Assembly: GCA_903877385.1 (NCBI GenBank)
Contig: CAIRDP010000020.1
Coordinates: 124,001 to 188,000 of the forward strand
Source: an uncultured Bacteroidales bacterium
GTDB lineage: Bacteria; Bacteroidota; Bacteroidia; Bacteroidales; FEN-979
Direction of reading: 5' to 3'
DNA: 64,000 nucleotides
Each line of letters begins with the position of its first letter. The first letter of the stretch is position 1. The notes beneath the pieces are model-generated. The model was not told the origin of the DNA. It made no database searches and saw only the letters and a program-made list of their open reading frames with translations. The position numbers were made by a program, and so were the translations under genes. Of this stretch, positions 1-64,000 are shown piece after piece.

Positions 1-374
1 TAAGGCGAAACACTGCCAAGATCAAAATCGGGCTGTATCACCACAGCCGGGACCAGCTGCAGCATATTGCCTTTGAATTTATCCCATCCCGAAGAGGTGG
101 ATGTTGCGACGTTAACTTTTGTGTTAATGCCCATGCGGTAAACAACTCCAAGCTCAACAGCTATAAAGTCGTTGAGGAAAACGCCAGCCCTGATGGCAGG
201 TCCGAAACTTTTTCCGAGGCCTACAGGATGAACTTTATCTCCGTCCTGGTAAAGATCATACGTACGAGCGGTGTTAATGCCAGCTCCTATGCCAAGAGAA
301 ACATAAAATGAATTCTGGGCGTAGGTCATCGCCATGCCTAACAGGCAAACAGAAAGTAAAATTGCTCTTTTCAT
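1..374 (-). CDS. Outer-membrane beta-barrel-like protein, partial (C-terminus outside window)
   Basis: Reverse-strand reading MKRAILLSVCLLGMAMTYAQNSFYVSLGIGAGINTARTYDLYQDGDKVHPVGLGKSFGPAIR...; signal peptide followed by barrel-like alternation; open to window edge. Confidence 0.7.
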   Translation of the reverse strand, partial: MKRAILLSVCLLGMAMTYAQNSFYVSLGIGAGINTARTYDLYQDGDKVHPVGLGKSFGPAIRAGVFLNDFIAVELGVVYRMGINTKVNVATSTSSGWDKFKGNMLQLVPAVVIQPDFDLGSVSP

Positions 375-448
375 AACGTTGGGGTTTAAGTTTGATTTGG
401 TTCACTGAATGCAAATTACTAAAAAAAGAATAATCCGGTTTCACAATC

Positions 449-1813
449 TTGCTAATTTTGTTCACTGGAAAATACCTCAAGCCTCAAGAAACCTTGGCCC
501 GTAAATCGTATTTCAGAGACATACTTTCAGTTTTTGGCAGCAATTTATCCGTTACCATAAGCAACCTTGTTATAGGGGTCATCCTCTCGCGGGTGCTTGG
601 CGCTGCCGGTTTCGGGCTGTATTCGTCCATCATCGTCGTACCCGTGATCGTGATCGGTTTTACCCAGCTCGGGATCCGCCGCTCCACCATCTACCATATC
701 GGCCGTAAGGACATCGATGAGAACAACCTGGCCTCGGCCCTCATACTGCTGTGGTTTTACACATCCTTCCTCAGCATCATGATCTGCGGAATGGTTTTCT
801 TTTTTTCGTACAGCCAGCCCTACGATCCGCTGATGGTTGTGCTGGTTTTGCTCACCATCCCCCTCCTCCTTATGAACCTGTTTGCGGGGGGGATCTTTCT
901 AGGCAAGGAGGAGATCCTGAGGGCCAATATCATTAACGCCGGACCTACCCTGCTTACCCTGGTGCTGACCATCCTCTTTGTTTGGTTTATGAAACTTTCG
1001 GTGCTTGGGGCATTCATGGGGATTTTCGTAGCGAATTTCCTGATGTTCTTTTTTGTATACCGCACCATCATAGGCGAATACCGTTACAAGATCACCTGGA
1101 AATACCATGAACCCCTCATGAAAAGCATGGTTAAACTGGGCCTGGTCAATGCGGTCGCCATCTTCGTGATGCAGCTGAATTACAGGATGGACGTGCTCAT
1201 GCTGAAAAAACTGTCGACCCTTGAACAGGTGGGGTTTTATTCCGTAGCAATACAAATCGCCGAGCAGGTATGGCATATCCCCTATGCCATCGAAACCATC
1301 ATCCTCAGCCGCAGCGCCAACACCGACGACGATGAGGGGGTCACCCGCATCGTTTCCTCCATCTTCAGGCTTTCAATGCTGGCCAGCCTGGCTGCCTCGG
1401 TCCTGATCTTTTATATAGCTCCCTTCCTCATCCCCCTGATTTTCGGAAAGGATTTCATGCCGAGCGTACCCATGATACAGGCCGTTTTGCCGGGTGTGCT
1501 CATCCTGGTAGGCTTCAGGATCCTCAACAGCCGTCTTACAGGAAAAGGCAAACCCGAAGTTGCCATATATACCTTTGTGCCGGCCCTGGTCGTCAATTTC
1601 ATTGCCAACCTCTTCATGATCCCGAAATTCGGGGGAATGGGGGCCGTATGGTCGACCAACATCAGCTACACCCTGGGGTCCATCGCCTTCCTTATCGTTT
1701 ACTCGAGGAAAATCAAAATGCCAATCTCTGAGATCCTCTTGTTCAAAAAAAGCGATTTTACTTTTTTCCGGAAGATTTCCATCCGAGATCGTAATAATAC
1801 AGCGAAGTATTGA
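449..1813 (+). CDS. Oligosaccharide/polysaccharide flippase (MATE/Wzx-like)
   Basis: 454 aa, many TM helices, typical N-terminus (NLSVTISNLVIGVILSRVLGAAGFGLYSSI). Confidence 0.85.
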   Translation: MLILFTGKYLKPQETLARKSYFRDILSVFGSNLSVTISNLVIGVILSRVLGAAGFGLYSSIIVVPVIVIGFTQLGIRRSTIYHIGRKDIDENNLASALILLWFYTSFLSIMICGMVFFFSYSQPYDPLMVVLVLLTIPLLLMNLFAGGIFLGKEEILRANIINAGPTLLTLVLTILFVWFMKLSVLGAFMGIFVANFLMFFFVYRTIIGEYRYKITWKYHEPLMKSMVKLGLVNAVAIFVMQLNYRMDVLMLKKLSTLEQVGFYSVAIQIAEQVWHIPYAIETIILSRSANTDDDEGVTRIVSSIFRLSMLASLAASVLIFYIAPFLIPLIFGKDFMPSVPMIQAVLPGVLILVGFRILNSRLTGKGKPEVAIYTFVPALVVNFIANLFMIPKFGGMGAVWSTNISYTLGSIAFLIVYSRKIKMPISEILLFKKSDFTFFRKISIRDRNNTAKY

Positions 1814-3590
1814 CGTCGCCCAGGTCGCTGTAAATCTCGCCTATGGCAAAATATGCCTGCGGATTTCCCGGCTCCAGCACCAGCACTTTCTGGTAGCATT
1901 CAAGGGCCCTTGGGTATTCTCCCAGCTGTCGGTACGTCATGCCTAAATTGCTCCAACCCGGGATCAGCGCGGGATCCACGGCTACGGCCTTCTGGAAACA
2001 ATATAAAGCCGAATCGTACCGCTTATCGATCTGCAAAAAAACCCGGCCCATATCGTTCAGGGTGTTATACCCCCCGGGATAAACCTTGAGTGAAAGGTAA
2101 AGATGCTTTTTTATGTTTTCCCTCAGCGCCTGGTCTGCCGATCCGTACTTCAGGAATTCCTCGTCGTCGTTGAGCGTCGAGATCAGGTAGCCTGCATACT
2201 GGTAATTGGCCTTGGCCGATTTCTGCAGATGCGGGATGTCCTTTGTGAATAAGCTCATGATGTTCCTCCAGTCGGTGTTCCGGTTCACGGTATGAATTAC
2301 ATATGGAACCAGGATGACCAGCACCAGGCCGATGATCTTGAACCTCGATTCAAATTCAATGGTCAGGCTCCCGGGCTCGGTTTTAAACAGCCTGAAGATG
2401 AGGAACACCAGGGCCATGACAAAACCCAGGGATGCTAGGAATACGAAGCGTTCCGCAACGACCCCCACCACCGGAAGCAACAGGTTCGAATACATGAATA
2501 TCGAAACCAGGTACCAGAGTATGGCAAATGCCAGGAATTTTTTTCTGCGGATGTTGATTCCCGCGTAAACCAGCAGTACGGTATAAACCAGGGCCGAAAG
2601 CTGGGCCAGAGGGCTCCAGAGGCTGGCCAGGGGGATCATGTTATAGCCGTAATAGTACAGCAGGGGATGAGGGTAAAATAGTATCCTGAGGTAGAAAAGC
2701 AAGGACATCATCGCCGTTCCCAGCCTCAGCCAGAGTTTCTTTTCGAAATACAGGGCATTTTCGAAGTAAAAACTGCTGCGGGGAGCATGGGGAATAATGA
2801 AACCCGGGATAAGGAAGGCCGCCCCTGCAGCCAGGAAGATAAAAAAACCCAGCCTCATGATGGTTCCGGTTTTGAGATTGCCGAAAAAATAAAGCACGAG
2901 GATGTATAATCCCGCAAAAGGCAGGGCCGACTGCTTGCTGATGCAGGCGATCATGAACCAGGCGCAGGTATAAACTACAAAGCGGATCTTCCGTGTACTG
3001 ATGTACGAAAGCAGGTTATACATTCCCGCCATCCCGAAAAGGTATGCCAGGATCTCATCCCGGTTTCTCAGGCTTGCCACGACTTCGGTATGCACGGGAT
3101 GGGCCATGAATAAAACCGTGATCAGTACGGGGAAGAGGATGTTGAAGTTGATGAGCAGCCTGCGCAATACGTAAAACGTGATCAGCGAAGCGATAAAATA
3201 AAGGAAAACGCTGACCAGGTGGCTTCTCCCTGGTTTTTCTCCCCATAGTGAGTATTCAATGGCATAGCTTGCCTTGGCAACCGGCCGGTAATCATTGGTT
3301 TGTCCCCCGGTGTACTTGTCTTCATCCAGCAGGTAGGATGAGAAAATGGCCGGGATAGCCTTAACGCCCTGCCTCACCATATCGTTTTCGGTAAGCAGGC
3401 TGTCGTCGATGGCATAAGAGTTCCTGAGGGTGTTTCCGTACAGCAGTAAGGCCCAGGCAAAGAGGAAGCCGATGATGATCAGGTTGGCCTTCCGGGGCAA
3501 CGATTGGGTATAAGCCGTTACCGCCTCCCTGGTCCTGGCCCAGGACAAAGCTTTTTTAGTGCTTGGCTTTTTACCGGGATTCTTTTTCAT
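1758..3590 (-). CDS. TMTC-like multi-TM glycosyltransferase with C-terminal TPR repeats
   Basis: IDDSLLTENDMV...YRPVAKASYAIEYSLWG...HLVSVFLYF...HPVHTEVVASLRNRDEILAYLFG plus TPRs (YQKVLVLEPGNPQAYFAIGEIY). Confidence 0.8.
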   Translation of the reverse strand: MKKNPGKKPSTKKALSWARTREAVTAYTQSLPRKANLIIIGFLFAWALLLYGNTLRNSYAIDDSLLTENDMVRQGVKAIPAIFSSYLLDEDKYTGGQTNDYRPVAKASYAIEYSLWGEKPGRSHLVSVFLYFIASLITFYVLRRLLINFNILFPVLITVLFMAHPVHTEVVASLRNRDEILAYLFGMAGMYNLLSYISTRKIRFVVYTCAWFMIACISKQSALPFAGLYILVLYFFGNLKTGTIMRLGFFIFLAAGAAFLIPGFIIPHAPRSSFYFENALYFEKKLWLRLGTAMMSLLFYLRILFYPHPLLYYYGYNMIPLASLWSPLAQLSALVYTVLLVYAGINIRRKKFLAFAILWYLVSIFMYSNLLLPVVGVVAERFVFLASLGFVMALVFLIFRLFKTEPGSLTIEFESRFKIIGLVLVILVPYVIHTVNRNTDWRNIMSLFTKDIPHLQKSAKANYQYAGYLISTLNDDEEFLKYGSADQALRENIKKHLYLSLKVYPGGYNTLNDMGRVFLQIDKRYDSALYCFQKAVAVDPALIPGWSNLGMTYRQLGEYPRALECYQKVLVLEPGNPQAYFAIGEIYSDLGDVNTSLYYYDLGWKSSGKK

Positions 3591-4377
3591 CGCTGGATCT
3601 TTTGCCTATCTCAAGGGTCAAAAGTATGAAATCATCCACACTTAGTTGCTCGGCCCGGGTTTTGAGAAAAGGCAATCCGCCCTCATCACTTATATCGGCA
3701 GTAATGGGCTTCAAGGCGTTATGCAGGGTTTTACGCCTCTGGTTGAAAGCGGTTTTCACCACCCTGAAAAACAGGGCTTCGTCGCATCCCAGGTTTTCCC
3801 TGCTGTTCCGTGTAAGCCTGATCACCGCCGATCTCACCTTTGGAGGGGGCCTGAAAACCGTGGGGTTCACAGTGAACATGTATTCGGCATTATAAAATGC
3901 CTGGACGACCACGCTCAGTATCCCGTAGGTTTTGGTGCCGGGCTTTTCAATGATTCGGTCGGCCACTTCTTTCTGGAACATTCCCACTACCGACCTCACC
4001 CTTTGCCTCTGGTTTACCGCCTTGAATAAGATCTGAGAAGAGATGTTATAAGGGAAATTCCCCAGCAGGCTCAGGAGTTCGGTATTTCGTTCGGGGCTGG
4101 GAAAAGAATCCAGCTCATAGTCCAGGAAATCAGCCTCGATGAGTCGCCCGGCAATGGAAGGGAATTTTTTGGGCAAATAGGCGGCCGACTCCCTGTCCAC
4201 CTCTATATAATAGGTATCATGCTCAGTATCCACCAGCAGGTATTTCGACAAAACCCCTGTGCCGGGACCTATTTCAATAACAAGCCGGGGCTCTTTGGGC
4301 AGGGAATCGAGGATCTTTACTGCAATGTTTTCATCATGCAGGAAATGCTGGCCCAGGTGTTTTTTCGGTCTTAACAT
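3571..4377 (-). CDS. rsmA: 16S rRNA dimethyladenosine transferase
   Basis: LRPKKHLGQHFLHDENIAVKILDSL...EIGPGTGVLSKYLL...LGNFPYNISSQILFK motifs. Confidence 0.95.
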   Translation of the reverse strand: MLRPKKHLGQHFLHDENIAVKILDSLPKEPRLVIEIGPGTGVLSKYLLVDTEHDTYYIEVDRESAAYLPKKFPSIAGRLIEADFLDYELDSFPSPERNTELLSLLGNFPYNISSQILFKAVNQRQRVRSVVGMFQKEVADRIIEKPGTKTYGILSVVVQAFYNAEYMFTVNPTVFRPPPKVRSAVIRLTRNSRENLGCDEALFFRVVKTAFNQRRKTLHNALKPITADISDEGGLPFLKTRAEQLSVDDFILLTLEIGKRSSDEKESR

Positions 4378-4439
4378 CTTATCGAATCTTATCGCTGCTT
4401 AGGTTATTCTGCCACGGCTGTTTTTCCGGTCCAAACATT

Positions 4440-6317
4440 TTATTGGATTGTATCTCCCCTCAGGGTTCTGTATCGCTTTCTTGCCTCCGGCACGAACAGG
4501 CTGCCGGGATAAGTATTCAGAAGCTCCTGGTACAAAGCCATGGCCCCCTGTTTATCGGCCAGCTGGGTTTCATGGATCAGAGCTCTGTTCATAATAGCCT
4601 CATCGGTGATGATATCCACGGCCCGGTTCCTGCTCACTATGGCATACATCGAATCGGCCATGGCATACTGGCCCGTCTTTTCATAGATCTCCCCTTTGCG
4701 GTAGACCACGTTGTCGAGAATGGGATGCTGGGCAAAGCGCATGGGGATTGAATCAAGGGTTTGCAAAGCCAGGTCCTCCCTGTTCCTGAAATCGGCGAGC
4801 TCGGCCCTGGAATAGATCCCGAGCGCAACGGTATTGCTGTCGGTATCGTATTTATTGCTGATGAGCATCGAGAGTTGCATGGCGTCGTTGGCAATAAATT
4901 TCGAAGTTGCCGCCTTGAGGATGTCAAGCTGGGCTTTGGCCCAGTCGAATTCGCCCATGTAGTACGAAAGACGGGCATTCCTGAACTTGGCTTCCTGCCC
5001 TATGGCATCGTTTTTAAAATCCCCGTAGATCTGCTGGTACAACACCGTAGCCGTCCACAGATCCCCCCTGAAAAGATGGATATCGGCCAGTTCCATTTTA
5101 ACCGAAGCCCTTTCTTTTGCATTCAGCCCGTTCCAGGCCATAACGAGGTCGAGCAGGTCAAGGGCCGCATCGGCATTTCCAAGGTAAAAAGCATCCAGGT
5201 GCGCAAGGTCCAGCACCAGCCGCAAGGCATCCGGATTATTATCCCAGCGCCTGAGTTCGGCAAGCATGGCTTTCTGCAATTCCCCGTAATCGGCTGCCCG
5301 GGAACCGGGCTTTTCGTTCAGCCTGAGGTACCTGGTGTGAAGCTGTTCCCTGCGGGCTGCCTCGTACCATGCATGCGAAGAACCTTTCGAAACCACGTAT
5401 TTATAGGCCTGCTCCGCCACCTCGTAGTTCCCGTTCGAAACAGCCAGGCTGGCAAGGTCCATGATGCGGCTGCCGTCCTCCCTGAGGCGTCGGTCCAGGG
5501 CTTTGGCCTGGACCAGGGCAAGTTCAAAATCCTTTTCCTGTATCGAATACCACCATAAAAGCTCCGAATAATAAGCCTGGTCGGGCTGCTTCTGTATCCT
5601 TTCCAGCAGTATGCTCCTGAACGCGGTATGTTTCGAATTATCGTCATCCTGCGCCAGCAGCGACTGCAGATGGTCCTTTACAGTGGCCTCATAATTCATG
5701 TCAAGGGTGAGGAAGTTGAGATATTCGCCTATGGCCGCGTCGAAATTCCCCATCCTTTCGTATGCCGATGCCAGTTCAAACCCTATGGTATTCATTTCGG
5801 GCAGGAGTTCCCTGCCTTTTTTATACGTGCTCACCACATACTCCATTTCACCCTTCGAATAAAAGGCGTTGGCAAGCTCGTTAAGCTGGGTCGCATCGGC
5901 CGGCAAACGCTTCAAAGCATCATCGTAAATCTTCTTTGATTTTGCAATATTTCCCTCCCTGAAATACACGTAACCAAGATCGACCTGGTATTTGAGGGCA
6001 TTCTGGTCGATTTTCTGTTGACTGCGGATGAGTTTTTTCGCTTCCTCATAATCCAGGGTCTCGACAAGGCAGAACAGATAGTAGGTATAATTATAATATG
6101 AAGGATTTTTCGGGTAGATCCTCGAATACAGCTCCCCGGCCTTCTCGAAATTCCTGGCCTGGAAGAACTGCATCGCCATCTGGTCCTCGTTATTCGCGGT
6201 AACCGCATCCTGCTGGAACGGAAGCACATTGCTCCCCGCCCGATGGTCCTGGGCCCTTGAAATCAGCGGAGATTGCAGTAAGAGGGAAATAAAAATAAAG
6301 ATGAATAATCGAATCAC
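4440..6317 (-). CDS. TPR-repeat secreted protein; start reassigned to GTG at 6317
   Basis: TPR-rich ORF; in-frame GTG gives signal peptide VIRLFIFIFISLLLQSPLISRAQ. Upstream ORF extension (to 6473) is made of repeat DNA. Confidence 0.8.
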   Translation of the reverse strand: MIRLFIFIFISLLLQSPLISRAQDHRAGSNVLPFQQDAVTANNEDQMAMQFFQARNFEKAGELYSRIYPKNPSYYNYTYYLFCLVETLDYEEAKKLIRSQQKIDQNALKYQVDLGYVYFREGNIAKSKKIYDDALKRLPADATQLNELANAFYSKGEMEYVVSTYKKGRELLPEMNTIGFELASAYERMGNFDAAIGEYLNFLTLDMNYEATVKDHLQSLLAQDDDNSKHTAFRSILLERIQKQPDQAYYSELLWWYSIQEKDFELALVQAKALDRRLREDGSRIMDLASLAVSNGNYEVAEQAYKYVVSKGSSHAWYEAARREQLHTRYLRLNEKPGSRAADYGELQKAMLAELRRWDNNPDALRLVLDLAHLDAFYLGNADAALDLLDLVMAWNGLNAKERASVKMELADIHLFRGDLWTATVLYQQIYGDFKNDAIGQEAKFRNARLSYYMGEFDWAKAQLDILKAATSKFIANDAMQLSMLISNKYDTDSNTVALGIYSRAELADFRNREDLALQTLDSIPMRFAQHPILDNVVYRKGEIYEKTGQYAMADSMYAIVSRNRAVDIITDEAIMNRALIHETQLADKQGAMALYQELLNTYPGSLFVPEARKRYRTLRGDTIQ

Positions 6318-6390
6318 TCCCGGGAAATTCTTCGCCCCTCTGGGGCAAAACCCCGGTCCAGGGTTCTGCCCTGGGGTTAATACCGATTTA
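6312..6390 (-). repeat. Dispersed 79-bp double-hairpin element, copy A
   Basis: Gapless alignment to 59192-59270 (61/79 by hand); two tandem 6-bp-stem hairpins. Confidence 0.85.
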
Positions 6391-6432
6391 TTAGTCGAAT
6401 ACCCGGATAAAGGAATTATGAACCGCTTAACA

Positions 6433-6474
6433 ATTCGACATTCAAAATTCGTTGATCGATATTCGATATTCATC
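6433..6474. repeat. Heptanucleotide repeat (6 units, ATTCnnn)
   Basis: ATTCGAC ATTCAAA ATTCGTT GATCGAT ATTCGAT ATTCATC. Confidence 0.93.
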
Positions 6475-6476
6475 TT

Positions 6477-7670
6477 TTACCCATTAAGTAAGCGCAACGC
6501 CATCCACGCCATCAGCCCCATTCCCGTTTTGATGGCTGATTCATCGACATCAAACCCTGCGGTATGAAGATTCGGGCCGATGCCAATGGCAGGATCGGCA
6601 ATGCCCAGCCCGTAAAAACACGAAGGCGCCAGCTGGGCGAAATAAGAGAAATCCTCGGCCCCCATCTTCTGTTCCATGGGTTTAACGTTGTTTTCGCCCA
6701 GATAATCTGCTGCAAGCACCGAAAGCTTTTGGGTAAGTTCCTCGTTGTTGAACAGGTAGGGATATCCCCTGTCGATAGTGATGTCGCAGCTCCCCCCCAT
6801 GGCCCCGGCCGTTCCTCCCGCGATGGTCCTGATGAGTTCGTGCACCCTGGCCCTCCATTCTTCGTCGAATGTCCTCACCGTGCCTTCAAGCCTTACCGTT
6901 TCGGGGATCACATTCGTCCTCCCCTCCCCCAGGAACTTTCCAACAGTGACCACCGTTGAAACAAGGGGATTCGCATTCCTGCTTACGATCTGCTGAAGCG
7001 CTACCACGATATGCGAAGCTATCAGTATGGGGTCGACGGTGGTCTGGGGCATGGCTCCGTGACCGCCTTTTCCTTTAACTGTAATGAAGAATTCATCCGT
7101 TGAAGCCATGAACATGCCCGGCCTGAACCCTGCCTCCCCCGCGCTGAGGAAGGGGAATACATGCTGACCTATCACGAAATCGGGTTTCGGATTTTCCATG
7201 GCGCCCTCCTCTATCATCCTGATGGCTCCACCGGGGTAGGTCTCCTCAGAAGGCTGGAAAAAGAGTTTGATGGTTCCCCTGAAACTGTCCTTAAGTCCGT
7301 TCAGTATCTTCGCCGCCCCCAGCAGGCAGGCTATATGCACATCATGTCCGCAGGCATGCATCACCCCCGGGTTTTCCGAACGGTAGGCTACCTCGTTGGT
7401 TTCCTTGATGGGAAGGGCGTCCGTATCGGCCCTGAGCGCAAGACATGCGGCTTGCGGCTCGCGGCCCTCGATGATCCCGACGATCCCATATCCGCCAACA
7501 TAATCAGTAAAATGAATACCGTTTTCCCTGAGCTTTGACCCGATCAACTCCATGGTGTTTTTTTCCTGCTTCGACAGCTCCGGGTGCTGGTGAATATGAC
7601 GGCGGATCCCTTTCATCTCGGGATGGTATTCTTCGGCCTTAAGGCGGATGAGGTTTGCGATATCAGCCAT
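6477..7670 (-). CDS. M20-family amidohydrolase/aminoacylase-type peptidase
   Basis: RRHIHQHPELSKQE...RADTDALPI...MHACGHDVHIACLLGAAKIL...GKGGHGAMPQ...KMGAEDFSYF. Confidence 0.95.
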   Translation of the reverse strand: MADIANLIRLKAEEYHPEMKGIRRHIHQHPELSKQEKNTMELIGSKLRENGIHFTDYVGGYGIVGIIEGREPQAACLALRADTDALPIKETNEVAYRSENPGVMHACGHDVHIACLLGAAKILNGLKDSFRGTIKLFFQPSEETYPGGAIRMIEEGAMENPKPDFVIGQHVFPFLSAGEAGFRPGMFMASTDEFFITVKGKGGHGAMPQTTVDPILIASHIVVALQQIVSRNANPLVSTVVTVGKFLGEGRTNVIPETVRLEGTVRTFDEEWRARVHELIRTIAGGTAGAMGGSCDITIDRGYPYLFNNEELTQKLSVLAADYLGENNVKPMEQKMGAEDFSYFAQLAPSCFYGLGIADPAIGIGPNLHTAGFDVDESAIKTGMGLMAWMALRLLNG

Positions 7671-8158
7671 GTCTCTTGAATTTAAAGTTCAAAGGTACAG
7701 AAATTCGCGATGTTATGATGTTGTGGCGTACGCGCAGGTATTTTCATCGAAGCATCCCGCCTCTGCAACGCGAAGCGTTGCCCATCCCGCCTCTCCCTTT
7801 CCCCTGCTCCCTCAGCTACGGAACTGCTGCGACCCACCATCGGCTTGCTTCCTAAGCCAGGTCAGCCGTTCGGTACGGCATGTTATATTGTATAAATATT
7901 GTTTGCTGAATCCGTACCTCACTTCTCCACCTGGCTTTACGGAAGCTTCGCCAGGTGGGGACCCCGCATCAGTTCCTGATGCTTTGGGATACAGGGAAAA
8001 GGCCTCAGCGATTAGCACTATCTCCCTTGGTATTTGAAGCGAAGCAAATGCATAAGCTGCCCTGGCTTCAAGGAGCGAACATGTGAAAAGATTCTAATCT
8101 GGGAATTGGAGGCGTGAGCGACGCAGAAGGCGCAGCAGCGGTGCAAGGTGGCGAGCGA

Positions 8159-9697
8159 CTATAGCGGAATATTCCCGTGCTTCTTCGGCGGATTCTGCTT
8201 GCTCTTATGCTGCGTCAGCTCCAGCGCCTGGATCAGCTTCATCCTCGTCTGCTTCGGCAGTATGATCTCATCAACATAACCCAGCTCAGCCGCCTTGTAC
8301 GGATTCGCAAACGTCTTGCGGTAGTTGTCCACCGCCTCGGCCCTTTCAGCCTCGCCAAGCTTGCCCTTATGAATGATATTTACTGCTCCCTCGGGACCCA
8401 TCACCGCGATTTCGGCAGTGGGATACGCAAAATTCACGTCACCGCCTATATGCTTGCTCGACATCACGCAGTATGCGCCCCCGTATGCTTTTCTGGTGAT
8501 CACAGTGATCTTGGGAACAGTGGCCTCGCAGAAGGCATACAGGAGTTTGGCTCCGTGTTTGATGATGCCTCCGAACTCCTGGTTGGTCCCGGGAAGGAAG
8601 CCCGGCACGTCTTCAAAGGTGATGAGCGGTATGTTGAACGCATCGCAGAACCTTACGAACCTGGCGCCCTTCACCGATGAGTTGATATCGAGCACCCCGG
8701 CCAGGTAAGCCGGCTGGTTTGCGACAATGCCAACGGGTTTTCCGCCGAGGCGGGCAAATCCTATGATGATATTGCCAGCATAATGCGGCATCACTTCAAA
8801 GAAATTATTGTTGTCGACAACCGTGGTTATGATGTCCTTTATATCGTAAGGCTTGTTGGGATCGGCCGGGACTATTTCCTGGAGCTTCTCATCCTGCCTC
8901 ATGATATCATCGGTACACGGACGTGTAGGCGGATCAGCCATGTTGTTCGAAGGCAGAAAACCGAGCAGCTCCCTTATCATCATGATGAGCTGTTCATCGT
9001 TTTCGGCGGCAAAATGGGCTACCCCGCTCTTTGAATTATGGGTCATGGCCCCTCCGAGCTCATCCATGGTCACTTCTTCATGGGTAACGGTCTTGATGAC
9101 CTCAGGTCCCGTGACAAACATATAACTGCTTTCCTTGACCATGAAAATGAAATCGGTCATGGCGGGGGAATATACTGCCCCCCCTGCACAGGGACCAAGG
9201 ATGGCCGAGATCTGGGGAATTACACCCGAAGCCTGTACGTTTCGGTAAAAAATATCGGCATAACCTGCAAGACTTTCAACACCTTCCTGTATGCGGGCCC
9301 CGCCTGAATCGTTCAGCCCGATCACGGGAGCACCCATGCTCATGGCCATATCCATGATCTTCACGACCTTTTCGGCATTTGCCCGGCTCATGGTCCCTCC
9401 GAAAACAGTAAAATCCTGGGCAAAAACAAAGGTAAGCCGCCCGTCGACCTTGCCGTAACCGGTTACCATTCCGTCGCCGGGGATCTTGTTCTTTGCCATG
9501 CCGAAATCATGGCAGCGGTGGGTCACCAGCTTATCGGTCTCAACAAAGGTATTCGGGTCGAGAAGCAATCCTACCCTTTCACGGGCTGTCAAACGGCCCT
9601 GCTTATGCAGTTTTTCGATTTTCTCAACACCCCCGCCCAACTCTGCGGCTTTATTCCGGCTCTCGAAATCATGTAACTTTTCTTCCAATGAAATCAT
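8159..9697 (-). CDS. Acyl-CoA (propionyl-/methylmalonyl-CoA type) carboxylase carboxyltransferase subunit
   Basis: [28 protein letters not shown]...[17 protein letters not shown]...[13 protein letters not shown]...[14 protein letters not shown]. Confidence 0.95.
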
Positions 9698-9736
9698 ATA
9701 TTAATGATTAGTTGATTAATAATGAGTGATGAGTTT

Positions 9737-9757
9737 ACTCATGCCTCATGCCTCATG
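9737..9757. repeat. Heptanucleotide repeat (3 units, (A/C)CTCATG)
   Basis: ACTCATG CCTCATG CCTCATG between the BCCP and carboxyltransferase genes. Confidence 0.85.
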
Positions 9758-9763
9758 GTTAAT

Positions 9764-10273
9764 TTATTCCAGTTTCATCATGAGCTGATGAGCATTTACG
9801 GTATCTCCTTCTTTCACGAGAACTTCGAGTACGGTCTTATCGTGGCTTGCCTTGAATTCGCTTTGCATCTTCATCGCCTCCACCACGATCAGCGTTTGGC
9901 CCGCAAGAACCTGGTCCCCGGCTTTTACCGGGATCTTCACAACTTTCCCGGGCATGGGCGAAGCTACCAGGTTTTCTTCTTCCTGCTGCATGCCCTGGCT
10001 GCGGCTGCTGATATATTTTGATTCGGCATCCACAACCTCCACGTTGAACGTCTTGGCAAATGTGTTTACAATGTACTTTTTGCTGTTGTCGCTTTCGATA
10101 AGCTCAACGTTGTATGAATGCCCGTTATACAGTATGGAATAAACACCCTGCTCCACCATTGCAATATCAACATCGTACTTATGCCCGTCGATATCAAGCA
10201 GTACCTTGTTTCCGTTTCTGCTCAGCACATCCACCTTTGCGGTGCGTTGCCCCAGGTTGACTTCGTATGCCAT
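9764..10273 (-). CDS. Biotin carboxyl carrier protein (biotin/lipoyl attachment domain)
   Basis: C-terminal VVEAMKMQSEFKA biotinylation motif; start set at MAYEVNLGQ rather than the upstream ORF start (10465), which overlaps accC. Confidence 0.9.
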   Translation of the reverse strand: MAYEVNLGQRTAKVDVLSRNGNKVLLDIDGHKYDVDIAMVEQGVYSILYNGHSYNVELIESDNSKKYIVNTFAKTFNVEVVDAESKYISSRSQGMQQEEENLVASPMPGKVVKIPVKAGDQVLAGQTLIVVEAMKMQSEFKASHDKTVLEVLVKEGDTVNAHQLMMKLE

Positions 10274-10326
10274 AGTTTGAATTACTCTTACAATTAAAAA
10301 AATTATTACGGTCTGCAGATGTGATT

Positions 10327-11835
10327 TTACAGTCGCAAAACATTGCGTTTTCTTCCGAAATCCTTCCAGCCCGATCCCAGGGTATCGGTATAATGTGGCG
10401 GCTGGATGCGTTCCATTTTCGTGAGGTAGTCGATAAAGGCCGCCATGATGGCTATGTCCTCGCATTCGGTGCCGCAGGGACGCGATTTATGCAGCACTTC
10501 CTCGTTCTTCTCTATAAAATGGGTATTGTATTTCCCGTCCTTGAAATCCTGTGTATCCATGATCTTTTCGAGGAACTTGATATTCGTAATTACACCGGTG
10601 ATCTTGTATTCGTACAAGGCGCGCTTCATACGGGCAATCGCTTCGGACCTCGTCTCCCCCCAGGCGATCAGCTTGGTGATCATGGGATCATAATAAATGG
10701 GGATCTCATATCCTTCGTAAACATAACCGTCGCAGCGAAGCCCAAGCCCGTGGGGTTCGGTGATATGCTTGATCACCCCGGGATTGGGCATGAAGTTGTT
10801 GTCGGGGTCCTCGGCATAGATCCTGCACTGTATGGCATGCCCGTGCTGTTTGAGGTCTTGCTGTGTGAACGGAAGGGGATGCCCGTTGGCGATATTGATC
10901 TGTTCCTTTACCAGGTCAACGCCCACCACCCTTTCGGTAACCGGGTGCTCGACCTGCAACCTGGTATTCATCTCCAGGAAATAGTAATCGAGGTCATCGC
11001 TTACGATGAATTCAATGGTGCCTGCGCCTTTGTAATTTACGGCTTTGGCGGCTTTCACCGCTTTTTCGCCCATCTCTCGTCTCAGTTCAGGGTTCATCAG
11101 GGGCGAGGGGGTTTCTTCAATGACCTTCTGGTGCCTTCTCTGGATGGAGCATTCCCTTTCAAAAAGGTGGACTGCATTTCCATGGTTGTCGGCAAGGATC
11201 TGGAATTCGATATGATGGGGCGACTGAATGTATTTCTCGATATATACCGCATCATTCCCAAAGGCATTCATGGCTTCGGATTTCGCCATGCGGAACATGG
11301 ACCCGAGCTCTTCAATATGTTTGACCAGCCTCATCCCTTTTCCACCTCCTCCTGCCGAAGCTTTGATCATGATTGGCAAGCCGATTTCGTTAACCACCTC
11401 CAGAGCTTTCTTCTCATCGTTAATTGCTTCGGTGGTTCCCGGTACCACCGGCACTCCCGCCCTGATCATGGTCTGGCGTGCGGTGATCTTATCACCCATG
11501 GTCGTGATCGCAAAAGGATCGGGGCCCACAAAGATGATGCCCTCGTTCTGGCAGCGGGTTGCAAAGCCGGCATTCTCTGAAAGGAATCCATACCCCGGGT
11601 GAATCGCATCGGCCCCCGACAGCTTTGCTGCAGCTATGATCGCTTCTATGTTAAGATAACTTTCACGGGATGGAGCCGGACCAATATTATATGCTTCGTC
11701 GGCATACCTTACATGCATTGAATTGCGGTCGGCATCCGAAAAAACAGCAACCGACCTGATACCCATTTCCCGGCATGAACGCATCACCCTTACTGCAATC
11801 TCACCCCGGTTGGCAACCAATACTTTTTTTATCAT
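10327..11835 (-). CDS. accC: Acetyl-/propionyl-CoA carboxylase biotin carboxylase subunit
   Basis: MIKKVLVANRGEIAVRVMRSCREMGI...ASAGGGGKGMR...FLEMNTRLQVEHPVTE. Confidence 0.95.
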   Translation of the reverse strand: MIKKVLVANRGEIAVRVMRSCREMGIRSVAVFSDADRNSMHVRYADEAYNIGPAPSRESYLNIEAIIAAAKLSGADAIHPGYGFLSENAGFATRCQNEGIIFVGPDPFAITTMGDKITARQTMIRAGVPVVPGTTEAINDEKKALEVVNEIGLPIMIKASAGGGGKGMRLVKHIEELGSMFRMAKSEAMNAFGNDAVYIEKYIQSPHHIEFQILADNHGNAVHLFERECSIQRRHQKVIEETPSPLMNPELRREMGEKAVKAAKAVNYKGAGTIEFIVSDDLDYYFLEMNTRLQVEHPVTERVVGVDLVKEQINIANGHPLPFTQQDLKQHGHAIQCRIYAEDPDNNFMPNPGVIKHITEPHGLGLRCDGYVYEGYEIPIYYDPMITKLIAWGETRSEAIARMKRALYEYKITGVITNIKFLEKIMDTQDFKDGKYNTHFIEKNEEVLHKSRPCGTECEDIAIMAAFIDYLTKMERIQPPHYTDTLGSGWKDFGRKRNVLRL

Positions 11836-12021
11836 TCGATATGTAATTAATCTTATTCCAAACTGCGAAATTACGACTAATAATCATTCGCAATCAAAAC
11901 CAGGCTGCTGTAATCTATAAATTTCATTGTGAACAACTTAACAGGAAGAAAAATTTTATCAACCTAGTCTTAGAGCTAAGCAATTTTTACGATCTTTGGG
12001 GCCTGTTCCCAAAATATCCTG

Positions 12022-12873
12022 ATGCCGGTAAAATTTAATCTCCTGGTCCTTTGTTTTTTGTTATTTTCCGCCGTTTCGTGCAGGCAGGAAACTAAAAAGA
12101 CCGAAAAATCAAAACAGCAGGTTCCCATACTTTCCACCATTGAGGAGAAACGTTTCAAGCTGCTTCTTTCAGACCTGGAGGATTTAAAAACCGACGACTG
12201 CCTTAAAAACGCCTCCCTGGGATATTACATCATCGACATTACGAAGGAAAGCAACAAAACGGTTATAGCCCAGAATGAACAGACCAGGCCTATGATGCCG
12301 GCTTCAACGCTAAAACTCTTTGTAACAGCGCCGGCCCTTGAGATCTTCGGCCCCCCGGTCATAGCCGAAGTAACGGTTACCAATGAACATAGCGTGAACT
12401 GGAGGTCCTCGAAGCTGCTCCGCCGCATAGGAGGCAAAATATACAACCACAATACCAAGGAAGCGGGGATACAGGCCATCCTTGAATTCTGGAAAGCCAA
12501 GGGCCTCGATACCCGCGGGATGTATTTCGACGACGGCAACGGTTTGTCGAGGAACAATGCCATATCGCCCAAGCAGCTCGTGGATGCCCTGTTTATCATG
12601 ACCAATTCGAAATACTGGCTTCCCTTTTATGAATCCCTGCCCATAGCGGGCATTACGGGCACCCTGCACAAAGCCCTGAGGGGAACGGCCGCCGAAGGCA
12701 GGGTGAGGGCCAAAACAGGAACCATAGCGGGGGTCAAGAGCTTTGCAGGTTACGTTAAAAGCGTTTCGGGCCGGGAACTGATCTTCTCAATTATTGTCAA
12801 CGACTACAGCTGCCGTACCAAGCTCATTAAAAAGAAGCTCGAAGCCATCATGCTCAGGATGGCCGAGGTGTAA
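12022..12873 (+). CDS. Compact D-Ala-D-Ala carboxypeptidase (DacB/PBP4 family), lipoprotein
   Basis: Lipobox (FSAVSCRQ), SxxK in PASTLKLF, SRN in GLSRNN, KTGT; only 283 aa. Confidence 0.85.
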   Translation: MPVKFNLLVLCFLLFSAVSCRQETKKTEKSKQQVPILSTIEEKRFKLLLSDLEDLKTDDCLKNASLGYYIIDITKESNKTVIAQNEQTRPMMPASTLKLFVTAPALEIFGPPVIAEVTVTNEHSVNWRSSKLLRRIGGKIYNHNTKEAGIQAILEFWKAKGLDTRGMYFDDGNGLSRNNAISPKQLVDALFIMTNSKYWLPFYESLPIAGITGTLHKALRGTAAEGRVRAKTGTIAGVKSFAGYVKSVSGRELIFSIIVNDYSCRTKLIKKKLEAIMLRMAEV

Positions 12874-12876
12874 AAC

Positions 12877-13032
12877 TCACTTTTTGTATTTATGGGAAGT
12901 TGTGGCGGGCTTGGAACAATCCCTGGTCTTGGTTTCCTTATCCCTGTAATAATAGCTGTATTTATGACAGGAAACCGTCAATATTGAAAGTAACAGTAGG
13001 GCTGCAAGTATGGTTGATTTTCTGCGGATCAT
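12877..13032 (-). CDS. Small (51 aa) putative lipoprotein
   Basis: Hand translation: MIRRKSTILAALLLLSILTVSCHKYSYYYRDKETKTRDCSKPATTSHKYKK; signal peptide with lipobox LTVSC. Below the length cutoff of the supplied ORF track. Confidence 0.6.
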   Translation of the reverse strand: MIRRKSTILAALLLLSILTVSCHKYSYYYRDKETKTRDCSKPATTSHKYKK

Positions 13033-13059
13033 ATATGGCGGATATCCTGGAGGCCCGGT

Positions 13060-14919
13060 TTACAGGAAGGACTGGAGATCATACAGCTTGCGGTAAACCC
13101 CGTTGCGTTCGAGCAGTTCGGTATGCGTTCCCCTTTCAACAATCTCCCCTGCCTGGAGCACAATGATCTCGTCAGCAAACTGTATGGTCGAGAGACGGTG
13201 TGCAATGACGATGGATGTACGGTTCTTCATCAGGTTTTCCAGGGCTTGCTGAACCAGTCTTTCGCTTTCGGTATCCAGGGCCGAAGTGGCTTCGTCGAGG
13301 ATCATGATAGGCGGATTTTTAAGGACAGCCCTGGCGATGCTCAGCCTTTGCTTCTGCCCGCCCGAAAGCTTCACTCCCCTGTCGCCTATGTTGGTCTGGT
13401 ACCCCAGGGGCATGTTTTCGATGAATTCATGGGCATTCGCAACTTTTGCAGCAGCAATGACTTCTTCTTCAGTCGCCGTCTCCATACCAAACGCTATATT
13501 GTTAAAAACGGTATCGTTGAACAATATGGTTTCCTGGGAAACAATGCCCATAAGCCCCCTCAGGTCGTTGATGACCATGTTCTGGATCGGTATTCCGTCT
13601 ATAAGTATATCTCCTTTTTTCGTATCATAAAACCTCGGCAGCAGGTCGACCATGGTGGATTTACCTCCTCCCGAAGGCCCCACCAGGGCCAGTGTTTTGC
13701 CTTTGGATATTACCAGCCTGATTTCTTTAAGCACCTCTTCTTTGACATAGGCAAAGCTTACGGCCCTGAATTCAATTTCTTTTTCGAAGGTCTTCTTGGC
13801 GACGGCATTGGGTATTTCTTCAATAACTTCAGGTTCGTTGAGCACCTGCTGTATCCTGTCGAGTGAAGCGGCTCCTTTCTGGAGGTTGTACCAGGCCTGG
13901 GTAATGGTTTTTGCCGGGTTGAGGATCTGTGAGAAGATCAACATATAGGTAAGGAAAGTAGCTGCATCGAGCAGGTTCCCGGGGGTGAACACCAGCTGTC
14001 CGCCAAACCAGAGCACTATGCTTATCACCACGGCGCCCAGGAACTCACTCAGGGGAGAAGCCAGGTCGCGCTTGCGGTACAGCCTCACCATCAGCCTGAA
14101 AAAGTGGTTGTTGGTCTTCTCAAAGCGTTTGTCGGCAAAATCAATGGCGGTAAACGCTTTTATGATCCTTAAACCCGAAAGGGTTTCTTCAATGATGGAA
14201 AGCAGTATCCCCATCTGTTTCTGTCCCTTGTCGGAAGTCCTTTTAAGGCTTTTCCCTATCTGCCCGATGATAAGGCCCGAAACAGGCAGGAGTATCAGTA
14301 TGAAAATCGTGAGCTTGGGACTGATTGTAAACAATACCGCCAAAAATGACAGTATTGAAATCGGGTCGCGGAAGAACATTTCCAGGGAACTCATGATCGA
14401 CCATTCCACCTCCTGAACATCGGTTGTCATGCGCGAGATGATATCGCCCTTCCTCTGCTCGTTGTAATATCCCAGGGGCAGGATCAGAGCTTTAAAATAT
14501 AACTGCCTGCGGATATCCCTTACAGCCCCGTTCCTTACCGTCGCCAGAAAGAACATTGCAAGGTAACGGAATACGTTCCTCAGGAAGAACAGTATGACTA
14601 TGGTGATGCTGATATAGAGCAGTATTTGTTTCTCACCGTGCTCAAAGATCATTTTCCCGAAAAAATAATTGAAATTGGCCTGGATGGAGTCAATGGTGAG
14701 CAGCTTGGTAAGCTCTCCAAAAGAATGGACATGGGTCATGTCCAGGGAGGGAGCAACGGGCTGTACTTTCACCTTCTTAAACAGCAGGTTCAGCACCGGG
14801 ATGAACAGGGTGAAGGAAACCAGGGAGAACAGGGTCGACAGTATGTTGAAAAGGATATTCAAAACCGCATACAACCAGTATGGTTTTGCATATTGAAGTA
14901 TCCTGAAAAGCTTTTTCAT
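13060..14919 (-). CDS. ABC exporter, fused permease/ATPase (MsbA-like)
   Basis: Walker A GPSGGGKST, signature LSGGQKQRLSIARA, DEATSALD, six-TM N-terminal domain. Confidence 0.95.
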   Translation of the reverse strand: MKKLFRILQYAKPYWLYAVLNILFNILSTLFSLVSFTLFIPVLNLLFKKVKVQPVAPSLDMTHVHSFGELTKLLTIDSIQANFNYFFGKMIFEHGEKQILLYISITIVILFFLRNVFRYLAMFFLATVRNGAVRDIRRQLYFKALILPLGYYNEQRKGDIISRMTTDVQEVEWSIMSSLEMFFRDPISILSFLAVLFTISPKLTIFILILLPVSGLIIGQIGKSLKRTSDKGQKQMGILLSIIEETLSGLRIIKAFTAIDFADKRFEKTNNHFFRLMVRLYRKRDLASPLSEFLGAVVISIVLWFGGQLVFTPGNLLDAATFLTYMLIFSQILNPAKTITQAWYNLQKGAASLDRIQQVLNEPEVIEEIPNAVAKKTFEKEIEFRAVSFAYVKEEVLKEIRLVISKGKTLALVGPSGGGKSTMVDLLPRFYDTKKGDILIDGIPIQNMVINDLRGLMGIVSQETILFNDTVFNNIAFGMETATEEEVIAAAKVANAHEFIENMPLGYQTNIGDRGVKLSGGQKQRLSIARAVLKNPPIMILDEATSALDTESERLVQQALENLMKNRTSIVIAHRLSTIQFADEIIVLQAGEIVERGTHTELLERNGVYRKLYDLQSFL

Positions 14920-14979
14920 AAGAGCAAAGATAAGAAATTTATCCTATGGAATATTACCTTTGTGCAATAATCCAGCCAC

Positions 14980-16815
14980 ATGACATTTAAGGTTTCCTCC
15001 ATAACAACAAAGTTGCTGCTGTTGTTCATGCTGGTCGGCCTGGCTTCGGTAGCCGTGGTTGGCATTTACTCGTTTTATGCGGCCCGGGAAGCTATCATCA
15101 AGAGGACGATGGACCAGCTGATATCGGTGAGGGCTGTAAAAAAGCAGCAAATCGAATATTTTTTTGCCGAGAAGTCGAGGAACCTTGAATTTCTTGCCCG
15201 CAGCAATGATATGAAACTCCTGGCCGGGGAACAAAGCAGCCTGGGGGAGATCGCGCGTAAGGCCGTTCCTGCAAAGAAGGCAGCGGGAGGTGAAAGCAGC
15301 CTGCCTGTGAAGAATAAAGACCGCCTGGCCCTGGCAAATGCGAGGGGGAACATGCGCTTTTACCAGGGCAGCTATGGTTTTTCTAACCTCATCATAATAA
15401 GCGGGGAAGCTGAAAATCCGGGGATTTTCTCGCTTAAGGACAGCAGTTTCACAGCCTTCACTCCCCCGGAATACAGGAAATATGTGCAGATTATCGAGTC
15501 GGTTCAGAACAGTGATTCCATTGTAATTGTCGATCTTTTCAGGAGAAGCGCGGCCGACAACCTGCCGGTTTGCCTGCTGGGCAAAGGGATAAGGGATGCC
15601 CATGGCAGTCTGCTGGGAGCTGTCGTACTCGAGGTTTCATCGGCCGAAATAAACCGTATCATGCTGCAGAACAACAGCCGCATCGGCCTCGGGCAGTCGG
15701 GCGAAGCCTATCTTGCCGGCCCCGACCTGATGATGCGTTCCGAATCCCGTTTCATTCCTCATTCGGTCTTAAGCGTAAAAGTGAATTCAATGAGCGCAAA
15801 AAAAGCCGCGCTGGATGAAACCGGGGCGATAGTGACGCCTGATTACAGGAATATTACTGTTTTCAGCGCTTACGAACCCCTGAACATCCCCGGTTTGAAA
15901 TGGATCATCCTCGCCGAGATCGACTATGCCGAATCCCTGATCCCGGTCGACAGGATAAGGAACGATATCCTCCTGGTATCCCTCATCATCTCGCTGTTTA
16001 TCCTTGCCATAGCCAGGCTGATCTCGAAAATGATCACCCAGCCCATCATCAGTCTTAAAAATGCAGCCCTTAAAACAGGGCAGGGTGAATTTGATTCCAG
16101 GGTCGACATCAAATCCTCCGATGAAATAGGGGCCCTGGCCGGCACTTTCAACACCATGATCGACAGGATAAGGGAGGAACGCGAAAGGAGGTTGTCGGCG
16201 ATGTACGACGGACAGGAAATGGAGAGGCAGAGGGTTTCGAGGGAGCTGCACGACGGGCTGGGGCAGAAACTGGTGGGGGCAAAGCTCCAGATGGAGAACT
16301 GTGACGGCCAGGATTTTAATTGTTTGCAGAAGACATTTGGGGAGATCAAGAATGTTTTCGGCTCGCTCATAGAAGATACCCGCCAGATCTCGAACGACCT
16401 CATGCCCCCTGCCCTGAATGAGCTGGGCCTTGAAAATGCTTTGGAGAACCTCTGCAAAACGCTGGGCCGGCAGTCGAATCTTGAGATAGAGTTTTATTCA
16501 CACGGGCTTGACCTCCCTCCCGACAACAAGACAACGGTTTATCTTTACCGTATTGCCCAGGAGGCGCTGAACAACGCTATCAGGCATTCCTCGGCAAATG
16601 ACATCAGCATGCAGCTTATCGAAAATAAGGATAACCTTATCCTGATCCTTGAGGACAACGGCAGGGGGTTTGAAACGGAGCAGAGCGAACCGGGGGGAGG
16701 CAACGGCTTGTACAATATGCGTGAGCGGGCCAGGATACTGGGAGGGACTTTAAGCGTTGAATCAGGCCCCGGAACGGGAACTACGATACGTGTCAAAATA
16801 CCGAAAAATAAATGA
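14980..16815 (+). CDS. Sensor histidine kinase (cache-like sensor, HAMP, HisKA_3/NarX-type)
   Basis: HAMP-like segment after TM, SRELHDGLGQKLVGAKLQ phosphoacceptor region, ATPase NNAIRHSSA...LEDNGRGFE...GNGLYNMRERARILGG. Confidence 0.92.
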   Translation: MTFKVSSITTKLLLLFMLVGLASVAVVGIYSFYAAREAIIKRTMDQLISVRAVKKQQIEYFFAEKSRNLEFLARSNDMKLLAGEQSSLGEIARKAVPAKKAAGGESSLPVKNKDRLALANARGNMRFYQGSYGFSNLIIISGEAENPGIFSLKDSSFTAFTPPEYRKYVQIIESVQNSDSIVIVDLFRRSAADNLPVCLLGKGIRDAHGSLLGAVVLEVSSAEINRIMLQNNSRIGLGQSGEAYLAGPDLMMRSESRFIPHSVLSVKVNSMSAKKAALDETGAIVTPDYRNITVFSAYEPLNIPGLKWIILAEIDYAESLIPVDRIRNDILLVSLIISLFILAIARLISKMITQPIISLKNAALKTGQGEFDSRVDIKSSDEIGALAGTFNTMIDRIREERERRLSAMYDGQEMERQRVSRELHDGLGQKLVGAKLQMENCDGQDFNCLQKTFGEIKNVFGSLIEDTRQISNDLMPPALNELGLENALENLCKTLGRQSNLEIEFYSHGLDLPPDNKTTVYLYRIAQEALNNAIRHSSANDISMQLIENKDNLILILEDNGRGFETEQSEPGGGNGLYNMRERARILGGTLSVESGPGTGTTIRVKIPKNK

Positions 16816-17480
16816 AAAACAAGATCAAAGTCCTGCTGGTCGACGACCACCAGATCATTCGCGACGGTCTGAGCAATATGCTTAAGGAAGCCGACGACAT
16901 AGAGGTTTGCGGGGGGGCTGCCGATGTGGCAAAAGCCCTTGAGATGGTAAAGAAAACCAATCCCGATGTGGTGATCACCGATCTTTCGATGCCCGGCAAA
17001 TCGGGGATTGAGCTGATACGGAAGATCAGCGAGAAACACCAGGGAATTTATGTGCTGGTGCTTTCGATGTATGTGACCGAAGATTACATTTTCAATGCGC
17101 TTAAGGCCGGTGCCAAAGGGTACCTGCCCAAGCAGGACACCACCAAGGCCGAACTTCTGAAAGCCGTAAGGACCATTGCCAGGGGTGAGGAATTCTTCAG
17201 TGATACCGTGGCCCAGGTGATCTCCAAGCTGTACTCCCATTCGGCAAAATCAACCGCCTCGCCCGATGCCCTGGCCCGCAAGGCCAACCTCACTTCCAGG
17301 GAGACCGAGATCCTCAGGCTGTATACCGAAGGGCTGTCGAATATGGAAATTGCCGACCGCCTCAATATCAGCATCAGAACCGTGGAGACGCATAAGAACA
17401 ACATTATGCAGAAATACAATTTCAAAACCACGGTCGATATGGTGAAGTTTGCCATCCGCAACAACCTGGGTGAAGCCTAA
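16812..17480 (+). CDS. LuxR/NarL-family response regulator
   Basis: Receiver domain (LLVDDHQIIRDGL, VVITDLSMPG) and HTH LTSRETEILRLYTEGLSNMEIADRLNISIRTVETHKNNIMQKY; overlaps kinase stop by 4 nt. Confidence 0.95.
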   Translation: MKNKIKVLLVDDHQIIRDGLSNMLKEADDIEVCGGAADVAKALEMVKKTNPDVVITDLSMPGKSGIELIRKISEKHQGIYVLVLSMYVTEDYIFNALKAGAKGYLPKQDTTKAELLKAVRTIARGEEFFSDTVAQVISKLYSHSAKSTASPDALARKANLTSRETEILRLYTEGLSNMEIADRLNISIRTVETHKNNIMQKYNFKTTVDMVKFAIRNNLGEA

Positions 17481-17481
17481 A

Positions 17482-17523
17482 CCCAGACCCCAGATCCCAG
17501 ACCCCAGTACCCAGTACCCAGCC
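17482..17523. repeat. Heptanucleotide tandem repeat (6 units, CCCAGAC/CCCAGAT/CCCAGTA)
   Basis: CCCAGAC CCCAGAT CCCAGAC CCCAGTA CCCAGTA CCCAGCC, starting 1 nt after the response-regulator stop codon. Confidence 0.95.
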
Positions 17524-17663
17524 CCGGCTAGGTAAATCACTTAGCCCCAATTCAGAAAATTCTGTATTTCACAATTGACGCGGGTTTGCTTCATTTGCAA
17601 CCTAACAAATGATCTGCTTCATCTAAAAGATTTTCACTGAATATCAATTAAAACTATCAATTT

Positions 17664-18881
17664 ATGTTAGAAACTGGTTCAACCGGCTTTATGCTGCTGG
17701 CAGCCAGCCTGGTCATGTTAATGACCCCGGGCCTGGCAATGTTTTATGGCGGTCTTGCAACCAAGAGGAATATCCTGGGTATTATGATCCAGAGTTTTGT
17801 TTCGCTTGGATGGACCACCGTTTTATGGGTAATCTTCGGTTATTCCCTCTGTTTCAGCGGGGGACAGGGAGGCATTATTGGAAACCTGGATAAAGCCTTT
17901 CTGCACGGGATTACCCCGGGTACGATGTACACCAACGGGAAGATCCCCGAATTTGTGTTCATCGCCTACCAGATGATGTTCGCCATCATTACTCCTGCCC
18001 TGATCACCGGGGCTTTCGTAAACCGCGTTAATTTCAAGGCTTACTTCATTTTCCTTACCGTATGGCAGATCCTGGTTTATTATCCTTTTGTCCATATGAT
18101 CTGGGGCGGCGGTCTTCTCGCAGTATGGGGAGTCCAGGATTTTGCAGGCGGCGTTGTGGTTCATGCTACGGCTGGTTTTGCGGCCCTTGCCTCGGTGTTT
18201 TATGTAGGGGCTCGTGTTGACAAGAATTCAACTCCAAACAGCATTCCCCTGGTTGCAATCGGAAGCGGTTTGCTCTGGTTCGGTTGGTACGGTTTTAATG
18301 CCGGGAGTGAAGTTGCGGTGGATACTGTGACATCCCTGGCTTTCCTCAATACCGACGTTGCAGCTTCTTTTGCCACGGTAGCCTGGCTGTTCCTCGAATG
18401 GTCCCATGCCAAGAAACCCAAGTTCGTTGGATTGCTCACGGGTTCCATAGCGGGGCTTGCGACAATAACACCCTGCGCGGGATTCGTGCCTCTTTGGGCC
18501 GCACCGATTATAGGGATAGTGGCGAGTGTGATGTGCTACATGGCTGTGCAGTTCAAGAATAAAATGAACTGGGACGACGCCCTCGATGTATGGGGAGTCC
18601 ATGGTGTAGGCGGAGTGCTGGGAACTATCCTGCTCGGGATTTTCGCAGCAAAAAGCGTTAACATCAACAGCGCCGACGGTCTCTGGCTCGGGAATTCATC
18701 TTTCTTCTTCAAACAGGTCGTTGCTGCAGTCGTAGGTGCAACCTATGCTTTCGTGTTCACTTACATCATGCTGGTCATAATTAATTTCATCACTCCTGTG
18801 AAAGTGGATGAGGCTTCTGAAAAGACAGGCCTTGACTACGCCATTCACGGGGAAAAGGCTTACGACGAAGGAGCCCTCTGA
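17664..18881 (+). CDS. amt: Ammonium transporter
   Basis: AmtB family signatures: MLMTPGLAMFYGGL, DFAGGVVVHATAGFAALA, DALDVWGVHGVGGVLGTILLGIFA. Confidence 0.96.
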   Translation: MLETGSTGFMLLAASLVMLMTPGLAMFYGGLATKRNILGIMIQSFVSLGWTTVLWVIFGYSLCFSGGQGGIIGNLDKAFLHGITPGTMYTNGKIPEFVFIAYQMMFAIITPALITGAFVNRVNFKAYFIFLTVWQILVYYPFVHMIWGGGLLAVWGVQDFAGGVVVHATAGFAALASVFYVGARVDKNSTPNSIPLVAIGSGLLWFGWYGFNAGSEVAVDTVTSLAFLNTDVAASFATVAWLFLEWSHAKKPKFVGLLTGSIAGLATITPCAGFVPLWAAPIIGIVASVMCYMAVQFKNKMNWDDALDVWGVHGVGGVLGTILLGIFAAKSVNINSADGLWLGNSSFFFKQVVAAVVGATYAFVFTYIMLVIINFITPVKVDEASEKTGLDYAIHGEKAYDEGAL

Positions 18882-18915
18882 TAATCTTTACCTGAATCAA
18901 ATTTTAATTGATCAG

Positions 18916-18945
18916 AGGCCGGCCCGCGAACGCGGGCCGGCCTTT
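18916..18945 (+). terminator. Intrinsic terminator/strong hairpin after amt
   Basis: Perfect 13-bp stem AGGCCGGCCCGCG-aa-CGCGGGCCGGCCT followed by a short T run. Confidence 0.8.
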
Positions 18946-18970
18946 CTGCATCCGGAGGAATTATATTTCA

Positions 18971-18978
18971 TATCTTTG
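18971..18978 (+). promoter_or_regulatory. Bacteroidetes-type -7 box (TATCTTTG) upstream of rbfA
   Basis: Matches TAnnTTTG consensus, 5 nt before ATG. Confidence 0.6.
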
Positions 18979-18982
18979 CAGT

Positions 18983-19321
18983 ATGGAAAGCCTTCGACAA
19001 CAGAAAATCTCCCGTATGATTCAGAAAGAGCTGGGTAATGCCTTTCTGAGAGAAGGCCGAGGCCTTTTCGGGGGAGCTATGATCACCGTCACCAAAGTCA
19101 CCGTTACCAAAGACCTCTCCCTGTCGAAGATCTACCTCAGCATCTTCGGCACCAAGGATAAACAGGCCCTGATGACCTTGATAAAACAACACGGCAAAGA
19201 CCTCAGGTTCCACCTCGGCAAAGGCTTGCATAACCAGCTTCGCGTAATCCCCGAACTGCAGTTTTTCGAAGACGACTCCCTGGATTATATTGAAAAAATA
19301 GACACCCTCCTGAAAACCTGA
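18983..19321 (+). CDS. rbfA: Ribosome-binding factor A
   Basis: MESLRQQKISRMIQKELGNAFLRE...MITVTKVTVTKDLSLSKIYLSIF...LHNQLRVIPELQFFEDDSLDY. Confidence 0.93.
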   Translation: MESLRQQKISRMIQKELGNAFLREGRGLFGGAMITVTKVTVTKDLSLSKIYLSIFGTKDKQALMTLIKQHGKDLRFHLGKGLHNQLRVIPELQFFEDDSLDYIEKIDTLLKT

Positions 19322-19327
19322 GTTTTC

Positions 19328-20143
19328 ATGCAGTACGACCCCATAAAACGTTCCCTGGGCAGGGTTTTCAATAAAACCCCCTTTCTCCGCAAGCTGTTTT
19401 ACCGATTGCTTGATATCCTCCTCCTGAGGTCGTGGCACGTAAGGAAAGAACTGAAAACATGGGCCGGGCTGAATGCAGGTCGCAAAAAACTGAACATTCT
19501 CGATGCTGGCTCGGGCTTCGGGCAGTATACCTGGTTCCTCTCGGGCCTTAAACTGGATACCGAAATCCTTGCCGTGGATGTGAAAGAGGAACAGATCGCC
19601 GACTGCAATGCCTTCTTCGGCAGGGCGAACAGGAAAACAGTGCGGTTCGAAAAAGCCGATCTTACAAGCTTCAGAAAACCTGGACTTTTTAATCTTATCC
19701 TCTCGGTGGATGTCATGGAACATATAGCCGAAGATGAGAAGGTTTTTGCGAATTTCCATGAATCACTCGCAAACCAGGGCATGCTCATCATCTCCACCCC
19801 CTCGGACCAGGGCGGTTCCGACGTCCATGATCCTGCAGAGGGAGAATCTTTTATCGATGAACATGTGCGCGATGGTTACAATATCGTCGACATACAGCAA
19901 AAACTCAGAAACGCAGGCTTCAGCCGCACCGAAGCCCGCTTCACCTATGGAAAACCCGGACAGCTGGGCTGGAAACTTTCGATGAAATACCCCATACTGA
20001 TGCTGAATGCAAGCAAACTCTCATTCATCATCCTGCCGTTCTATTACCTCCTCGCTTTCCCCTTTGCCCTGTTGTTTAACTATATAGATCTGCATTCGAC
20101 CCATAAGAGTGGAACGGGGTTGATAGTGAAAGCCTGGAAATAA
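19328..20143 (+). CDS. SAM-dependent methyltransferase (class I)
   Basis: NILDAGSGFGQYTWFL, VDVMEHIAEDEKVFANFHESL. Confidence 0.88.
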   Translation: MQYDPIKRSLGRVFNKTPFLRKLFYRLLDILLLRSWHVRKELKTWAGLNAGRKKLNILDAGSGFGQYTWFLSGLKLDTEILAVDVKEEQIADCNAFFGRANRKTVRFEKADLTSFRKPGLFNLILSVDVMEHIAEDEKVFANFHESLANQGMLIISTPSDQGGSDVHDPAEGESFIDEHVRDGYNIVDIQQKLRNAGFSRTEARFTYGKPGQLGWKLSMKYPILMLNASKLSFIILPFYYLLAFPFALLFNYIDLHSTHKSGTGLIVKAWK

Positions 20144-21378
20144 TGAACTTCCCATTTTACATAGCGCGCCGTTACCTCTTCTCGCGGAAGTCCCATAACA
20201 TCATCAACATCATTTCGCTGATCTCGGCGATCGGGGTGATGATAGTGACCGCCGCCCTGGTGATCGTGCTTTCGGTGTTCAACGGCTTCGCCCGCCTCTC
20301 CGAATCCCTGTTCAACTCCTTCAACCCCGACATGACGATAACTCTCAAAAAAGGGAAAACCTTCGGGCCCGCCCAAATGGACATCCGCAGACTGAAACAA
20401 ATAAAAGGAGTGAAATACGTCACCGAAGTGATCGAGGAAAATGCCATGATGAAATACCTCGACAAGCAATCCATTGTCACCCTTAAGGGCGTGAGCAGCG
20501 ATTTTGAGAATATGTGTGGCATAGATACCATGATGGCTGCAGGGCATTTTATACTTGAACAGGGCGATATGAACTTCGCGGTGCTTGGTTACGGCGTTGC
20601 CGATTATCTCGGGGCCAACCTCAACGATTTCAAGAACCCCATCACGGTTTATGCCGCCCGCCGGGATGCCGATTTCTCCAATATGTTCGACAATGCCTTC
20701 AGCACGGCTTCCATTTTCCCCTCGGGGACCTTCTCGATACAATCCGATTTTGATGTGAAATATGCCATACTGCCCCTTCGCTTTATGAAACAGCTGCTGG
20801 GTTACAAGGACGAACTGACTTCCCTCGAGATCGGGCTCGACAAAAGGGCCGACCCTGCCCTGGTCCAGAAAGAGCTGCAGGCTGCCGCCGGGGATAAATT
20901 CAGGGTCAAGAACCGCTATGAGCAGCAGGAACTGATTTACAAGATATTCCGCACCGAAAAATGGGCCATAGTGATGATCCTGGCTTTTATACTGCTTATC
21001 GCCACATTCAACGTCATCGCTTCGATTTCGATGCTCATACTTGAAAAGAAAAAGGATATTGCGGTCCTTCAAAGCCTGGGGGCCGGTAAAACCCTCGTTC
21101 AGCGCATTTTCATGATTGAAGGCTTGCTGATATCGTTCTTCGGAGCCCTGGCCGGGCTGAGTCTTGGCGCAATCATCTGCTGGGCCCAGACCCGTTTCGG
21201 CCTTGTACGACTGGGCGGAATCGACAGCACTTTCGTGGTAAATACCTACCCTGTGCACATGATCCCCCAGGATTTTCTTATTATCTTTGTTATTGTGATG
21301 GGCATTGGTTTAATGGTGGGATGGTACCAGATTTATACCATCCGCAGGATTGATGCCACCATGATGCGGGCCGAATAG
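20143..21378 (+). CDS. ABC transporter permease, LolC/LolE-like (FtsX domain)
   Basis: FYIARRYLFSRKSHNIINIISLISAIGVMIVTAALVIVLSVFNGF; C-terminal FtsX TMs. Confidence 0.88.
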   Translation: MNFPFYIARRYLFSRKSHNIINIISLISAIGVMIVTAALVIVLSVFNGFARLSESLFNSFNPDMTITLKKGKTFGPAQMDIRRLKQIKGVKYVTEVIEENAMMKYLDKQSIVTLKGVSSDFENMCGIDTMMAAGHFILEQGDMNFAVLGYGVADYLGANLNDFKNPITVYAARRDADFSNMFDNAFSTASIFPSGTFSIQSDFDVKYAILPLRFMKQLLGYKDELTSLEIGLDKRADPALVQKELQAAAGDKFRVKNRYEQQELIYKIFRTEKWAIVMILAFILLIATFNVIASISMLILEKKKDIAVLQSLGAGKTLVQRIFMIEGLLISFFGALAGLSLGAIICWAQTRFGLVRLGGIDSTFVVNTYPVHMIPQDFLIIFVIVMGIGLMVGWYQIYTIRRIDATMMRAE

Positions 21379-21417
21379 CCTTTGCCCTGGTATTGAACTT
21401 TTATATAAAGATAAACT

Positions 21418-23748
21418 ATGCCTGCAAAATACTTTTTCAGGATAATCCTGCTCACGGGTTTTCTGTTGTTTGCCTCACTGCTCCAGGCGGGGAACATCAT
21501 TACCAGGCAGGGGAATAATGCCGTTACTTACTCTTCGGTCCCTTTCAGTTCGCTCGATATTAAAATGGATCTGTGCAAGCTGGACTTAGGTGAGGTACAG
21601 ACCAGGCTGGGACTGTTTACCGAACTTTTCACTGAAGGTTTTGGCGCCGGCAACATTGAGGGTGAACCAAAACTGCCGGTATATCATAAGCTCATACAGG
21701 TCCCCCTGGATGCAGGCTACGATATCAGCATCACTTACTCTCACTTCAGCGAGTTCAGGCTCAGCGATTACGGAGCCTTTCATGCCCTCATACCCGTGCA
21801 GGCCCCCCTGTCGAAACACATCAGCGATCCGGGCCAGGCCCCTTTTGTGATAAACCAGAGCAGCTACCGGCTGAATAAATTTACCGATGCCCCTCTTGTA
21901 AAGGTTTCCTATGTGGGCATCATGAGGGCCGTGGCCCTGGCAAGGCTCGACATTTCGGCTGTACAGTACAACCCGTTTACAGGGATCATCAGGGTGTATG
22001 ACCGCATCGAGGCAAGGATTGCGTTCACTCATCCCAATATCCTGTCCACCAAAAAGCTTCTTGATAAATACTCCTCGCCCTGGTACCAGGCCTTGTACAG
22101 CAGGATGCCGAATTACACCAAATCGGCCGACTCTCTGATCACCTCTGGTCCTGCTACGTATGTTATCGTATCCGATTCTTCTTTTAAAAGCAGCCTTAAG
22201 AGGTTCATAAACTGGAAAACACGAAAAGGCTTTAAGGTCATTGCAGCCTATACCGACGATCCCTCGGTGGGAACTTCCACCTTATCCATTAAAACCTACC
22301 TGCAGGGTTTGTATAACAACCCTCCTCCGGGCTTTAATCCGCCAGGCTTCGTATTGTTTGTGGGCGATGTCGACAAGATCCCTGCCTGGAACACCGGGGG
22401 CCATCCCAGCGATATGTATTACTGCGATTACACTAACGACAACATTCCCGAGCTCACCTACGGAAGGTTTGCAGCCCAGGATACCATCCAGCTGAACGCA
22501 TATATTGATAAAACCCTGGAGTATGAGCAATACACCATGCCTTCGGATGATTTCCTCGGGGAAGCCGTGATGGTGGCGGGAGCCGATCCAAACTACGGCC
22601 CTCTTTACGGGGATGGTCAGATCAATTACGGAACAAACAACTATTTCAACACGGCCCATGGCATTTTATCCCACACCTACCTTCAGCCCGAGTTGGTACC
22701 GGGCTCTTACGCCCCTGCCATCCACACCAATGTTTCAGACGGGGTGGCTTATGCAAATTATACCGCCCATGGCAGCGAAAACGGTTGGGCCAATCCTTCG
22801 TTCGGGATTTCCGACATCCAACTGCTGCAGAATGCCCATAAATACTGCCTTATGGTTGGGAATTGCTGCAAGACAGCCAATTTCAGCGTCGATTGTTTTG
22901 CAAAGGAAATAAGCCGGGCTGCAAACAAGGGAGCCCTGGGTTATATAGGTTGTTCCGATTATTCATACTGGGATGAAGATTACTGGTGGGCCTGCGGGTT
23001 CAAGGCGGTTAGCACGAACCCGGCTTATGACTCAGCCCACTTAGGATCTTACGATAAAACCTTTCATGACCATGGTGAACCTTTAAAGGATTACTTTGTA
23101 ACCATGGGCCAGATGGTGCAGGCCGGCGACTATGCAGTGGAAGAATCCGGTTCATCCATAAAATTATATTACTGGGAGACTTATTGCCTTATGGGAGATC
23201 CTTCGGTTTGCGTTTATTATTCAGTTCCCCCGGCAATCCAGGCCGGCTTCCCGAACATGGTTCCTGAAAATACAACAAGTTTGAGCGTTTCAACAGAGCC
23301 CCTGGCTTATGTTGCCCTGTCGCTTAACGACAGCACCCTTCTCGATGCCCGCTCAGTGGACTCCTCAGGCATAGCCGTGTTGAATTTCAATGCCGTGCCC
23401 TCGTCCTGTTATGCCCGCCTGATCATCACCAGGCAAAACCGCAGGCCTTTGACCGACAGTGTTTACTTTCACACCCCGGCTGTGGGGATAAGCAATTCGG
23501 GCCCGGGAAGTCCTCTTGCAGTTTACCCCAATCCATCCGCCGGGAAGTTCAGCATCGATCTGAATAATACCATGGGAATGGCCCTGGTGAGCTTATACGA
23601 TATCCACGGGAAACTCGTAATTTCATTAAATCAGCAAACACCAGGTATCATCACTGTTGATGGCAGCAAACTGGAAGCAGGAGTTTACTCCTGCAGGATA
23701 CAGTCGGCCGCCCGCACCGAGACCAGGAAAGTGGTCCTCTGTAAATAA
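21418..23748 (+). CDS. C25-family (gingipain-like) cysteine peptidase with T9SS type A C-terminal sorting domain
   Basis: Catalytic-type motifs NYTAHGSENGW and VGNCCKTANF; C-terminal VYPNPSAGKFSIDL...LYDIHGKLV...GVYSCRI...RKVVLCK. Confidence 0.9.
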   Translation: MPAKYFFRIILLTGFLLFASLLQAGNIITRQGNNAVTYSSVPFSSLDIKMDLCKLDLGEVQTRLGLFTELFTEGFGAGNIEGEPKLPVYHKLIQVPLDAGYDISITYSHFSEFRLSDYGAFHALIPVQAPLSKHISDPGQAPFVINQSSYRLNKFTDAPLVKVSYVGIMRAVALARLDISAVQYNPFTGIIRVYDRIEARIAFTHPNILSTKKLLDKYSSPWYQALYSRMPNYTKSADSLITSGPATYVIVSDSSFKSSLKRFINWKTRKGFKVIAAYTDDPSVGTSTLSIKTYLQGLYNNPPPGFNPPGFVLFVGDVDKIPAWNTGGHPSDMYYCDYTNDNIPELTYGRFAAQDTIQLNAYIDKTLEYEQYTMPSDDFLGEAVMVAGADPNYGPLYGDGQINYGTNNYFNTAHGILSHTYLQPELVPGSYAPAIHTNVSDGVAYANYTAHGSENGWANPSFGISDIQLLQNAHKYCLMVGNCCKTANFSVDCFAKEISRAANKGALGYIGCSDYSYWDEDYWWACGFKAVSTNPAYDSAHLGSYDKTFHDHGEPLKDYFVTMGQMVQAGDYAVEESGSSIKLYYWETYCLMGDPSVCVYYSVPPAIQAGFPNMVPENTTSLSVSTEPLAYVALSLNDSTLLDARSVDSSGIAVLNFNAVPSSCYARLIITRQNRRPLTDSVYFHTPAVGISNSGPGSPLAVYPNPSAGKFSIDLNNTMGMALVSLYDIHGKLVISLNQQTPGIITVDGSKLEAGVYSCRIQSAARTETRKVVLCK

Positions 23749-23750
23749 GC

Positions 23751-24635
23751 TTAAGGCTTCAGGCCCTGCATCCTGCTTTTTTTGGCCGATATAATAACTT
23801 TCACCTTGTTCACTCCGACGACCTGGCCCTTGGGGGTTGCTGATGGGTCAAGTACTGCAGTGATCAGCGAAAGCTGGGTAGAATCATGTATTACACCCGA
23901 TATTTTGGCAGTTTTGGAAAAGGAATAGGTCCTCGTGGTATCCACGCTTGAGGTTAGCTGTTCACCGTAATTCCCATTCATCGATCCTATGAAAGTTTCA
24001 TTAAAATAATATGGGTTGATATCGGGAGTTGGACCTGCGGCAGTGTCCTTGTTGGCCTGTATCCCAACGATGCTGTCTTCGACAATGTAAAGGCAGATGT
24101 TTGCCCCGGCAGTAAGCTTTTGTTTGAACCAGGTTGTGACGGTAGCCGTGAACTCGTGATTGTCGTCATTGTATGTAGCAGTTGCTTTTATTTTCGCCAC
24201 TACCGGCTTTTTCATCTGGGTTTCTACTGCTGCCGCCCATTGATCGCCACTCACAGGGAAAGCCGAGCCGAAGGTCGCACGGTCAATCAAACCCATGGGC
24301 ACATAAGGAATGGCAAAATCGGTGATCCACTGGTTGCCTTCGGGAGTCCTCAGGTCAAGAGAGTATTTTACATCAGGGTCGGCCAGGTATGTGCCATGCA
24401 CTTCCATAAGGATCAGCTTGCCCTTGTAATAATCCACCAGCTTCCTGGCTTTCTGGGATGCAAGGGGGCAGTTGATGCACTTATGCCCGGTAAATTCTTC
24501 GAGCAGCACATAGGGTTTGCCGGTACTGTCGAATTCGTTTTTAATGGTCGCATAAGGGGCGCTCAGCTTATCACAGGAGGTCATCATCCAGCCGGCGATT
24601 AATATAAGAGGGATTAAAACTCTGAATATTTTCAT
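23751..24635 (-). CDS. Omp28-related outer membrane/lipoprotein with thioredoxin-like CxxC
   Basis: MKIFRVLIPLILIAGWMMTSCDK lipobox; LLEEFTGHKCINCPLASQKA. Confidence 0.85.
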   Translation of the reverse strand: MKIFRVLIPLILIAGWMMTSCDKLSAPYATIKNEFDSTGKPYVLLEEFTGHKCINCPLASQKARKLVDYYKGKLILMEVHGTYLADPDVKYSLDLRTPEGNQWITDFAIPYVPMGLIDRATFGSAFPVSGDQWAAAVETQMKKPVVAKIKATATYNDDNHEFTATVTTWFKQKLTAGANICLYIVEDSIVGIQANKDTAAGPTPDINPYYFNETFIGSMNGNYGEQLTSSVDTTRTYSFSKTAKISGVIHDSTQLSLITAVLDPSATPKGQVVGVNKVKVIISAKKSRMQGLKP

Positions 24636-24657
24636 GTCTCTTCTGATTATCATTCAA

Positions 24658-26364
24658 TTAAAAACTGGAAGTGAGTGTCAGGGTAAACCCGCTTGACTGA
24701 GGCACAAAACGGCAAACGCCTCCCACGCATACGATCCCCTCGCGCTGGCGGCCGTAGGCAATCTGGATGCGGGTTGTATTGTACACAAAGCCTGCGGCCA
24801 CGTTGTAATAATGAAGCTGCTTGCTGGCATCTGAATTACCGTAATTCCACTGGTCCTGCAATGAGAAGAACCATTTTGGTGAGATCGTGACTTCCATCAG
24901 GCCTGCCGCCCAGTTCCGGTTATCCTGCATGGTCCATAGTCCCTGGACTTCCCAGCGAAGCGATAACTTCTTGTTCACATTATATGTTAAATCGGCAATA
25001 CCGATCTGAGAATAAATGATGGGATCGTCGGGATGACCCTGTACCACTGCTTTATTGTACGTCTGGTAGAGGTAATCGAAAATACCCTTCACCTGTTTCC
25101 CGAATTTCTTGCTGATCTCAACCTGGGTTTCCTGCCAGTAAACCTGGTTCCCGACCGAATAGAACTTTGTATTATATCCCAAAGTCCCGGTCTGGCCTAC
25201 AGGAGTGGTATCATTGATAGGGGTTTCGCGTATGGAATTAACCTGTGAAAAATCCACGGCTATCGAAAGCCCGGTCTTACCTCCAAGTTTTGTATTCTTG
25301 GGGATGGAATACAATATGCCTGCAGCAAGCCCTACTTCACCGGTCGTTTGTGTTGCATACGGGTACATGGATGAAAGGGCGTAGGTATGCTCCTTGTTGA
25401 TAGCGGGGAGGTAATTGATGTCAAGCCCGTTAATGGTATAGCTCCTGTTCGATTTATAACTGAAGTTGTCGATCCATTTCGATTTGATTTCCACACCGAG
25501 ATTCTTCTTTGAATAGGAAAGGTCAAGGAGGATGGCATCGCCGGGTTTGTAAATGTAAAGGTTCATCTGCGAAGGGTCGTTGATCTTGTGCGCGTATTCC
25601 GTATAAAAATTAACCCCGGCATAGTTCAGGTTCAGCCTTCCCCCGTAACAGGCTACATTTTCTGGAAGAGTCAGGGAATAAATCTTATCTCCGATTGGGT
25701 AAGTCATGGTTTTACCGGCCTGGTAGTCGCTTACATAACTTCCACCCAGCGTGATCTTGAATTTTGCATTAGCCAATGCATTAAAAATATCATTCAGGTT
25801 GAAATCAGCATCAATGCCTTTAACGATACCCCTGTTGTTGTTCTGGTAAGGGATCCAGAATATTCTCTGGAAACCCCAGACCCCGGTAATGGTGATCCCC
25901 TTTGAAGGCATGAATTTAACCCTGAGTCCTCTCATCGAATTATCATACCCCAGGGTCCAGTCCTGGTAAGTCCTGAAGGTCATTCCCTGGCCGAATTGCT
26001 CGTAAAAATTACCGGCTGTGACTTCCAGGAGGTCGTTCTTGTATTTGGCATACCAGTATGGAACTCCCGCTCCCTGGTAATTCGGGTCATAACCCAGCAG
26101 GGGAGGGAGGTAGGCTTCAAACCGCATGCCTGCGGTGATGTTTTTGTATTCATAATTAAATTCAGTGAAGCCGTTCATGCGTATGGGTTGCCCGTTCAGC
26201 GACTGGCTTGTGATCCCCATGGCCGCATCAGTCTGGTATAATGCGGCATCGGCCTGGAAAGATCCGGTGATCTGGGCATTCTTCAGGAAATCCTGTGCCT
26301 GCAAACGGCCCGGCAGCATCCCGATAAATACAATTCCAATACAAAGCAGGATAACTTTTTTCAA
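24658..26364 (-). CDS. DUF6029-like outer-membrane barrel protein
   Basis: Signal peptide and beta-barrel pattern; synteny between Omp28 and TlpA family genes; terminal SGFTLTLTSSF. Confidence 0.7.
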   Translation of the reverse strand: MKKVILLCIGIVFIGMLPGRLQAQDFLKNAQITGSFQADAALYQTDAAMGITSQSLNGQPIRMNGFTEFNYEYKNITAGMRFEAYLPPLLGYDPNYQGAGVPYWYAKYKNDLLEVTAGNFYEQFGQGMTFRTYQDWTLGYDNSMRGLRVKFMPSKGITITGVWGFQRIFWIPYQNNNRGIVKGIDADFNLNDIFNALANAKFKITLGGSYVSDYQAGKTMTYPIGDKIYSLTLPENVACYGGRLNLNYAGVNFYTEYAHKINDPSQMNLYIYKPGDAILLDLSYSKKNLGVEIKSKWIDNFSYKSNRSYTINGLDINYLPAINKEHTYALSSMYPYATQTTGEVGLAAGILYSIPKNTKLGGKTGLSIAVDFSQVNSIRETPINDTTPVGQTGTLGYNTKFYSVGNQVYWQETQVEISKKFGKQVKGIFDYLYQTYNKAVVQGHPDDPIIYSQIGIADLTYNVNKKLSLRWEVQGLWTMQDNRNWAAGLMEVTISPKWFFSLQDQWNYGNSDASKQLHYYNVAAGFVYNTTRIQIAYGRQREGIVCVGGVCRFVPQSSGFTLTLTSSF

Positions 26365-26390
26365 TGATTGAAGATTTTAATTAGAACTGA

Positions 26391-26918
26391 TTACTTGATT
26401 TCTTCTCCTTTTGCAAGTTTCCTTAGAACTTCGATGATCTCATTCTCATTCCCTTCGGCATAGGTGGTATGGGTCCATACGATCTGGCCTTTGCCGTTAA
26501 GGATAAAGGTTTGCGGTATCGGGCCTACGCCCATGGCACGCTTCAGGTCTGAGTTCTGGTCGATAAGGATGGTATAATTCCACCCTTTGCCGTCAACGAA
26601 TGGTTTTACCTGCGACATGGACCTGGCATCGTCAACCGAAACTGCATAAAGCTTAACCCCTGTTTCCTTTACCCAGTCGTCGTAAACATCGGAGATGGCG
26701 CTCAATTCGCGAACGCAGGGTTTGCACCAGGTTGCCCAGAAATCGATAATAATTGGTTTCCCGTCATTCTCAATCTTGGTGGTACTGAACACGTTCCCGT
26801 AAATATCCTTGATGTTGACATCGGGGACGGTCTTACGTTTTGCTGATGCATCCTCGCTCTGGGCGAAGCTCAGGATAAAGGCTGATAAAAAGATAAGGAG
26901 CAGGCTTGTTTTTTTCAT
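26391..26918 (-). CDS. TlpA-family thioredoxin
   Basis: IIIDFWATWCKPCVRELSAI redox motif with signal peptide. Confidence 0.92.
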   Translation of the reverse strand: MKKTSLLLIFLSAFILSFAQSEDASAKRKTVPDVNIKDIYGNVFSTTKIENDGKPIIIDFWATWCKPCVRELSAISDVYDDWVKETGVKLYAVSVDDARSMSQVKPFVDGKGWNYTILIDQNSDLKRAMGVGPIPQTFILNGKGQIVWTHTTYAEGNENEIIEVLRKLAKGEEIK

Positions 26919-26963
26919 GAGGTGTTGTGATTAAATTAACATGATGCAAAAATACGATTTATA

Positions 26964-27944
26964 TCATACATTGTAGACTTCAAGAATTTTGCAGTCGGGG
27001 CGCGGGAAAAGAGTGATCTTGTCAAGGATTGCAGGGATCAGCAAGACTTCCCCGGCAGAGATGCTTTCTTTTCCTGATCCGACTGACAGTTCAGCATTGC
27101 CCCCTGTACAGATATAAATAATGCAGGAATCCAGTTCGGAATAATCCTTGGCAATAGGAAGGTTGAAGTCGAGGATATTGGTATGGAAATAAGGGCTCTC
27201 AACCAGGTTCACGCTATGGTTTTTAATCCTGGTATATTCGCTGCGGTACGAGAGGGGGACATTGAAATCAATCGCATCCAGGGCGAGGGCGGTATGCAGC
27301 TCCCTTGAATTTCCCTGTTCGTCAAGCCTGTCCCAGTCGTAAATGCGGTAGGTCGTATCGGAAGTCTGCTGTATCTCGGTCAGGAGGATACCGGGCCCTA
27401 GCGCATGTACCCTGCCTGCGGGCATGTAAAAGACATCGCCTTTTTTAACCGGTTCATAATTCAGGATATTTTTCAGGGTTTTCTCCTTCAGGTTCTTCAT
27501 GTAGAACTCCCTGCTGATCTTGCGGTTGAATCCCGAAATCAGTTCGGCTCCATCCTTTGCATCCAACACATACCACATTTCGGTCTTGCCGCCCTCAAGT
27601 TTTCGCCTGGCTGCAAGGGCATCATCAGGATGCACCTGCACCGAGAGCCAGTCATTGGCATCAAGGAACTTGATAAGGACCGGGAACTGCTCCTTATTCC
27701 TGGTAAACGCCTTCTCCCCCACCAGCTCATCCATATAAACTTCCAGGAGTTCGTTCAGTTCGTTGCCCTTCAGAAACCCGTTGCTTACTTTGGTCTGTGA
27801 ACCGGGCACTCCCGACAGCATCCAGGCCTCGCCTATATCCTTTCCGGGAGCAAAATCAAACCCTAAGGAAGATTTCATCTTTTGCCCGCCCCAAATTTTC
27901 TCACGGAACAAGGGCTTGAATTTCAATGGGTACAATGTATTCAT
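26964..27944 (-). CDS. manA: Mannose-6-phosphate isomerase, class I
   Basis: FKPLFREKIWGGQ...VQVHPDDALA...TEMWYVLDA...GRVHALGPG. Confidence 0.93.
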   Translation of the reverse strand: MNTLYPLKFKPLFREKIWGGQKMKSSLGFDFAPGKDIGEAWMLSGVPGSQTKVSNGFLKGNELNELLEVYMDELVGEKAFTRNKEQFPVLIKFLDANDWLSVQVHPDDALAARRKLEGGKTEMWYVLDAKDGAELISGFNRKISREFYMKNLKEKTLKNILNYEPVKKGDVFYMPAGRVHALGPGILLTEIQQTSDTTYRIYDWDRLDEQGNSRELHTALALDAIDFNVPLSYRSEYTRIKNHSVNLVESPYFHTNILDFNLPIAKDYSELDSCIIYICTGGNAELSVGSGKESISAGEVLLIPAILDKITLFPRPDCKILEVYNV

Positions 27945-28050
27945 AAAAAATGTATTAGGATGAGCCGAGAGGTCGAAACTTCTTGTAACTTTGAATCCTG
28001 CCTGCAGGCAAAATTACTATTTTCGGGTAATATGAAGGACTTTATCGAAC

Positions 28051-28629
28051 ATGCGTATGCTTTGTATTGGAATTACAGGAACCATCGGAGCCGGTAAGGG
28101 TACGGTGGTTGAATATCTTGAGAAATCACGGGGTTTCAGGCATTATTCCGTTCGGGGCTTCCTTCTGGAGTATATCAGGCAGGAGGGCATGCCCGAGAAC
28201 CGCGACAGCATGTTTTTGCTCGGGAACCGCCTGAGAACGGAATTCGGGGCCTCCTATATCGTGGATTACTTATATGATATGGCGATGGACAGTGATGATA
28301 ACTGCATCATCGAGAGTATCCGCACCCCGGGCGAAGCAACGTCATTGCGCTCCAGGGGTAATTTTTACCTCCTGGCCGTAGATGCAGATCCAGGGCTGAG
28401 GTATAAAAGGATACGGCTGAGAAAATCAGAGACCGATACAGTTTCTTTTGCTACTTTCACCGAAAATGAAGAAAGGGAAATGACATCCGCAGATCCTGAC
28501 TGTCAGAATATCAGGGAATGTATCCGTATGGCTGATTTCGTAATGAGCAATAACGGCAGCAGGGAGGAATTGTATGAACAGCTGGAAACTATTTTAATAA
28601 AGATCCTAAATGGAAGAACAAGCATATAA
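28051..28629 (+). CDS. P-loop nucleotide kinase-like protein (DPCK-like)
   Basis: Walker A GITGTIGAGKGT; ESIRTPGEATSL; VDADPGLRYKRI; overlaps downstream dCMP deaminase. Confidence 0.8.
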   Translation: MRMLCIGITGTIGAGKGTVVEYLEKSRGFRHYSVRGFLLEYIRQEGMPENRDSMFLLGNRLRTEFGASYIVDYLYDMAMDSDDNCIIESIRTPGEATSLRSRGNFYLLAVDADPGLRYKRIRLRKSETDTVSFATFTENEEREMTSADPDCQNIRECIRMADFVMSNNGSREELYEQLETILIKILNGRTSI

Positions 28630-29107
28630 GAGACCCTCCTGGGACGAGTATTTCATGGAAATTGCCAATACGGTGGCTACCCGTGCCACCTGTGACAGGG
28701 GCAGAAGCGGGTGCGTGATCGCCCGCAACAAACAGATACTGGTGACCGGCTATGTTGGTAGTCCGCGAGGCTTGCAGCATTGCGACGAGATCGGCCACCT
28801 GATGAAAAAAGTATACCATGAGGACGGCCGTATTACGCAGCATTGCATGCGCACCGTGCATGCCGAACAGAATGCCATATGCCAGGCCGCAAGGCTGGGG
28901 ATCCCCCTGCAGGGAGCAACTATCTACTGCCGAATGACACCCTGCCGCACCTGCGCCATGCTCATCATCAACTGCGGCATCGAGCGGGTGGTCTGCGAAA
29001 GGAAGTACCACGACAGCCAGGAGAGCGAAACTATGTTCCTGCAATCAGGGGTAAGCCTCGAATATGTGTATAACGAAGTACAGGAGTATAAAGACCAGCA
29101 GGGCTGA
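28610..29107 (+). CDS. Deoxycytidylate (dCMP) deaminase
   Basis: TCDRGRSGCVIARNKQILVTGY...VHAEQNAICQAARLG...TPCRTCAMLIINCGI zinc deaminase motifs (HAE, PCxxC). Confidence 0.93.
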   Translation: MEEQAYKRPSWDEYFMEIANTVATRATCDRGRSGCVIARNKQILVTGYVGSPRGLQHCDEIGHLMKKVYHEDGRITQHCMRTVHAEQNAICQAARLGIPLQGATIYCRMTPCRTCAMLIINCGIERVVCERKYHDSQESETMFLQSGVSLEYVYNEVQEYKDQQG

Positions 29108-29148
29108 TGAAAGTAAACCTGTACGAAACACAAGGAGAACTTAGTTAA

Positions 29149-29664
29149 ATGCACCCAGAGCACGGATTGTCCAGGTCCCAGTTTGAAGCCTTGTTCCGCA
29201 GCGAATATAAGGGCATGCTGTATTTTGCCATCCGCTATGTAAAAGAAGAAGAAGCTGCCAAGGAGATCGTGCAGGAAGCTTTTATCAACCTTTGGGAGAA
29301 GAGGGAATCCATAGATCCGTTAAGGGAAGTGAAATCCTATCTTTCGGCTTCGGTAAGGAACCGCTGTCTAAACCATCTCCGCGACAACAAACGGTTTAAC
29401 GGCAAACTGCTCAGCCTGGGAGGCCTGCTGCCCATGCCCAGCAACGACGAACACAACCAGATGGAATTCAGGGAGTTAAGTCTGCAGATAAAGCATGCTA
29501 TTGATGAACTTCCCGAAAAATGCAGGGAGGTGTTCAGGCTGAACCGTTTCGAACAGATGAAATACCAGCAGATTGCCGACCACCTGCAGATTTCAATAAA
29601 AACCGTGGAGACACAAATGTCGAAAGCTCTCGCCCATATGAGGAGCAGGATAAAACAAACCTGA
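29149..29664 (+). CDS. ECF-type RNA polymerase sigma-70 factor
   Basis: YVKEEEAAKEIVQEAFINLWEKR (region 2), LPEKCREVFRLNRFEQMKYQQIADHLQISIKTVETQMSKAL (region 4). Confidence 0.94.
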   Translation: MHPEHGLSRSQFEALFRSEYKGMLYFAIRYVKEEEAAKEIVQEAFINLWEKRESIDPLREVKSYLSASVRNRCLNHLRDNKRFNGKLLSLGGLLPMPSNDEHNQMEFRELSLQIKHAIDELPEKCREVFRLNRFEQMKYQQIADHLQISIKTVETQMSKALAHMRSRIKQT

Positions 29665-29716
29665 AATTTATTTATAATGAGGTATAAGGGTAAAGCCCGC
29701 TTAAGGTGTATAATTA

Positions 29717-30778
29717 TTGATCATGAAAAAAGATTCCGCATATTTTGAAGAGCTCACGGCCAGGTATTTCAGCGGGGAAGCAAGCCCTGCCGAGATTTCC
29801 GAACTTTCGGCCTGGGTTGCCGTGAGCGACGAAAATAAAACGGTCTTCAGGGAGTCGCAGTACGCCTGGATGGCCGTTGAAGAGTCACGCGTGGTTGATG
29901 CAGTGGATCTTGATGAGGAATGGGCTTCGTTTGAAAAACAGCTTGGAATCCATGAGAAGAGTAGTGATGTTCTACTTCATAATTCAAAATTCGTTAATCA
30001 ATATTCAATATTCAAATCCCCCCCATCTTCAAACCATCTCAGCATTTCCCGTTTTCTTCTACGGCTCGCAGCCGTAATGCTTATTTTGGCCAGCCCTGCA
30101 TACCTTCTTTACCGTTACCTCCACCAGCCTGCCATCAAAGAACTTGCAGCCATTACCCACCGCATCGACACCCTTCTCCCCGATGGTTCCAGGGTTACCC
30201 TGAATACCGGGGCAAAAATCAAATATCCCGAAAAGTTCAAAGGAAAGAAAAGGGCAGTAAGCCTTGAAGGCGAAGCTTACTTTGATGTGGCCCATAACGC
30301 TTCCCAACCTTTCATCATCGCTGCGGGAGGGATCAGGGTTGAAGTGAAAGGCACCTCGTTTTACATCAACACACGTTCATGGAACGGTGATTTTGAGCTG
30401 GTGCTGACGACCGGCAAAGTCGAACTTTACCTTGAAAACGATTCAGGCCCGGCCCGGGTGCTGAACCCCGGTGAAAAAGCTGTAATCCACGGGAACCAAA
30501 TCATCATCAGCCCTAACGGGGATGCCAATTACATGGCCTGGAAAACACTCAGGATCTCGTTCAGCAACGAACCCCTCAATTCTGTTGTTGCCACTTTAAG
30601 CAAGGTCTACCAATCCAGTGTTTGTCTTGGCAATCCAGCCCTTGCCCAATGCCGGCTCACCGCAACTTTCGATAATCAATCCCTTGAATCTGTACTAAAC
30701 GTAATTAAAGCTACGTTGGATGTAGATATCAGGAATTCCGGATCTTTGGTGGAAATATCCGGTAAAGGATGCAGATAA
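29717..30778 (+). CDS. FecR-family anti-sigma factor
   Basis: TLLPDGSRVTLNTGAKIKYPEKFKGKKRAVSLEGEAYFDVAHN...FIIAAGGIRVEVKGTSFYI. Confidence 0.94.
   Translation: MIMKKDSAYFEELTARYFSGEASPAEISELSAWVAVSDENKTVFRESQYAWMAVEESRVVDAVDLDEEWASFEKQLGIHEKSSDVLLHNSKFVNQYSIFKSPPSSNHLSISRFLLRLAAVMLILASPAYLLYRYLHQPAIKELAAITHRIDTLLPDGSRVTLNTGAKIKYPEKFKGKKRAVSLEGEAYFDVAHNASQPFIIAAGGIRVEVKGTSFYINTRSWNGDFELVLTTGKVELYLENDSGPARVLNPGEKAVIHGNQIIISPNGDANYMAWKTLRISFSNEPLNSVVATLSKVYQSSVCLGNPALAQCRLTATFDNQSLESVLNVIKATLDVDIRNSGSLVEISGKGCR
29982..30016. repeat. Heptanucleotide repeat (5 units, ATTCnnn) inside fecR-like CDS
   Basis: ATTCAAA ATTCGTT AATCAAT ATTCAAT ATTCAAA, read as NSKFVNQYSIFK. Confidence 0.9.
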
Positions 30779-33468
30779 AACGAAGCAGCAGTATTGTGTC
30801 AAAAGCCAGGTCTCTTCTTGTGATCGGGACTCTGCTGCTCATTTTATTCCCTGCATCCCCACTCAATGCCCAGTTACTGGACAAGCTCATCAGCATACAT
30901 ATAAAAAACCAGCCGCTCAGCACTGCCCTTACCGGTATCTCCGATGAAGGGAATATCAATTTCTCCTACAATCCCCAGAACATACCCCGTGATAAAACCG
31001 TAAGTATCAGCTGCAGCAATAAACCTTTGAGGGAAGTCCTGGATATTATCCTCAAACCCTTGGGCATCACTTATTTTGAACTTGAGAACCAGGTGGTGCT
31101 CAGGATGCCTGCCCCGGGTCCCCGGCCCCGGCAGGATGAAGCGGCCAGGCCCCCCAGGCATTTTACCATCAGCGGGTTTATCAGGGAAAAAAGCAGCGGC
31201 GAGGTGCTCATAGGCGCGAATGTCTTTGCCAGGGGCACGAACTTCGGAACGAGTTCAAACGCCTACGGGTTCTACTCTCTTACCCTGCCCGAAGGCCGGT
31301 ATGTGCTGGATTATTCCTTTCTTGGCTTCGGGGAGATCCAGGATGAGACCGATGTGAATTCCGATCAGCGTATCAGCAAGGAGATGGAGGAAGTCAAACT
31401 CGATATGAAAGAAGTAGTGGTAAAGCCCGGGGAGAAGGGCTCCGACATCAGGCGAAGCCAGTTAAGTGATTTTAATTTTTCAAATAAAACCCTGTCCAGC
31501 CTGCCTGGTTTTGCAGGGACTCCCGATATCCTTAAAGCCCTGCAGGCGGTTCCTGGCGTCCATTCCTATGGCGACGGCTCTTCCCTGTTTTATGTTCGGG
31601 GAGGGAACAGCGACCAGAATCTCCTTCTCCTCGATGAAGCGCCAATTTACAATGCATCGCATCTCTTCGGATTTTTTTCGGCCCTTTCGCCCGATGCCGT
31701 CAACGACATCCAGGTTTACAAAGGGGATTTCCCGCCGGGCTACGGGGGCAGGCTCAGCTCGGTGGTGGATGTTAAAGCCAGGGAGGGGAATATGAAACGT
31801 TTTGGCTTCAGCGGAAACCTGGGTCCTTATGCTTCAAACATCTCCGTCGAAGGACCGATCTGGAAAGACCATGCATCATTTTTCGTTTCGGGCCGGCTTT
31901 CAACCCTCAACTGGCTGAATTATTTCCTGAACAACCAGCCCGGTTTCAACATACTGTTCTATGACCTCAATGCCAAGCTTAACCTGATTGCCAACGACAA
32001 CAACAGGTTCTACCTCACTTTTTATACAGGCCGTGACGACTTTTCAAGGCTCAATGCATCGGCTTACCGCATATACGGGATCAGCTGGAACAATATCCTC
32101 GGGACAGCCCGCTGGAACCATGTTTTTAACGAGAAGCTGTTTTCAAACACCACCCTTAACTACAGCCGTTACGATTATTACCTCTATACCACCGAAAGCC
32201 GCAAAGGCTTCTGGACTTCATCCATTGCGAACCTTACGTTCAAATCGGATTATACCTGGTTCATTAATTCGGCCAATACGGTAAAGGCGGGCCTGGAGAT
32301 TACCAACTACCATTCAAACCCCGGGAATATCAAAACGGACCCGGATGCCGCTTCCACAGGCCAGCTGCCGGCAGTCTCAAAATACCAGTGCATGGAATAT
32401 GACCTATACCTGGGCAACGAGCAGAAACTCGGAACCCAAATCATCCTGAAATATGGCCTGCGCCTTCCTCTATGGCAGGATTTCGGGTCCTCCACGGTTT
32501 ACTTCTTCGATGCCAACTACCAGCTCATCGATTCGGCCTCGTACAATAAAAATATTTCTTACTTCAACTACTTAAGCCCTGAACCCAGGCTGAGCGTCAC
32601 CTATAATCCCGGCAGCAGCACCTCCCTTAAATTCAGTTACAGCAGGAACACCCAGTTCCTCCAGCAGCTTTCGAATTCTACAGGCCCGTTTACCTCCCTT
32701 GAAGTATGGGCTCCCAGCGGGCCTAACATCCCCGCCCAGAAAGCCGACCAGTGGGCCCTGGGCTGTTATCAGAAATTTTCACACGACCGCCTGCTTGCAA
32801 GCGCCGAAGTTTTTTATAAAGCCTACCTTGACCACCTGGATTATAAAGACCATGCCAACCTGCTGTACAATCCCCTGATCGAAGGCGAACTTCGTTTTGG
32901 CAAGGCCTGGGCCTACGGAATTGAGATGATGCTCAGGAAACCCGATGGCAGGCTTACAGGCTGGATCTCCTATACCTGGTCAAAGTCGCTTGTGCAGACC
33001 GATGGGGTGAACAACTCTGAAACCTATCCCTCGAATTTTGACAGCCCGAACGATGTGTGCATCAACGTATCCTACGACAACCACCGGCACTGGGCTTTTT
33101 CGGCAGTGTGGTATTACCGTACAGGCAGCCCGGTAACCACGCCTATAGGGTTTTATTACAATACCGGCTATTCAGTCCCGGTTTACGGCTCAAGGAACAA
33201 CAGCCGACTGCCCGATTACCACCGCCTCGACCTCTCGGTAACCTACCGCATCAGCAATCCCGGGAAACGTTTTCAGCAAAACATCATCCTCACATTATAT
33301 AATGCATACGGTCGCTACAACCCTTTTTCTCTGAGTTTCAACCGTACCATCGACAGCAACGGCAATCTCGTGGTTCCTGCAAACACACAGGCTGGCTACC
33401 AGCTTGTTCCCACCACCCTCTCGGTGGCAGGGATCATCCCATCAGTAAACTATCAATTCAAATTCTGA
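30769..33468 (+). CDS. TonB-dependent receptor with STN and carboxypeptidase-regulatory-like domains
   Basis: STN (LLDKLISIHIKNQPLSTALTGISDEGNINFSYNP), CarboxypepD_reg (ISGFIREKSSGEVLIGANV), plug and barrel. Confidence 0.94.
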   Translation: MQIKRSSSIVSKARSLLVIGTLLLILFPASPLNAQLLDKLISIHIKNQPLSTALTGISDEGNINFSYNPQNIPRDKTVSISCSNKPLREVLDIILKPLGITYFELENQVVLRMPAPGPRPRQDEAARPPRHFTISGFIREKSSGEVLIGANVFARGTNFGTSSNAYGFYSLTLPEGRYVLDYSFLGFGEIQDETDVNSDQRISKEMEEVKLDMKEVVVKPGEKGSDIRRSQLSDFNFSNKTLSSLPGFAGTPDILKALQAVPGVHSYGDGSSLFYVRGGNSDQNLLLLDEAPIYNASHLFGFFSALSPDAVNDIQVYKGDFPPGYGGRLSSVVDVKAREGNMKRFGFSGNLGPYASNISVEGPIWKDHASFFVSGRLSTLNWLNYFLNNQPGFNILFYDLNAKLNLIANDNNRFYLTFYTGRDDFSRLNASAYRIYGISWNNILGTARWNHVFNEKLFSNTTLNYSRYDYYLYTTESRKGFWTSSIANLTFKSDYTWFINSANTVKAGLEITNYHSNPGNIKTDPDAASTGQLPAVSKYQCMEYDLYLGNEQKLGTQIILKYGLRLPLWQDFGSSTVYFFDANYQLIDSASYNKNISYFNYLSPEPRLSVTYNPGSSTSLKFSYSRNTQFLQQLSNSTGPFTSLEVWAPSGPNIPAQKADQWALGCYQKFSHDRLLASAEVFYKAYLDHLDYKDHANLLYNPLIEGELRFGKAWAYGIEMMLRKPDGRLTGWISYTWSKSLVQTDGVNNSETYPSNFDSPNDVCINVSYDNHRHWAFSAVWYYRTGSPVTTPIGFYYNTGYSVPVYGSRNNSRLPDYHRLDLSVTYRISNPGKRFQQNIILTLYNAYGRYNPFSLSFNRTIDSNGNLVVPANTQAGYQLVPTTLSVAGIIPSVNYQFKF

Positions 33469-34286
33469 TGAAGAGGTTCTTTACATATGTTGTTTTTTGT
33501 ATGCTGATGGCATCCTGCGTGAAGCAGGTGAACTGGGATGTTCCGGGCGGAGCATCGAACCTGGTCGCGGTGGACGGCATACTTACCAATGAACGGACCA
33601 CCCAGACGATAGTGATCAACCACCCGGTGAACAAGCTGAACGACACCGCCCTCCCTGTGAGCGGGGCCACGGTGATCATCCATACCTCCGATTCAACCTG
33701 GAGCCTCACCGAAAACCCATCGGGGAGCGGGAAGTATCAAACCCCTTCGACCTTTATGGCTTTGATGAACAAAACCTACACCCTGAATATCTATAGCGGG
33801 AGTTCGGTGTATTCGGCCAAAGCCTCGATGGTGGCAGGCATGACGTTCACCCAGCTCACCTACGCACAAAACGATAAGGATACTTTATTCCATATTGATT
33901 TTGTTGCCAGCGCTTTCAGCAGCACCCAGCCCACCATGTGGGAAGTGCTTCTCAACTGGAGCAAGGTCCCGGCTTACCTTCATGCCGATTCATCCAAATG
34001 TAAAGCAAGGCTGCTGTTCTATACCCTGCCGACCCTGGATGTGAGTGAAATTTTCGCACCGGTGGTGGAACAGGTCTCATTTCCCGCGGGAACCATGATT
34101 ACCGAACGAAGGTATTCGCTTGCGCCCCCTCATGCCGAATTTATCAGGGAGATGCTTCTCGAAACCAGCTGGCAGGGGGGATTGTTCCCGACTTCGGCAG
34201 CCAATGTTTCCACGAACCTGAGTTCAGGCGCTGTGGGATTTTTCGGGGTTTGTGCGGTAAATCAATTATCGCTGGTTGTGAAGTAA
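33468..34286 (+). CDS. DUF4249-family lipoprotein
   Basis: Lipobox MLMASCVKQ; NLVAVDGILTNERTTQTIVINHPVNKLNDTALPVSGATVII; immediately follows TonB receptor. Confidence 0.85.
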   Translation: MKRFFTYVVFCMLMASCVKQVNWDVPGGASNLVAVDGILTNERTTQTIVINHPVNKLNDTALPVSGATVIIHTSDSTWSLTENPSGSGKYQTPSTFMALMNKTYTLNIYSGSSVYSAKASMVAGMTFTQLTYAQNDKDTLFHIDFVASAFSSTQPTMWEVLLNWSKVPAYLHADSSKCKARLLFYTLPTLDVSEIFAPVVEQVSFPAGTMITERRYSLAPPHAEFIREMLLETSWQGGLFPTSAANVSTNLSSGAVGFFGVCAVNQLSLVVK

Positions 34287-34440
34287 AGGGCCTCTCTGAA
34301 ACGCCGGTATGGCAACCGGATTTTACGCCCGCTAAAAAAAATTCAGCATCTCTTCATTTTTTTTCATTTCCGCCTCAGGGTACAAACCACCGCCCGTGTA
34401 TAATTAGAAAACAAGCGAAATTAATCTCAAACCACAGAAA

Positions 34441-35385
34441 ATGAAAACGACAAAAATTTTCAAACTCAGCCTCGGTCTTGCAGTCCTTATCGTTTTTGGG
34501 CTTACATCCTGCCAGAAGGATAAGACCACCTCGGCCAGCAGCACCGATAACAACACCGCTTCCATTCAGAACCTTGCTAATGACGACAACCAGGCCACTG
34601 CAGCCTCTGATGAGGCTCTTAACGATATCAACGTTGTGCTTGCAGGCGCCAGCGGGCTTAAATCAAGCCTGGTCCTTCCCTGCCATGCAACAATCGATTC
34701 CACGGCCATAGCAAACGATACCATGACCTATTATGTAACCTATAACGGGACCAACTGCCGGGGGAACCTCAGCCGTACAGGCCAGGTCGAAATCAGCAAG
34801 CATATCGGTACCAGGTGGGGGCAGGTTGGGGCAACCATAACCTATAAATACATCGGTTTCCATGTAACCCATGTGAAATCAGGTAAATCCATCACCCTCA
34901 ACGGCCGCAAGACCTATATTAACGTTACCGGCGGCCTCATCTTTATGATCCCCCAGCTTGTCAGCTCGGTAACCCATAAAGACTCAGGTTACATGAATGT
35001 GACCTTTGATGACAACACCACGAAATTCTGGAATGTCCGCCGCCAGATCACCTATACGAAAGTCAACGGCAGCTTCGTGATGACGATCGACGGTTTCGGC
35101 TCAACCGACGGTTACAACAACCTGGTTCTTTGGGGACTTAACAGGAACGGCGAACAGTTCTACACCCAGATCCTTCAGTCGGTGATACACAGGGAGGTTT
35201 GTTCCTATGATCCCTGCTCAGGCCAGAAAAAAATGACAATCCCTTCACAGAATAAAGGCGCCACACTCACTTTCGGTTACGACAGCAACGACCAGCCCAT
35301 TTCGGGCGATGCATGCCCAAGCAAATACAAGGTCGACTGGTACAAAGGGAGCAACAGCGGAACTATCTATCTTTTCCTACCCTAA
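34441..35385 (+). CDS. Hypothetical lipoprotein
   Basis: MKTTKIFKLSLGLAVLIVFGLTSCQKDKTTSAS lipobox; no recognised domain. Confidence 0.75.
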   Translation: MKTTKIFKLSLGLAVLIVFGLTSCQKDKTTSASSTDNNTASIQNLANDDNQATAASDEALNDINVVLAGASGLKSSLVLPCHATIDSTAIANDTMTYYVTYNGTNCRGNLSRTGQVEISKHIGTRWGQVGATITYKYIGFHVTHVKSGKSITLNGRKTYINVTGGLIFMIPQLVSSVTHKDSGYMNVTFDDNTTKFWNVRRQITYTKVNGSFVMTIDGFGSTDGYNNLVLWGLNRNGEQFYTQILQSVIHREVCSYDPCSGQKKMTIPSQNKGATLTFGYDSNDQPISGDACPSKYKVDWYKGSNSGTIYLFLP

Positions 35386-35410
35386 TACTATAATTTCTGA
35401 TTCGATAAAG

Positions 35411-35439
35411 CCGGGCCGTGATGCGGTCCGGTTTTTTTT
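35411..35439 (+). terminator. Intrinsic terminator
   Basis: CCGGGCCG-tgatg-CGGTCCGG stem (one G-U) followed by T8. Confidence 0.85.
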
Positions 35440-35442
35440 ATG

Positions 35443-36474
35443 CTAATAGATCAGGACTTCAGCTGCACTACCGGCCGAAACCTTTCCCCTGAACATGGCA
35501 TTGGTGCTGAATGGCATGGCAACGTTCCCGTCCTTATCAACTGCAATAAGCCCGCCATCACCCCCTTTGGCTTTGAGGATGTCGAAAATCACAAAATGTG
35601 CGGCTTCCTCCAGCGGCCTGCTGGCATATAACATCTGGACAGCTACAGTGTAAGCGGCGCAGTTCCTCATGAAATACTCACCATAGCCTGTGCATGAAAC
35701 AGCGCAGGAGTTGTTGTCGGCCCAGGTCCCGGCGCCTATGATCGGGCTGTCGCCCACCCTTCCCCTCATCTTCATCATCATTCCCCCGGTGGAAGTCCCG
35801 GCGGCCAGGTTGCCGTATGAATCAAGAGCGACACAACCAACAGTACCTTTCTTTTCTTTTTCTGCGGATGGAGGAGCGGGTTGCCCTGTACGGGTTTTCT
35901 GCTTTTCAGCTTTCCAGGCTTCCAGCCGCTCGGGCGTTATAAAATACGAGGGATCTGCGATCTGCAGACCCTGGGCTTTGGCAAAGGCATCAGCCCCCGG
36001 GCCGATCAGCATCACATGCTGGGTTTTATCCATCACTGCCCTGGCCGCGGTAATCGGGTTCTTAACGATGGTAACTCCGGCGACAGCTCCTGCCTTCCCT
36101 GTTTTTCCATCCATAATGGATGCATCCAGTTCGGCTTTGCCATCCTCATCGAGCACAGCCCCCTTACCGGCATTGAACAAGGGGCAATCCTCCATAAACC
36201 TGATCACTGCTTCCACGGCATCCACACTGCTGCCCCCGGCCGAAAGAATACGGCTGCCTATTTGTAAAGCCCTGGTAATGGAATCGGTATACTGCTTTTC
36301 CTTCTCAGGTTTCATACTTCCCCTTTCGGGTCCGCCGGCACCACCATGGATGGCAAGAACCCAGCGTTTGCCTCCATCAAGTCCAACCGCAGCCACCGCA
36401 TTTAAGTCCTGGGCCGAAAGCAATCCGCCAGAAAGGAAAAAAGAAAGGAAAAAAACGATTTTCATGGTTTTCAT
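35443..36474 (-). CDS. Isoaspartyl peptidase/L-asparaginase (Ntn-hydrolase)
   Basis: VLAIHGGAGG, SVDAVEAVIRFMEDCPLFNAGKGAVLDEDGKAELDASIMDG, GTVGCVALDSYGNLAAGTSTGG (catalytic Thr). Confidence 0.95.
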   Translation of the reverse strand: MKTMKIVFFLSFFLSGGLLSAQDLNAVAAVGLDGGKRWVLAIHGGAGGPERGSMKPEKEKQYTDSITRALQIGSRILSAGGSSVDAVEAVIRFMEDCPLFNAGKGAVLDEDGKAELDASIMDGKTGKAGAVAGVTIVKNPITAARAVMDKTQHVMLIGPGADAFAKAQGLQIADPSYFITPERLEAWKAEKQKTRTGQPAPPSAEKEKKGTVGCVALDSYGNLAAGTSTGGMMMKMRGRVGDSPIIGAGTWADNNSCAVSCTGYGEYFMRNCAAYTVAVQMLYASRPLEEAAHFVIFDILKAKGGDGGLIAVDKDGNVAMPFSTNAMFRGKVSAGSAAEVLIY

Positions 36475-36484
36475 GTGATCTGTT

Positions 36485-37267
36485 TTATAAAATGTTTTTA
36501 AGCAAATGTGTAAAGTTTATTAAACCGCTGATTTGTAAAACGGTCAGGATGATGGACAAAATAATGACTGCCCTGATGAAACCCGCTCCTTTTTTAACGG
36601 CGAAATACGAGGCGATGAGAGCCCCCACCACGCTGCCAACCGAAAGAAGGAGTCCGTACATATAATGTACCTGCCCATTGATCATGAATACGGCCAGTGC
36701 GAAGATGGCATAAAAGAAAACGATGAGGTTCTTTACGGCATTGGCTTTTACAAGATCATAACCGGTTCCGAGGACAAGCGCCATAAGCAGGAAATAGCCA
36801 ACCCCGACCTGGATGAAACCTCCGTAAAAACCTACAGCGAAAAAGATGGCAAACTGCCACCACCTGAGTTTTTTTTGCAATAAGGCGGGGTTTTCCTTAA
36901 GCCAGCGGTCGGGTTTATAGAAAAGGAAAAAAGCCATGAGAATCATAGCCAGGATCATGGCTTTTTCTATTACTTTTTCGTGTACATCGATGGCAAGGTA
37001 TGCTCCCATCACTGAACCTATGGTTGCCGGGATACCAAGCCATACAGGCCTGAAGTTGGTGAACATCTTCTGTTTTGTGAAGCTTCCCACCGACGAAAGG
37101 GTCTGGAAAAATATGCTGATGCGGTTGGTCCCGTTGGCGATCCCGGCAGGAAGGCCCAGGATGATGAGCAGCGAAAGGCTGATCACCGATCCTCCTCCCG
37201 ACAGGGTGTTGATGAACCCGACAAAAATGCCGGCGACGATGATTACGATGATTCCGGTGATGGTCAT
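36485..37267 (-). CDS. TauE/SafE-family sulfite exporter-like permease
   Basis: MTITGIIVIIVAGIFVGFINTLSGGGSVISLSLLIILGLPAGIANGTNR; start reassigned from 37531 to 37267 (ATGA overlap with APC stop). Confidence 0.88.
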   Translation of the reverse strand: MTITGIIVIIVAGIFVGFINTLSGGGSVISLSLLIILGLPAGIANGTNRISIFFQTLSSVGSFTKQKMFTNFRPVWLGIPATIGSVMGAYLAIDVHEKVIEKAMILAMILMAFFLFYKPDRWLKENPALLQKKLRWWQFAIFFAVGFYGGFIQVGVGYFLLMALVLGTGYDLVKANAVKNLIVFFYAIFALAVFMINGQVHYMYGLLLSVGSVVGALIASYFAVKKGAGFIRAVIILSIILTVLQISGLINFTHLLKNIL

Positions 37268-39162
37268 AAGGATGGGTCTTTGGATCCTGTATCCTGCATC
37301 CTGCATCCTGCATCCGGGTGCCGCAACCGGCTGTGTTTTCTCGAATACATCACGTAAATGATCATTCCAATGGCAAGCCATACCAGGAATCTCATCCAGT
37401 TGGTGAAGCCGAGGTGGACCATGAGAAAAAGGCTTGAAAGCAGCCCCAGGACAGGGATCAGAGAAAGTTTTTTCATGATGCTCATCACGGTCAGGACCAG
37501 GGCGGCGATGATAAAAATGAACAAGGGCCAATCATCCCGGTCAAAGTCCAGGGTGATGAGGCGGCTTAGGGCGGTGAGCTCAGGCGGTTTCCAGAAATAC
37601 AGCAGTATCGCGATCCCGGCCCATACCAGGGGCAGGCCGTAACGGGAGTTGATATAGGGCACATGGAAGCCTTTGGCCGTGATGTCGGCTTGTTTTGTTG
37701 ATGGGGGATGCGGGATGCGGGATGTGGGAGAACCTGTATCCTGCATCCTGTATCTTGCATCAGAGCTATCAGGTGCATCACCTGTATACCGAACTTCACG
37801 GGCAAAACGTTCATCACGATCTCTTCGTCCATACGGGTTCAGAATGAGCACTCCCCCGCTCACAAGCACAAACGCGAACAATGTGCCTATGCTGGTCAGA
37901 TCCGTGACTTCGGTGAAATTCATGAACAGTGAGGGGATTGCTACAAGAAGCCCGGCGACGACCGTTGAAAAGGAAGGGGTGCGGAAGCGGGGATGAATCC
38001 TCGAAAAAGCCTTTGGCAACAGCCTGTCGCGGCTCATGCTCATCCATATGCGGGGCTGGCCTACCTGGAAGACCAGGATCACGCTGGCCATGGCAATTAC
38101 TGCAGCCAGTGAAACAAAGCCTGCAAAACGCGTCATATGGAGGCGTTCGAACACATAGGCCAGGGGATCGCCAATGGCCAGTTCCGAATAGTTTACCATT
38201 CCCGTAAGCACAAGGCTGATCATAACATAGAGCAGGGTTGTAATGATAAGGGAGTAAATGATCGCTCTTGGAAGGTCCCGCCTTGTATTCCTGCATTCTT
38301 CGGCGGTGGTTGAGATGGCATCGAAACCGATATAGGCAAAGAACACGCCCGATACTCCTTTCAGCACACCGCTGAGGCCGTGGGGTGCAAAGGGGGTCCA
38401 GTTGACGGGTTTGATATAAAAAGATCCTACGGTAATGACCAGCAGCAAAACCGCTACTTTCAGGATCACCATGGCGTTGCCGACCATCTTGGTTTCATAG
38501 ATGCCGATATAGACCAGGACTGAGATCAGGGCAACTATAGAGAAAGCGGGAATATTTACAATAAAGTGCACCCCTCCTATTACGGGTGAACTGGTCCAGG
38601 CCAGGTAGCATTTCTGGACAGCCGGTGCCAGATGGGCCAGGCTGCTTCCGTGGGCAATGGAGGCAGCTCCTTCATAATAGCCCCTCAAGGCCGTTACGTA
38701 ATCGGTCGAAAGATACCCCGGGATATGCAGGCCCATTCCATCCATAAGCCCGGTAAAATAATCGGACCAGGATATCGCCACCGCGATATTCCCTATAGCA
38801 TATTCAATGATGAGGTCCCAGCCTATGATCCATGCGAAAAGCTCGCCAAAGCTGGCATAGGCATAAGTGTAAGCGCTTCCGCTCAGGGGGATCACCGAGG
38901 CGAATTCGGCATAACATAAGGCTGAAAAACCGCAGGCTACCGCGGTGAAAACAAACAGCAAAGCGACGGCAGGACCGCCTGAAGCTGCAGCGCTTCCAAT
39001 GGTGGCGAAGATACCTGAGCCCACGATTGCTGCGATACCCAGGGCGGTTAGGTCGAATACCGTGAGACTGCGCCTGAGTCCCCCCGATTCCCGCTCATAC
39101 CCGGCTGCATCGCTGAGGATCAAGCTTATAGGCTTCTTCCTGAAAAGGTCTGAAAATGACAA
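37264..39162 (-). CDS. APC-superfamily amino-acid permease (CAT-like)
   Basis: SLTVFDLTALGIAAIVGSGIFATIG...FFAYIGFDAISTTAEECRNTRRDLPRAI. Confidence 0.92.
   Translation of the reverse strand: MSFSDLFRKKPISLILSDAAGYERESGGLRRSLTVFDLTALGIAAIVGSGIFATIGSAAASGGPAVALLFVFTAVACGFSALCYAEFASVIPLSGSAYTYAYASFGELFAWIIGWDLIIEYAIGNIAVAISWSDYFTGLMDGMGLHIPGYLSTDYVTALRGYYEGAASIAHGSSLAHLAPAVQKCYLAWTSSPVIGGVHFIVNIPAFSIVALISVLVYIGIYETKMVGNAMVILKVAVLLLVITVGSFYIKPVNWTPFAPHGLSGVLKGVSGVFFAYIGFDAISTTAEECRNTRRDLPRAIIYSLIITTLLYVMISLVLTGMVNYSELAIGDPLAYVFERLHMTRFAGFVSLAAVIAMASVILVFQVGQPRIWMSMSRDRLLPKAFSRIHPRFRTPSFSTVVAGLLVAIPSLFMNFTEVTDLTSIGTLFAFVLVSGGVLILNPYGRRDRDERFAREVRYTGDAPDSSDARYRMQDTGSPTSRIPHPPSTKQADITAKGFHVPYINSRYGLPLVWAGIAILLYFWKPPELTALSRLITLDFDRDDWPLFIFIIAALVLTVMSIMKKLSLIPVLGLLSSLFLMVHLGFTNWMRFLVWLAIGMIIYVMYSRKHSRLRHPDAGCRMQDTGSKDPSL
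37284..37311. repeat. Heptanucleotide tandem repeat ATCCTG(C/T) x4
   Basis: ATCCTGT ATCCTGC ATCCTGC ATCCTGC; encodes the C-terminal tail of the APC permease ORF. Confidence 0.95.
37700..37758. repeat. Two abutting heptanucleotide arrays (GATGnGG x4 and ATCnTGn x3)
   Basis: GATGGGG GATGCGG GATGCGG GATGTGG ... ATCCTGC ATCCTGT ATCTTGC, within APC permease CDS. Confidence 0.92.
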
Positions 39163-39247
39163 AGTAATTTTTGGATAAAAGTAGAAAGATTTTCTTTCGC
39201 CAGAATACCGCAGGTATAGTTTCCTTCGGCCAGCGGATCAAATTTTG

Positions 39248-39255
39248 TACCTTTG
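39248..39255 (+). promoter_or_regulatory. Bacteroidetes-type -7 box (TACCTTTG)
   Basis: TAnnTTTG match 18 nt before the ATG at 39274. Confidence 0.55.
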
Positions 39256-39273
39256 CAACTCTAAAGCTAACCC

Positions 39274-39891
39274 ATGAAGATAGCAGTATTTGGCGCAAGC
39301 GGAAGGACCGGGCTTATGCTTACATTCCAGGCCCTTAACCAGGGTCATGAAGTAACAGCCTTCACACGCAGTCCGCATAAAGTCTCCATAACCCATAAAA
39401 ATATTCGGATCATACAGGGGGAGCTTGACGATTATGAGAAGATCAAAGAGGCTGTGAATACGCAGGACGTGGTTATGTGCAACCTGGGGATCGACAAAAA
39501 CAAGCCATCTTCAATGCTGTCAGATGCCACCAGGCTGATCCTGAAGGCAATGGAGGAATGTAACGTTAAAAGGTTCATCTGCATGTCATCAGCCGGTGTA
39601 CTGGGCAACGACGCCGGGTTCTGGTTTGGAAAGATCATCATGCCTTTGTTCCTGAAACATGTGTTCGCCGATAAAAAACGCCAGATAGAGGTTATAAGGC
39701 AAAGCAGGGCTGAATGGGTTATTGTTCGCCCGGTAGGGCTTACCGATTCGCCAAAGACCGGCAGGTATAAGATCAGCGAAGGGATCCCCACTTCAAGGAC
39801 CATCCCCCGGGCCGATGTTGCAGACTTCATGCTTAAGCTGATGACCGAAAAGAAATACGATTTTACAATACCGGCGATTTCCAGTACTTAA
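39274..39891 (+). CDS. NAD(P)H-binding protein (SDR/BVR-B-like)
   Basis: MKIAVFGASGRTGLMLTFQALNQGHEVTAFTRSPHK...WVIVRPVGLTD. Confidence 0.9.
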   Translation: MKIAVFGASGRTGLMLTFQALNQGHEVTAFTRSPHKVSITHKNIRIIQGELDDYEKIKEAVNTQDVVMCNLGIDKNKPSSMLSDATRLILKAMEECNVKRFICMSSAGVLGNDAGFWFGKIIMPLFLKHVFADKKRQIEVIRQSRAEWVIVRPVGLTDSPKTGRYKISEGIPTSRTIPRADVADFMLKLMTEKKYDFTIPAISST

Positions 39892-39901
39892 TTTTTACAT
39901 T

Positions 39902-40657
39902 ATGGACCTGAAATTCAGAAATCACTTCCTTAATCAATGGGCAAAATATTTCGGTAATGCCGAACTTCCCATTACCTTTTTCTACACCGAAGACCCCGGC
40001 CAGGTTGCCAAAGCGGCAATTCCCAAAGGATGGAGCTGCATAGTAAGCGAACTTGCCTTGGTTAGGAACGGCAGATCCCTGGCCTGGAACGTTAACTCGC
40101 TTTCCTGTGGAGGCTCTCAAAGGTATTTTGGGTATAACGAAAAGATGCGCCCGAATTTCGAGTATTTCCTTTCGTATGGCATTGAGGATAAAATGGAAGG
40201 CGAAAGGTATATACGCACCCCCGAAATGGTGAAGGAGATGATGGGGAATATGCGTTGCATCCCTGCAAAAGGGAAATACATAGTCTTCAAGCGTTTTGAT
40301 AATCTCACCCCCGAAGACGAGCCCGTCGCCGTAATTTTCTTTGCTACCCAGGATGTGCTTTCGGGATTGTTTACCCTGGCAAATTTCGACCAGGCCGACG
40401 GGCTTGGGGTAACTGCACCTTTCGGTTCAGGCTGTTCTTCCATAGTCCATCATCCGTATTTTGAAAATGAAAAGGAAAATCCCAGGGCGGTACTGGGTAT
40501 GTTTGACGTATCGGCCAGGCCCTGCGTGCCTAAAGACAGGCTCACTATATCCATCCCCATGAAAAAATTCAAAAAAATGGCAGGTTATATGGATGAGAGC
40601 TTCCTTATCACAGCATCATGGACCAAAGTCAGGGACAGAATAAACAAGGAAATTTAA
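39902..40657 (+). CDS. DUF169-like protein
   Basis: Overall pattern of DUF169 proteins (ELPITFFYTEDP...KGWSCIVSEL...FGSGCSSIVHHPY...MFDVSARPCVPKDRLTISIPMKKF). Confidence 0.7.
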   Translation: MDLKFRNHFLNQWAKYFGNAELPITFFYTEDPGQVAKAAIPKGWSCIVSELALVRNGRSLAWNVNSLSCGGSQRYFGYNEKMRPNFEYFLSYGIEDKMEGERYIRTPEMVKEMMGNMRCIPAKGKYIVFKRFDNLTPEDEPVAVIFFATQDVLSGLFTLANFDQADGLGVTAPFGSGCSSIVHHPYFENEKENPRAVLGMFDVSARPCVPKDRLTISIPMKKFKKMAGYMDESFLITASWTKVRDRINKEI

Positions 40658-40672
40658 ATTAATACTGTAATT

Positions 40673-41080
40673 ATGAAATCGGTATTTCTTCTTCATTGGG
40701 CGCCAAGGGTGCTGGCTATGCTGGCTATCCTTTTCATAAGCATGTTTTCCCTGGATGCCTTTCATCCAGGCATTCCTCTAAAGGAGCAGATCCTCGACTG
40801 GCTGATGCATATGCTGCCATCCTTTGTGCTGATCATAGTGCTTGTGATTGCCTGGAAATGGGAAAACATAGGAGGTATTATTTTTCTCTCGGTCGGGCTG
40901 GCGTTCTCTCCCTATGTTTTCTGGGGGAATTACACACACAACCATTCCATCTGGCTGAGCTTTTTCATCATCCTTACCATCACATTCCCCTTTATGCTTA
41001 CAGGCTTTTTATTCATGTTAAGCTATTATACCAAAAAGAAGGCTAAGGAGATGATGAAGACTCTGGAGAAAAATAAGTAA
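40673..41080 (+). CDS. Hypothetical small integral membrane protein
   Basis: 135 aa, about four predicted TM segments. Confidence 0.65.
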   Translation: MKSVFLLHWAPRVLAMLAILFISMFSLDAFHPGIPLKEQILDWLMHMLPSFVLIIVLVIAWKWENIGGIIFLSVGLAFSPYVFWGNYTHNHSIWLSFFIILTITFPFMLTGFLFMLSYYTKKKAKEMMKTLEKNK

Positions 41081-41110
41081 AGGATGATGCATCAGGCAGG
41101 ATATCCTGCA

Positions 41111-43009
41111 TTAAGACATCAGGTTAATTACGGTTTTCATAATACCCTCCGCATCGTACCCGCACTCGTGGTGCAGTTCTTCGTTCTTCCCCTGTTCAAT
41201 GAATTTATCGGGAACCCCGAGGCGTTTCAGTCGGGCTTCATAGCCATGATCGCTCATGAATTCAAGGATGGCGCTTCCGAAGCCTCCCAAAACAGTGCCG
41301 TCTTCAACCGTTATGATCCTTTTGAAGGTTTTGAAAACCTCATGAAGTATTTCTTCATCCAGGGGTTTTACAAAAGGCAGGTGGTAATGCGCAGGCTGCA
41401 GTCCTTCTTTCTCCAGTTGAAGGCAGGCCTCTTTCACAAAGTTGCCGGGATGCCCGGTGCTGAGGATTGCAACATCCTTTCCATCCCTGATTTTCAGACC
41501 TTTGCCCACGATCATTTCCTTCATCGGGGTTTTCCATTCGGCAATGACTCCCCTCCCTTTGGGATAGCGGATTGCAAAGGGGCCTTTCCCGGGAAGCTGG
41601 GCTGTAAACATTAGGTTTCTCAGTTCCTCTTCGTTCATTGGGGCCGAAATTGTCATATTGGGGATGCAGCGCAAAAAGGCAAGATCGAAGGCCCCATGGT
41701 GGGTTGCCCCATCTTCGCCGACAAGCCCGCCCCTGTCGAGGCAGAAAACCACAGGCAGGTTTTGCAAGGCCACATCATGGATGATCTGGTCATAGCCCCT
41801 CTGAAGAAAAGTTGAATAGATGTTGCAGAAGGGGATCATGCCCGAAGCTGCAAGCCCCGCACTGAAAGTTACCGCATGCTGCTCGGCTATGCCCACATCG
41901 AAGGTACGATCGGGCATTTTATTCATCATGATGTTCAGGGAACAGCCCGTTGCCATAGCCGGTGTGATCCCCACGATCTTAGGGTTCTGTTCGGCCAGCT
42001 CAATGATGGTCCTGCCGAAGACAGTCTGGTATTTTGGTGGCTGGCCGTGGCATTTATCCTCCTTGATCTTCCCTGTTTGTTTGTCGAACACACCCGGTGC
42101 ATGAAAAACAGTCTGGTCCTGCTCGGCCTTTTCAAAACCCTTGCCCTTCACTGTATGAATATGAAGCAGCCTGGGGCCTTTGATTTCCTTGATGTCGCGA
42201 AGGATGTTAACCAAACGGATGATATCATTGCCGTCGACCAGCCCGAAATACCTGAAATTGAATGCCTCGAACAAGCCGCTGGGCTTTAGCAGGGTCCCTT
42301 TCAGGGCATTCCCGAGCTGCTTTACGATGGCCCTTGAATTCTTACCGTAACGGGTTCCCCCGCCCATCATCAGCCAGGTAAAATCGCGGAATTTATTATA
42401 GGTTTTTGAAGTAACGATATCGGCCAGGTAATCCTTGATAGCCCCAACATTTTTATCTATTGCAATCTGGTTGTCATTGAGGATGACCAGGAGGTTTGCA
42501 TTGGACACACCCGCATTGTTCAGGGCCTCCATGGCCATGCCACCTGTCATTGCCCCGTCACCGATGATGGCTACGTGCTGGCGGTTTGTCTCACCCTGGA
42601 GTTTTGATGCCACTCCCATTCCAAGCGCTGCAGAGATGCTCGTCGAAGAATGGCCTGTGCCGAAAGTGTCGTATTTGCTTTCCGACATCTTGGGAAAACC
42701 GCTGATGCCCTTGAATGTACGCAGGGTATGGAAGGACTCCTTGCGGCCGGTAAGTATTTTATGGGCGTAGGCCTGGTGCCCCACATCCCAGATCACCTTA
42801 TCGTTGGGTGTGTCGAAAACATAATGAACGGCAACCGAAAGTTCAACAGCTCCAAGGCTGGCGCCCAGGTGGCCCGGGTTTACCGAGATCACGTCGATGA
42901 TGAACTGCCTGATTTCAGCGCATAGCTGGGGCAGCTGGTCCACCCTGAGTTTTCTCAGTTCTTCAGGATTATCTACAAGTGCGAGTAATGGTCCGGTGCC
43001 GGGAGTCAT
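41111..43009 (-). CDS. dxs: 1-deoxy-D-xylulose-5-phosphate synthase
   Basis: GHLGASLGAVELSVAVHYVFDTPNDKVIWDVGHQAYAHKILTGR, GDGAMTGGMAMEALNNAG, DRGGLVGEDGATHHGAFDLAFLR. Confidence 0.97.
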   Translation of the reverse strand: MTPGTGPLLALVDNPEELRKLRVDQLPQLCAEIRQFIIDVISVNPGHLGASLGAVELSVAVHYVFDTPNDKVIWDVGHQAYAHKILTGRKESFHTLRTFKGISGFPKMSESKYDTFGTGHSSTSISAALGMGVASKLQGETNRQHVAIIGDGAMTGGMAMEALNNAGVSNANLLVILNDNQIAIDKNVGAIKDYLADIVTSKTYNKFRDFTWLMMGGGTRYGKNSRAIVKQLGNALKGTLLKPSGLFEAFNFRYFGLVDGNDIIRLVNILRDIKEIKGPRLLHIHTVKGKGFEKAEQDQTVFHAPGVFDKQTGKIKEDKCHGQPPKYQTVFGRTIIELAEQNPKIVGITPAMATGCSLNIMMNKMPDRTFDVGIAEQHAVTFSAGLAASGMIPFCNIYSTFLQRGYDQIIHDVALQNLPVVFCLDRGGLVGEDGATHHGAFDLAFLRCIPNMTISAPMNEEELRNLMFTAQLPGKGPFAIRYPKGRGVIAEWKTPMKEMIVGKGLKIRDGKDVAILSTGHPGNFVKEACLQLEKEGLQPAHYHLPFVKPLDEEILHEVFKTFKRIITVEDGTVLGGFGSAILEFMSDHGYEARLKRLGVPDKFIEQGKNEELHHECGYDAEGIMKTVINLMS

Positions 43010-43031
43010 AAGCGTCTTTAAAAACCGGGTG

Positions 43032-43039
43032 CAAAGGTA
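43032..43039 (-). promoter_or_regulatory. Bacteroidetes-type -7 box (TACCTTTG on minus strand) upstream of dxs
   Basis: CAAAGGTA on plus strand, 22 nt upstream of dxs start. Confidence 0.55.
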
Positions 43040-43048
43040 TGGAAAAAG

Positions 43049-43090
43049 ATCGTGAAGAAGGACGTTAGGAAAATCGTGAAGAAGTACGTT
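43049..43090. repeat. Direct repeat of 18 bp, 24-bp spacing
   Basis: ATCGTGAAGAAGGACGTT (43049-43066) and ATCGTGAAGAAGTACGTT (43073-43090), one mismatch. Confidence 0.9.
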
Positions 43091-43420
43091 TCAGATCAGC
43101 CCTAACTCAACTTTTGCCTCATCTGTCAGGTTCTCCATATCCCACGGGGGTTCAAAGGTAAGTTCAACCCTGACCTTCCCGACTCCTTCAACCCGGCTCA
43201 CTTCTTCCTGCACAATACCCGGCATATCCTCCGCTATAGGGCAGTTCGGCGTTGTTAGCGTCATCAGGATTTCAACATTATGCTGCTCATCCGTTTTTAG
43301 GTTATAGATAAGCCCCAGATCGTAGATATTGATCGGTATTTCGGGGTCAAACACCCTCCTTAAGGCATCTATAACGGATTGTTCGAAAGGGTTATATGGT
43401 ATATTGTTCGGGGTTTCCAT
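43091..43420 (-). CDS. DUF59/MIP18-type Fe-S assembly protein (SufT-like)
   Basis: VIDALRRVFDPEIPINIYDLGLIYNLK...MTLTTPNCPIAEDMPGIVQEEV. Confidence 0.93.
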   Translation of the reverse strand: METPNNIPYNPFEQSVIDALRRVFDPEIPINIYDLGLIYNLKTDEQHNVEILMTLTTPNCPIAEDMPGIVQEEVSRVEGVGKVRVELTFEPPWDMENLTDEAKVELGLI

Positions 43421-43446
43421 GAAAATAAAATTAGAAAATATTGATA

Positions 43447-43866
43447 TCAGGATTTCATTTTAAACACCATCGCGTAAAGTTTCATTTGCTTTACCATGGA
43501 GGCCAGTCCGTTGGAACGGGTGGGTGAAAGATGTTCCTTTAAACCTATACGGTCAATAAAATTCAAGTCTGCGGATTGTATCGCGTCGGGGGCCTGGCCT
43601 GAAAGAACGCTGATAAGCATGCTCACAATGCCTTTGGTGATGATGGCGTCGCTGTCGGCCGTGAAATACACTTTACCGTCGCGGTACTCGGCAAACAGCC
43701 AAACCTTGCTCTGGCAACCTGAAATCAGGTATTGGTCGGTCTTGTATTTCGGATCTATGGGAGGAAGTGATTTCCCCATGTCGAGGATAAGGTCGTATTT
43801 GTCGAGCCAGTCATCGAAGGCCGCAAATTCATCGACAAGCTGATTTTCAATTTCCTGGATAGTCAT
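43447..43866 (-). CDS. sufE: SufE-family sulfur acceptor
   Basis: FAAFDDWLDKYDLILDMGKSLPPIDPKYKTDQYLISGCQSKVWL; start taken at MTIQEIENQ. Confidence 0.93.
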   Translation of the reverse strand: MTIQEIENQLVDEFAAFDDWLDKYDLILDMGKSLPPIDPKYKTDQYLISGCQSKVWLFAEYRDGKVYFTADSDAIITKGIVSMLISVLSGQAPDAIQSADLNFIDRIGLKEHLSPTRSNGLASMVKQMKLYAMVFKMKS

Positions 43867-43869
43867 ATG

Positions 43870-43938
43870 ATTCAAAATTCGGGTATTCGATTATTCTATT
43901 ATTCGAGTATTCAATTCTTCAAACTTCAATATTCGATT
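43870..43938. repeat. 7-8-nt ATTC-type tandem repeat in the sufS-sufE junction
   Basis: ATTCAAA ATTCGGG T ATTCGAT T ATTCTAT T ATTCGAG T ATTCAAT ... ATTCGAT. Confidence 0.9.
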
Positions 43939-43939
43939 T

Positions 43940-45160
43940 TCATGCAAACATCCTCTTCACCCTGCTCACCGCCTCTGTCAACCGATCGATCTCATCTGCA
44001 GTATTATAAAAAGCAAATGAAGCACGCACAGTCCCCGGAATCCCGAAATGATCGATCAGGGGCTGGGCGCAGTGATGGCCTGTTCTTACGGCGATCCCCA
44101 TCTTATCAATGATGGTCCCGGCATCAAAGGGATGGATATCCCCGATCAAAAATGAGACCAAGCTTGCTTTTTCAGGGGCAGTTCCATAAAACCGCATATC
44201 ACTGATCGACGAAAGCCCCTCGACAGCCCGCTTCAATAAACGGTCTTCATACAAGCTGATCTCCTCCATTCCAATGTTTTTCAGGTATTGCACGGCGGCC
44301 CTCAGCCCGGTGACACCTTCCACATTGGGTGTTCCGGCTTCAAATTTGAAAGGAAGCTCGTTAAAAGTGGTTCTTTCGATGCGAACATCTTTGACCATTT
44401 CACCCCCGCTCTGGTAAGGCGGCAGCTCTTCAAGCCATTTTTCCTTCCCGTAAAGGACTCCAATGCCCATGGGTCCGTACATTTTATGCCCCGAAAAGCA
44501 GTAAAAATCGCAATCGAGATCGCTTACGTCAACTTTTGCATGGGCAACACCCTGTGCGCCGTCGACCAGCACGGGAACGCCCATTCGATGCGCATGGGCA
44601 ATAATTTCTTTCAGCGGGTTTATCGTGCCCAAAACATTGGAAACATGCGTAAGCGCAATGATCTTTGTTTTTTCGCTGATGAGTGAATACAAATGCCGGG
44701 TATCCAGGTCCCCGTCTGCCAGGATGTTGGCGACCCTGAGCACAGCTCCCTTCTCCTCGCAGATGATCTGCCAGGGAACGAAATTGGAATGGTGTTCCAT
44801 GATGGTCGTGACAACCTCGTCGCCGGGTTTCAGGAATTTCTTTCCAAACGAAGCCGCTACCAGGTTGAGCGATTCGGATGCCCCCTTGGTGAACACCACT
44901 TCATGCGTGGAGGGGGCATTGATGAATTCCCTGATCTCCTTGCGGGCTTCTTCAAAAGCCTCGGTAGCCTTCATGCTCAGGTAATGAACACCCCTGTGGA
45001 TATTGCAGTTGTCATTTTCGTAATAATCGCTGATGGCTTTTATCACCTGCAGCGGTTTCTGGGTTGTGGCTGCGTTGTCGAAATAGATCAGCGGCCTCTT
45101 GTAAACAGTGTGGGAGAGGATGGGGAAGTCGGCGCGTACCTTTTGGATATCAATTGGCAT
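43940..45160 (-). CDS. sufS: Cysteine desulfurase, SufS
   Basis: YFDNAATTQKPLQVI, DGAQGVAHAKVDVSDLDCDFYCFSGHKMYGP, RTGHHCAQPL. Confidence 0.96.
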   Translation of the reverse strand: MPIDIQKVRADFPILSHTVYKRPLIYFDNAATTQKPLQVIKAISDYYENDNCNIHRGVHYLSMKATEAFEEARKEIREFINAPSTHEVVFTKGASESLNLVAASFGKKFLKPGDEVVTTIMEHHSNFVPWQIICEEKGAVLRVANILADGDLDTRHLYSLISEKTKIIALTHVSNVLGTINPLKEIIAHAHRMGVPVLVDGAQGVAHAKVDVSDLDCDFYCFSGHKMYGPMGIGVLYGKEKWLEELPPYQSGGEMVKDVRIERTTFNELPFKFEAGTPNVEGVTGLRAAVQYLKNIGMEEISLYEDRLLKRAVEGLSSISDMRFYGTAPEKASLVSFLIGDIHPFDAGTIIDKMGIAVRTGHHCAQPLIDHFGIPGTVRASFAFYNTADEIDRLTEAVSRVKRMFA

Positions 45161-45198
45161 GCTGGTCGCAATTAAGAATGTACAATGTACGTCGTTTT

Positions 45199-46608
45199 TT
45201 ATATTTTCGTCATATCTATCACAAATTCCAAGGGCTGCTCAGGAGTGTTGCAGTGAAGCACGCAGGCTTCGCAGATCTGCAGCTCGCCCTGCAGACGTTT
45301 CTTCACCATATCCTCGATACGGTACCTCAGCGGGTCAATGGATATTTTACTGATCACCTCATCAGCATACGCATACATTAAAAGCATTCTTGCACTGTCT
45401 TCGCCAATCCCTCTCTGCCTCAGGTAATACATGGCATCAGGGTCAAGCTGCCCTGTGGAAGAGCCGTGAGAACATTTCACATCGTCATTGTAAATTTCAA
45501 GGAAGGGCTTGGAATTCACTTTCGCGGTTTCAGTAAGAAGGATGTTCCTGTTGCTCTGGTAGGCGTTGGTGCGCCGGGCATCCCGTTCGACCAGCACATG
45601 GCCGTTGAACACCCCGCTGGAGTGCTCGTCGAGTATCCCCTTGAACAGCTCCCCGCTGGTACAATCTGGGACTGCATGGTCAACGAACACCTGGTTGTCG
45701 ATATGCTGCTTGCGGTCCATCAGGTATAGCCCGTATATATTGGCATTGGCATGAGGACCGTTAAAGCGGATGCGGATATTGTTCCTTAGCAGTCCTCCGT
45801 TCAGTGAAATATAATGCGAGTCAAGTTTTGCCGAAGCTTCCATGGCGAAATACACCGAGCTGACCAGGGTTGAACTGTTATTCAGGTTCTGAAGCTTGTA
45901 ATGATCCAGGGAAGCATTTTCGCCGATGTGAATTTCGGTAAGAATATTCGAAAAAGAAGGCTGGTGGTTATAGGAATCATCGCAGTGGACCATCGAAAGC
46001 CGGCTGTTTTTTCCTAAAACAATAAGGTTGCGCGACTGCATGAAAAGGTTTTCATCATCGTGGATCACGTTGATGATTTGCACAGGCCTTGGGCTTTTCA
46101 CATTATCGGGAACGAAAATAAACACCCCGTCCTGAAAGAAGGCCGTATTTAAAGACGTGAAGGAATCCGTGAGGGAGTCCGCGTATTTGCCAAGATGAGC
46201 CTCAACAAGCTCAGGATATTTTTTCAAAGCCTCGGCCAGGCTTCCCATAATGATCCCGTTCCCCAGTTCCATCAGGGGCACATCCTTTGAAACATACCAG
46301 CCGTTAAGCTGCCCCATGATAGCCGTATCCAGGTGGGGGATGTTGCAGCGGAATACTTTCTGAACATCCACTCCCTGCCGGGGCTTCAGAACAATATTAT
46401 ATTCCCTTGAAAGACTTTCCTTCAGATCGGTATTCTTCCATGTTTCCAGCCGGGTGGTCGGAAATCCTAATTCTTCAAATCTGCGGATGGCATTATCCCT
46501 TTGAGCCGTGAGCGCAGGGTAGTCATTGACCGAAATGGTTTTACGGCATTCCCCATAAAGCCCCGACATCACTTCCTTTGTAATATGTTGTCCTACTCTA
46601 TCCAGCAT
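45199..46608 (-). CDS. sufD: Fe-S cluster assembly protein SufD
   Basis: NRNILLTETAKVNSKPFLEIYNDDVKCSHGSSTGQLDPDAMYYLRQRGI. Confidence 0.96.
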   Translation of the reverse strand: MLDRVGQHITKEVMSGLYGECRKTISVNDYPALTAQRDNAIRRFEELGFPTTRLETWKNTDLKESLSREYNIVLKPRQGVDVQKVFRCNIPHLDTAIMGQLNGWYVSKDVPLMELGNGIIMGSLAEALKKYPELVEAHLGKYADSLTDSFTSLNTAFFQDGVFIFVPDNVKSPRPVQIINVIHDDENLFMQSRNLIVLGKNSRLSMVHCDDSYNHQPSFSNILTEIHIGENASLDHYKLQNLNNSSTLVSSVYFAMEASAKLDSHYISLNGGLLRNNIRIRFNGPHANANIYGLYLMDRKQHIDNQVFVDHAVPDCTSGELFKGILDEHSSGVFNGHVLVERDARRTNAYQSNRNILLTETAKVNSKPFLEIYNDDVKCSHGSSTGQLDPDAMYYLRQRGIGEDSARMLLMYAYADEVISKISIDPLRYRIEDMVKKRLQGELQICEACVLHCNTPEQPLEFVIDMTKI

Positions 46609-46697
46609 CTTGCATCTTGTATCCTATATTCTTTATCCACTCACCCAGTAACCCTGTACCCAGTACCCAGTAACCCAGTAACCCAGTACCCGGTACC
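46605..46697. repeat. Heptanucleotide-type arrays in the sufC-sufD junction
   Basis: GCATCTT GCATCTT GTATCCT ATATTCT TTATCCA followed by (AGTA)CCC units (ACCCAGT/AACCCAGT). Confidence 0.93.
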
Positions 46698-46700
46698 AAG

Positions 46701-47456
46701 TCATCCCTCCTGCTCTTTCCTGATCCAGTCGTATCCTTTTTCCTCAAGTTCAAGTGCCAGTTCCCTGCTTCCCGATTTCACTATCCTGCCCTCAAACAGC
46801 ACATGTACGAAATCGGGGACGATATAATCGAGAAGCCTCTGGTAATGGGTTATCACCAGGAAGGAGTTTTCTTTTGTGCGCAGCTTGTTCACACCGTTGG
46901 CAACAACCCTCAGGGCATCAATATCAAGGCCCGAATCGGTCTCGTCAAGGATTGCCAGGGTAGGTTCCAGCATGGCCATCTGGAAAATTTCGTTCTTTTT
47001 CTTTTCTCCACCCGAAAAGCCCTCGTTTACCGAGCGGTTGGCCAGGTTGGAAGTAAGTTCGACCAGCTTTTTCTTTTCTTCCATAAGTTTAAGAAAAACG
47101 CCCCCGCTGAGGGCATCAAGGCCTTTGTATTTCCTCAGCTCGTTAACAGCCGTGCGCATGAAGTTGGTGATGCTCACGCCCGGTATCTCAACGGGATACT
47201 GGAAACCCAGGAAGATACCTTCCCTGGCCCGCTCTTCCACAGCCAGCTTCAGCAGGTTCTTCCCTTTATAAATGATTTCGCCCGCGGTAACGTCAAACAC
47301 TTCCCGTCCGGCGATCACCGAAGCCAGGGTGCTCTTCCCGGTTCCGTTAGGACCCATGATGGCATGAACTTCCCCCTGGTTCACATCCAGGTTAATGCCT
47401 TTCAGAATTTCCTTCCCGTTGATGGAAGCATGCAGATTTTTGATTGATAACAGCAT
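46701..47456 (-). CDS. sufC: Fe-S cluster assembly ATPase SufC
   Basis: MGPNGTGKSTLASVIAGRE, FSGGEKKKNEIFQMAMLEPTLAILDETDSGLDIDAL. Confidence 0.97.
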   Translation of the reverse strand: MLLSIKNLHASINGKEILKGINLDVNQGEVHAIMGPNGTGKSTLASVIAGREVFDVTAGEIIYKGKNLLKLAVEERAREGIFLGFQYPVEIPGVSITNFMRTAVNELRKYKGLDALSGGVFLKLMEEKKKLVELTSNLANRSVNEGFSGGEKKKNEIFQMAMLEPTLAILDETDSGLDIDALRVVANGVNKLRTKENSFLVITHYQRLLDYIVPDFVHVLFEGRIVKSGSRELALELEEKGYDWIRKEQEG

Positions 47457-47492
47457 TTATTAGTAGTTTATATTACATACTTTCTTTATGAT

Positions 47493-47565
47493 AACTGGGA
47501 GCCTAGGTACTAGTTACTGGGTGCTGGGTATCAGGATTTCCAGTACCCGGCACCCAGCACCCAAG
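47493..47565. repeat. Heptanucleotide array with inverted halves in the sufB-sufC junction
   Basis: AACTGGG...TTACTGGGTGCTGGGTATCAGGATTTCCAGTACCCGGCACCCAGCACCC. Confidence 0.88.
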
Positions 47566-49029
47566 CTACCCTACACTCCCTTCCAAACTGATGGAAAGCA
47601 GCTTCTGCGCTTCCACTGCAAATTCCATGGGCAGCTGCTTCAGCACCTCTTTGGCATAACCGTTTACGATAAGGCCTATGGCACTTTCGGCATTCATCCC
47701 CCTCTGCTGGCAGTAAAACAGCTGGTCCTCGCTGATCTTCGAAGTGGTTGCTTCATGCTCAACGATACTCGATTTATTCTCCACCTGTATATAAGGCCAG
47801 GTATGCGCCCCGCAGCTTGATCCCAGCAGAAGAGAATCGCATTGGCTGTAATTCCTTGAATTGGTCGCATTTTTCGATATCCTCACCAGCCCCCGGTATG
47901 AATTGTTGCTTTTTCCCGCCGATATCCCTTTGGATATTATAGTGCTTTTGGTATTCTTTCCAAGATGCATCATCTTGGTGCCTGTATCGGCCTGCTGGAA
48001 GTTATTCGTCACGGCAACGGAATAAAATTCCCCTACACTGTTATCGCCCAGAAGAATGCAGGACGGGTATTTCCATGTGACTGCCGATCCTGTTTCCACC
48101 TGGGTCCATGATATCTTCGAATTATTACCCTTGCAAATCCCCCTCTTGGTCACAAAATTGTAAATTCCGCCTTTCCCGTTCTTATCGCCGGGATACCAGT
48201 TTTGCACGGTTGAATATTTAACCTGGGCGTCTTTCATGGCCACGATCTCAACAACGGCTGCATGTAGCTGGTTCTCGTCGCGCTGGGGGGCGGTACAACC
48301 CTCCATATAGCTTACGTAGGCTCCTTCATCGGCCACGATCAGCGTTCGTTCAAACTGCCCGGTATTGGCTGCGTTGATCCTGAAATATGTCGATAATTCC
48401 ACAGGAGAGCGAACCCCCTTGGGGATATAGCAGAACGAACCGTCGCTGAAGACAGCCGAATTCAGGGATGCATAATAATTATCGGTATAGGGGACCACCG
48501 ATCCCAGGTACTGCTTCAGCAAGTCGGGGTGGTTTTGGATTGCCTCGCTCATCGAACAAAAGATGATCCCGTACTTCGACAGTGTTTCCGAAAAAGTAGT
48601 TTTAACCGAGACACTGTCAATAACCGCATCCACAGCCACACCTGATAGTTTTTTCTGCTCTTCCAGCGAGATCCCGAGTTTGTCAAATGTGGCAAGTAAT
48701 TCGGGGTCTACCTGGTCAAGGCTTTCGTATTGCTTTTTCTTTTTGGGGGCGGCGTAAAAATAGATGTCCTGGAAATCGATGGGTGGAATCTCGAGATGAG
48801 CCCAGTTGGGCAGTTTCATTGTAAGCCAGTGCCTGAAAGCCTTGAGGCGGAATTCAAGCATGAATGCAGGCTCATTCTTCTTCGCCGAAATATAGCGCAC
48901 TGTATCTTCGCTCAAACCCTTGGGGGCATACTCTGTCTCTATCTCTGTTACAAAGCCGTACTTGTAATCGCTCTGAGTGACTTCGCCAATGATTTTATTA
49001 GGATCGGATTCCATGATGATAATTGTCAA
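47566..49029 (-). CDS. sufB: Fe-S cluster assembly protein SufB
   Basis: [22 protein letters not shown]...[12 protein letters not shown]...[45 protein letters not shown]. Confidence 0.97.
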
Positions 49030-49031
49030 TG

Positions 49032-49039
49032 CAAAGATA
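49032..49039 (-). promoter_or_regulatory. Bacteroidetes-type -7 box (TATCTTTG on minus strand) upstream of sufB
   Basis: CAAAGATA on plus strand, 3 nt upstream of sufB start codon. Confidence 0.5.
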
Positions 49040-49111
49040 AATCATTTAGGTATTCAAGTACCTGTTTCAACAGCAAGTTTATTTGTAATTTTACCCGGTA
49101 ATTCAAAACCT

Positions 49112-50200
49112 ATGCCAGATCAAAACCCGGATCAAAACAATAACGACTACCCCTCCAACCTCACCCCCCTGTATGTCTTAGGCGAATTCGGGCTTATCGA
49201 CAGGCTTACGTCGGATATTAAATTATATCATAAGGAAACTCTCAAAGGTGTAGGCGACGATGCGGCCGTGATAGATGCCGGCGAGAAAGTAATGCTGCTT
49301 TCAACCGACCTCCTGGTCGAAGGAATACATTTCGACATGGTCTACACCCCCCTGAAACATCTTGGCTACAAGGCAGCCGTGGTTAACATTTCCGATATAG
49401 CCGCCATGAACGGTATCCCGAAACAGCTCACGGTTTCGGTGGCAGCATCCAGCAGGTTCTCGGTTGAAGCCCTGGATGAACTCTACAGAGGCATCAAACT
49501 GGCTTGCGAGCGGTACAAGGTGGATCTTGTGGGAGGTGACACATCGTCCAGCAACAAAGGACTTATAATTTCGGTCAGCATTCTGGGTGAAGCTGAAAAA
49601 GAAGAAGTTGTTTACAGGAGCGGGGCCAGGCCCAACGACCTGATCTGTGTAAGCGGAGACCTGGGCAGCGCTTATATGGGGCTTCTGCTGCTCGAAAGGG
49701 AAAAGAAAGTCTTCCAGGTTAACCCTGATATGCAGCCCGAGCTGGAGGGATTCGATTACCAGGTGGGCCGGCAGCTTAAACCCGAAGCCAGAACCGATAT
49801 CCGTGAAACTTTGAAAAAACTGGGTATTAAACCCACTTCAATGATCGATATCTCCGATGGTCTGGCCTCCGAAACCCTTCATCTTTGCAAGCAGTCGGGA
49901 ACGGGTTGCAGGCTTTACGAAGACAAGATCCCGATCAATCCCGAAACCAGGGAGTTGTCGATGGAATTCAAGATCATTCCTTCGGTGGCGGCCCTTTCGG
50001 GAGGTGAGGATTATGAACTGTTGTTTACGGTCTCACAAAACGATTATGAAAAGATAAAAGGTGCTGAAGGCATCAGTATCATAGGCCATATGACCGATGC
50101 TTCGGAAGGCAAGGCCATGGTCACGGCCGACAATAAAGAGATAGCACTTACCGCCCAGGGCTGGGACGGGATGAAAAATGATGAACCCGGCAGGCTGTGA
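49112..50200 (+). CDS. thiL: Thiamine-monophosphate kinase
   Basis: LGEFGLIDRLTSD, GVGDDAAVID, LLVEGIHFDM, VVNISDIAAMNG, MIDISDGLASE; start moved to MPDQNPDQ from 48977. Confidence 0.93.
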   Translation: MPDQNPDQNNNDYPSNLTPLYVLGEFGLIDRLTSDIKLYHKETLKGVGDDAAVIDAGEKVMLLSTDLLVEGIHFDMVYTPLKHLGYKAAVVNISDIAAMNGIPKQLTVSVAASSRFSVEALDELYRGIKLACERYKVDLVGGDTSSSNKGLIISVSILGEAEKEEVVYRSGARPNDLICVSGDLGSAYMGLLLLEREKKVFQVNPDMQPELEGFDYQVGRQLKPEARTDIRETLKKLGIKPTSMIDISDGLASETLHLCKQSGTGCRLYEDKIPINPETRELSMEFKIIPSVAALSGGEDYELLFTVSQNDYEKIKGAEGISIIGHMTDASEGKAMVTADNKEIALTAQGWDGMKNDEPGRL

Positions 50201-50240
50201 ACAATACGGTAACAGGGATAAATACAGATACTGCCCCCTG

Positions 50241-51338
50241 ATGAAACAGAAACAAAGGGTTTACAGCCTGGATTCGCTCAGGGCGGTCGCTGCACTTACG
50301 GTGCTTATCGGGCATATCGAACTGATCAAATCCAGCCTTGGGCTTCCCAACGTTTCATCAGCCCCTTTCTTCGATGAAGCCGGCCATAACGGGGTGCTTC
50401 TTTTCTTCGTCATCAGCGGGTATATCATCACCCGCCTGCTGCTCGGCGAACAGGCTCAAACCGGCAGCATCAGCATCCGCAGGTTTTATATGAGGCGCAT
50501 ACTCAGGATATGGCCCCTGTATTTTTTCATTCTGCTCAGCACTATGCTGGTATACAGTTACAATCCGGGCTGGACAACAGGTATCCTTTGCTTTACAATC
50601 CTTGCCAATGTTGCCCACGCCCTGGGACAGGGGTGGATGGTAAGTCCGCAGATCTGGTCCATAGGTGCCGAAGAACAGTTCTACCTTTTCTGGCCCTCCC
50701 TCATGAAATACATGAAATCACGTTTGTTCACGGTTTTGCTGATCATCATCACCGGATATACCGCGCTTCCGCATATCCTTCGCTTTTTTATTACTGTAGG
50801 CGGATGTGCAAATCCCGTAAACCTGAAGTTCATCGATGTGTTTTTCTACGGGACGAAGTTCAATCTTCTGGCCATGGGCGGGCTGCTTGCATACTGCCAG
50901 GAGCAGGATTACAGATTCCTCCGATGGTTTCACAATGGCCGTTTTTCCCTTATTTTTGTCATCCTTCCGTTCGCATTATGGTTCAGCGGATGGCACCCTC
51001 CCCTGTTTGCAGATGTCGCCCTTGGCATACTATTCACCCTGATGCTGGCCAATGTAACCGTGAATAGTTATCCTGCATTTAACAATAAACTGATGGACTA
51101 CCTTGGCAGGATCTCTTACGGGATTTATATGTTTCACTGGGTGGTCATTACCTTTCTCGTCACCCTTCTTTCGGCCCGGCTTAAAGCAAATTATATACCC
51201 TGGGATATTGCCCTTTATTTTTCTTCAGTACTGTTCACCATACTGGTTTCGGCAGCATCGTATCACAACATGGAAAAATATTTTCTTAACCTCAAACGGA
51301 AATTCGGGGTTGGCCTTGGCCCTATAAATAAAATATAA
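50241..51338 (+). CDS. Acyltransferase family 3 (membrane O-acyltransferase)
   Basis: YSLDSLRAVAALTVLIGHIEL...NGVLLFFVISGYIITRLLL...RRILRIWPLYFF; start taken at MKQKQRVYSL. Confidence 0.9.
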   Translation: MKQKQRVYSLDSLRAVAALTVLIGHIELIKSSLGLPNVSSAPFFDEAGHNGVLLFFVISGYIITRLLLGEQAQTGSISIRRFYMRRILRIWPLYFFILLSTMLVYSYNPGWTTGILCFTILANVAHALGQGWMVSPQIWSIGAEEQFYLFWPSLMKYMKSRLFTVLLIIITGYTALPHILRFFITVGGCANPVNLKFIDVFFYGTKFNLLAMGGLLAYCQEQDYRFLRWFHNGRFSLIFVILPFALWFSGWHPPLFADVALGILFTLMLANVTVNSYPAFNNKLMDYLGRISYGIYMFHWVVITFLVTLLSARLKANYIPWDIALYFSSVLFTILVSAASYHNMEKYFLNLKRKFGVGLGPINKI

Positions 51339-51430
51339 AGATTTGCATGATAATTGACTAATTTTGATCCCTGCGGATGTTGTTTTGCAATATTTAAAAC
51401 AATACCCGTTTATTTGTTAAACCAAAAACC

Positions 51431-51853
51431 ATGAACAGAAAACAATTCTTTAAGACTACTGCTGTTGCAATTGCTGGCATTGCGGTCGGGGGCAGCTTTG
51501 TTGAAAGCTGCAAAAAAAGCTCGAACGGTCCCCAAGGCCCGACCGTGAATTTCACAATCGACCTGAACAGTTCCACTTATTCACCCCTGAGCGTTACAGG
51601 TGGCTATGTTTACGTGCAGGGAGTTATTATTGCAAGGATCAGCAGTTTGCTTGACGGATTTATTGCCGTGGCGCAGACCTGTACCCATAACGGGTGTACT
51701 GTTACTTTCGCTGCAGGGTCCCAGTCTTTTGTATGTCCATGTCATGGAGGCACTTACGACCTCAACGGGAATGTTATCGCAGGTCCCCCGCCTTATCCTA
51801 TTAAACGTTACACCGTTACAAGGAACGGGAACATCCTGACCGTGGCAGGTTGA
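51431..51853 (+). CDS. Rieske [2Fe-2S] lipoprotein
   Basis: CTHNGC...CPCHGGTYDLNG; N-terminal signal with lipobox VESCKK. Confidence 0.92.
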   Translation: MNRKQFFKTTAVAIAGIAVGGSFVESCKKSSNGPQGPTVNFTIDLNSSTYSPLSVTGGYVYVQGVIIARISSLLDGFIAVAQTCTHNGCTVTFAAGSQSFVCPCHGGTYDLNGNVIAGPPPYPIKRYTVTRNGNILTVAG

Positions 51854-51874
51854 TCATAACCGCGTTCAAATCCT

Positions 51875-52405
51875 ATGTACCAGAAAAAATCATACGGCGG
51901 GCAATCCGGGGCAGAAAGGCCCCGGATAAGGCCTGAAAAAGAGCCGTTGGATATTTTGCTTGAAATTGCAGGCCTGTTGGTGGTCATGGCCATGGTGGTT
52001 ATCACTGCAAAGGCTTATGCAGGACTGCCTTACAGGATTCCGACGCATTTCAACGGCTCCGGCCAGGCCGATGGCTATGGCGGCAAAGGCATGATATGGC
52101 TGCTGCCTGCAATCACCATTGCCATGTATACCGGCCTCAGCCTGATCAACCTTTTTCCCTACAACTTCAACTTCCCGGTAAACATCACTCCTGAGAATGC
52201 CCCCCGCCTCTACCGGCATGCGATGAGAAGCATGAGAATACTGAACCTGCTCCTTGTCATCATGTTTTTTTACCTGACCTGGCAAACAATAGCCCTTGCG
52301 GGAGGGAAATCTGACGGACTTGGTTTTTTATTTCTCCCGGTCGCCATTTTTGCAATTATTATCTTTATCCTGTACATGATAGTGAGGATGTATAAGCTAA
52401 AATAG
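51875..52405 (+). CDS. DUF1648-domain membrane protein
   Basis: LPYRIPTHFNGSGQADGYGGK motif plus TM helices. Confidence 0.8.
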   Translation: MYQKKSYGGQSGAERPRIRPEKEPLDILLEIAGLLVVMAMVVITAKAYAGLPYRIPTHFNGSGQADGYGGKGMIWLLPAITIAMYTGLSLINLFPYNFNFPVNITPENAPRLYRHAMRSMRILNLLLVIMFFYLTWQTIALAGGKSDGLGFLFLPVAIFAIIIFILYMIVRMYKLK

Positions 52406-54232
52406 TTGAGCGCCCTCAATAAATACTTCTCCCAGCTTGAGCCCATTATCAGGTCCCTGCCTGATAAACCGGGGGTGTACCAGTATTTTGACGATAAAAA
52501 CCGCATCATATACGTAGGCAAGGCAAAGAACTTGAAGAAGCGGGTCAGTTCTTATTTTGTCAAGATCACATCGATCAGCGGAAAAGTCCAGATGCTGGTC
52601 AGAAAAATCGCCGACATCAAATATATTGTCGTAGCCACCGAACAGGATGCCCTGCTTCTCGAAAATAACCTTATCAAGAAATACCGTCCTCATTATAATG
52701 TAAGCCTCAAGGACGATAAAACCTTTCCCTGGATCTGCATTAAAAATGAACCCTTCCCCCGGGTTTTCAGCACACGCACGGTGATCCGCGACGGGAGCCA
52801 GTATTTCGGCCCTTATGCGAACGTAAGGCTTATGCATACCCTTTTGGACCTGACCCGCCAGCTTTATCCCATACGGAACTGCAATCTGAAGCTTACCGGG
52901 AAGAATATTTCGGGAGGAAAATTCAGGGTCTGCCTTGAGTTTCATATAGGTAACTGCAAGGGGCCGTGTGAGAACAAGCAAAGCCCCGGAGAATATGACC
53001 AGAGCATTGCTGCAATCAAGGATATCATCAAGGGTAATATTTCATCGGTCGCCCGCCAGCTCAAAGAGCTGATGATGAAGTATGCCGATGAACTGGAGTT
53101 TGAGAAGGCGCATATTGTCAAGGAAAAACTTGAACTGCTCGATAAATATCAAAGCAAATCAACGATCGTGAACCCCTCGATCAACGACGTGGATGTATTT
53201 TCAATCATAGCCGACGGCCTTACTGCCTATGTGAATTACCTGAAAGTCATGAACGGGGCTATTATCCAGGTGCATACCATAGAGTTGCAGAAGAAACTGG
53301 ATGAAACGCCAGAGGAACTCCTTTCTATCGCAATTACTGATATCAGGCAGAGATTTGAGAGCAATTCACCCGAGATTATCCTCCCCTTCATGCCTGATTT
53401 TGAGATGCCGGGGATATCCTATGTTATCCCGAAGATCGGTGATAAACGCAAGCTGCTGGACCTCTCGGAAAGGAATGTCAGATACTACCAGCTTGAAAAG
53501 GAAAGGCAGAAGGACCTTGTAGATCCCGAACATAAGAGCAAACGGGTACTCGACACCATGATGAAGGACCTCAGGATGCCGGAACTCCCCGTGCATATTG
53601 AGTGTTTCGACAATTCAAACATCCAGGGCTCTTTCCCTGTTGCAGCCATGGTCTGTTTTAAAAATGTGAAACCCGATAAAAGCGAATACCGGCATTTCAA
53701 CATTAAAACCGTGGAGGGTCCCGATGATTTTGCTTCCATGGAAGAGATCATTTACAGGCGTTATAAACGCCTGCTTGACGATGAAAAACCATTGCCCCAG
53801 CTCATTGTGGTCGACGGGGGTAAGGGCCAGCTGAGCTCCGCCCTGACCAGCCTCGAGAAGCTTGGGCTTAAGGGTAAGATCACGATTATAGGCATTGCAA
53901 AAAAACTTGAAGAGATCTATTATCCCAACGATCCTCTTCCGATGTACCTGGATAAAAAATCCGAGACCCTGCGTGTGATCCAGCAGCTGCGCGATGAAGC
54001 CCACCGTTTTGGGATTACCCACCACCGGAAGCAGAGGGAAAAGGCGACCCTGGCTCCCCAGCTGATGGAAATAGATGGTATCGGATATACTCTGAACCAG
54101 AAACTGCTCTGGAAGTTCAAGTCGGTTAAAAACATCCGTACCGCTTCACTGCCTGAACTGCAGGAAACGATAGGCAACGCTAAAGGGCAGGTGGTTTGGG
54201 AGCATTTCCATCCGAAAGATGCAACTGGGTGA
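52406..54232 (+). CDS. uvrC: Excinuclease ABC subunit C (TTG start)
   Basis: LPDKPGVYQYFDDKNRIIYVGKAKNLKKRV, ECFDNSNIQGS, VVDGGKGQLSSA; TTG immediately follows the previous stop. Confidence 0.96.
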   Translation: MSALNKYFSQLEPIIRSLPDKPGVYQYFDDKNRIIYVGKAKNLKKRVSSYFVKITSISGKVQMLVRKIADIKYIVVATEQDALLLENNLIKKYRPHYNVSLKDDKTFPWICIKNEPFPRVFSTRTVIRDGSQYFGPYANVRLMHTLLDLTRQLYPIRNCNLKLTGKNISGGKFRVCLEFHIGNCKGPCENKQSPGEYDQSIAAIKDIIKGNISSVARQLKELMMKYADELEFEKAHIVKEKLELLDKYQSKSTIVNPSINDVDVFSIIADGLTAYVNYLKVMNGAIIQVHTIELQKKLDETPEELLSIAITDIRQRFESNSPEIILPFMPDFEMPGISYVIPKIGDKRKLLDLSERNVRYYQLEKERQKDLVDPEHKSKRVLDTMMKDLRMPELPVHIECFDNSNIQGSFPVAAMVCFKNVKPDKSEYRHFNIKTVEGPDDFASMEEIIYRRYKRLLDDEKPLPQLIVVDGGKGQLSSALTSLEKLGLKGKITIIGIAKKLEEIYYPNDPLPMYLDKKSETLRVIQQLRDEAHRFGITHHRKQREKATLAPQLMEIDGIGYTLNQKLLWKFKSVKNIRTASLPELQETIGNAKGQVVWEHFHPKDATG

Positions 54233-54235
54233 TGT

Positions 54236-54628
54236 TTATTCGCTGAGCAGGAACCTGTGCGCCCCGAGGGCCGCCACTACTCCCAGGGTCCCGGCGGAAT
54301 CAGCAAAAAAATCATACCAGTCGGCTGTTCTGAGTGGGATTACCCAACCCTGAAGCAGTTCAGTTGAACCGCCTATAAACAAACCGATGAGAATAGCCCA
54401 AAGCAGGGCATATTTCTGCACGGTGGCAGGGCTATCCTTCTTACGAAAACCCTGTATCAGCAGGAAAGCAAAAACAGCGAAAATAAACAGGTGGACAAAT
54501 TTATCGGGGTGCAATTTGTCAATCCATGACGGAACCCTGGGGATCATGGTCCCTGGCATAAGCAGAAGAATAAGTATGAAGAAACCCCAGAGTATGCTCC
54601 AGCGGTTATTTCGGAGAAATGCAGTCAC
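54236..54628 (-). CDS. VanZ-like family protein
   Basis: ILLLMPGTMIPRVPSWIDKLHPDKFVHLFIFAVFAFLL...STELLQGWVIPLRTADWYDFFADSAG. Confidence 0.85.
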   Translation of the reverse strand: MTAFLRNNRWSILWGFFILILLLMPGTMIPRVPSWIDKLHPDKFVHLFIFAVFAFLLIQGFRKKDSPATVQKYALLWAILIGLFIGGSTELLQGWVIPLRTADWYDFFADSAGTLGVVAALGAHRFLLSE

Positions 54629-54644
54629 TGAAATTTTATGTATT

Positions 54645-55025
54645 TCAGCCCTGGATCTGGGCCTGGTAAAGTTCGGGGCTCAGTAATTCCCCAACTTCCT
54701 TATCATTGCTGATTTTGATCTTCACCACCCAGCCTTCAACATAAGGATCTTTGTTGATGATCTCGGGATTGGTGGTCAGGGCTTCATTGAATTCAAGGAT
54801 CTCCCCGCCAACCGGCATATATATATCGGAAACTGTTTTTACAGCTTCGATGGTTCCAAATGACTCATGCTTCTCAAGTATCTCACCAACAGTTTCAACT
54901 TCGATAAAAACGATATCTCCAAGTTCATGCTGGGCAAAATCGGTAATTCCGATATAAGCATGTTCTCCATCAATTTTCAGCCATTCATGGTCCTTAGTGT
55001 ACTTTAAATTAGCGGGAACGTTCAT
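54645..55025 (-). CDS. gcvH: Glycine cleavage system H protein
   Basis: LKYTKDHEWLKIDGEHAYIGITDFAQHELGDIVFIE...ESFGTIEAVKTVSDIYMPVGGEILEFN. Confidence 0.97.
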   Translation of the reverse strand: MNVPANLKYTKDHEWLKIDGEHAYIGITDFAQHELGDIVFIEVETVGEILEKHESFGTIEAVKTVSDIYMPVGGEILEFNEALTTNPEIINKDPYVEGWVVKIKISNDKEVGELLSPELYQAQIQG

Positions 55026-55366
55026 ATACTTTTTATTTTAAGTTTTTTCAAAATTACAATTTTTTCTTCTATCCAAAATGCCCGGAATAAGAAATTATTG
55101 TTAACAGTTCAAGGGGGATCAGGAGGAAATTCAGGATAAAACCGGAACAATGGAAGGGATACAGCAGGCATTTCCCCTGATTCCTCTCATTCACCTATTG
55201 TTTCAGGGCATTCACCGATTTCGTTACTGCAATACACCGGGGAAGGGTAATTTTGCAGTATTCAAACAATTTTCTCATAACCGTTGAGTCTTGTTTGTCC
55301 CGGGGAAAGATGGAAGGGATTACCATCAGGCTTAAATAAATGAACACAGCCGCTTCCCCGGTTTTT

Positions 55367-56587
55367 TTATTCGTACCGGAGTGCATCGATAGGATCGAGG
55401 CGGGAAGCTTTGCGGGCAGGATACCATCCGAAGAAAGTACCGATCATTGAACAGAAAAGGAAGGCAAGCAGCACGGCCTGGGGCAGGATTACAACCGGCC
55501 AGTGCAGGGAGTAAGCAATAATTTCCGAAACGGCGATTCCAAGGATGATCCCGATCACACCACCAATGGCGCTGATGAGGACTGACTCGGTAAGGAACTG
55601 AATCATGATCGATTTACGCTTGGCGCCCAGCGACATTCTCAGCCCGATCTCTTTTGTGCGTTCCGTCACCGATACGTACATGATGTTCATGATCCCTATC
55701 CCGCCCACTACCAGCGAGATTCCGGCAATAGCACCCAGGAGTATAGTGAGCATGTCGCTGATCGAGCTGAAGGTTTTAATGAGTTCCTCCTGGGTGCGTA
55801 TGTCGAAATCATTTTCAGTATCCCCTTTGAGCTTATGCCTGAAGCGGAGTAGCCGTTCTATTTCTTTTTCTGCAATGGGTGATTCTTTCTCTGAAACAGC
55901 CGATGCATAAATTCCCTGTAAATGCTGTATAGCCAGCATGCGTTTCTGTACCGTCGTATAGGGTGCCACCAGCAGGTCGTCCTGGTCCTGCCCGAAAGTA
56001 TTCTGTCCCTTGGGGCTCAGAACTCCTATTATTTTTAAGGGAATATTGTTAAAGCGGATGACGGAGCCGATGGGATAAACATTATCCCCGAAAAGATTTT
56101 TGATCACGGTTTTCCCCACAAGGCAAACCTTTGCAGCCGACCTGATCTCCTTCTCAGTGAATACCCGGCCTTTCAGGATGGACAGTTTTTTAATCCCAAG
56201 GTATTGTTCATTGACCCCGTAAATATCGGTCGGCGTATTATTATGTGCGTAAATACATTGCCCGCTGTTCCTTACCTCGGGCGAAAGCAGGGCGATTGAC
56301 TTGCAGTTTGCGGCAATGGCTGAGGCATCTTCCAGGCTCAGGCTGCGGCTGTTCGTTTTTCCTAACTGCACTCCTCCCCTGGATTGCATGGCAGGCATGA
56401 TGATGATAAGGTTTGACCCCATGTCGGATACCTGCTTTTCGATGCTGCGCTTGGAACCCTGTCCTATCGCCAGCATATCGATCACCGATGCCACTCCGAT
56501 AATGATCCCCAGCATGGTTAACAGGGTCCGTGTTTTATTTCTAAGCAGGGCATCGAAGGCAATCTGGAGAAAGCTTAGGATTGACAT
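55367..56587 (-). CDS. MacB-like FtsX permease (no ATPase domain)
   Basis: ALLRNKTRTLLTMLGIIIGVASVIDMLAIGQG...VGGIGIMNIMYVSVTERTKEIGLRMSLGAKR. Confidence 0.92.
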   Translation of the reverse strand: MSILSFLQIAFDALLRNKTRTLLTMLGIIIGVASVIDMLAIGQGSKRSIEKQVSDMGSNLIIIMPAMQSRGGVQLGKTNSRSLSLEDASAIAANCKSIALLSPEVRNSGQCIYAHNNTPTDIYGVNEQYLGIKKLSILKGRVFTEKEIRSAAKVCLVGKTVIKNLFGDNVYPIGSVIRFNNIPLKIIGVLSPKGQNTFGQDQDDLLVAPYTTVQKRMLAIQHLQGIYASAVSEKESPIAEKEIERLLRFRHKLKGDTENDFDIRTQEELIKTFSSISDMLTILLGAIAGISLVVGGIGIMNIMYVSVTERTKEIGLRMSLGAKRKSIMIQFLTESVLISAIGGVIGIILGIAVSEIIAYSLHWPVVILPQAVLLAFLFCSMIGTFFGWYPARKASRLDPIDALRYE

Positions 56588-56603
56588 TGAGAATTCGTTA
56601 AGT

Positions 56604-56627
56604 AGCGAAAAAGTGAAATAGCGAAAT
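56604..56627. repeat. Octanucleotide tandem repeat (AGCGAAAA AGTGAAAT AGCGAAAT)
   Basis: Three 8-nt units in the MacA-MacB intergenic gap. Confidence 0.85.
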
Positions 56628-56650
56628 TATTTTTGAATACGATACGAGTG

Positions 56651-57868
56651 TTATCCTGGTGGCGGAGGCGGGCCGCTGTTCTTGCCTTTGCTTTTGGGTG
56701 GTTTCGGCATGAACGGACTGCTTTCGGCTGTATCTTTTTTTGCTTGGGATGTATCGGTTGACACCCCCCCTGTTGAAGAGATCACAACTTCATCACCTTC
56801 CTTCAGCCCCGATATGATCTGTACATTCAGGTCATCGTCTAGCCCTGTTTCGATGAATACAGGTTTAATACTTTTGCCGTTTTTTACCCAGACTTCTTTT
56901 TTAAGCCCTTCCCTCGGGCCTCCGGGTACTCCGGCCGGTCCTGCTGCCCGTCCTTCGGGCTTGTACCGTAGGACCTGGCTGGAGACTATAAGCACAGCAT
57001 TTGCTTCTTTAACGTAGGCAGTGATGCTCGCGGTCATCCCCGGCATGAGTTTCAGTTCCTTGTTAGGGGCCTGGATGATGACGGTGTAGGTTACCACGTT
57101 GGATGTGGTTACAGGCTGAAGCCTGATCTGGGTGACTTCACCCGTAAACTGGTCGTCGGGATAGGCATCCACCGTAAAACTGACCCTCTGGCCCTGCTTC
57201 ACATAACCGATATCCGCCTCATCCACCGAAGCCTCCACCTGCATCTGTGTGAGGTCGTGGGCTATGGTAAACAAGGTGGGGGTGCTGTAAGAGGCCGCCA
57301 CGGTCTGCCCCTCGGTCACTGCCCGGTCCAGCACAACACCATCGATGGGAGAATAGATGAAAGCATATTCAAGATTGATCTTCGACTGGTCAAAATTCAA
57401 CTGGGCCGTTTTAATCTGGATCCTTGCCTTCTGATAATTGTAAAAAGCTTCGTCATAAGCGCTTTCGGCAATGAGTTTCTTCTCAAACAAAGCTTTGGTG
57501 CGGTTGTATGTGGCAGTCTGGTATGTAAGCACAGCATTTGCATCATCCAGCGAAGCCTGTGAGATCGTAAGCTGGGTTTCCAGGGGTTTGCGGTCAAGTT
57601 CGGCAAGCAGCTGCCCTGCTTTGACCCGGGTATTGTAGTCGGAGTAGATCTTACTGATCTTACCCGATACCTGGGTCCCGACCTTCACGGTTTGAATAGC
57701 CTGGATCGTACCCGTCGCTGTCACAGTGATTCGTACCGAACCCTTCGTAACCCTGGCGGTTTCATAGTCAAGCCCGCTCACCGAGCTGCCGCATGACCTG
57801 GAAAGTATGATGGCGAGCAATCCAAATACCAGTAATGACAAGGAGATTACAAGAACCTTGATTTTCAT
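56651..57868 (-). CDS. Periplasmic adaptor (MacA/HlyD family)
   Basis: TVTATGTIQAIQTVKVGTQVSGKISKIYSDYNTRVKAGQLLAELD...IYSPIDGVVLDRAVTEGQTVAA. Confidence 0.93.
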   Translation of the reverse strand: MKIKVLVISLSLLVFGLLAIILSRSCGSSVSGLDYETARVTKGSVRITVTATGTIQAIQTVKVGTQVSGKISKIYSDYNTRVKAGQLLAELDRKPLETQLTISQASLDDANAVLTYQTATYNRTKALFEKKLIAESAYDEAFYNYQKARIQIKTAQLNFDQSKINLEYAFIYSPIDGVVLDRAVTEGQTVAASYSTPTLFTIAHDLTQMQVEASVDEADIGYVKQGQRVSFTVDAYPDDQFTGEVTQIRLQPVTTSNVVTYTVIIQAPNKELKLMPGMTASITAYVKEANAVLIVSSQVLRYKPEGRAAGPAGVPGGPREGLKKEVWVKNGKSIKPVFIETGLDDDLNVQIISGLKEGDEVVISSTGGVSTDTSQAKKDTAESSPFMPKPPKSKGKNSGPPPPPG

Positions 57869-57877
57869 AATATCAAA

Positions 57878-59197
57878 TTAAATAGTAATTGGAATTCCTG
57901 AATAAAAATCAAGGATCTTCCGGCTGAAAATGAGTTTGTATTTTGACTGCAGAAGAGTGCCTTCGGCAATGATAAGATTCGTTTTCTGCACAAGAAAATC
58001 CACTGAGCTTATCAGTCCCTGCCTGAACTTTTCATCGGCTACAAGGTATGATTCATAGGCAGCATCATACTGCTCAAGTGATGATTCGTATTCCCTGCAG
58101 TAAGAAACCACATCCTGGGCTCCCTGTTCTATGGATTTCCTGAGCTGGTTCCTGATATTGGTTTCGTCGAGTTCGGCATTCGTGGTATTGAGCCGGGCAA
58201 TGCTTACGCTGGATTTCACCTTGTAGTTCTGGTATATGGGGATGTTGAGCGAGATCCCGACTGTAGGGCTGATCTGGTCATCGAAGGAAACCTGCTGCTG
58301 CCCTGAAGCGGCAAAATTCATTCCCAGGCCTGCGCTCAGTGATAATGAAGGATAATAATCGGCTTTGGCGATCTTCACATTCAGTTTGGCCGATTCCTTG
58401 TTGAAGGCAGCGCTTTTAACCTGGGGTTTGACGGTAAGGGCAATCTTGTATACCGAATCAGCTTTCGGATGAATGGAGAGCAAAGACCGTGGGTCGAGAA
58501 CCGGGTGATAAACCAGGAGGGAGGTATCGGCCGGGAGTTCCATAAGCTGGATAAGGGTGATGCGATCCATGGCCAGGCTGCTTTCGGAGGTAGCAAAGGT
58601 TTGTTTTTCGCTGGCCAGCTGTGATTTAACCTGCAGGTAATCTGACCTGGAGGATGCACCCAGGTTCAGCCGCTCGGATGATAACTCAAGTTGCTGTTCG
58701 GTCAGTTCGACCTGTTTGCGGCTGTTTCTCACCTGTTCTTCGGCGTAGAGAACCTGCAGGTATGCGTTAAGAATATTCAGGATTATTGATTCCCTGGTTG
58801 TTTCGGCGTCATATTTAGCAGCTTCGAGGCTTACTTTCGATTGTTTCACCTGTCCGTTGATCTTAAACCCGTTAAACAAAGTTAAATTTGAGTTTACCGA
58901 TATGTTTGTCCCTGCATAGCCAACCAGGTTACCGCTGGTAATGGTTACCTGCTGGTTGTTCCAGGCATAACTCTGGTTCACCCCTGCATTGAGCGAAGGG
59001 TACCTGGACGATTTCACCTGGCTTGCAGTGGCTTCGCTTATCCTGATGGTAACTCCTGCTTTTTTCACCTGGATATTGTTGCTCAGTGCATAGGCTATGC
59101 ATTTTTCGAGAGTCCAGGCTGAATCGGATACTACCTGTCCTGCCTCAGACTTGGCTCCATAAGACAGTAAAAGCGATACAATCAGTATTTTGATCAC
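57878..59197 (-). CDS. TolC-family outer-membrane efflux protein; start reassigned to GTG at 59197
   Basis: TolC-type helices (SAWTLEKCIAYALSNNIQVKKAGVT); in-frame GTG gives signal peptide VIKILIVSLLLSYGAKSEAG; upstream extension is repeat DNA. Confidence 0.88.
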   Translation of the reverse strand: MIKILIVSLLLSYGAKSEAGQVVSDSAWTLEKCIAYALSNNIQVKKAGVTIRISEATASQVKSSRYPSLNAGVNQSYAWNNQQVTITSGNLVGYAGTNISVNSNLTLFNGFKINGQVKQSKVSLEAAKYDAETTRESIILNILNAYLQVLYAEEQVRNSRKQVELTEQQLELSSERLNLGASSRSDYLQVKSQLASEKQTFATSESSLAMDRITLIQLMELPADTSLLVYHPVLDPRSLLSIHPKADSVYKIALTVKPQVKSAAFNKESAKLNVKIAKADYYPSLSLSAGLGMNFAASGQQQVSFDDQISPTVGISLNIPIYQNYKVKSSVSIARLNTTNAELDETNIRNQLRKSIEQGAQDVVSYCREYESSLEQYDAAYESYLVADEKFRQGLISSVDFLVQKTNLIIAEGTLLQSKYKLIFSRKILDFYSGIPITI

Positions 59198-59270
59198 TCC
59201 TGGTAAATTCCCCGTCCTCCCGGGGAGAAACCCGGGTCCGGGGTTCTGCCCCGGGCTCAATATCGGTTTA
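59192..59270 (-). repeat. Dispersed 79-bp double-hairpin element, copy B
   Basis: See copy A; the same position relative to a GTG start codon. Confidence 0.85.
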
Positions 59271-59307
59271 TTCCCTTCCGAAAAAGTCCTTACAGGTTTA
59301 CAAGGTT

Positions 59308-60375
59308 TCATGGCCTTGGAGCTATGGAGAATTTATGCGAGATCTTGAAGTTTTTTGACTGGGATTGGGAACCTGAATCCCGGGGAGGTTCGCCTCCGGG
59401 ACCACCGCCATGGCCGCCGCCTCCGGGACCGCCGCCCATACCGCCCTGTCCGCCTCCGGGTCCTCCTCCCATTCCTCCCTGTCCGCCTCCCGGGCTTCCA
59501 CCCTGACCTCCACCCTGAGCGCTGCCAATACCTCCACTCATACCGGCCTGTCCGCCTGTGCCTTCGATTTGTATTCCTCCGCTGCCCTCTGCGCCTCCTC
59601 CGCCTGGCCTGACGCCCTGGCCTTCCTGTGGCTTTCCGCTGACCGAGTTTTTAATGACAAAGCCAAGGGTAAGGTACTTAGCCGTCCTCAGATCTTCTTT
59701 GAAATAAGACAGGGGGATGGCGGTTTCAATTACGAGTGAACCTGTAGAATCGTAAGCCAGGGCTGTTTCAACACCCGGCAGAAGAGAAAGGGGGGAATAA
59801 GTTCCGTCGATCCCCTCGCAGAAACCCGAGAGACTGACATTTGCCTGGAACCTGCGGGCCCTTTGTCTTACAGTGCCTATGCCTTTGGGAGGGGCCTGGG
59901 GATTCTTTTTTTCCCGGACCTGTGCGTTCATGCTGCCCTGGTCCGGGCGATCGCCCGGACCGGCAGCAGGAGGAGCCCCATAGGGTCTTACTTCGCCAAA
60001 TGGAAACTTAACTAAACAGGATTCTTTTTTCTTGCCGTTGGCTTCAATAGTAAAGCTAAAGCCATCATGGAGTATACTCAACTGCTCGTCCGGGTCAAGG
60101 ACCTGTATGCAGAAATACAAACGGGATGAATCATTTGCTATGGCATAAAGCAGGTTTGCATCAGCATTATCATAGAACATCTTCGACGGCCATTCGCTCA
60201 AACTACCGTCGGCCCTGAACAATTCCTGGTAAAAACAAGGATAGGCCCCCTGGGATCTCTTCGTTTCCTGCGAACCCTTGCCGCCTGCAAAAACCCTGGG
60301 AAGACAACATCCGCAGACAATAAAAAAAGAAACCAGGGAAACGATGGCAATATCCCTGAAACAGTAAGCTTTCAT
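59308..60375 (-). CDS. Secreted Gly-rich protein with CBM9/DOMON-like N-terminal region
   Basis: Signal peptide; LFRADGSLSEWPSKMFYDNADANLLYAIANDSSRLYFCIQVLDP; Gly-rich C-terminal repeats GGGQGGMGGGPGG. Confidence 0.7.
   Translation of the reverse strand: MKAYCFRDIAIVSLVSFFIVCGCCLPRVFAGGKGSQETKRSQGAYPCFYQELFRADGSLSEWPSKMFYDNADANLLYAIANDSSRLYFCIQVLDPDEQLSILHDGFSFTIEANGKKKESCLVKFPFGEVRPYGAPPAAGPGDRPDQGSMNAQVREKKNPQAPPKGIGTVRQRARRFQANVSLSGFCEGIDGTYSPLSLLPGVETALAYDSTGSLVIETAIPLSYFKEDLRTAKYLTLGFVIKNSVSGKPQEGQGVRPGGGGAEGSGGIQIEGTGGQAGMSGGIGSAQGGGQGGSPGGGQGGMGGGPGGGQGGMGGGPGGGGHGGGPGGEPPRDSGSQSQSKNFKISHKFSIAPRP
59417..59482. repeat. Two 33-bp tandem repeats coding for 11-aa Gly-rich units
   Basis: CCGCCTCCGGGACCGCCGCCCATACCGCCCTGT / CCGCCTCCGGGTCCTCCTCCCATTCCTCCCTGT. 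Confidence 0.85.
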
Positions 60376-60483
60376 AATCCTGGTGTTTATCGGTTGGAAT
60401 AATTGAACCAAAACTACAGAGGACACAGGTCCCCGAAGAAATTAATAGGTGAATGCTGAAAATTTACCGGAGAACCGGAAGGA

Positions 60484-61182
60484 TCAGAAACCCGAGAGCC
60501 ATTCCTGCACAGTATCGTTGTACGTCTCGCCAACGGGGATCTTCGTATCGCCAAGCGATATAAAGCGGTTGTGGATGCTCCGGATGTTTTTCAATTGTAC
60601 GATATAGCTCCTGTGAACCCTCATGAACTGACCTGCAGGAAGTTTTTCCATCATGCTTTTCAGGCTCATCAGCGAAAGCAGGGGTTTGGTCGAATTCTCA
60701 AGATGGATCTTGATGTAATCATCCAGTCCTTCGATATACCTGATGTCTTTGACGGGGATGCGGACATTCTGGTATTCTGATTTGACGAAAATGGATTCCA
60801 TTTGTGGATCGGCGCTTGAGTTGCGCTGCTCAAGGGCTTTCCTGGCTTTTTCCACCGCTTTGACGAACCTGTCGAATTTCACAGGTTTTACCAGGTAATC
60901 CAGGGCTTCCAGCTCAAATCCCTTGACTGCATACTCTGAAAAAGCCGTAGTAAAAATCACCAGGGGCTTGTCCTTCAGGTTCTCGTAAAACCTGATCCCG
61001 CTGATGTCGGGCATCTGGATATCCAGGAAAATCAGGTCAACAGGGTTTAATTTCAGGTAGGCTGTCGCCTGGATGGCATCGGTGAAAGTCTCCAGCAGGT
61101 TGATCGCGGGCGTTTCAAAAGCATACTTTATAATTACCTGGAGAGCCAGCGGCTCGTCATCGATAGCAATACAGCGGATCAT
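60484..61182 (-). CDS. LytTR-family response regulator
   Basis: IRCIAIDDEPLALQVI...LIFLDIQMPDISG...LKSMMEKLPAGQFMRVHRSYIVQLKNIRSI. Confidence 0.95.
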   Translation of the reverse strand: MIRCIAIDDEPLALQVIIKYAFETPAINLLETFTDAIQATAYLKLNPVDLIFLDIQMPDISGIRFYENLKDKPLVIFTTAFSEYAVKGFELEALDYLVKPVKFDRFVKAVEKARKALEQRNSSADPQMESIFVKSEYQNVRIPVKDIRYIEGLDDYIKIHLENSTKPLLSLMSLKSMMEKLPAGQFMRVHRSYIVQLKNIRSIHNRFISLGDTKIPVGETYNDTVQEWLSGF

Positions 61183-62225
61183 GAAAGCTGGATCATCAGG
61201 TTAACCATATAGATCTGCCCATTGTCGGAAATATTCAGTTCGTGGTGGTCGGGATAAGAGAGAGCAAGCCTCCGCCGGGTATTGCTTATACCCAAGCCGG
61301 GAGCCTGGTCAGCCTTGCGGTCGACAAAGATCCTGTTGGATATTTTAAGGGTAAGCAGGTTGTAGACCATGATGATTTCTATGATGACCGGCGCCGGTTC
61401 ATGGTTGCTGATGCCGTATTTGAATGCATTTTCGACAAAGGGCATAAGGATAAGGGGGGCAATGCTGAAACCTGCAAAGCTGCCTGTAAGGCTCATCTGG
61501 ACTTTCACATTTTCACCCAGCCTGATCTTCTGAAGTTCCACATAATGGCTGATGTACTCTAGTTCCATCTCAAGGGGAACCTGGTCGGCATGGGCTTCCT
61601 GTGTAATATACCTCATCATGTCCGACAGCTTCATCACCGCGTCGGCAGTGGCGTCACTCTTAAGCAGGGCCAGGCTGTAGATGCTGTTCAGGGTGTTGAA
61701 CAGGAAATGGGGGTTGATCTGGGACCTTAAAAATGAAAGCTCCATGGTCATCCTTTCCGCTTCTATCAACTTGGCTTTTTTCTCGGCAATCATCCATTCC
61801 TGCACTATCCATATCCCGGCACTTATCGCCATGATCACAAAGAAGAGGAACATAAATTCGATACGGTCGGGCCTGAACAGGTCGAAGCCCGGCGGTGCAT
61901 CCATTTCTCCCCTCCGCACAGGCATCGGCCGTGTGAAAAACAGTTCCCTCAGCAGTAAAAACAAGACAAAAAGAACCACAACCAGGGTGGCATAGAGTAT
62001 GATGAATTTTTTATTAAAAAGCTTCGGTAGCATCCAGTATGCATGCACATAGAACAAGGTGATCAGGAAAACGTTGAAGAGCAGGAAACGGGCAATGAAA
62101 TATGCCCTGATGGTCTCCTGCATCTCGGGGCCCATCATAGGCTTTGGCCTGAAAATATAAGGCAGGCTCAGGAAAATGGTCCAGGCGATGATGTGGGTAA
62201 AAACGGTGACAACCTTGGTTTTCAT
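61179..62225 (-). CDS. LytS-type sensor histidine kinase
   Basis: LRSQINPHFLFNTLNSIYSLAL...LEMELEYISHYVELQKIRLG; overlaps regulator by 4 nt. Confidence 0.94.
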   Translation of the reverse strand: MKTKVVTVFTHIIAWTIFLSLPYIFRPKPMMGPEMQETIRAYFIARFLLFNVFLITLFYVHAYWMLPKLFNKKFIILYATLVVVLFVLFLLLRELFFTRPMPVRRGEMDAPPGFDLFRPDRIEFMFLFFVIMAISAGIWIVQEWMIAEKKAKLIEAERMTMELSFLRSQINPHFLFNTLNSIYSLALLKSDATADAVMKLSDMMRYITQEAHADQVPLEMELEYISHYVELQKIRLGENVKVQMSLTGSFAGFSIAPLILMPFVENAFKYGISNHEPAPVIIEIIMVYNLLTLKISNRIFVDRKADQAPGLGISNTRRRLALSYPDHHELNISDNGQIYMVNLMIQLS

Positions 62226-62351
62226 GCCCGAAATGTCGGAAGTTTGCCGGAAAGCTTACAAATTAATCGGAGTATCAGTCCTTTTTACCGGAGAACCTTC
62301 AATTAATGGCTTTTGCGCCATTCCCCTTAATGTCGCCCGAATTCTCACCAC

Positions 62352-64000
62352 TTACTGTGACAACGTAAACCTTAGCGCCAGTCCTCCCTGGGTGTTCGAA
62401 GTGCGGTACTGGTTCGAGACATAAGGGGTGTTGATATCCTTTTTAAAATAGAACTGAACGTTAAACTTCTGGCTGAGGTTATAATCGGCTGTAAAATTGA
62501 TGTTCATGACCTGCTGCCCCACCGAGATCTGGTTTATGTCCTGGTCCACCCTGCGCAGGGTTGTCCTGTTCTTTCTGATGCTGAAGTCCACTTTCAGGTT
62601 CAGGTCGCTCTTTGTCTTTGCTTTCTTGCCGCCACCCAGGACTCCCGAGAAATTAAGCTTTATCCCTTTGATCCTGTAACCCAAACCTACGATGAATTCA
62701 TTGGATGAGACCTCGGTAAGCTGGTTATTCGAAAAACTGAAACTGAGGGCCCGGGAGCGCCGCATTTCAAAATTGGCAAGCAGGCTGTTGATGAACCCAA
62801 GGTCAATCCTGATGAGTGGACTGTATTGTTCGTTGATGGTCATGACCCCTATCTGCCGGGCAGGGATGAAGTTCCCCGCATCATCGAGCACGCTCGGAGA
62901 TCCCATGGTCTCAGCGTATTGGATGTTTGAAACGAAATTGCTTACCGTATAGGTGCAGATATAGGCATGCGTTATGGTCAGGGTCCTCAGGAATGTCTTT
63001 ATCCATGGCAGCTTGGCAAGACCATCATAAGTGATCCTCCAGTTTGGCAGGGGGATCGAGGGGAATGCTGTGAGCTTGATCTTGGCAGGGTCCCTTCCCT
63101 TGTAGGCCGCAAGGAAAGCAGTTGTTAAAACATCCTGGTCCACCGGCCCGTAACCGACAGGAAATCCCGTTGAGTCGTTGGTTCCTGTTGAATTGGGGTT
63201 CTGGGCTGCGTATCGTTCGGCGATCTGCTTCCTGATCTGTTTAAGTTTTTCAAAGGCAGGCGAGACCCCGAACTTATCCTCTTTATCGAAAGAAGTGGCA
63301 ATCATGATGGTCGACATGGTAAAAGTCCCTGATTCCGAGGGCGAAAACGAGGCAAATGCCTGGGATGTGGGGGACCATTTGTAATATTCCTGCCTGGTTG
63401 AGGAAGAATTTTTCGTGGCATTGATCTCGATACGGAGATCCCTCACAGGTTCAACCGAAACGCTGATATTGAGATTTTCGGTGAATTTATTGGCATAAGC
63501 CGTATTCTGTACTGAGTCGGTGGTGATCCATCCCCTGTCGCCGGCTTTCTGCCTTATATCCTTTTGGTCACCGAATACGAATCCCAGTCCGGGAGCATTT
63601 TGCGACCAGTTGTTTCCCAATGCCTCCGGGCGGGGAAAGAAACCGGGAAGTTGCACTCCGCTGGCCTGCGTATATGTAAACTTGGCTGTCCTTACGGCCA
63701 TCAATACGCGCAAAGTCCCGTCGAGAATCATCTTGCCGATATCCTTGTCGGGCTTTTTATTTTTAAGTGAATCAAGGCTGGCTGTTTTGGCATTCTTTTC
63801 GGGAGGCCTGGCCGGGCCCCTGTCTGTCGGTGATTTTTTCTGGGAGCCGGCATTGATTTTTTTCAGGTATGGTATTTTATTGTAAAGGTTGACGAAATTG
63901 AGTGAGCCGTTAAGGGCCTTGGTACTGTTATTCTCGGCCAGGTTCCCGTATGTCGACTGTATTGAGAGGGCGCTTGCCGTCCATCGGTAAGTTCCCTGGT
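62352..64000 (-). CDS. sprA: SprA, T9SS outer-membrane translocon, C-terminal part (N-terminus outside window)
   Basis: GSLNFVNLYNKIPYLKKINAGSQKK... (read past the ORF-track start), RAKFTYTQASGVQLPGF..., NLNISVSVEPVRDLRIEINATKN; frame open to window edge. Confidence 0.88.
   Translation of the reverse strand, partial: QGTYRWTASALSIQSTYGNLAENNSTKALNGSLNFVNLYNKIPYLKKINAGSQKKSPTDRGPARPPEKNAKTASLDSLKNKKPDKDIGKMILDGTLRVLMAVRTAKFTYTQASGVQLPGFFPRPEALGNNWSQNAPGLGFVFGDQKDIRQKAGDRGWITTDSVQNTAYANKFTENLNISVSVEPVRDLRIEINATKNSSSTRQEYYKWSPTSQAFASFSPSESGTFTMSTIMIATSFDKEDKFGVSPAFEKLKQIRKQIAERYAAQNPNSTGTNDSTGFPVGYGPVDQDVLTTAFLAAYKGRDPAKIKLTAFPSIPLPNWRITYDGLAKLPWIKTFLRTLTITHAYICTYTVSNFVSNIQYAETMGSPSVLDDAGNFIPARQIGVMTINEQYSPLIRIDLGFINSLLANFEMRRSRALSFSFSNNQLTEVSSNEFIVGLGYRIKGIKLNFSGVLGGGKKAKTKSDLNLKVDFSIRKNRTTLRRVDQDINQISVGQQVMNINFTADYNLSQKFNVQFYFKKDINTPYVSNQYRTSNTQGGLALRFTLSQ

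Follow-up and report, generated by a model that had tools for sequence, protein, structure and literature searches.

Several families of short palindromic repeats and several transposase groups resemble the system described here. REP/REPIN sequences, which go together with TnpAREP transposases (PMC3116915, PMC6006769), are likewise short extragenic palindromes that are non-autonomous, amplified by lineage and sometimes arranged in tandem, and a candidate single-copy Y1 partner is present here as well; however, our element is 84 bp long and carries two dissimilar hairpins in a fixed order. TnpA Y1 proteins of subclass 1.2 are low in copy number and, as described, generally lack IS ends or associated repeats (PMC6006769); their pairing with an element, as considered here, would be new and is hypothetical. 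Non-autonomous elements derived from IS200/IS605 share with our repeat the subterminal hairpins (here covarying), the lack of a target duplication, a Y1 transposase in the genome and perhaps the insertion beside a short fixed target, which here would be an ATTAAA-like hexamer deduced from few sites. Prokaryotic MITEs and the Rickettsia palindromic elements (PMC10969869) are also small palindromic insertions that can add codons, starts or stops to genes, whereas our element is almost wholly intergenic, shows no clear target duplication and, in the copy termed B below, changes a start region without interrupting coding sequence. CGTC-tagged palindromic repeats (PMC3733652) similarly occur in Bacteroidetes without an associated transposase, but they carry a CGTC end tag which our family does not have. 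In our assessment the family is new, while its kind, non-autonomous and hairpin-bearing mobile repeats, is known; its modular variant is unusual.

The window, a stretch of 64,000 nucleotides, contains two copies of the element, A and B, whose natural orientation corresponds to the minus strand (Table 1). An earlier note on this DNA had aligned positions 6312-6390 with 59192-59270 without gaps and counted 61 identities in 79 positions, which we obtained exactly as well. The repeat is real, and its length is slightly greater than the 79 bp claimed, namely 84 bp. The genes following the copies were also described correctly, as they encode TPR repeats (copy A) and a protein of the OEP/TolC family (copy B) according to Pfam. 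In a BLAST search of the genome to which the window belongs (G000; 4.3 Mb, 67 contigs), copy A recovered copy B (E=8e-13) as well as 13 or more others with E<1e-7, hence the repeat is not due to chance.

Table 1 Coordinates of the two element copies, the genes that follow them and the candidate Y1 protein.
Feature	Position	Strand	Basis
Copy A, 84 bp, AATAAATCGG...GTGATTCGA	6309..6392	-	98.6 bits, model R1, E=1e-19; limits from 74-copy profile
Copy A hairpin 1, CCAGGG-cagaa-CCCTGG	6358..6374	-	Fold; helix 1 covariation, 93 copies
Copy A hairpin 2 inner stem, GCCCC-aga-GGGGC	6334..6346	-	Fold; covariation 93 vs 37.6 shuffled
Copy A hairpin 2 including outer CCGGGG/CCCGGG	6320-6356	-	Fold
GTG within copy A right end, likely start of TPR protein	6315..6317	-	Inference: open frame, hydrophobic N-terminus
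Secreted TPR-repeat protein 3' of copy A	4440..6317	-	Pfam TPR; 70-76% orthologues, 7/7 congeners
Copy B, 84 bp, AATAAACCGA...GTGATCAAA	59189..59272	-	86.1 bits, model R1, E=1e-16
Copy B hairpin 1, CCGGGG-cagaa-CCCCGG	59238..59254	-	Fold; covariation
Copy B hairpin 2, TCCCCG-ggagga-CGGGGA	59209..59226	-	Fold
GTG within copy B right end, likely new start of TolC-family gene	59195..59197	-	G007 orthologue comparison
TolC/OEP-family outer membrane protein 3' of copy B	57878..59197	-	Pfam OEP 1.4e-58
Y1 (HUH) protein, single-copy, syntenic	L031:1422-1866	-	Motifs match subclass 1.2, 8/8 congeneric genomes

A covariance model (R1) built from 13 copies detected at least 50 copies in G000 at E≤1e-3, a number that rises to 66 when E≤1 is allowed. 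Relatives of a histidine kinase encoded in the window derive mostly from Bacteroidetes/Bacteroidales metagenome bins, which places the host in Bacteroidota. All seven congeners carry the element with 3-25 copies each, and two genomes of another genus of the same family contain 21 and 12 copies, while the remaining genera of the family have mostly none or few. Using a wider model in an order-wide sample, we found the element in 14 of 344 genomes, scattered over about ten families besides that of the host; these order-wide copy numbers are lower bounds because 13 candidates were scored per genome. The amplification is lineage-specific, and the nearest neighbour of a copy was located in the same genome in 49 of 94 cases compared to a shuffled mean of 16.5. 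Rfam gave no relevant match for the window and 14 element loci, and the head sequence of the element was not found in phage and plasmid records. As a separate observation, about 480 bp including an element copy are shared between L286 (G005:C228) and G000:C19:154422-154903 with 100% identical flanks. The two genomes otherwise differ by 15-25%, which indicates either a recent transfer or cross-binning.

The limits of the element, 5'-AATAAAYCGGTATTAA…ACCGGGAGWGATTAAA-3', were taken from a profile of 74 copies of the genus, in which base frequencies fall to background exactly beyond these two sequences. The ends are sharp, the flanks random and without any preferred sequence, and the 84 bp are non-coding, as a conserved frame is absent. 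Identity between left and right flanks showed no excess indicative of a target duplication at any word length from 3 to 12 bases; for hexamers it was 4.12 within a copy and 4.09 over all pairs, and the hexamers at the two ends of a copy were uncorrelated. Apparent duplications of 6-9 bp at single loci (A, L050, L058) fail as a property of the family. The two ends form imperfect inverted repeats in genus g1 (AATcA..GGTA / TAATCtCtCCCGGTA), which are absent in other lineages. These features bear on the idea that the element is a MITE derived from an extinct or, in these genomes, rare DDE-type insertion sequence, with the imperfect inverted ends as its terminal inverted repeats. A short, non-coding and dispersed element with such ends in the genus would be in line with this, but there is no target-duplication signal, and other lineages keep the head with a different right end and have lost the inverted repeat. 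We consider a DDE-type origin unlikely. A genome search with the right-end pattern returned mainly ends of 84-bp copies, and no autonomous copy was present among the extra matches inspected. In tandem dimers, one ATTAAA junction is common to both copies.

The hairpins were analysed for covariation over 93 distinct copies from across genomes, with CCAGGG/CCCTGG tested as hairpin 1 and GCCCC/GGGGC within CCCGG/CCGGG as hairpin 2. In both hairpins together 84% of cells pair, compared to at most 56% in slid controls. Changes on both sides occurred in 19 of 20 pairs, with 130 double-changed cells versus 51.5 after shuffling, and none of 500 shuffles reached any of the five measures; these counts lean toward the structure because the alignment was fitted to it, whereas the replacement of stems is visible in the sequences themselves. 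The inner stem of hairpin 2 was replaced as a block between lineages (GCCCC:GGGGC, GCAGC:GCTGC, GGGGC:GCCCC, GATGC:GCATC), and the outer CCCGG/CCGGG stem is not retained in the second genus. Of the two hairpins proposed in the earlier note, CCAGGG/CCCTGG (CCGGGG/CCCCGG in copy B) is kept by covariation. The other, CTGGGG-caaaa-CCCCGG, is not conserved: it is paired in 40% over the 93 copies, no better than slid controls, and the true second stem is GCCCC-aga-GGGGC (82% paired, 93 double changes compared to 37.6 shuffled). Taken singly, copy A folded significantly (z=-3.4) and copy B weakly (z=-1.1 to -1.6), and many copies have strongly decayed stems. In the stems of both hairpins, G-U cells (67) and A-C cells (70) were equally frequent. 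This is hardly the pattern of selection acting on a single RNA strand; such parity should arise when inserted copies decay on both strands, but not when an RNA made from one of them is maintained. The hairpin structure was probably selected in the mobile form of the element.

Based on our own hexamer-based gene caller, which is crude, 55 of 57 copies are intergenic, at a coding fraction of 0.92 (92% of the window). The neighbouring genes are divergent, convergent or co-directional with no clear preference, and copies are located before, after and between genes at all distances. Of the genome-wide properties that the earlier note had proposed to check, copy number and covariation were borne out, while a preference for gene starts was not. 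The same note had suggested either a REP/MITE-like element or a portable 5'UTR or regulatory RNA at the start of a secreted-protein gene, and only the first alternative was supported. As a cis-acting RNA controlling the downstream gene, the element would be expected to resemble what is seen at the window copies, which both immediately precede, in the sense direction, a gene for an exported protein, and copy A does have a stable RNA fold; one intercistronic copy, L050, is also common to three species. However, copies occur in every orientation and distance from genes, orthologues of both window genes do without the element upstream (the TPR gene in congeners, tolC in G007), and G-U cells are no commoner than A-C cells. 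A family-wide role of this kind is largely refuted and must be regarded as highly improbable.

At least eight copies have a neighbouring gene that reads toward the element and stops three bases inside it. The TTA at the right end provides a TAA stop on the opposite strand for such genes. This regular distance, together with the persistence of L050 in G000, G005 and G006, might suggest that copies, once inserted, are maintained because they act at gene ends as bidirectional terminators or stabilisers of mRNA. Yet the stop codons are explained by the TTA that the element carries at its end, the stems of many copies are strongly decayed and the mismatch pattern looks neutral, which leaves this explanation with very little probability.

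Sites without the element could be identified in relatives. The element is absent upstream of the TPR orthologue in all six congeners with an aligned upstream region (orthologues are present in seven of seven), and the upstream spacer of this gene differs in nearly every species. At tolC, the G007 orthologue is element-free and reads ATGAAACCTATGAAAATACTG with the site ATGAAAATACTG, whereas the window contains ATGAAACCT, 31 bp, the element and then AAAATACTG. The relative's start ATGAAA reads ATCAAA in the window, where the start is GTGATCAAAATACTG. The L058 site is uninterrupted in six congeners and reads GTTTAAAC (GTCTAGAC in one), with ambiguous exact boundaries, and at a second empty-site locus the relatives read TTTAAAGGG/ATTAAAGGG/ACTAAAGGG. 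Most congeners show at L114 a TAAAG hexamer followed by GGGC, and G005 reads TTCAGA in register at L039. A TTAAA-like hexamer is found at the junction of most resolvable empty sites, which are few. These few and diverged sites suggest insertion beside a pre-existing ATTAAA-like hexamer (ATTAAA, TTTAAA, ATGAAA). Copy L050, which lies between putative aldo/keto reductase and alcohol dehydrogenase genes judged from sequence context, is absent from G002 and others; its presence in three genomes indicates that copies can persist. Dispersed, intergenic and hairpin-forming, with sharp ends, lineage-specific amplification and empty sites in relatives, the element is very probably a mobile repeat.

Insertion beside ATTAAA-like hexamers would bring copies to gene starts, to stop codons and into the gaps between the genes of operons, and the position of A and B at gene starts may follow from insertion beside ATTAAA/ATGAAA-like hexamers. 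Repeats at gene starts may hence reflect such insertion sites and not regulation. With GTGATT at their right ends, both A and B provide a possible GTG start codon whose frame encodes a signal peptide; the L054 copy is similar. From this likely start, the TPR protein would begin with VIRLFIFIFISLLLQS... and have a signal peptide. For the TolC-family gene, the GTG in the end of copy B is likely the new start, judged from comparison with the G007 sequence; an alternative is the in-frame ATG at 59311. Further peculiarities were noted around these starts. In several congeners (L132, L133, L135, L136; window 6390-6480), the signal peptide of the TPR orthologue is partly encoded by short DNA repeats, e.g. 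(TTTCGCTAC)n, which differ by species, as if repeatedly supplying the 5' end, and a repeat-like stretch 5' of the TPR gene in L131/L134, ttcgcatcttcacaccaccgctggggtttgctgcgctacaccca, is common to G001 and G006 at the site of copy A. Copy B is adjoined by the 31-bp TTGTAAACCTGTAAGGACTTTTTCGGAAGGG (window 59273-59303), which is missing from the G007 orthologue and whose core turned up in no other loci than stretches overlapping the copy B site. Directly upstream of the TolC-family gene, an ORF on the minus strand (window 59308-60426) has a repetitive tail rich in glycine, proline and methionine and no match in Pfam or NCBIfam.

As a candidate mover, exactly one Y1_Tnp gene is present in each of eight congeneric genomes. 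These genes are 84-91% identical and colinear over 3.4 kb, which indicates that they are vertically inherited and not a mobile IS. The motifs of the protein (DHIH, YILSQERHH; Y---Q--HH in subclass notation), its size and its Bacteroidetes host match TnpA Y1 subclass 1.2 (PMC6006769). The protein has 148 aa, with its gene near C67:140770-141198. Its NCBIfam scores are just below the cut-off for IS200 (50.6 of 55 bits) and far below that for REP_Tyr_transpos (26 of 80). The view that the element is a classical REP, moved by a TnpAREP (RAYT) transposase, would agree with extragenic, palindromic, dispersed and doublet-like copies and with a single-copy, vertically inherited Y1 gene. Against this, the consensus has no GTAG/GTGG or CGTC foot and reads TTAACC/TGAACC before hairpin 1, the sole Y1_Tnp of G000 has a class-1 Y motif and a class-2 TnpAREP (Y..NP motif) is not present, and the REPtron arrangement, with element copies flanking the Y1 gene, is absent. 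We judge this alternative very unlikely.

No element copies were found near L031 or its relatives, and the surroundings of the examined Y1 genes contained no autonomous element bearing these ends, which sets our family apart from IS200/IS605-derived elements. A weak match (E=0.04) next to the IS200-type gene of L204 was attributed to chance because that IS has its own ends. In G019 four element copies are present and a Y1 gene was not detected; in G009 there are Y1 genes of the subclass-1.2 type and the element was not found. The orientation of copies relative to the replication strand, which lagging-strand HUH insertion should bias, showed a weak trend (18 of 46 with local skew, p=0.18; 18 of 52 with contig-average skew). 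We give an HUH mechanism about an even chance. According to the explanation toward which we lean slightly as a whole, the family would be short non-autonomous mobile DNA (REP/MITE-like) with hexamer-adjacent insertion and a Y1 protein acting in trans. A copy of about 84 bp, encoding nothing, would fold as two neighbouring hairpins. A Y1 (HUH) transposase may recognise these as single-stranded DNA, and the most plausible, hypothetical candidate is the genus's single syntenic protein of the subclass-1.2 type. The copy would insert between genes, apparently beside an ATTAAA-like hexamer, without target duplication. After insertion most copies would decay neutrally, and occasionally one would supply a neighbour with a start codon through the GTG of its right end, or with a stop codon through a TAA on the opposite strand.

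The most unusual feature of the family is that its head is fixed and its tail exchangeable. The two-hairpin head recurs in other lineages, where a different third hairpin follows it. In G008/G015, the head runs past AATTTACC into a long hairpin ATGCACCTCATCCCC…GGGGTTGAGGTGAAAAAATTAA, giving about 138 bp in total, and other families have CCTCACCCC…GGGGTGAGG, TCGTCCGCCGAAGC…GCGAAGGCGGATTAAA or CTTCGACTTCGTCGGG… after the same head. Most visible variant tails end in ATTAA or ATTAAA. It may be speculated that the orphan TnpA Y1 subclass 1.2 HUH proteins have their missing substrate in this family of modular elements moved in trans, a tentative reading that we regard as doubtful. The fixed two-hairpin head (GGTATGAACCCCAGGGCA-AGCCCTGGACCC..TTCCG-stem-CGGGGAATTTACC), the exchangeable third hairpin and the end (A)TTAA(A) would then be served, in many families of one order, by a nuclease that is domesticated and vertically inherited. 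A structured repeat family in genomes whose sole Y1 belongs to subclass 1.2 offers a concrete substrate to test, and the head with its exchangeable tail, if true, would mean that palindromic repeats can swap modules and yet keep one recognised structure. In L335-L351 and L355-L380, the conserved head is followed by lineage-specific long palindromes (CTC-rich, GCCGAAGC-type and TTCGACTTCGTCGGG-type), which may be separate repeat families.
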